DNA of 37,437 nucleotides from Gallionellaceae bacterium (GTDB taxonomy: Bacteria; Pseudomonadota; Gammaproteobacteria; Burkholderiales; Gallionellaceae), in assembly GCA_009885195.1 (NCBI GenBank), contig VFLG01000037.1:1-37437 (forward strand), written 5' to 3'. How positions within the stretch are numbered: the first letter of the stretch is position 1; the number at the start of each line of letters is the position of its first letter. Below the pieces are notes generated by a model that ran no database searches, was not told the origin of the DNA, and saw only the letters and a list, made by a program, of their open reading frames with translations. Below, piece after piece: positions 1 to 37,437 of the stretch. The translations under genes and the position numbers were made by a program.

Positions 1-151
1 AACGTAAAGTAGACCCCAATAAAAGACCTAATCTTTTATCAGGACAGGTGGCTATTCTACCCATTAAAAATAAAACTTGATTCATATCAGTCATCAGCAT
101 ATTTTTAGCACACCTTGGTTAAAAATAATGCAACCCTGAAACGCACCACCT

Positions 152-322
152 ATGGCCGCTACCCCTGACACTCCACCGCCACCCAAGCTGCTCGATCAAG
201 TAGTGGCTCGTCTGCGCGTGAAGCGCTACAGTTTGCGCACTGAAAAAACTTACGTGGATTGGATTAAACGCTATGTTTACTTTCATGGTAAGCGCCACCC
301 GCAACATAACGACTACGGATAA
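152..322 (+). pseudogene. Truncated integron-integrase / tyrosine recombinase N-terminal (SAM-like) fragment
   Basis: Manual translation: MAATPDTPPPPKLLDQVVARLRVKRYSLRTEKTYVDWIKRYVYFHGKRHPQHNDYG*. The segment KLLDQV..RLRVKRYSLRTEKTYVDWIKRYVYFHGKRHP resembles the IntI N-terminus. It stops after about 50 residues, with no catalytic domain, and overlaps the 3' end of the convergent DUF3426 gene. Confidence 0.75.
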
Positions 323-1125
323 AACAAAAATAACCGGTATCCGGTCGGCTTCAGGTCGGTGGTATCAAGGTGCAACTTGATGCTGATTTCACGACCGGGC
401 GACAGCCCATGGCTCTCGTCCTCGCCGGGCTTCAGGTATTCCGCCGGTTGGAAAATACGCCGTGCCAGCGCCATGTCGGTAGTGTCGGTGAGAGTCAGTT
501 CGAGATTGGGGTAGGCTTGGGCGTAGGGCGCGCGGTTGCGCAGGATGGCATTGAGGGCAATGACATTGGCTTGTGCCGGGCTGGCTTCCAGGTCGGAAGA
601 CTCTATGCTTATCAGGTCGGCTTTTTTCGGCAGCGGGATGCTGCATTTAAGCCAGATGCAATAGGTCGTAAGTGCGGGCTTTAGGCCGGGCAGACGCGCA
701 GCGAGTTCTACCCGGAGAAAATAGCTGGCCTGTGCCAGCAATATCATGGTTAACAGGAAAGCACCTATGGCCCACAGCCAGCGCAATTTCTTTTGGATAG
801 TCTGATTGGAGACTTCATCGTCAGCCTTCAAAATTGAGTACTGTTGTGTCAACGTGAGGGGCGAAGAAAGCGGGGCTGTGGTGTCAGCTATCGTCTCCAC
901 AACCTTATTATCGTCCGGCTCTGCTTCGACGAATGTTTGCTCCGATTTTTCGGTCTCTATGAGCAGAGAAAGTTGCGGGCTGGGTTGGTCGTCATACAAG
1001 TGTTGCATGGCGTTGAACGTCGCCTGACAATGCCCGCAACGCACCATGCCTTGGTGCGCCTCTAGCTGTGTCTGGCTCGCCTTAAAGCGTGTACCGCACT
1101 CTGGACATTGGGTAATGGCGCTCAT
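313..1125 (-). CDS. DUF3426 / zinc-ribbon (MJ0042-type) membrane protein
   Basis: From MSAITQCPECGTRFKASQTQLEAHQGMVRCGHCQATFNA: CxxC..CxxC zinc ribbon, a TM segment, and a C-terminal domain ending GYRLFLFYP. ATG overlaps the prmA stop (ATGA). Confidence 0.85.
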   Translation of the reverse strand: MSAITQCPECGTRFKASQTQLEAHQGMVRCGHCQATFNAMQHLYDDQPSPQLSLLIETEKSEQTFVEAEPDDNKVVETIADTTAPLSSPLTLTQQYSILKADDEVSNQTIQKKLRWLWAIGAFLLTMILLAQASYFLRVELAARLPGLKPALTTYCIWLKCSIPLPKKADLISIESSDLEASPAQANVIALNAILRNRAPYAQAYPNLELTLTDTTDMALARRIFQPAEYLKPGEDESHGLSPGREISIKLHLDTTDLKPTGYRLFLFYP

Positions 1126-2039
1126 CCGGGTGCCCGGCCAAAAGTTCTTCGGAGTTTTATACCGGACAAGCACGCCCAGCCTTCTTCTCTGACCGGCGGC
1201 TCCAGATCAAACCACTGCCCATAAATTGCCATGACCTCCTCGGCCTGCTCGCTGAGTATGCCGGACAGGACTATCTGTCCGCCTTGGCGGGTGGCGCCTG
1301 CCAGCAACGGCGCGAGTACTTTAAGCGGGTTGGTGAGGATGTTGGCGACGACGATGTCGGCTTGGTGTCGCGAGGCGTCATCCGGCAGATAGAAATTTGC
1401 CTGCACTTGATTGGCTGCGGCATTGTCGCGGCTGGCTTGCACTGCCTGGGCGTCCAGATCCACGCCAGTGGCGCTGGCCGCGCCCAGCTTGAGCGCGGCG
1501 ATTGCCAGTATGCCGGAGCCGCAGCCATAGTCCAGCACGTTTTCTCCGCCTTTGATGTTGTCATCCAGCCAGCGCAGGCACAAGCGGGTCGTGGGGTGGC
1601 TGCCGGTACCGAAAGCCAGCCCGGGGTCGAGTGTAATGTTGATGGCTGCGGGATCGGACGGGGTGTGCCAGGTGGGCACTATCCACAGTCGTTGCGAGAT
1701 GCGTATCGGATTGAACTGTGATTGGGTCAAGCGCACCCAGTCGTTGTCGGCCAGGGTTGCGCTGCTGTAGGCGAGAGGCTGTTTCAGTCCGATGGCGTGT
1801 GAGGCTTGCAACATGATGGCATCTATCGGGGTATCTTCAGGGAACAAGGCGGTAACAAGATTATATGACCAAAGATCGGGGGCGGGTTCGCCCGGCTCAC
1901 CAAATAGTGCTTGTTCTTGCGGGGTGTCGGCCTGTGCATCATGGATATCCACCGACAGCGCGCCGAGTTCCAGCAAAACATCACTCAGGCTGTCCGCATA
2001 ATGCGCATCAGCGTTCACGGTCAGCGTGAGCCAGGCCAT
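1122..2039 (-). CDS. prmA: Ribosomal protein L11 methyltransferase
   Basis: SAM-methyltransferase motifs (VLDYGCGSGILAIAALKLGA, DIVVANILTNPL) and PrmA-type N-terminus; adjacent to accC. Confidence 0.93.
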   Translation of the reverse strand: MAWLTLTVNADAHYADSLSDVLLELGALSVDIHDAQADTPQEQALFGEPGEPAPDLWSYNLVTALFPEDTPIDAIMLQASHAIGLKQPLAYSSATLADNDWVRLTQSQFNPIRISQRLWIVPTWHTPSDPAAINITLDPGLAFGTGSHPTTRLCLRWLDDNIKGGENVLDYGCGSGILAIAALKLGAASATGVDLDAQAVQASRDNAAANQVQANFYLPDDASRHQADIVVANILTNPLKVLAPLLAGATRQGGQIVLSGILSEQAEEVMAIYGQWFDLEPPVREEGWACLSGIKLRRTFGRAPG

Positions 2040-2040
2040 G

Positions 2041-3396
2041 TCACTTGCCTTTGGTGCGCTCAGCCAATTTCTGTTCCAGATAATGGATGCTGGTGCCGCC
2101 GCGCATGAAGGCAGCGTCCAGCAGCAGCTCCTGATGCAGCGGGATGTTGGTTTCTATGCCTTCTACCGCCATTTCCGACAGGGCGATACGCATGCGCGCC
2201 ATGGCCTGCTCGCGGGTATCGCCGTAGGCAATGATCTTGCCGATCATGGAATCGTAATGCGGTGGCACGAAGTAGTTGGCATAGACATGCGAATCTACGC
2301 GTATGCCGGGGCCGCCGGGCGGATGCCAGGTAGTGATGCGGCCGGGTGAGGGCGTGAATTTGTATGGATGTTCGGCATTGATGCGGCACTCGATGGCATG
2401 GCCTTTGAACGCTATATCTCTTTGTTTGAAGCCAAGTTTTTCACCGGCAGCAATGCGTATCTGTTGCTGCACAATGTCGATGCCGGTAATCATTTCGCTG
2501 ACCGGATGCTCCACCTGCACGCGGGTGTTCATCTCGATAAAAAAGAATTCGCCATTTTCAAACAGGAACTCGAACGTACCTGCGCCGCGATAGCCAATCT
2601 TGCGGCAAGCCTCCGCGCAGCGCTCGCCAATCTTGTCGCGCTGACGCGCGTTAAGCAAGGGGGCTGGTGCTTCCTCAATAATTTTCTGATGGCGGCGTTG
2701 CATCGAACAATCACGCTCACCCAGATAGACCGCATTGCCATAGGAATCGGCCAGCACCTGAAATTCGATATGGCGTGGATTTTCCAAAAACTTCTCCATG
2801 TACACCATGGGATTGTTGAATGCCGCTTGCGCCTCGCTGCGTGTCATGGTTACGGCGTTGAGCAAGGCGGCCTCGGTATGCACCACACGCATACCGCGCC
2901 CGCCACCACCGCCGGAGGCCTTGATAATGACCGGGTAACCAATACTGCGGGCAATCTTGACGATTTCAGCAGGGTCTTCCGGCAGTGCGCCGTCCACGCC
3001 AGGCACGCACGGCACGCCCGCTTTCTTCATGGTGATCTTGGCGGTGACCTTGTCGCCCATCAGGCGGATGGTCTCCGGGCGCGGGCCGATGAACACAAAA
3101 CCGCTTTTTTCCACACGCTCGGCAAAATCAGCGTTTTCCGACAGGAAACCATAGCCGGGATGGATGGCCTGCGCATCGGTGACTTCCGCCGCGCTGATAA
3201 TGCTGGGAATATGCAGATAGCTTTGCGATGATGGGGCGGGCCCGATACAGACCGATTCATCGGCCAGCTTGACATACTTGGCGTCGGCGTCTGCTTCAGA
3301 ATGGACGGCTACCGTCTTGATGCCCATCTCACGGCAGGCGCGCTGGATGCGCAACGCTATTTCACCGCGATTGGCGATCAGGATTTTTTCAAACAC
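2041..3396 (-). CDS. accC: Acetyl-CoA carboxylase, biotin carboxylase subunit; probable GTG start at 3396-3394
   Basis: [35 protein letters not shown]..., [31 protein letters not shown] lies 7 nt upstream of the GTG. The ORF-track start at 3486 lies inside a duplicated 5' segment. Confidence 0.93.
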
Positions 3397-3519
3397 GTGT
3401 TGTCTCCGCGGTGAAATAGCGTTTGCGGCTTTCAGCCGCTGTGCGATTTGGCTGCGCCGCTGCGCTGCCTTTCGGCAGCTGGTCACCGCGATTTGCGATC
3501 AGGATTTTTTCAAACATGG

Positions 3520-3966
3520 CTAAGCAATAATGAACAACGGTTGACCATACTCTACAGCCTGGCCGCTTTCCACCAGAATGGCCTTGATAATGCCACTGTG
3601 ATCCGCTTCGATTTCATTGAGCAGCTTCATGGCTTCGATGATGCACAGGGTATCGCCCGCATTTACGCTTTGCCCCACTTCTACAAAAGCCTTGGCGCCG
3701 GGAGAAGGGCAGCGGTAGAAACTGCCGACCATGGGCGATTTAACCACGTGGCCTTCCGGTACGGCCGGTTTGACCGATTCGGCGGCTACGGCGGCCTGTT
3801 GTGGCGCGGTGGCAGCCATCTGCTGCGGGGCAGCGTGGACTTGCTGCATCGTTGCGGTTGGCGTGCGGGTGATGCGCACGCGTTCCTCGCCTTCGCTGAT
3901 TTCCAGCTCGGCGATGCCCGAGCTTTCGACCAATTCAATCAACGTCTTGAGTTTGCGTAAATCCAT
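3520..3966 (-). CDS. accB: Biotin carboxyl carrier protein of acetyl-CoA carboxylase
   Basis: [28 protein letters not shown] and biotinylation motif [14 protein letters not shown]. Confidence 0.95.
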
Positions 3967-3971
3967 ATTAT

Positions 3972-4415
3972 TTAGCTCCTAACTGGGTGCTGCAACGCAT
4001 ATTGCAGCGCAAGTTCATAACCGGTTGCACCCAAACCACTGATGACACCGACGGCAATATCCGAGAAGTAGGATTCCTTGCGAAACGCTTCGCGCGCAAA
4101 CACATTGGAAAGATGAACCTCAATAAAAGGGATGTTCACTGCCGCCAGTGCATCGCGCAGTGCCACGCTGGTATGAGTGTAGGCAGCGGGGTTAATGATG
4201 ATAAAGTCGGTACCATCCTGACGTGCCAATTGCACGCGGTCTACCAGAGCGGCTTCGGCGTTACTCTGGAAATGCGAAAGTTTTGCACCTCCCGATTGCG
4301 CCAATTGCTGCAATTTCTGGTTAATTTCGGCTAACGTGACACGGCCATATACCTCTGGCTCACGCTGACCGAGCAGATTCAAGTTAGGGCCATGAACTAC
4401 CAAAATGGTTTTCAT
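3972..4415 (-). CDS. aroQ: 3-dehydroquinate dehydratase type II
   Basis: [24 protein letters not shown]...[18 protein letters not shown]...[14 protein letters not shown]; start placed at the ATG at 4415. Confidence 0.94.
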
Positions 4416-4563
4416 GTGCACATTTTGCCGCAAATTGAGGGGGGTTGTCTAGTAGTTGACGGAAATTATGAAAATTAATCAGGGCCATCTGTTTAGCCAT
4501 GCCTTTGAAAACAAATTTTCTGGGGTAGGCTTCTTTAACCCAAACAATCCATCGGCCCGGAAG

Positions 4564-6468
4564 TTATAGCCCCGCATTTTGCAGCGTTTGGAGGAATTGC
4601 GCTGCATCCTGATAGCCGGTCACGCGGTGTTCGCCCTGCTCGCGCCCCTGTCCATCAAAAAACAAAATGGCGGGCGGGCCATATAAGCCAAAACGCTTTA
4701 GCAGCGCCTTGTCCTCGTCGTTGTTGGCGGTCACGTCGGCTTGCAGCAGCAGGGTGTTTTTCAGCTTGGCTTGCACCTTGGCATCGGCAAAGGCGTAGCG
4801 TTCCATTTCCTTGCATGACACACACCAGTCGGCATAAAAATCCAGCATTACAGTTTTGCCGCGCACCTGCGCGATGCGCGCATCCAGCTCGGCGACATTT
4901 TTCACCCGCACGAATTGCAGGCTTGTGTGTGCCCCTGTTTGGGCACTGCCGAACCCGCCCAGCGGGCGCAGAATGTCGCGCGCGCCGGACAGCGCGCCGA
5001 TCAGGTAGGCAATGCCGAGCAGTAGGGTGAGGATACCGATACCCTTCCACAACTTGTGCCAGCCGGAGGCATTGTGCGGCAACGCATCCAGCGCATGCAG
5101 GTGAATGGAGGAGAGCACCAGCAATGCGGCCCACAACAGCATTTGCACGCCCAGCGGGATCAGCGGGGTAATAAGCCAGATGGCAACCGCCAGCAGCAGT
5201 ACGCCGAAGAAGCGCTGGACCGATTCCATCCACGCGCCGGCTTTGGGTAGCAAGGTTCCGGCGGAGGCGCCAATCACCAACAGCGGCACACCCTTGCCCA
5301 TTGCTAAAGCGAATAACGCCGTTGCCCCCAGCACAGCGTCATTCGTCTGCCCGATATATAACAATGCCCCTGCCAGCGGGGCAGCAACGCATGGGCCGAC
5401 AATGACGGCGGATAAGGCGCCCATCACAAACACCCCGCTCAGGTGGCCGCCATGCAGGCGGTTGCTGGTGTTGGTCAGCCTACTTTGCAGAGCAGCGGGT
5501 AGCCGCAATTCGTAAAATCCGAACATGGATAGGGATAACAGCACGAATATCCCGGCAAAACTGCCCAGCACCCAGGGTGTTTGCAGGGCATTGGTCAGCA
5601 GCGTGCCGGACAGCCCGGCGGCCACACCGACTGCGGCGTAGGTCAGCGCCATGCCGAGCACGTAAGCCAACGACAAAATAAATCCGTGCATTTTGGTCAG
5701 GTTGGGGCCATGTCCGACAATGATCCCGGACAAAATAGGTATCATGGGGAGCACGCAGGGAGTAAAAGCGAGCAACAATCCGGCGCCGAAGAAGAACGAC
5801 ACAATCAGCCAGAAGTTGCCTTGTTTGAACAGTTTGGCAATTTGTGATTGTTCGCTATCAGTGGGGGATGATACGGCCTGGTTTTGCTGTGCCGGACTTG
5901 CCGCAAAATTTTCTTGCTCAGCCGCTGTCGTGGCTGGCGTATTAAAGGACTTGGTAGCTACTGAAGACTGTATATCTGCTGCGGGCAGCGCAATGCTGAA
6001 TTGTTTGTCGATCGGCGGGTAGCACAAGCCCTTATCGCTGCATCCCTGATACGTGGCTTGCAGCATAATGGTCTGTGCCGCATTGCCGATGCGTTCGAGC
6101 GTAATCTCGGCCTGAAACGGCTGGAAGAACACCTCCATGTCGCCGAAATTGGCGTCATATTTCATTTCCCCCCTGGGCGTGGTTACCTTCGTGATTCTGA
6201 CGCCCGCAGCTTTTGCCGACTCGGGTGTTATATCGAAGCCGACCTTGTCGCGATATAAATAGTAGCCGGGGGTGATCTTGAAGTCTACCGTCAGGGTGCG
6301 CCCATCACGCACATTGATACTCAGCCCGAACGCCTGATCCGGGGGTAAAAATTTGGGCTGCTTGGCGCCGCCCAGCAGCGGCAAGCGATCCAGGAAGCTT
6401 TCGGCATGTAGCGATGGAGCCGCAGCAAAGCACAACATCAGCAGTAGTGCATAACGCATGGTTTTCAT
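4564..6468 (-). CDS. dsbD: Thiol:disulfide interchange protein DsbD
   Basis: N-terminal DsbD domain, polytopic membrane core with TPCVLPMIPILSG, C-terminal thioredoxin-like DFYADWCVSCKEMERYAF. Confidence 0.94.
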   Translation of the reverse strand: MKTMRYALLLMLCFAAAPSLHAESFLDRLPLLGGAKQPKFLPPDQAFGLSINVRDGRTLTVDFKITPGYYLYRDKVGFDITPESAKAAGVRITKVTTPRGEMKYDANFGDMEVFFQPFQAEITLERIGNAAQTIMLQATYQGCSDKGLCYPPIDKQFSIALPAADIQSSVATKSFNTPATTAAEQENFAASPAQQNQAVSSPTDSEQSQIAKLFKQGNFWLIVSFFFGAGLLLAFTPCVLPMIPILSGIIVGHGPNLTKMHGFILSLAYVLGMALTYAAVGVAAGLSGTLLTNALQTPWVLGSFAGIFVLLSLSMFGFYELRLPAALQSRLTNTSNRLHGGHLSGVFVMGALSAVIVGPCVAAPLAGALLYIGQTNDAVLGATALFALAMGKGVPLLVIGASAGTLLPKAGAWMESVQRFFGVLLLAVAIWLITPLIPLGVQMLLWAALLVLSSIHLHALDALPHNASGWHKLWKGIGILTLLLGIAYLIGALSGARDILRPLGGFGSAQTGAHTSLQFVRVKNVAELDARIAQVRGKTVMLDFYADWCVSCKEMERYAFADAKVQAKLKNTLLLQADVTANNDEDKALLKRFGLYGPPAILFFDGQGREQGEHRVTGYQDAAQFLQTLQNAGL

Positions 6469-6484
6469 TTCTTTATTACCCTCA

Positions 6485-6817
6485 TTATTCTGCTACTGGA
6501 GCTTGGGTTTCTTGTATTACCCATTGTAAATAGCCGGGCAAACCCGCATCAACCGAGACCGCAATAATCTCGGGAAGTTCATATGGATGGTGCGCGCAAA
6601 TAACCGCCTCAAGGCGAGAGTAAGCGTTGCGCGTGGTCTTGATCAGCAGCGGCACTTCGCTTGCAGATTCTATTTTACCTTGCCAGCGATACACCGAGTT
6701 GCATTCGGCCAGTATATTGACGCAGGCGGCGGCACGCGTTTCGATCAGCGCATTCGCCACGCGCCGGGCGCTGTCGCGATCCGGCAAATTGGTTATGACC
6801 AAAATTATTTCATCCAT
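6485..6817 (-). CDS. cutA: CutA1 divalent-ion tolerance family protein
   Basis: LVITNLPDRDSARRVANALIETRAAACVNIL...VYRWQGKIE...YELPEIIAVSVDAGLPGYLQWV. Confidence 0.92.
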   Translation of the reverse strand: MDEIILVITNLPDRDSARRVANALIETRAAACVNILAECNSVYRWQGKIESASEVPLLIKTTRNAYSRLEAVICAHHPYELPEIIAVSVDAGLPGYLQWVIQETQAPVAE

Positions 6818-6876
6818 ATCTTTAGTTACCCGCGGACAACTGCCGGCGCCAGCTTTATCCTAAAAACCGTAGTTCA

Positions 6877-6999
6877 AGCCACAGAGGTCACAGAGAACAC
6901 AGAGAGAGGCATGGTTTCTCCACATTTCGTAGCTTCACCGAAAAGGTGAATCGCTCCCGTGTTACAACGGTTTGTTTTTTCTCTGTGATCTCTGTGGCT
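6877..6999. repeat. Imperfect inverted repeat, CACAGAG-type dispersed intergenic repeat
   Basis: Left arm agccacagaggtcacagagaa (6877-6897); right arm ttctctgtgatctctgtggct (6979-6999). 20/21 complementary. Confidence 0.85.
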
Positions 7000-7016
7000 A
7001 ACTGCTTTTTCTAGCT

Positions 7017-8030
7017 TTACGCCGCTTGCACACGGGCGCAGCGTATGCCCAGTTGCAGCAATTCATCCCACGCATCACCCGGGCGCAGCCCCTTTATCAC
7101 CTTGTCCACATGCGCGGCCTGACGCAAAGCACGTTCGGCTATGGCCGGACTGAAGCGCCTCAGCGCGCGTTCCACCGGCTTTTGCCGCGCCCCCCACACG
7201 CGCGCGTCGCGTAACGCAGAATTCAGATTGCCACCCTGTTGCATGGCGCGCGACACTCTGCCCAGCGCGCGGATGTCTTCGACCAAAGCCCACAGGACAA
7301 GCACCGTAGCCTCACCTTCCGCGCGCAAGCCGTCGAGAATATGCGCGTAACGTGCCGCATCGCCTGCCAACATGGCCTCGGACAACTTGAATACATCATA
7401 GCGCGCCACGTCCATCACCGCGTCTTTTACCTGTTCAAAAGAAAGCTGCCCGGCGGGAAACAGCAAGGCAAGTTTCTGTATTTCCTGATAAGCCGCCAGC
7501 AGATTTCCTTCCACCTTCTCGGCCAGAAATACCAGCGTGTCCGCATCGGCAGATTGGCCCTGTTGTTTTAACCGGCCCGCTATCCAACCTGGCAGTGCAC
7601 TCAGCGCGATTTCATCGGCAGAGATCATGACGCCCTGCTCCGCCAGCGTGGTGAACCACTTGCTGCTTTGGGTGGTTTTGTCCAGCCGTGGCAGCGACAC
7701 CAGAGTGACGGTGTCGGCGTTCAAGTGCTGGCAATGATCCTGCAATGCCTGCGCGCCTTCCACGCCTGGCTTGCCGGAGGGAATACGCAGGTCCACCAGC
7801 TTGCGCGTGGAAAACAGCGACAGGCTTTGCGCGCTATTGCGCAACTCGGCCCAGTTGAAGCCCTTTTCGACCATCAGCACTTCGCGTTCGCTATACCCTG
7901 CTGTGCGCGCCGCCACGCGAATGGCATCTGCGGCTTCAATCGCCAGCAGCAGTGCCTCGCCGTGAACAACATACAGCGGCGCAAGCCCTCGGGCGAGATG
8001 GCGCGGCAGATCTTCACTCGAGATTTTCAT
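7017..8030 (-). CDS. holA: DNA polymerase III delta subunit
   Basis: MKISSEDLPRHLARGLAPLYVVHGEALLL..., delta-subunit architecture; adjacent to lptE and leuS, as is typical. Confidence 0.92.
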   Translation of the reverse strand: MKISSEDLPRHLARGLAPLYVVHGEALLLAIEAADAIRVAARTAGYSEREVLMVEKGFNWAELRNSAQSLSLFSTRKLVDLRIPSGKPGVEGAQALQDHCQHLNADTVTLVSLPRLDKTTQSSKWFTTLAEQGVMISADEIALSALPGWIAGRLKQQGQSADADTLVFLAEKVEGNLLAAYQEIQKLALLFPAGQLSFEQVKDAVMDVARYDVFKLSEAMLAGDAARYAHILDGLRAEGEATVLVLWALVEDIRALGRVSRAMQQGGNLNSALRDARVWGARQKPVERALRRFSPAIAERALRQAAHVDKVIKGLRPGDAWDELLQLGIRCARVQAA

Positions 8031-8548
8031 GATTTCGGTGGTGGTGGCGTGGCGCGGTTCAGGCGGCGCAACATCTGCTGTACCGCATCGCTGCGCATGT
8101 TCTGGTAGAGCAAAATCTCCTCCTGCTCCTTGGCCAGAACTTGCGCATCGTCATAGGACAAGTTGCGCAGCAGCACAATTTCTCCGGCGGGGAGCCACTC
8201 TTGTTGCATTTGGTCGCAGGCCCGGAACGAAATACTGAAACGTAACTGGTATTCGCGCACGCGACCGGCGCCGCTCAGGGAAAGAATCTGCTTGCCCTCT
8301 ACCTCGGAAACGATATGCAAAGTCAGTTGTGCGTTTTCGGGTGAAGCGGCAAGCTGCACGCCGGCGGCCTGTATGGCGCGCTTCAGCTCCCCGATAAAAG
8401 GGGTGTAGTTGTTGCTTGACTGTATGTGCAGCGTCTGAAACGGCAACGCAAACGCACCCTGCCCACGCAAATGAAAGCCGCACGCGGCCAGCGACAAAAC
8501 AAGCAGCAACAAAGGTATAGTCAAAAATGCGCGCATCGGCATAACCAT
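8027..8548 (-). CDS. lptE: LPS-assembly lipoprotein LptE
   Basis: Lipobox LSLAACGFHLRGQGAFALPFQTLHIQSSN; located between leuS and holA. Confidence 0.92.
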   Translation of the reverse strand: MVMPMRAFLTIPLLLLVLSLAACGFHLRGQGAFALPFQTLHIQSSNNYTPFIGELKRAIQAAGVQLAASPENAQLTLHIVSEVEGKQILSLSGAGRVREYQLRFSISFRACDQMQQEWLPAGEIVLLRNLSYDDAQVLAKEQEEILLYQNMRSDAVQQMLRRLNRATPPPPKS

Positions 8549-8552
8549 TTGG

Positions 8553-12350
<3,798 letters not shown>

Positions 12351-12366
12351 GTTTTTCGGAAAGACG

Positions 12367-12406
12367 AACGGGGAATCTCTACTGCAAATCTGATTCCCCG
12401 TTTTGT
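12367..12406 (+). terminator. Rho-independent terminator after prk
   Basis: Perfect 11-bp stem aacggggaatc...gattccccgtt followed by ttgttt. Confidence 0.8.
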
Positions 12407-12485
12407 TTACAACCAGCCCACCTCCCGCCCGTTATTTTAAGTTAAGCGCAGCAAGGTTCTTGCGCCGCTGTGGGATAATCTCGCC

Positions 12486-14657
12486 ATGAATTCCACCCTC
12501 CTTTCCGGCCTCAATTCCGAGCAACGTGCAGCCGTAACCCTACCCGAACAATCCGCGCTGATTCTAGCCGGGGCGGGCAGCGGCAAGACGCGTGTGCTGA
12601 CCACGCGCATTGCGTATCTCATCAGCACAGGCGTGGTCAGTCCGCAGGGCATTCTGGCCGTGACTTTTACCAACAAGGCGGCCAAGGAGATGCTGACGCG
12701 CCTTTCTGCCATGCTCCCGACCAATATGCGCGGCTTGTGGATGGGCACGTTTCACGGGCTGTGCAACCGCATGTTGCGCGCGCATTACCACGAGGCGAAT
12801 TTGCCGCAAACTTTTCAGATTCTGGACAGTGGCGATCAGCTTTCCGCGATCAAGCGGCTGATGAAGGCGATGAATGTGGACGATGAAAAATATCCGCCGC
12901 GCGAGATGCAGAACTTCATCAGCGGCAGCAAGGAACAAGGTCTGCGTGCCAACGAGGTGGAAGCCTACGATCCGTACACGCGGCGCAAGGTGGAAGTTTT
13001 TGCCGAATATGATGCGCAGTGCCAGCGCGAAGGGGTGGTGGATTTTTCCGAGCTGCTGCTGCGCTGCTATGAATTGCTGTCGCGCAACGCTGCTATTCGC
13101 GAGCATTATCAGGAACGCTTCAAGCACATATTGGTGGACGAATTTCAGGACACCAACAAGCTGCAATACCAATGGCTGAAATTGCTGGCGGGCAATAATA
13201 ATGCACTGTTTGCGGTGGGCGACGATGATCAGTCCATCTATGCGTTTCGCGGCGCGAATGTCGGCAACATGCAGCAGCTGACGCGCGATTTTCATGTCGG
13301 GAACATGATCAAGCTGGAGCAGAACTACCGATCGCACGGCAACATCCTCAACGCCGCCAACGCGCTGATTAGCAACAATCGCAACCGCCTCGGCAAGAAT
13401 CTGTGGACTGCCGAAAACGGCGGCGAGCCGCTGCGCGTGTATGAGGCGCCGACCGATGTGGAAGAGGCGGGATTTATCGTCAGCGAAATTCAGCAGTTGA
13501 AATCCGAGGGTGTCTATCTCAATGAAATCGCGCTGTTGTATCGCTCCAATGCGCAATCGCGGGTGTTGGAGCACGCGCTGGTTTCCGCCGGGTTGTCGTA
13601 TCGCGTGTATGGCGGGCTGCGCTTTTTCGAACGGCAGGAAATCAAGCACGCGCTGGCCTACTTGCGGCTGATGCAGAACACCGACGACGACAACGCGCTG
13701 CTGCGCATCATCAATTTCCCGACGCGCGGCATCGGGGCGCGCAGCATTGAGCAGTTGCAGGAAGTGGCGAAGATGAATTCGACGACGTTGTGGGATGCGG
13801 CGGCGCGGGCGGGCAGCAAGATCACAGCCTTCGTCGGCCTGGTCGAGTCGTTGCGCAGCGCGACGCGCGAATTGCCGCTGCCGGAAATTATGGATCATGT
13901 GCTGCAGCACAGCGGCTTGATCGCACATTATCAAAACGAAACCGGTGCCAAGCGGCGCGAAGCCGAGGAGCGGCTGGAAAATCTGAACGAACTCATCAAC
14001 GCGGCGACGCTGTTCGTGCATGAGAATGAGGACGATAGCCTAACCTCTTTTCTCACCCACGCCTCATTGGAAGCGGGCGAGCATCAGGCCGGAGACCAGG
14101 ACGACGCGCTGCATCTGATGACCGTGCATGCTTCCAAGGGGCTGGAGTTTCACACCGTGTTCATCACCGGCTTGGAACAGGGCCTGTTCCCGCACCAGAA
14201 CAGCCAGCGCGAAGACGGTGGGCTGGATGAAGAACGCCGCCTGATGTATGTGGCGATCACCCGCGCACGGCGCAGGCTGTACCTGAGCTTCGCGCAAAGT
14301 CGCATGTTACACGGGCAGGTGAGTTACGGCATGGCATCGGGTTTTCTGCGCGAGCTACCGGATAATTTGTTGCACTGGATTACGCCGAGGGTGACGCAGC
14401 GGAGTGCGTTTGGTTACTCAGCGCCCCTCACACCCTCTCCCGCTGGCGGGAGAGGGGAGCAAAACAGCGCGCCGGTGCAGCGTTCCGCCACACCTTCCGG
14501 CTGGCGCATCGGTCAGGCGGTGTTGCACACCAAATTCGGCGAAGGTGTGATCGTTAATCTCGAAGGCAGCGGCGCGGATGCGCGGGTGCAGGTGAATTTT
14601 CGCAAAACCGGAACAAAGTGGCTGGCACTGGAATACGCAAAACTAACAGCACTATAG
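12486..14657 (+). CDS. uvrD: ATP-dependent DNA helicase UvrD (SF1A)
   Basis: LILAGAGSGKTRVLTTRIAYL, VDEFQDTNKLQYQWLKLL, VGDDDQSIYAFRGA, LMTVHASKGLEF; C-terminal domain GWRIGQAVLHTKFGEGVIVNLEG. Confidence 0.93.
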   Translation: MNSTLLSGLNSEQRAAVTLPEQSALILAGAGSGKTRVLTTRIAYLISTGVVSPQGILAVTFTNKAAKEMLTRLSAMLPTNMRGLWMGTFHGLCNRMLRAHYHEANLPQTFQILDSGDQLSAIKRLMKAMNVDDEKYPPREMQNFISGSKEQGLRANEVEAYDPYTRRKVEVFAEYDAQCQREGVVDFSELLLRCYELLSRNAAIREHYQERFKHILVDEFQDTNKLQYQWLKLLAGNNNALFAVGDDDQSIYAFRGANVGNMQQLTRDFHVGNMIKLEQNYRSHGNILNAANALISNNRNRLGKNLWTAENGGEPLRVYEAPTDVEEAGFIVSEIQQLKSEGVYLNEIALLYRSNAQSRVLEHALVSAGLSYRVYGGLRFFERQEIKHALAYLRLMQNTDDDNALLRIINFPTRGIGARSIEQLQEVAKMNSTTLWDAAARAGSKITAFVGLVESLRSATRELPLPEIMDHVLQHSGLIAHYQNETGAKRREAEERLENLNELINAATLFVHENEDDSLTSFLTHASLEAGEHQAGDQDDALHLMTVHASKGLEFHTVFITGLEQGLFPHQNSQREDGGLDEERRLMYVAITRARRRLYLSFAQSRMLHGQVSYGMASGFLRELPDNLLHWITPRVTQRSAFGYSAPLTPSPAGGRGEQNSAPVQRSATPSGWRIGQAVLHTKFGEGVIVNLEGSGADARVQVNFRKTGTKWLALEYAKLTAL
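14423..14460. repeat. GC-rich palindromic repeat inserted in frame in the uvrD C-terminal linker
   Basis: gcccctcacaccctctcccgctggcgggagaggggagc; encodes APLTPSPAGGRGE. Confidence 0.8.
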
Positions 14658-14682
14658 ATTCTTTGGTTCCGGCTTGTCCGAT

Positions 14683-15459
14683 TTAGGAATTGTGCGCTTG
14701 GTCGTCGCGCTCAATCACTTCACCCGCGCCAGTTGCAGTTGTAGCGGTCGCTATCGGGAACAAGTCGCGATAAGCGGCATAGATCGAAGCAATCATCACC
14801 GGTAACAGGATCAGCCAGCCCAGCATCATCGGCAAAGAAGCGAGAATCGCGAACGGCAACAGCATCAAGGTATATATTGTCAGCGGCACAATATTGCGCA
14901 AACAAGCATTAAAACTAGCTTTCAACGCGGGGATGGGCGACATCTTGTCGAATACCACCAGCATCGGGGCGAACTGCATCGCCATCAGCAGCACGGTAAA
15001 CAGCACCATCCCCAGCAGCAGCGCCATGCCTGCACCGGCAATGGCTTGCGTTAATACTGCCGGGTCTTCCGGATGCTGGCCGGACATCAGGATATCCACC
15101 AGTGTTTCTCCGCCAGTCATCTTCATCACGCCCAGTATCAGCAATTGACCCGCCAGATTGATGCCGCCCAGCGTGACCAGTTGCGTAGCATTATTCTGAA
15201 GTCCGGCGAAAAGGTGCGCTAACTCTAATTCTTCACCGTTCTCCAAGGCCCGGCAGCCCAGCATGAAGCCAGCGAACAACACCGGGAACAGCAGGGTAGC
15301 CAATAGATCGCCCACCGCCGGGATGGCGGCAATGCCAATCAAGCCAGCTACACCGATCACTGTCAGCACCACCATCAGCACCGGGCTTTTTTTGAATAGC
15401 CAGTACCCCTGTCTGATCCACAGCCAGCCGTTGGCGATATTTACTTTTCGTGCTTGCAT
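14683..15459 (-). CDS. BPSS1780-family-like membrane protein
   Basis: MQARKVNIANGWLWIRQGYWLFKKSPVLMVVLTVIGV..., multiple hydrophobic segments; family assigned from recall. Confidence 0.7.
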   Translation of the reverse strand: MQARKVNIANGWLWIRQGYWLFKKSPVLMVVLTVIGVAGLIGIAAIPAVGDLLATLLFPVLFAGFMLGCRALENGEELELAHLFAGLQNNATQLVTLGGINLAGQLLILGVMKMTGGETLVDILMSGQHPEDPAVLTQAIAGAGMALLLGMVLFTVLLMAMQFAPMLVVFDKMSPIPALKASFNACLRNIVPLTIYTLMLLPFAILASLPMMLGWLILLPVMIASIYAAYRDLFPIATATTATGAGEVIERDDQAHNS

Positions 15460-15644
15460 GATAAGTGCCTCTAAAAAAATGAATCATGAAACCAATGGCA
15501 CATTTTATTTCATCCGGGTCACACTTGCTGGTAAATATGCCATGATTGCAAATTCCCACCCCGATGGGGAGTGTTCGTCATGAATCAGGGAGCATCAATA
15601 ATTAATCTTGCCGGCTGCACTTGCCTGCTACTGCAAGGATACCC

Positions 15645-17345
15645 ATGCTGAATTTGCCTTTAGCTCCGACCGATGACCGCGCCAATCCGGCATTCAAGGA
15701 TGCCGCATCCTGCGCGCAATGGCTTGGACAATTACAACTCACCAATCTGCATCTGGTGCACGGCGTGATACGCACCCAACTGGATGAACTCAACCGTTAC
15801 CCGATGCTGGGGCTGGAGCGCCTGCGCATCCTGGAGCTGCTGCGTGAAACGGTGGCGCACCTGCAGGCCGATTACGCCAGGAAACTGACCGCCAGAAAAC
15901 TGCCGTTAAGTGAAGAGGAGTTTACCATCCTCGTTTCCATCACGGCTCTATGGCAGTTTATGGTTAGCGGTTACCAGCGTTGCTTGCAATCTTTACTGGC
16001 CGGCGATAAACAGCTTGTGGCATATAGTTCGATGCTGTGTCAGCGCTGCCTGTTATATACGGGCTTGCAGATTTTTGAATACCTGCGCAACGGTTACGAA
16101 TTCGAGGGCGGGCTGTGGCAACAGTTGCATACGCTGTATGCCTTTTGTGAGGAGCAGGGTTGGCAGCTTGAAGAGGTCTCTGTATTAAAGCAGCATGGCA
16201 GTAGCGGGAAAGGTGCCTCAAAATTTAACGAGTTAGCCGGTGGCCTCAATAGCCGTTCTGTTTCTTGCCACGCAATTTATGTCGGGACCTTGCTTACTTG
16301 TTATGTCTACCCGGGGGAATTATCGCGCGGCCAGTCGCAACTGCTCGATCGCTGGTTATTGCGATGGAGTGCGGCCATCCCGCTGGAACGCCGCTACGCC
16401 ATTAGCAAAGGTGACGCCCCGCCGCTGGCGGTTGATCTGGCCGGTTCGCGCGGCTTGCAACCGTTAAGCCAGATAAGTGCCGCGCCGTCGCAGGCGAACC
16501 AGAATGAGAGCGACATGCGCTATTTGGCCATGGTGCCATTAAGCAAGTTGCTGCAAGTTAAAACCATCCTGTTACAGCAGGGCCAGTCGCCACAGCAGTT
16601 GGAACTGGGCGAGGGGTGCAGTAGCGCGGATTGCACCGGACTTCTTAAATTTTTGCATCGGCGTTGGTGTGAAGGATCCGGGGAGCGGATGCCCAGCCGG
16701 TGCAGCGTGGAACTGCCGGCGCGGGTGTGCTATGGGCTGGAAGACATTTATACTCATATCGCCAACAAGTCATTCAAGCCGCCGGTTAGAGATACCCATG
16801 TAGACAGCCTGGCACGCAGCCAGATCGCAACCTTTGGCCGTGTATTGTCCGAGGACAGCCACCGGAGTCCGACTGATTCAGGCCATGCACTGGAGGCTTG
16901 GCAGATTTCAGACGAAAGCATTCTCGGCGCGCGCATGTTGCGCGAGGGCACCGTGGGTGCCCGCATAGGCATGAACCAAATCGTGGCGGTGCGGCCCGCC
17001 AATGCTAACGTCTTCATACTGGGCACAATAAGATGGGTACAAGTCACACTGACCGGGCAATTGTCCGCTGGGGTGCGCTACCTGCCCGGCGTGGCGCAAG
17101 CCGTTGCGATTAAAGCCGCCGGGGTCAGCCTTGGCGCGTCGGACAATTCTGCTGCGGCACTGTTATTGCCCGACGTGCCTGCACTGAAAACACCATCCAG
17201 CCTGGTTATTCCGCGCGACTGGTTTACCCCGGGTCGGGTAATTGAGATTATCCATCCGGATAATCAGAAACTAAAAGTAAAGATGGCGTTAAGCGTCGAG
17301 AGCGGGGTGGATTACGAGCGGGTTAGTTTCACCCCGGTTTATTGA
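15645..17345 (+). CDS. Uncharacterised protein with helical N-terminal region and PilZ-like C-terminal domain
   Basis: Long ORF (track start 15621; MLNLPLAP at 15645 preferred). C-terminal segment IGMNQIVAVRPANANVFILGTIRWVQVTLTGQLSAGVRYL resembles a PilZ-type beta-barrel. Confidence 0.6.
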   Translation: MLNLPLAPTDDRANPAFKDAASCAQWLGQLQLTNLHLVHGVIRTQLDELNRYPMLGLERLRILELLRETVAHLQADYARKLTARKLPLSEEEFTILVSITALWQFMVSGYQRCLQSLLAGDKQLVAYSSMLCQRCLLYTGLQIFEYLRNGYEFEGGLWQQLHTLYAFCEEQGWQLEEVSVLKQHGSSGKGASKFNELAGGLNSRSVSCHAIYVGTLLTCYVYPGELSRGQSQLLDRWLLRWSAAIPLERRYAISKGDAPPLAVDLAGSRGLQPLSQISAAPSQANQNESDMRYLAMVPLSKLLQVKTILLQQGQSPQQLELGEGCSSADCTGLLKFLHRRWCEGSGERMPSRCSVELPARVCYGLEDIYTHIANKSFKPPVRDTHVDSLARSQIATFGRVLSEDSHRSPTDSGHALEAWQISDESILGARMLREGTVGARIGMNQIVAVRPANANVFILGTIRWVQVTLTGQLSAGVRYLPGVAQAVAIKAAGVSLGASDNSAAALLLPDVPALKTPSSLVIPRDWFTPGRVIEIIHPDNQKLKVKMALSVESGVDYERVSFTPVY

Positions 17346-17364
17346 TCTTTCCATTACTCATTAC

Positions 17365-17535
17365 ACCGTTCACCCTGAGGTATCGAAGGGTATAAACCGC
17401 TTAGTGAATAGGCTTCGATACATCCGTTATGGTTCGATACGCTTTGCGTACCCTGTGCTGAGCTTGTCGCAGCATCACCACGAACGGATGTGCCCTGTGC
17501 TGAGTTCATCGAAGCATCAGCCCGAACGGTAGGTT
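17365..17535. repeat. Dispersed intergenic repeat (TCGAAG / GTACCCTGTGCTGAG family)
   Basis: ccctgaggtatcgaaggg ... ttcgatacgctttgcgtaccctgtgctgagcttgtcg ... ccctgtgctgagttcatcgaagcatcagcccgaacgg; shares ttcgatacg..tgcgtaccctgtgctgag with the 29 kb copy. Confidence 0.8.
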
Positions 17536-17544
17536 TGTCGTTAA

Positions 17545-18870
17545 TTATGGAATGCTAAATAATTCCTCGGGTTGCGCCGGCAAGCAGCGCTTGGCCGGAA
17601 ACACGATACTGAAGGTGCTGCCCTTGCCTTCTTCACTGGTAATTTCCAGCTTCGCCTGATGCCGGTTTGCCACATGCTTGACTATAGCCAGCCCCAGACC
17701 CGTGCCGCCGGTCGCGCGCGAGCGGCTGTGATCCACCCGGTAAAACCGCTCGGTCAGGCGCGGGATATGCTGTGGCGCAATTCCGATGCCGCTGTCCTGC
17801 ACGCTGAATACCGGCTGGCCGCCCTGTTCTTGCCAGTGCATAACAATCTCTCCGTTGTGCGGGGTATAACGAATAGCATTGGATATCAGATTGCCAAAGG
17901 CACTGCGCAACTCCTCGGCGTTGCCCAGCAGGGCGCAATCGCTCGCCAGTTCCAGGCGCAAGATATGTTGCCCCGCGCTTAACGCTCGCCCTTCCTGATG
18001 CAGCGCGTTCAATAGCGCAGTCACACCGACGGTTTCTTCCTGCAATGCATTAAGCGCGTTATCCAGTTTGGACAGCGTGAGCAGATCGTCCACCAGCCGT
18101 TCCATGCGTTGCGTTTGCTCGCTCATCAGTTGCAGTGCGCGCCGCGCCATGTCATTTTCCAGGCTGGGCATGTCGCACAGCGTTTCGACAAAGCCGCTGA
18201 CCACGGTCAGCGGGGTGCGCAATTCGTGCGATACGTTGGCGACAAAATCGCGGCGCATGGTTTCTATGCGCTCCAGGTGGGTAATATCGCGGCTAATCAG
18301 CAGCCTCTTGTTTTCGCCATAGCCAACTATTTTGATGGAAAGTGTCAGTCCGTCCTGGCGCGCACCGCGCAGTATCAACACTTCGCTGAAATCGCGCAGG
18401 CCGAGGTAATTCACGAACTCGGGTTGACGCTCCAGATAAGTGATTTGCTGGCCTATATCGCGCACACCATCCAACCCGAAATGTTGTTCGGCAATCGGAT
18501 TGCACCATTCGATGTGGTCGGCCTCATCGAGAATAACCACCCCCTCCGGCAGTGCCGAGGTGGCTTGCTCCATGTGCTGCAACGCGGCAATACGTTGTTC
18601 GCGCTCTTTGCGGTGTTTTCGCACCATCCGCTTCAGCCGCGAAAATACTTCCTCCCACAATCCCGACCCGTCGGGCGTCACACCTTCCTCGGCGTTAACC
18701 AGCCAATAGTCGAGGGCGGCGAGCTGGCGCAAATGAAAAAACAGGTACACCAGCAGCAACACACCGAACAACAAGGCGGCGGGCAATGCCCCTGCCGCCG
18801 CCCATAACAGCAGGGAGAGCAGCAGCAAGACAAATGGGAAAATCAGCGCGCGCCGCCAGAAGTCAAACAC
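17545..18870 (-). CDS. phoR: Phosphate regulon sensor histidine kinase PhoR
   Basis: DUF3329-like N-terminus, PAS region, MRRDFVANVSHELRTPLTVVSGFVETL, GTGLGLAIVKHVANRH. Confidence 0.92.
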   Translation of the reverse strand: MFDFWRRALIFPFVLLLLSLLLWAAAGALPAALLFGVLLLVYLFFHLRQLAALDYWLVNAEEGVTPDGSGLWEEVFSRLKRMVRKHRKEREQRIAALQHMEQATSALPEGVVILDEADHIEWCNPIAEQHFGLDGVRDIGQQITYLERQPEFVNYLGLRDFSEVLILRGARQDGLTLSIKIVGYGENKRLLISRDITHLERIETMRRDFVANVSHELRTPLTVVSGFVETLCDMPSLENDMARRALQLMSEQTQRMERLVDDLLTLSKLDNALNALQEETVGVTALLNALHQEGRALSAGQHILRLELASDCALLGNAEELRSAFGNLISNAIRYTPHNGEIVMHWQEQGGQPVFSVQDSGIGIAPQHIPRLTERFYRVDHSRSRATGGTGLGLAIVKHVANRHQAKLEITSEEGKGSTFSIVFPAKRCLPAQPEELFSIP

Positions 18871-18955
18871 GGGAGTTACCTTTTAAAGTTTTCCGCGCCA
18901 TTATACGGCGCGCGTTTACATCTTGAAGATGAGTTTTTGGAGCGGCCTGGCCGTG

Positions 18956-19660
18956 TCATTTCGAGTCACACGAAAAGCGGTAACCGCTGCCGCGCACCGT
19001 TTGAATCAGGCTGTCCAGACCGGACGGTTCCAGCGCCTGGCGCAGGCGGCGGATGTGGACATCCACGGTGCGCTCTTCCACGAACACGTGATCGCCCCAC
19101 ACCTGGTCGAGCAATTGCGAACGGCCATAAACACGCTCGGCGTGCGTCATGAAGAAATGCAGCAGGCGGAACTCGGTCGGGCCCAGATCGACCACCTTGC
19201 CGCGGGCGCCGACGCGATGCGTGGCCGGCGACAACTCCAGTCCGCCGAGGGCAACCGTCTCTTCGCTCATCTGCGGCGCACGGCGGCGCAGCACGGCGCG
19301 GATGCGTGCCATCAATTCGCGCGGCGAGAACGGTTTGGTGATGTAATCGTCGGCGCCGGATTCCAGCCCCATTATCTTGTCGCGTTCATCGCTACGCGCG
19401 GTCAGCATGATGATGGGGATGTTGCGTGTGCGCTGGTCGGCGCGCAGGCGGCGCGCCAGCTCCACTCCGCTGCTGCCGGGCAGCATCCAGTCGAGCAGAA
19501 TCAGATCGGGCAGCGCGCGGCTGATGTGCGCCATGGCACTGGCCGCATCAAGCGCCTGGATTGCGCGGTAGCCGCATTGCGTTACGTTGAGCGCCAGCAA
19601 TTCCTGGATCGCGGGCTCATCTTCCACCAACAAAATATTCGCGGTCATTTTCTTTTCCAT
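18956..19660 (-). CDS. phoB: Phosphate regulon response regulator PhoB
   Basis: Receiver domain ILLVEDEPAIQELL...LLDWMLPGSSG; winged helix ERTVDVHIRRLRQALEPSGLDSLIQTVRGSGYRFS. Confidence 0.93.
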   Translation of the reverse strand: MEKKMTANILLVEDEPAIQELLALNVTQCGYRAIQALDAASAMAHISRALPDLILLDWMLPGSSGVELARRLRADQRTRNIPIIMLTARSDERDKIMGLESGADDYITKPFSPRELMARIRAVLRRRAPQMSEETVALGGLELSPATHRVGARGKVVDLGPTEFRLLHFFMTHAERVYGRSQLLDQVWGDHVFVEERTVDVHIRRLRQALEPSGLDSLIQTVRGSGYRFSCDSK

Positions 19661-19721
19661 CGTTCATATTGCCCACAGCCGGTGATGATATGAAAGAAAT
19701 ATGACAGCCAGATGACAGCGC

Positions 19722-21146
19722 CTACGCTTGTGCCCCGCTACGGCGGCGTGTCAAATCGGGCAACAGCGAACCGAATAACATTCCCAGCGCGCTCATCAAC
19801 AAACCAGCCAGTTGCGGCGGCCACAGTCCTTCAGCATGGAAAATTTCGAGCAGCAGCCAGGAAGAAAGACCGGCGATAATCGCGCATAACGCGCCCTGAC
19901 TGTTGGCGCGTTTCCAGTATAACCCGCACACCAGCGGGATGAAAGCCACGACCAACGTCACCTTGTAAGCGTTTCCCACCATTTCATAAATACTTGCCGT
20001 TGAATTTAATGCAAACAGGGTAACAGCAAAGGTAAAACAGACCACGACAACACGCATGGTCCGCAAAAAATGACGGTCGCTTTGGTGTCCGATGATGTCC
20101 TTGAGAATGTTCTCGGTAAAAGTGACCGAAGGCGCCAGCAGGGTAGCGCTGGCCGTGCTCATAATGGCAGAAAGTAGTGCGCCAAAGAAAACCACCTGCG
20201 CGAATACCGGCGCGTGGTTTATGATCAGCGTGGGCAGAATTCGCTGGGCGTCCTCGTCAATTAACGAGGCCACCATGGCAGGATCAATCAATACGGCTGA
20301 ATAGGCGAGAAATACCGGTATAAATGCAAACACAAAATACAGGCTGCCGCCGAGCAACGCGCCCCTGACTGCGGTTTTTTCATTTTTGGCCGACATCACG
20401 CGCTGAAATACATCCTGCTGCGGAATGGAGCCGAGCATCATGGTCACGGCCGCGCCAACAAAAGCCAGCACATCGCGAGTTTCCAGCTTGGGCCAGAAGG
20501 TAAACTTATCCGCCTGCGCCGCATGACTGATAACCACGCTTGCCCCGCCCGCCATATCAGACACCATCCAGGCCAAATACAGCATGCCGAGCACAATAAT
20601 GGTCATCTGGAAAGCATCGGTCAGCGCGACTGACCACATCCCGCCGAACAGGGTGTAAACCAGAACGATGCCTGCGCCTATCACCATGCCTTCCTGCTGC
20701 GAAATTGCGCCCTGCGTGACAAAGGAAAATACCAGCCCCAGTGCAACAATTTGCGCCGACACCCAGCCCAGGTAAGAGGCCACAATCGCCAGGCTGGTCA
20801 GCACTTCCACCTTACGGTTATAGCGTTGACGGTAATAATCACCGATGGTAAGCAAATTCATGCGGTACAACTTGGCCGCAAAAAACATGCCCACAAAAAT
20901 CAGGCAAAGACTGGCGCCAAAAGGATCTTCTACAATACCGGCCAGACCTTCCTGAACAAAAGTTGACGAGATTCCCAGCACGGTCTCAGCACCGAACCAG
21001 GTGGCGAACACCGTGGCGGTCACGATATATAGCGGCAAGTTCCGTCCAGCGACCACGTAATCTTTGGTATTTTTTACACGTGTAGCGGCATACAAACCGA
21101 TGCCGATAGAAACCAGCAAATAGAGAATGATGAACCAAATCAGCAT
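19722..21146 (-). CDS. Sodium:solute symporter (SSS) family protein
   Basis: MLIWFIILYLLVSIGIGLYAATRVKNTKDYVVAGRNLPLYIVTATVFATWFGAETVLGISS...; SD-like gggggg upstream of the ATG at 21146. Confidence 0.85.
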   Translation of the reverse strand: MLIWFIILYLLVSIGIGLYAATRVKNTKDYVVAGRNLPLYIVTATVFATWFGAETVLGISSTFVQEGLAGIVEDPFGASLCLIFVGMFFAAKLYRMNLLTIGDYYRQRYNRKVEVLTSLAIVASYLGWVSAQIVALGLVFSFVTQGAISQQEGMVIGAGIVLVYTLFGGMWSVALTDAFQMTIIVLGMLYLAWMVSDMAGGASVVISHAAQADKFTFWPKLETRDVLAFVGAAVTMMLGSIPQQDVFQRVMSAKNEKTAVRGALLGGSLYFVFAFIPVFLAYSAVLIDPAMVASLIDEDAQRILPTLIINHAPVFAQVVFFGALLSAIMSTASATLLAPSVTFTENILKDIIGHQSDRHFLRTMRVVVVCFTFAVTLFALNSTASIYEMVGNAYKVTLVVAFIPLVCGLYWKRANSQGALCAIIAGLSSWLLLEIFHAEGLWPPQLAGLLMSALGMLFGSLLPDLTRRRSGAQA

Positions 21147-21220
21147 GAACCCCCCCTGAAAGCCTGTGAAAACCAGCCGCAATTGTAATTCATGTGCTGT
21201 TTGCAGGTACAACGCTCACA

Positions 21221-21246
21221 ATAAAAAAGGCTCCCGCAGGAGCCTT
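21221..21246 (-). terminator. Rho-independent terminator of the peroxiredoxin gene
   Basis: Stem aaggctcc/ggagcctt with loop cgca; T-run on the minus strand. Confidence 0.8.
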
Positions 21247-21263
21247 GGTCTGGCAAAAAACAT

Positions 21264-21866
21264 TTACAGCTCTTTGGCGTGTTCGGCCAAATACTTCGCC
21301 ACCCCCTCGGTCGATGCGCCCATGCCTGCCTTGCCCTTATGCCACCCGGCTGGACAAACTTCGCCGTGTTCTTCGTGGAATTGCAACGCGTCCACCATGC
21401 GCAGCATCTCGTCAATGTTGCGCCCGAGTGGCAGATCATTAATCACTTGATGGCGCACAATGCCGGCCCGGTCAATCAGGAACGATCCGCGGTAAGCTAC
21501 GCCATCGGCGGCCTCTACATCATAAGCGCGGCAGATTTCGTGCTTGATGTCGGCCACCAGCGGGTAGCGCACCTGGCCGATGCCGCCCTTGTTGATCGGG
21601 GTGTTCTTCCATGCCAAGTGGGAAAAGTGGGAATCAATAGACACGCCTATGACCTCAACATTGCGCTTTTTGAATTCATCCAGGCGATGATCAAAGGCGA
21701 TAATTTCAGAAGGGCAAACAAACGTAAAATCCAGCGGATAGAAAAACACCACGCCATACTTGCCGCCCAGATATTTTTTCAGATTGAACGTTTCATTGAA
21801 TTCATTGTTGCCCATTACCGCCACCGCATTAAAATCCGGGGCGGGTTTGCCGACCAGAACTGCCAT
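21264..21866 (-). CDS. 2-Cys peroxiredoxin (AhpC/TSA family)
   Basis: GVVFFYPLDFTFVCPSEIIAFDHRLDEF...EVCPAGWHKGKAGM. Confidence 0.92.
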   Translation of the reverse strand: MAVLVGKPAPDFNAVAVMGNNEFNETFNLKKYLGGKYGVVFFYPLDFTFVCPSEIIAFDHRLDEFKKRNVEVIGVSIDSHFSHLAWKNTPINKGGIGQVRYPLVADIKHEICRAYDVEAADGVAYRGSFLIDRAGIVRHQVINDLPLGRNIDEMLRMVDALQFHEEHGEVCPAGWHKGKAGMGASTEGVAKYLAEHAKEL

Positions 21867-21958
21867 AGTATTCTCCTTTAGTTGACTGAATTGCTAAGGA
21901 ATGGAATTTAACGAGTAGGAGCGCTCGTGTCAACTATATATACTCAGGAATATCCTTA

Positions 21959-24900
21959 CTACAGTGATTCCCACATCTTCTGCAATCGCTTCACCGACAC
22001 GATTACCGGGGTTTTTAACTCTTGCGCGAACAGCGAAACACGCAGCTCCTGCAACATCCAGCCGAACTCAACCAGCGGCGTATTGTCGCGTTCTGTCTCG
22101 CATCTGCGCTGCCACGCCTGCTGCAAAGACTGCATTTGCATGAATTGCCGCGCATCGCGCGCCGGGTCGGCGCGCAACTTTTCCAGCCGCACGTTAATCG
22201 CCTTGAGGTAGCGCGGCACGTGCTGCAAACGCTGGTAAGGCGTATCTGCGACAAACTCCCTGGGTAGCATCCATGCACACTGCGCGCGCATGTCCTGCAC
22301 GGCCTGGGCATGTGCCTTGGCGGCGGACAAATTTTTCTGCACCAGTTGATACTCGCTTAATATCGTGCCGGTCAGCCGCGCAATCTCCTGCGCCACCAAG
22401 GTCAAGCGGCTTTTTGCTTCCTTGCAGCGCGCGCTGAATTCTTTTTCATTCGCTGGCCAAGGTTCGTTCAAACAGCATCGATCAAAAGTCACCGCCAAAA
22501 GCTGACGCTGCAAATCCTGCGCACTGCCAAATGGCAGGAACTGCATGGCCAGCGCCTGCAAGCCGAGATTTTTTTCCAGAAATTTGACCTGCTCCTTCAA
22601 CGCCAGCATGAACAAGCGGCGCATCCCAGAGCGATGTGCGGCCAGCGCCTCGTCGCGCGTATCGAAAGCACACAGCGTCACCGCATCGCCTTCGTCCACC
22701 AGCGCGTTGAATAGGGTCACGGTCTGGCTGGCGCGTGTTTCTTCGCGGGTTGGGTCGAAGTCACCGAAATCCCAGCTTGTGTGCCGCTTCAATTCCTCCC
22801 CCACCCCAGCCCTCCCCCCATGGGAAAGAGAGTCAACCTTCCGGTTCGCGAGGTTCAGTCCCTCCCCCCCGGTGGGATGGATTAGGGTGGAGGTCGGCGC
22901 CCACTCAGCGCGCAACTGCACGAAATTACGCGATACACCCAGCTGCCTGCCATACTCATCTACCACCCGAAAATTCATCAGCAGATGGGCGGGCAACTGC
23001 TCCAAACGAAATGCATCCAGCGGCACTTCCAATTGTTTTTGCGCACGAATGAAGCGCGCCAAGGCTTCCAGCAATGGCATATCCGAAGGCTGTACTTCCC
23101 GGCAAAACTGTGCGGAAAATTCCGGCACCGGCACCAGATTGCGGCGCAGCTTCTGCGGCAGGCTCTTCACCAGTTGCGTCACTTTTTCCGCCAGCAAACC
23201 GGGCACCAGATATTCGCACTGCGGCGCGGACACCTGATTAATCAAGGCCTGTGGCACGGCAAGGGTCACGCCATCGTCGCTCTTGCCCGGCGCGAAGTTA
23301 TAGGCCAAGGCATAACTGATGTTGTTCATCACCAGTTGCGGCGGAAACTGATCGGTGGTGATCCCTGCCGCCTCGTGGCGCATTAAATCGTCGCGTTGCA
23401 AATACAACAGACGCGGCGAGTCGCGCTCTGCCTCCTTGCGCCAGGCCTCGAACGCCGCGCCATTGTGGATGTTCTGCCCGGAAAGATGACCGGGAATGCG
23501 GCTGTCGTAAAAGGCATAAATTAATTCATCATCCACCAGCACATCGGGACGACGCGATTTGTGCTCCAGCGCTTCGATGTCATGTATCAGCTTCTGGTTG
23601 TGCGCGAAAAACGGCGCCTGCGTGTTGAATTCCCCCGCCACCAGCGCTTGCCGGATAAACACTGCGCGCGACTCGGCCACGTTCATCGGCCCGTAATGCA
23701 CGCGCTTCTTCGGATTGATAATCAGGCCATACAAAGTGCTGCGCTCCCACGCCGCCACTTGCGCCGCCTTCTTTTCCCAATGCGGATCGAAATAGTGGCG
23801 CTTGATCAGATGTGCGCCCACTTCTTCCAGCCACTCCGGTTCGATGCGCGCCATGCAGCGCGCGTAGAGCTTGGTGGTTTCCACCAGCTCCGCCGCCACC
23901 ACCCACTTGACACCTTTTTTTGCCAGCACCGAATTGGGCGCAATAAAGAACTTTATTTCGCGTGCGCCCAGATAATATATTTCGCGGTCTACGCTTTTGT
24001 AGCCGATATTGCCCAGCAGGCCGGCGAGCAGGGCTTTGTGAATTTGCTCATAAGTGGCGGGCTGCTCATTCATGCGCATCCCCATCTCGGCCACCTGCGC
24101 ATGTAGCTGCTGATACAGTTCATGCCACTCGCGCAGACGCAGCGGCGACAAGAACTTTTCGCGGCATTCATTCGCCCACAGGCGATTGGTTTTTTTATGC
24201 TTCACCGCCTCCTGAAACCACGCCCACAATTTCACATAGGCCAAAAAATCCGAGCGCTCGTCGTTAAAGCGCTGATGCGCGGCATCCGCCGCCTCGCGCC
24301 GCTCCGACGGGCGATCGCGCGGGTCCTGCAAGGCCAGCGCGCTGGCGATGATCAGAATTTCCTGCAAGCAGTGATATTGCCGCCCGGCCAGCAACAGGCG
24401 GGCAATTTTTGGGTCCAGCGGTAACTTCGCCAGTTCAGCTCCCAGCGGGGTGAGTTGCCAATGCCCTCTCCCCAACCCTCCCCCCAAGGGGGAGGGAGCA
24501 AAACCGCCCCCCTCTCCCTCGGGGAGAGGGGATGGGGGAGAGGGAGAGCGCCTCTCTTCAATCGCCCCCAACTCAATTAACAATTGATAGCCATCCGCTA
24601 TCGAGCGCGAGCCAGGCGGCTCAATGAACGGAAATTTTTCGATCTCGCCCAGCTTCAAGGCGCTCATGCGCAATATGACGGTGGCAAGGGATACGCGAAA
24701 AATCTCGGCATCGGCATATTCCGCACGCGCCAGAAAATCCGCCTCGTCGTACAAGCGCACACATATCCCGCTCATCACCCGACCGCAGCGCCCGGCACGC
24801 TGGTTGGCCGATGCGCGCGCAATTTTCTCGATGCGCAACTGTTCCACTTTCTGGCGGACGCTGTAGCGGTTGACGCGCGCCTGTCCGCTGTCTATCACAT

Positions 24901-25855
24901 AGCCGATGTTGGGTACGGTGAGCGAAGTCTCCGCCACGTTGGTGGCCAACACCACGCGGCGCTGATTGGTTGGCTTGAACACGCGATCCTGCTCGGCCGC
25001 CGACAAGCGCGAGAACAGCGGCAATATTTCCACGCCTTTTGGGTGATGCTTGCGCAAGGCTTCCGCCGTGTCGCGAATTTCGCGCTCGCCCGGCAAAAAC
25101 ACCAGCACATCGCCGCGCAAACCGCCGATCGCAAGTTCATCCAGCGCCGCGCACACTGCTTGCGGAACGTCCTCCATGTCACCTTCGGCCTTCTCCTGCA
25201 AGGGACGATAGCGCACTTCAACTGGATAGCTGCGCCCGCTGACCTGCATCACAGGCGCACCATTGAAATGCCTGGAGAAGCGCTCCGCATCCAGCGTGGC
25301 CGAGGTAATGATGAGCTTGAGTTCGGGGCGTCGCGGTAGCAACTGTATGAAGTAACCCAGCAGAAAATCAACATTGAGCGAGCGCTCATGCGCCTCGTCA
25401 ATAATGATCGTGTCGTATTTTTTAAGCTGCGGATCGCTCTGAATTTCCGCCAGCAAAATGCCATCGGTCATCAACTTGACGCAAGTATCGGCCGATACCT
25501 TGTCGTTAAAGCGCACCTTGTAACCCACCACGCCACCCAGCTCGGATTTGAGTTCATGCGCAATGCGCGCGGCCACCGTGCGTGCGGCCACGCGGCGTGG
25601 CTGGGTGTGAGCAATCACTCCTTGTATGCCACGGCCTATACTCAAACAAATTTTAGGGAGCTGCGTGGTCTTGCCGGAGCCGGTCTCGCCACACACGATG
25701 ATGACCTGATGCGCTTGAATGGCCTGCGCCAATTCTTCGCGGCGCAACACCACCGGCAGGTCGGGCGGAAATTTGATTGGGTCTAGCAGTTCGATGCGCG
25801 CTGCACGGCGCGCTTGCGCAGAGTTTGCCTGTGGAAGGGAAGGTGAGTGTGCCAT
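21959..25855 (-). CDS. hrpA: ATP-dependent RNA helicase HrpA (DEAH box)
   Basis: IIVCGETGSGKTTQLPKICL, IIIDEAHERSLNVDFLLGY, NQRAGRCGRV, long HrpA-type C-terminal extension; about 1300 aa. Confidence 0.94.
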   Translation of the reverse strand: MAHSPSLPQANSAQARRAARIELLDPIKFPPDLPVVLRREELAQAIQAHQVIIVCGETGSGKTTQLPKICLSIGRGIQGVIAHTQPRRVAARTVAARIAHELKSELGGVVGYKVRFNDKVSADTCVKLMTDGILLAEIQSDPQLKKYDTIIIDEAHERSLNVDFLLGYFIQLLPRRPELKLIITSATLDAERFSRHFNGAPVMQVSGRSYPVEVRYRPLQEKAEGDMEDVPQAVCAALDELAIGGLRGDVLVFLPGEREIRDTAEALRKHHPKGVEILPLFSRLSAAEQDRVFKPTNQRRVVLATNVAETSLTVPNIGYVIDSGQARVNRYSVRQKVEQLRIEKIARASANQRAGRCGRVMSGICVRLYDEADFLARAEYADAEIFRVSLATVILRMSALKLGEIEKFPFIEPPGSRSIADGYQLLIELGAIEERRSPSPPSPLPEGEGGGFAPSPLGGGLGRGHWQLTPLGAELAKLPLDPKIARLLLAGRQYHCLQEILIIASALALQDPRDRPSERREAADAAHQRFNDERSDFLAYVKLWAWFQEAVKHKKTNRLWANECREKFLSPLRLREWHELYQQLHAQVAEMGMRMNEQPATYEQIHKALLAGLLGNIGYKSVDREIYYLGAREIKFFIAPNSVLAKKGVKWVVAAELVETTKLYARCMARIEPEWLEEVGAHLIKRHYFDPHWEKKAAQVAAWERSTLYGLIINPKKRVHYGPMNVAESRAVFIRQALVAGEFNTQAPFFAHNQKLIHDIEALEHKSRRPDVLVDDELIYAFYDSRIPGHLSGQNIHNGAAFEAWRKEAERDSPRLLYLQRDDLMRHEAAGITTDQFPPQLVMNNISYALAYNFAPGKSDDGVTLAVPQALINQVSAPQCEYLVPGLLAEKVTQLVKSLPQKLRRNLVPVPEFSAQFCREVQPSDMPLLEALARFIRAQKQLEVPLDAFRLEQLPAHLLMNFRVVDEYGRQLGVSRNFVQLRAEWAPTSTLIHPTGGEGLNLANRKVDSLSHGGRAGVGEELKRHTSWDFGDFDPTREETRASQTVTLFNALVDEGDAVTLCAFDTRDEALAAHRSGMRRLFMLALKEQVKFLEKNLGLQALAMQFLPFGSAQDLQRQLLAVTFDRCCLNEPWPANEKEFSARCKEAKSRLTLVAQEIARLTGTILSEYQLVQKNLSAAKAHAQAVQDMRAQCAWMLPREFVADTPYQRLQHVPRYLKAINVRLEKLRADPARDARQFMQMQSLQQAWQRRCETERDNTPLVEFGWMLQELRVSLFAQELKTPVIVSVKRLQKMWESL
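22793..22893. repeat. Inverted pair of GC-rich palindromic repeats inside hrpA (pair 1)
   Basis: Copy A: cctcccccaccccagccctccccccatgggaaagagag. Copy B: ccctccccccccggtgggatggattagggtggaggt, in opposite orientation. Confidence 0.7.
24463..24550. repeat. Inverted pair of GC-rich palindromic repeats inside hrpA (pair 2)
   Basis: Copy A: ccctctccccaaccctccccccaagggggagggag. Copy B: ccctctccctcggggagaggggatgggggagaggg, in opposite orientation. Confidence 0.85.
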
Positions 25856-25908
25856 GGAGCGTGATTCTACCTAAGGCGTTCCTGATTTACCCCTGTTTTG
25901 TCATTCAT

Positions 25909-26042
25909 CCCAGATAATCCATTAGGTTTTTAACGCCCATCATTACGGCGTAGGAGCCCGATTCATCGGGCGAATATTCACGGTTAATCGCCCGATGAAT
26001 CGGGCTCCTACAATGAACGAACGGCCTAATGGATTATCTGGG
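25909..26042. repeat. REPIN/MITE-like nested inverted repeat
   Basis: Outer 18-bp perfect arms (25909-25926 / 26025-26042) and inner 24-bp perfect arms gtaggagcccgattcatcgggcga (25950-25973) / tcgcccgatgaatcgggctcctac (25988-26011). Confidence 0.9.
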
Positions 26043-26127
26043 TTCATTACAACCCACATAGGACGGATGCAATCCCTGCCGATGTTATACTTCGCCCCCA
26101 CTGTTTAACCCCAACCATGAGGAACAC

Positions 26128-26964
26128 ATGAAATCATTTTTGATGTTGTTGACGATTACGTTAACCAGTTTTAGTTTGTTCGCCACGACGGCGGAAGCCA
26201 AGCGTTTAGGCGGGGGCGGCAGTTTTGGCAAGCAGCGTTCGATAGCGCCACAGCAAACCCAGCAAGCGCCTGCCGCAGCACCGGCTCCGGGCGCAACCCC
26301 GGCGCAACCCGCGGGCAACAGGTGGCTGGGGCCATTGGCCGGTTTGGCCATTGGTGCAGGCTTGGCCACGTTGTTTGCCGGTGGTGGTTTGGGTGGTGCG
26401 ATGGGCGGTATTTTGATGGCCTTGCTCGCGGCTGGGTTGGTGATGTTTCTGATCGCTAAATTCCGCAAGCAGCCGCAAGCTGCCATGCAATATGCCGGAG
26501 CGACCGCGCCTTATGGCAATCCGCAACCCCTGCAACAGCCTTTGTCCGGGGGTTCAGTGTATGCCGCGTCTGCCAGTCCGACGAGCAACATTCCGCCAGA
26601 TTTTCCGGTGGAAAGTTTTCTGCGTAGCGCAAAGACTTCGTTCATCCGCTTGCAGGCTGCGAATGATCGCAAGGATTTGGACGACATCCGCGAGTACACC
26701 ACACCGGAAATGTTTGCCGAGATTTCCATGCAACTGCAGGAGCGCGGCAACGCGCCGCAGAAGACTGATGTCATCGCCATTAACGGCAACTTGCTGGAAG
26801 TGGTGAACGAGGGCGATTACGCTATTGCCAGCGTGCGCTTCACCGGTCAGTTGCGCGAGAACAATGGCACGCCGCAAAATGTGGATGAAGTGTGGCATGT
26901 GCAGAAAAATCTGCTTGATGACAAGGCAGTGTGGCTACTATCCGGGATTCAGCAAGTCGCATAA
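26128..26964 (+). CDS. Tim44-like domain membrane protein
   Basis: Signal/TM N-terminus, glycine-rich GGGSFGKQRS, C-terminal Tim44-like region (FPVESFLRSAKTSFIRLQAANDRKDLDDIREYTTPEMFAEI). Confidence 0.85.
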   Translation: MKSFLMLLTITLTSFSLFATTAEAKRLGGGGSFGKQRSIAPQQTQQAPAAAPAPGATPAQPAGNRWLGPLAGLAIGAGLATLFAGGGLGGAMGGILMALLAAGLVMFLIAKFRKQPQAAMQYAGATAPYGNPQPLQQPLSGGSVYAASASPTSNIPPDFPVESFLRSAKTSFIRLQAANDRKDLDDIREYTTPEMFAEISMQLQERGNAPQKTDVIAINGNLLEVVNEGDYAIASVRFTGQLRENNGTPQNVDEVWHVQKNLLDDKAVWLLSGIQQVA

Positions 26965-26966
26965 CC

Positions 26967-27539
26967 ATGCTGGCTCGGTCCGCTGCTGCAACCCTTAATC
27001 ACCTGCTTGCCCAGAGCGGCTGGGCATTGCAGCGGCTGGAGAAATTTTCCGGCAAGACGGCGCGCTTTGACATCGCGCCGTTTTCTTTTGCCTTTACCAT
27101 TCAGAACGACGGCTCGCTAAGTGCAGCGGCACAGGATGCCAGCGCAGATGTGCATTGCGTGATCGCACCATCCCTTTTGCCGCGCCTGGCGCTGCATGAT
27201 GAAAAAGCACATGCCGAAATTACAAGCTTCGGCGATGCCGACTTACTCGCCGAAATTTTTTATCTCAGCCGCAATCTGCGCTGGGATGCGGCGGAAGACC
27301 TGAGCCGCTTTACCGGCGATATCGCCGCCGAGCGCATCGTGCAGTTGGCCAAGTCTGTTCAGCAACAGATACGCGACTCCGCGCTCAACCTGTCGCAAGC
27401 GACGGCGGAATACTGGACTGAAGAACGCCCTCTGCTTGCCAAGCCCGCCCATGTCGCCGCCTTTGTGCATCAAGTGGACAGGTTACGCGACGATGTGGCG
27501 CGGCTGGAGCAACGTATCAACCGATTAACTCTTCCCTGA
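26967..27539 (+). CDS. ubiJ: SCP2-domain ubiquinone biosynthesis accessory factor UbiJ-like
   Basis: [46 protein letters not shown]; immediately upstream of ubiB. Start assigned manually at 26967. Confidence 0.82.
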
Positions 27540-27546
27540 ATTTGCG

Positions 27547-29070
27547 ATGCGCCTGTTACGTCTGTTCAAAATAATCTTTGTCGTGCTGCGCTTCGGCCTG
27601 GACGAGTTTCTACTCGCCCATGCGCGCACGCGCTGGCTGCTGGCACCGCTCAATACGGTACTGTTCTTCCGCGATACTTCCGCTCCGCGCGCACAAAGAT
27701 TGCGCCTGGCGCTGGAAAACCTCGGGCCGATCTTCGTCAAGTTCGGCCAGATGCTTTCCACCCGGCGCGACCTGATGCCCGCCGACATTGCCGACGAGCT
27801 GGCCAAGCTGCAGGATCAGGTTCCGCCCTTTCCGTCCGCGCAAGCCGTATCTTTGCTGGAAACCGCCTACAACAAGAAGCTGGGCGAGGTATTCCGCAGC
27901 TTTGATGAAACCCCTATCGCCAGCGCTTCGGTGGCACAAGTGCATTTTGCCGTGCTGCCGGATGGGCGAGAGGTCGCGGTGAAAATCCTGCGCCCCGGCA
28001 TCGCGCCGATCATCGCGCACGACATCGCGCTGCTCGATATTTGCGCCGGATTGATGGAGTATTGGTGGGAGGACGGCAAACGCCTCAAGCCGCGCCTGGT
28101 GGTGGCAGAATTTGAAAAATATTTGCGCGATGAGCTCGACCTGATGCGCGAAGCCTCTTGCGCCAGCCAGTTGAAGCGCAACTTTGCCAGTTCCAATTTG
28201 CTGCTGGTGCCGGAAGTGTACTGGGACTGGTGCACCACTGATGTAATGGTGATGGAACGCATGGATGGCATCCCCATCAGCCAGATGGACAAGCTGCTTG
28301 CGGCGGGCATCGACATTCCCAAGCTGGCCGCAAATGGTGTCGAGATTTTTTACTGCCAGGTTTTCCGTGATGGATTTTTCCATGCCGACATGCATCCCGG
28401 CAATGTGCAGGTAGCGGCGGATGGGCGCTACATCGCGCTCGATTTCGGCATCATGGGCACGCTCACCGACAGCGACAAAAATTATCTGGCGCAGAATTTT
28501 ATTGCTTTTTTCCAGCGCGATTACAAGCGCGTAGCCCAAGTGCATATCGAGTCCGGCTGGGCACCGGCGGATACCCGGGTGGACGAACTGGAATCGGCCA
28601 TCCGCGCCGTGTGCGAACCGATCTTCGACAAGCCGTTGCGCGAAGTTTCGTTCGGCCGCGTGCTGCTGCGCCTGTTCCAAACCTCGCGCCGCTTCGGCAT
28701 CGAAGTTCAGCCGCAACTGGTGCTGCTGCAAAAAACTTTGCTCAACATCGAAGGCTTGGGACTGCAACTTGATCCCGAGCTGGACTTGTGGAAGACCGCC
28801 ATGCCCTGGCTGGAACGCTGGATGAAGGAGCAAATCGGCTGGCGCGGCTTCCTCAAAACCTTGCGCGCCGAGGCACCGCGCTATGCGACGCTGCTGCCGC
28901 AACTGCCGCGCCTGCTGCACCAACGCCTGAATGAAAATCCCGCCGCAGAAATTGCGAGCGCGTTGCGCGAATTGACAGCCCAGCACAGACGAAGCAATCA
29001 ATGGCTGATGGTTATTGCTGTGCTGCTTACCGCAGCGGGGTTGTTATTGTTTTATTTCAGATTGCATTAA
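27547..29070 (+). CDS. ubiB: Ubiquinone biosynthesis regulatory kinase-like protein UbiB
   Basis: [40 protein letters not shown] (KxGQ motif), [18 protein letters not shown]-terminal TM. Confidence 0.94.
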
Positions 29071-29084
29071 AAACGGCACCAATC

Positions 29085-29210
29085 CAAACCCGTTCGTGGT
29101 GAGGTATCGAACCACTTGATAGCTGCCCTTCGATACGCCCTGCGTACCCTGTGCTGAGGCTCCTGAGGTATCGAAGGGCGAAGCATCAGGACGAACGGTA
29201 TGGTCTAACC
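29085..29210. repeat. Dispersed intergenic repeat (same family as 17365-17535)
   Basis: cgttcgtggtgaggtatcgaaccac...cccttcgatacgccctgcgtaccctgtgctgaggctcctgaggtatcgaagggcgaagcatcaggacgaacgg; terminal cgttcgt/acgaacg inverted. Confidence 0.85.
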
Positions 29211-29224
29211 GAATAGTATTGGGA

Positions 29225-31051
29225 CTATTCCACCGTTACCGACTTGGCAAGATTTCTGGGTTTGTCTACGTCCGTCCCCTTTTTCAAGGCCACGTAATAG
29301 GCCAATAGTTGCAGCGCGATGGTGTGCAGAATAGGGCTCAAATATCCGGCGTGTTCGGGCATTTGCATGATATGGACACCGTCACTTGGCTGCAAGCGCG
29401 TGCCGGCATCGGCGAATACATACAGTTCGCCGCCGCGCGCGCGCACTTCCTGCAGATTGGATTTGAGTTTTTCCAGCAAGGCATCATTCGGCGCCACGGC
29501 AATCACCGGCATGTCCTTGTCCACCAAGGCCAGCGGGCCGTGCTTGAGTTCCCCCGCAGGATAAGCCTCGGCATGGATGTAAGAAATTTCCTTGAGCTTG
29601 AGCGCGCCCTCCAGTGCGATGGGGTAATGCAAGCCGCGCCCGAGGAACAGGGCGTGGCGCTTGTCGGCAAAGCGCTCGGCCAATTTTGCGATCTCCGGCT
29701 CGAGATTCAGCACAGCCTGCGCCGCACTGGGCAGGTGGCGCAACGCATGTAAATGTCCCTGTTCTTGTTGCACGCTCAATCTTCCGCGCTGCTTAGCCAG
29801 CAGCAGGGTAAGCAGGAATAGGGCTGCCAGTTGAGTGGTAAAGGCCTTGGTTGAAGCAACGCCGATTTCCGGCCCGGCGCGGGTCAGGAAGCGCAGCTTG
29901 GACAATCTGACCAATGCACTTTCCGGCACATTACAAATAGACAGGGTATGCACATGTCCTGTTTCCTTGGCATGGTTGAGCGCGGCCAGGGTATCGGCGG
30001 TTTCTCCCGATTGTGAAATGGTCACAACCAGTGTATCGGGGTTGGCGACGCTGACGCGGTAGCGGTATTCGCTGGCAATTTCCACGTTGCACGGAATGCC
30101 GGCAATCTCTTCCAGCCAGTAGCGCGCCACCAGCCCGGCGTGGTGGCTGGTGCCGCAAGCCAGAATGAGTATGCTTTTTACTTGTGCGAACGAGGCAGCG
30201 GCCTCGGCTCCGAAAATGCCCGGTATCAGCGACTGGCTGTTGCATACGCCTTCCAACGTGTCTGCCAGCGCCTGTGGCTGTTCGTGAATTTCTTTCTGCA
30301 TGTAGTGGCGATACTCGCCCAGTTCCACGCTTTCGTTGCTCAGCTCGCTGACGTGCAGCGGACGCTCCACCGCCTCGCCCCTGGCATTGAAAATACGGTA
30401 GCCGTGCAGGCTTATTTCGGCCACATCGCCTTCTTCCAAATACACCACATTTTTTGTTACTGCCAGCAGCGCCGATACATCAGATGCGATGAAATTTTCT
30501 TCTATTCCGACTCCCAGCAGCAGCGGACTGCCCTTGCGTGCGCAGATCAATTGATCGGCATTGTCCGCCGCCACCACTCCGATAGCGTAAGCGCCCACTA
30601 GCTCGGACAGCGCGGTCTGGGTTGCAACCAGCAGGCTATTGCCGCGCGCGTAGTGGCTATGGATAAGGTGCGCGATGACTTCGCTGTCGGTGTCGGAGGT
30701 GAAAACATAGCCTTGCGCGGTCAGGCGCGTGCGCATCGCTTCGTAGTTTTCAATGATGCCGTTGTGCACCACGGCAATGAGATTGTTGCTCATATGCGGA
30801 TGGGCATTGCGCTCGCTGGGCACGCCGTGCGTGGCCCAGCGCGTATGGGCGATACCGAGATGGCTGCTGATATTGGCGCTGATTGCGCTTAACTTTGCTA
30901 CCCGCCCGGTGCTGCGCTCGCGCTGCAATTGCTGGTTGTTAACCACCACCAAACCAGCCGAATCATAGCCGCGATATTCCAGGCGTTGCAAGCCTTGCAG
31001 CAGGATGGGGACGACATTGCGCTGCGCGATTGCGCCGACGATTCCGCACAT
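29225..31051 (-). CDS. glmS: Glutamine--fructose-6-phosphate aminotransferase
   Basis: [36 protein letters not shown]-domain motifs, C-terminal [13 protein letters not shown]. Confidence 0.96.
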
Positions 31052-32425
31052 TTATTTTTTTTCCTTTGTTGGCCGTTGCCAATCCGGTACCGTGATTTGT
31101 TTGGCGCGCGCCAGGGTCAGCTCATTTTCTGGCGCATCGAGGGTAATGGTGGAACCGGCACCAATAGTCGCACCGCGCCCGATTTTTACCGGCGCCACCA
31201 GTTGCGTGTTGGAACCGATGAACACATCGTCTTCGATAATGGTGCGGTGCTTGTTCGCGCCATCGTAGTTACAGGTGATCGTGCCCGCGCCGATGTTGAC
31301 GCGGCTGCCCACGCTGCTGTCGCCGATGTAACTCAAGTGATTGGCTTTGCTTTGGGCGGCGATCTCGCTGTTTTTCACCTCGACGAAGTTACCGATGTGG
31401 ACTTCATCATGCAGTTTGCTGCCGGGGCGCAAACGGGCATAGGGACCGATGCGGCAGTTTTCTCCGATTTCTGCCTGGTCAATATGGCTGTAGGGGGCAA
31501 TGCGCGTACCGGCGGCAATGCTCGAATTTTTGATGATGCTGTAAGCGCCTACTTGCACGTCGTTGCCGAGATGTACTTCACCTTCAAAAATACAGCCAAC
31601 ATCAATCTCGACCTCGCGTCCGCACACCAGCTTGCCGCGCACATCCAGACGCGCAGGGTCGGCCAGCGTAACGCCTTGTAGCAGCAACTGATGCGCTTGT
31701 TCATGTTGCCAGATGCGCTCCAGTTCGGCCAGTTGCACCTTGCTGTTGACGCCCATCACTTCCCAGGCGTGCGCCGGTTGCACGGCATGCACTGCGACAC
31801 CCTGTGCCACGGCCATCGCGACGATGTCGGTGAGGTAGTACTCACCTTGGGCGTTGTTGTTTTGCAGCTTAGCCAGCCAATTGCGCAACAAGCGGGTGGG
31901 AACAGACAGGATGCCGGTGTTCACTTCGCGTATCGCGCGCTGCTCCGCTGTGGCATCTTTTTCCTCGACGATGCTTTTAATATTGCCCGAGCTGTCGCGC
32001 ACAATGCGCCCGTAACCGGCAGGATGGCTGAGATGCAGGGTAAGCAGGGTGAGCGCATCCGGCTGGGCAAACATTTTCTCCAGCGTGGCCGGTTGCGTGA
32101 GCGGCACGTCACCATAAAGCACCAACACCAGACCACCATCATCCAATAGTGGCAATGCTTGTTGCACCGCATGGCCGGTGCCAAGCTGCGGCTCCTGCAA
32201 CACAAAGCTGGCATCATACTGCGCCATCGCCTGCGGCACCGCCTCGCCGCCATGTCCATACACCACGCAGGTCTTGCCGGGAGCATATTGAATAGCGGTG
32301 TCCAGCACATGCTGCAACAACGGACGGCCAGCCAGGGTGTGCAGCACCTTGGGTTTATCCGAATGCATGCGCTTACCTTTGCCGGCAGCGAGAATAACGA
32401 TGTTCAACGAACTCATATTCAGCAA
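31052..32425 (-). CDS. glmU: Bifunctional UDP-N-acetylglucosamine pyrophosphorylase / glucosamine-1-P acetyltransferase
   Basis: [34 protein letters not shown]; left-handed beta-helix hexapeptides. Confidence 0.96.
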
Positions 32426-32541
32426 TTCAGTCTTTGGGAAGATACCGGATTATACATGGCGACATAAATGGAAAGCATCTTGTGGTTCGGTGCGTTTGGC
32501 CGCACCTCAAGCGTATCCGATTTATGCCACCGTGTATAAAA

Positions 32542-32569
32542 TTGACTTCCACTCTCGAAACCTTACAAT
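32542..32569 (+). promoter_or_regulatory. Sigma70-like promoter reading toward the attC-like site and lipoprotein ORF
   Basis: TTGACT (32542-32547), 16 bp, TACAAT (32564-32569). Confidence 0.5.
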
Positions 32570-32598
32570 CCCCATAAGTTCCGCTCTACGCAGGTTCA

Positions 32599-32682
32599 GT
32601 CCAACTGAGGCTTATCCGCCGCCGATAGGCGGTGGGTGTAACAAGCTTGGGCGGGGCGGCGGATAAACGCTATTCGTTAGAC
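32599..32682 (+). other. Putative integron attC recombination site
   Basis: R''-like GTCCAAC (32599-32605), L'' TTATCCGCCGCC, L' GGCGGCGGATAA (12-bp perfect complement), R'-like GTTAGAC (32676-32682; fits GTTRRRY); 84 bp. Confidence 0.6.
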
Positions 32683-32715
32683 CCAAGTAGTTTCATCCAC
32701 AAAGGGAGGTTTGCA

Positions 32716-33099
32716 ATGAAGAAATATATCGCTATAGCAGTAGCAGTATTGGTTTCGTCGTCCTTGTCAGGTTGTGCAGCCATGTTTCATGGCACAACCC
32801 AGCAGGTCTCAGTTAGAAGCAATGTTCCGGGCACTGAGCTATTCGTCAACGAGGCTTACGTTGGCAAAGACAATGGTGTTACCACCTTTCAAAAAAGAAA
32901 AAACTACATGATCACCGCTCGAAAGGCCGGTTGCACTGACACAACGGTCCCTGCTTCGAAGTCGTTTGACGTAATTACTCTACTTGGCCTCTTCATCGAC
33001 TATGGAATTATTTCCATTTTACTTATTGACGGTGCCGCCACTGGCGCATGGCAAGAGTTTGATCAAACCAGCTATGTCATTGACCCGCGTTGTGCCTAA
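32716..33099 (+). CDS. Small putative lipoprotein, PEGA-like segment; candidate integron cassette cargo
   Basis: MKKYIAIAVAVLVSSSLSGCAAMFHGTTQQVSVRSNVPGTELFVNEAYVGKDNG...; lipobox LSGC; SD gggagg upstream; stop codon inside GCCTAAC. Confidence 0.75.
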   Translation: MKKYIAIAVAVLVSSSLSGCAAMFHGTTQQVSVRSNVPGTELFVNEAYVGKDNGVTTFQKRKNYMITARKAGCTDTTVPASKSFDVITLLGLFIDYGIISILLIDGAATGAWQEFDQTSYVIDPRCA

Positions 33100-33145
33100 C
33101 GAGTAAGGTTAGATTGTGATCGCGAAGCGAGCCACAATCTGAACC
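33094..33145 (+). other. Putative degenerate/truncated attC: R'' box plus hairpin, no recognisable R'
   Basis: GCCTAAC (33094-33100), then ggttagattgtg..tcgcgaagcga..cacaatctGaacc (33107-33145) with one bulged G. Confidence 0.45.
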
Positions 33146-33157
33146 GTTTGTTTGTAT

Positions 33158-33276
33158 CGTTCCCACGGTCTCCGTGGGAACGCCTCTGTGGACGCTCCGC
33201 GTCCTGTGCCGCAGGAGCGGCACAAAGCTGCGCTCCCACGCCTGTCCTGAGCCTGTCGAAGGGCGGAGCGTGGGAA
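33158..33276. repeat. Mosaic palindromic intergenic repeat (GTTCCCACG..CGTGGGAAC family)
   Basis: cgttcccacgg tct ccgtgggaacg (33158-33182), gacgctccgcgtc, tgtgccgcaggagcggcaca, cctgtcctgagcctgtcgaagggcgg, terminal gcgtgggaac. Confidence 0.8.
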
Positions 33277-33404
33277 CAATGAGTTATTGGTTTAATCAGC
33301 GAAAATCTGCGGACAATTGCTTTTTGTAGGTTTATCCTAAAAAAGCAGATGTATCCTGTAGGAGCAGCCCACTCTTGTGATTCAAATCAGATGTCGAGGT
33401 ATAA

Positions 33405-33433
33405 ACAAAAAAAGCGGCCAAAGCCGCTTTTCT
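33405..33433 (-). terminator. Rho-independent terminator of the atp operon
   Basis: Stem aaagcggc/gccgcttt downstream of atpC; T-run on the minus strand. Confidence 0.8.
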
Positions 33434-33454
33434 TGTCGCGCGCCATCATCATGT

Positions 33455-33880
33455 TTAATGACTTTGCTTGCGCAGTTTCTGTATCGCCTGCAACTGGGCA
33501 ATCGCCTCGGCCAGCTCGGCTTGTGCCGCGGCGTAGTCAATGTCAGAAGTGCGGTTTTTCATCGCATCTTCTGCGGCGCGCTTGGCTTCCAGTGCGCGCG
33601 CTTCGTCCAGATCGCCGCCACGGATAGCGGTGTCGGCCAGGATGGTGACCATATCTGGCTGCACTTCCAGCATGCCGCCGGAAACATAAATCAGCGTATC
33701 TTCGCTTTGGTTCGGCAGCTTGAGGCGTACTGAACCCGGCTTGATGCGCGTCAGCAGCGGGGCATGGCGTGGATATATACCCAATTCACCCATTTCACCC
33801 GGCACCACGACCATTTCAGCAAGGCCGGAAAAAATTGATTCCTCTGCGCTCACCACATCGACATGAACAGTCATTGCCAT
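33455..33880 (-). CDS. atpC: ATP synthase F1 epsilon subunit
   Basis: [46 protein letters not shown]. Confidence 0.95.
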
Positions 33881-33910
33881 ATCTTTCCTTAAAATTAAAG
33901 TCGGCCTTAA

Positions 33911-35344
<1,434 letters not shown>

Positions 35345-35364
35345 TTAAATATTAATTCCGTTTT

Positions 35365-35388
35365 GGGCGCGATTCATCGCGCCCCTAC
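35365..35388. repeat. REP-like palindrome in the atpG-atpD spacer
   Basis: gggcgcgat tc atcgcgccc followed by cta(c); minus strand reads gtaggggcgcgatgaatcgcgccc, same layout as the gtaggagcccgattcatcgggc repeats. Confidence 0.7.
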
Positions 35389-35395
35389 CGCCGCG

Positions 35396-36259
35396 CTAAA
35401 CCGCCGCCGCGCCGCCCACAATCTCTGAAATTTCCTTGGTAATTGCAGCCTGGCGCGCCTTGTTGTAAATCAGCTTGAGCTCGCCGATCACGCTCTTGGC
35501 GTTATCCGATGCGGCTTTCATCGCCACCATGCGCGCACTCTGTTCGGACGCCTGGTTTTCGGTCACCGCCGAGTAAACCAGTGATTCGACGTAGCGAGTC
35601 AGCAATTCATCAACGACCAGCTTGGCATCCGGCTCATAAATATAATCCCAGCTATCTTTTGACGCCCCCAGTTGCTCGCTGCTAAGTGGCAGCAACTGCT
35701 CCATCATTGGCTCTTGCTTCATGGTATTGACGAAGTCGTTGTAGCTCAGATAAATGGCGTCCAATTCACCGGCGGTGTAGGCATCCAGCATCACCTTGAC
35801 CGCGCCGATCAACTTTTCAATATGCGGTGTATCACCCAAACCGATCATATGTGACTTAACATTTGCCCCAATACGGGACATAAAGCCAAATCCCTTGTTA
35901 CCGATAGGACACACTGCGATACCTTTGCCCTCGCCTTCCCACTCTTTCATCCGGCTCACGACCAGACGCAAAATGTTGGTGTTGAGGCCGCCACACAAGC
36001 CTTTATCGGAAGTAATAACGATCACGCCAATATTCTTGACGGCAGCGCGCTTGATCAGGAAGGGGTGTTTATATTCCGGGTTGGCGCGCGCCATATGCGC
36101 GGCTACCTGGCGTATCTTTTCCGCATAGGGCCGGGCGGCTCGCATGCGCTCCTGCGCTTTGCGCATCTTCGACGCCGCTACCATTTCCATCGCGCGCGTA
36201 ATCTTGCGTGTATTTTCAACGCTCTTGATTTTGGTGCGGATTTCTTTGCTTCCAGCCAT
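35396..36259 (-). CDS. atpG: ATP synthase F1 gamma subunit
   Basis: [40 protein letters not shown]-terminal [23 protein letters not shown]. Confidence 0.96.
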
Positions 36260-36300
36260 TATCTCAGCTCCGGCTTAGGGACACGGTTAATCGCGCCCGC

Positions 36301-37437
36301 TTAATAAACTGCAGTGGTCTTGAATTTCTCAATCGCCGCAATCAGTATTTTTTCGTTATCGGCGGACAAATCCTTGGTGGATTCGATCGCATCCATCAAG
36401 GCCTTGTGTTGGGATTTAACAAAGGCGTGCAGCGCGGATTCAAATGCCAACACCTTGTTCACCGCCACGTCATCGAACGAGCCCTTGTTAATCGCAAACA
36501 GCGTAACCGCCATTTCTGCCACGGACAGCGGCGCGTATTGCGGCTGCTTCATCAGCTCCATGACCAAACGGCCGCGTTCCAATTGCTTGCGCGTGGCTTC
36601 GTCCAGGTCGGAAGCGAATTGCGCGAAAGCGGCCAGCTCGCGGTACTGCGCCAAGGCCAGACGCACACCACCGCCCAGCTTTTTAATCACCTTGGTCTGC
36701 GCTGCACCGCCCACGCGCGACACCGAAATACCGGCGTTGATCGCGGGACGAATACCGGCATTGAACAAATCTGTTTCCAGAAAGATCTGGCCGTCGGTAA
36801 TCGAAATCACGTTGGTCGGCACGAACGCGGAAACGTCACCGGCAGCCGTTTCAATAACCGGCAGCGCGGTCAGTGAACCGGTCTTGCCCTTGACTGTGCC
36901 CTTGGTAAATTTCTCGACATACTCTTCATTCACGCGCGCGGCGCGCTCCAGCAGACGGGAGTGCAGGTAGAACACGTCCCCAGGATAAGCTTCACGGCCC
37001 GGCGGACGGCGCAGCAGCAAGGAGATTTGACGATAGGCCCAAGCTTGCTTGGTCAAGTCATCGTAAACGATCAAGGCATCCTGACCACGGTCGCGGTAGT
37101 ACTCGCCCATGGTGCAGCCGGCATAAGGCGCCAGGAATTGCATGGCAGCGGAATCAGAAGCGGTGGCCACCACCACAATGGTATATTTCATCGCGCCGTG
37201 CTCTTCCAGCTTGCGCACGACGTTGGCAATCGTTGAAGCCTTTTGGCCGATCGCCACATAAACGCAGGTCATGTTCTGACCCTTCTGGTTGATGATGGCA
37301 TCCACCGCGACGGCTGTTTTGCCGGTCTGGCGGTCACCAATGATGAGTTCACGCTGACCCCGACCGACCGGCACCATCGAGTCAATCGACTTCAGGCCGG
37401 TTTGCATCGGCTGGCTCACCGACTGACGTGCAATCAC
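36301..37437 (-). CDS. atpA: ATP synthase F1 alpha subunit (N-terminus beyond window end)
   Basis: [49 protein letters not shown]. Confidence 0.97.

Follow-up and report, generated by a model that had tools for sequence, protein, structure and literature searches.

A probable remnant of a two-cassette array, begun by a truncated IS91-type unit, in the glmU–atpC spacer of a Gallionellaceae bacterium

The spacer between glmU and atpC in the window, by which we mean the whole 37,437-nucleotide stretch of contig VFLG01000037.1 that was analysed, probably (at a rough probability of 0.72) holds the remnant of a two-cassette array without an integrase, whose cassettes would have been inserted by IntI at a GTT target of the attG type and whose first member would later have lost its transposase part by deletion. 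Cassettes outside integrons are a kind already known; the twist is that an IS91 unit forms the first cassette. The initial annotation had recognized integron cassette material outside an integron, which is borne out by the box-to-box identity with a cassette of another phylum, by the homology of the hairpin and by the lack of the insert in relatives. It had also called the cassette solitary, which does not hold, since a truncated IS91-type cassette precedes the one that encodes a lipoprotein. The features are as follows.

1–110: attI sequence
152–322: intI remnant, 56 codons
31052–32425, minus strand: glmU
32540–32679, plus strand: truncated 3' end of a cassette with tyrosine recombinase and IS91-family transposase, delimited by alignment with four genus copies and by the covariance model R2
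32542–32569, plus strand: promoter-like TTGACT-N16-TACAAT, directed towards the lipoprotein gene and recurring in homologues
32599–32682, plus strand: attC assigned to the truncated IS91 cassette from its boxes, stem, descriptor match, R2 homology and flanks
32599–32605, plus strand: R'' GTCCAAC
32612–32623 and 32655–32666, plus strand: 12-bp stem
32676–32682, plus strand: R' G^TTAGAC, with the next cassette starting at TTAGAC
32677–33100, plus strand: body of the lipoprotein cassette, which begins at the R' crossover point and includes all of R'', delimited by box-to-box identity with the copy in locus L090
32716–33099, plus strand: lipoprotein ORF (P0001), 127 aa, predicted lipoprotein with lipobox LSGC and GGGAGG upstream
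33094–33152, plus strand: putative degenerate 3' attC, with R'' GCCTAAC, a hairpin (z −4.18) and then G^TTTGTTT in place of R'
33455–33880, minus strand: atpC

The glmU–atpC spacer of the window measures about 1,030 bp. Among the 21 genomes compared, which belong to the same genus, family or order, the gap is 81–164 bp wherever both genes are measurable (21/21) and contains the atp terminator and little else; the window retains the motif of this terminator, GTATAAACAAAAAAAGCGGCC, near 33400–33434. The difference in length indicates that the lineage of the window gained an insert. Comparison of this spacer had been suggested at the outset, where the two genes were described as commonly close neighbours, and integron-free relatives with the same lipoprotein gene and flanks had been named, together with a low attC-model score, as what would speak against a cassette; the relatives lack the insert. 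None of them is related closely enough for the empty site to be reconstructed at base resolution. Rfam gave no match anywhere in the window.

The lipoprotein body, which on the evidence of its sequence is a real gene cassette, lies between GTTAGAC at 32676–32682 (G^TTRRRY) and GCCTAAC at 33094–33100 (RYYYAAC), the latter containing the TAA stop codon of the ORF. A homologous cassette is found in a Nitrospirae genome, CG2_30_70_394 (locus L090): the two bodies share 89.6% of their DNA (396/442 aligned bases), the blastn match runs in the window from 32674, just before GTTAG, to 33100, the end of R'' GCCTAAC, and the encoded lipoproteins are 87% identical. The Nitrospirae copy stands alone as a cassette and has its full attC (L090 4940–5450; attC 5382–5444), scored at 55 bits (E 1.3e-11) by a model built without that attC. 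It sits in the ribosomal protein operon, with infA on one side and a small ORF, rpmJ judging from its sequence, on the other; its junctions, ..TATC G^TTAGGC-cassette-attC-G^TTAGGGG.., imply insertion into the infA stop codon; its ORF and attC point the same way. The cassette has thus been mobile between unrelated hosts and sites. Comparison of codons between the two copies gave a dN/dS of 0.25, indicating purifying selection on the lipoprotein gene.

The initial reading of the 127-residue ORF with its Shine–Dalgarno sequence, and of its stop codon as embedded in GCCTAAC, was accurate, and the lipobox LSGC is in keeping with the suggestion, still a prediction, that the product is exported. The lipoprotein scored 12.8 bits against the PEGA-domain profile, below the Pfam cut-off of 20.8, and its structure model is of low confidence (pLDDT 54). 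It is missing from the other genomes of the genus at E ≤ 1e-6 and gave no phage match; plasmids contain only two distant relatives. Other relatives, in loci L089 and L091, are stand-alone genes devoid of cassette features. A more distant one lies in the superintegron region of Vibrio sp. HDW18 (NZ_CP049914.1; L111 3590–3974), where a PEGA-domain protein is 58% identical over 86% of the query. It resembles the ORF of the window in that its start lies 6 bp after a GTTAGGC box, but it is inverted relative to the VCR sites and has its own terminator.

The 84-bp site at 32599–32682 had been described as attC-like, with R'', a 12-bp stem and R', all of which are in place: the boxes follow the consensus and pair, and the inner stem is formed. 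With the descriptor RYYYAAC...GTTRRRY, pairing of at least 6/7 between the boxes and a threshold on stem length, 3.74 Mb of dinucleotide-shuffled window gave no match at a stem of at least 12 bp and one at a stem of at least 8 bp; the two-box hairpin is therefore not a chance pattern. The free folding energy of the hairpin by itself is unremarkable (z −1.65). A covariance model built from four homologous end hairpins, the window being left out (R2), matched 32594–32679 with 53.5 bits (E 1.1e-11) in the plus direction, against 15.4 bits on the minus strand. The model of the main attC type of the genus (R1) gave 5.8 bits, on the minus strand, with no full-length plus-strand match listed for 32599–32682. 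This miss was at one point considered as evidence against an attC and was dropped when a plasmid search yielded homologous hairpins. The site belongs to an attC type other than the main one of the genus, so that a low attC-model score, proposed at the start as half of the grounds for rejection and indeed obtained with R1, would mislead here. The practical lesson is that this site escapes an attC model trained on a single type.

That the site is an attC is thus upheld by R2, but its assignment to the lipoprotein cassette is not: the 84-bp site is, as far as its sequence tells, the attC of the truncated cassette that precedes, and an attC of the lipoprotein cassette itself would have to follow its ORF on the 3' side, as the complete one does in the L090 copy. 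The window aligns with the ends of the four genus copies over about 32540–32680, and no significant similarity was found to the left of 32540. Only the last ~140 bp of this left cassette are left in the window, its transposase and recombinase genes being absent. The four copies detected by R2 in genomes of the genus have the recombinase and the transposase upstream in two cases, and the plasmid search with the insert revealed similar hairpins in Polaromonas. One of these lies ~250 bp downstream of a transposase that matches the IS91 family with 390 bits and is itself preceded by a tyrosine recombinase. A related transposase (56.6%) is found in a class 1 integron of Escherichia coli, pM216_AC2 (NZ_AP018145.1), in which the recombinase–transposase pair takes up a single cassette position, flanked by aac(6')-IIa and aadA4, and the end hairpin runs into the G^TTAGGC of aadA4; this junction and the R2 score together tie the site of the window to known cassette junctions. 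The units extend over 2484–5070 in L173, 4777–7272 in L103, 15916–18414 in L098 and 1502–4088 in L170. In the plasmid of Polaromonas JS666 (L171 4995–5545) the IS91 cassette end is reduced to its final 25 bp; GTTAGGT comes next, then an ORF resembling a GFA-family protein and ACCTAAC, which again make up a cassette-like body.

The promoter-like TTGACT-16-TACAAT is present at 32542–32569 as initially noted, and by itself is no better than chance (1 found against 1.2 expected in shuffles). It recurs in the homologues: within the genus, all four copies of this cassette end have TTGACG and TACAAT 15–16 bp apart, pointing outward. A promoter in the end of the first cassette may drive the lipoprotein gene.

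On the 3' side, the hairpin at 33094–33152 is significant (z −4.18) and unrecognized by the attC models. No plasmid relatives of it were found, nor is it related to the attC of the Nitrospirae copy; the two bodies are nearly identical and the change falls exactly at the R'' box. The hairpin is similar to a short attC with an R' box rebuilt from target sequence. Beyond it, at 33154–33290, lies a dispersed palindromic repeat, GTTCCCACG..CGTGGGAAC, which has an 82% identical copy on contig C80 (L068 1183–1269) and many shorter matches across the same genome.

According to the reading that we prefer, an IntI of the lineage would have inserted both cassettes, that of the IS91 type and that for the lipoprotein, jointly or in succession, into the spacer at a chromosomal GTT target; the lipoprotein body would have been joined at the G^TT crossover point of the attC of the IS91 cassette, and the transposase part of the first cassette would have been lost afterwards, in place. 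Counting against it are the failure to find an intact intI in the genome (72% complete), the unrecognized putative 3' attC, the extra bases on the L' side of both hairpins and the distance of the relatives available for defining the empty site. A possible alternative, to which we give somewhat less than even credence, differs in the order of events and in what chose the site: the IS91-type element would have entered a GTTT target before the lipoprotein cassette, which IntI would then have recombined into the attC at the end of the element, the right junction G^TTTGTTT being the element's old flank. Three Polaromonas plasmids do have the IS91 end beside flanks that are not cassettes (GTTATCA, GTTGTTA and GTTATCT), and elsewhere it precedes cassettes; joint insertion is, however, equally compatible with the data when neither an empty nor an intermediate site is at hand. 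It is tempting to speculate that the IS91 unit is a travelling cassette whose end serves both as attC and as outward promoter, landing in and outside integrons as an expressed landing pad that seeds chromosomal arrays, with the window as a decayed example; we consider this extension rather doubtful.

If the locus had housed an old resident integron whose intI was deleted, no secondary-site insertion would be involved, and the genome does contain four decayed intI starts, most of them with attI sequence and one of them at the start of the window. Against this, none of the 21 relatives shows an integron trace at the glmU–atpC locus, and no attI or intI remnant is found near 32540–33150, which makes a resident integron improbable. 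The lack of an adjacent integrase gene had been remarked on from the start; the nearest intI remnant, at 152–322, is about 32 kb away from the insert. The genus itself is rich in integrons: 13 of its 19 genomes have intI matches at E ≤ 1e-30 (12 of them above the family cut-off), and attC matches occur in 18 of the 19, many of them as isolated, dispersed sites. In the window's own genome, which is 72% complete, no intact intI was found; nine attC candidates lie on eight contigs (the three weakest at E 0.009–0.05), and several of them are single cassettes beside housekeeping genes.

IntI-mediated insertion, as we prefer it, has also to be weighed against IS91-type rolling-circle transposition alone, in which the hairpin would be the origin end of a transposon and G^TT its target preference. 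IS91-type elements have a hairpin end adjoining a short fixed target, and the transposase is of the IS91 family. The left end of the intact elements is, however, likewise fixed at G^TT (G^TTGAACTAAAC; left-end sequence of the IS91 cassette, GTTGAACTAAACNGC), and it directly follows attI in one genus genome (G015:C93) and attCs in another (G012:C76) and in pM216; in pA29BJ2 it lies at a site with no noted integron features. Moreover, in G012 the 5' box GTTGAAC and the R'' of the same element (GTTCAAC) are reverse complements, with a mismatch of one base in the others, a pairing that fits what a circular cassette requires. Finally, among ten copies of the hairpin the left side is conserved while the right flank after GTT varies, and 7/10 right flanks start with GTTAG, as in cassettes. 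Environmental bacteria of one genus, a Polaromonas plasmid and a class 1 integron of E. coli all harbour the unit with G^TT at both ends. Transposition alone is thus an unlikely origin, and the recombinase–transposase element is, in its architecture as read from the DNA, a gene cassette.

The same flank pattern bears on the orientation of the array. Were the array on the minus strand, with the ORF inverted in its cassette, the bulged bases and spacer lengths of both hairpins would fit canonical attCs better, and the 5.8 bits of R1 are indeed on that strand. The two extra bases of 32599–32682 lie in L' and not on the L'' side, and those of the 3' hairpin are also on the L' side; in attCs of the genus the excess of unpaired bases is on the L'' side in 47/73 and on the L' side in 13/73. 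Nevertheless, the conserved left side and variable flank after GTT place R' on the right, R2 strongly favours the plus strand and the ORF and attC of the Nitrospirae copy share one direction, so that this arrangement is largely refuted and very improbable. An ordinary chromosomal lipoprotein gene behind a chance hairpin, for which one might invoke the stand-alone relatives in L089 and L091, is barely conceivable, being refuted by the box-to-box identity with a cassette of another phylum and the hairpin homology, and the gene is absent from the locus in relatives and, at E ≤ 1e-6, from the rest of the genus.

The remnant array may be compared with several known systems. CALIN and single-attC elements are defined in IntegronFinder 2.0 (PMC9024848), and the two cassettes here resemble them in having no integron integrase alongside. 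A CALIN has two or more attCs away from any intI; here one site is an attC by homology and the other a putative, degenerate one, with no intI match near. The array differs also in that the first attC is of a type that R1 misses and the left cassette is truncated. IntI is reported to insert cassettes into attG sites of the chromosome (Loot et al. 2024, Nat Microbiol 9:228, as cited in PMC12901181 and PMC12444791); the likeness to that account lies in a G^TT junction between a cassette and DNA outside integrons, of which the infA copy in L090 is a clean example, whereas in the window the left cassette is truncated, so its target cannot be read base by base. The unit in pM216_AC2 has a homologous end hairpin, G^TT at both ends and a position between cassettes, but is complete with recombinase and transposase where the window keeps the last 140 bp only. 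An earlier mention of attC sites at the ends of the IS91-like element ISCR28 (PMC12772301) describes an IS91-like transposase gene followed by attC, as here; set against that description, the type of unit found in the window differs in also having a tyrosine recombinase.

The insert is thus a well-bounded natural case of cassettes outside integrons and illustrates how cassettes scatter through chromosomes. The lone, 89.6% identical insert in the ribosomal operon of another phylum makes insertions in core-gene regions directly comparable. The insert also ties the dispersal of cassettes to a cassette-like IS91-type unit that bears a promoter-like motif at its end and is common to environmental bacteria, plasmids of Polaromonas and a class 1 integron of E. 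coli.

Several minor observations concern the integrons of this genome and genus. The first base of the window falls exactly at the attI crossover point (AAC, the complement of G^TT) and is followed by the attI/promoter region and then the intI remnant. The end of contig C19 (L134) shares the same 109 bp; joined to the start of the window, it would place a GIY-YIG-like cassette, together with that attI and an attC, next to gcvT. The contig break at the crossover could reflect a first cassette that varies in the population. In another genome of the genus, contig G012:C86 (L070 1501–2445) encodes an integrase identical over 315 residues to the class 1 IntI1 of clinical plasmids, possibly a contamination. 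Mini-integrons with one to three cassettes each are found in the window's own genome on contigs C4 (L067), C75 (L119), C38 (L135), C29 (L136) and C43 (L139), beside rplU, livF/apaG and mutM. The intI remnant in C4, C75, C38 and C41 is always the 5' end, of about 37–57 codons, and N-terminal intI fragments recur in other genomes of the genus; these 5' ends may have been kept for the cassette promoter, or may have spread together with attI.
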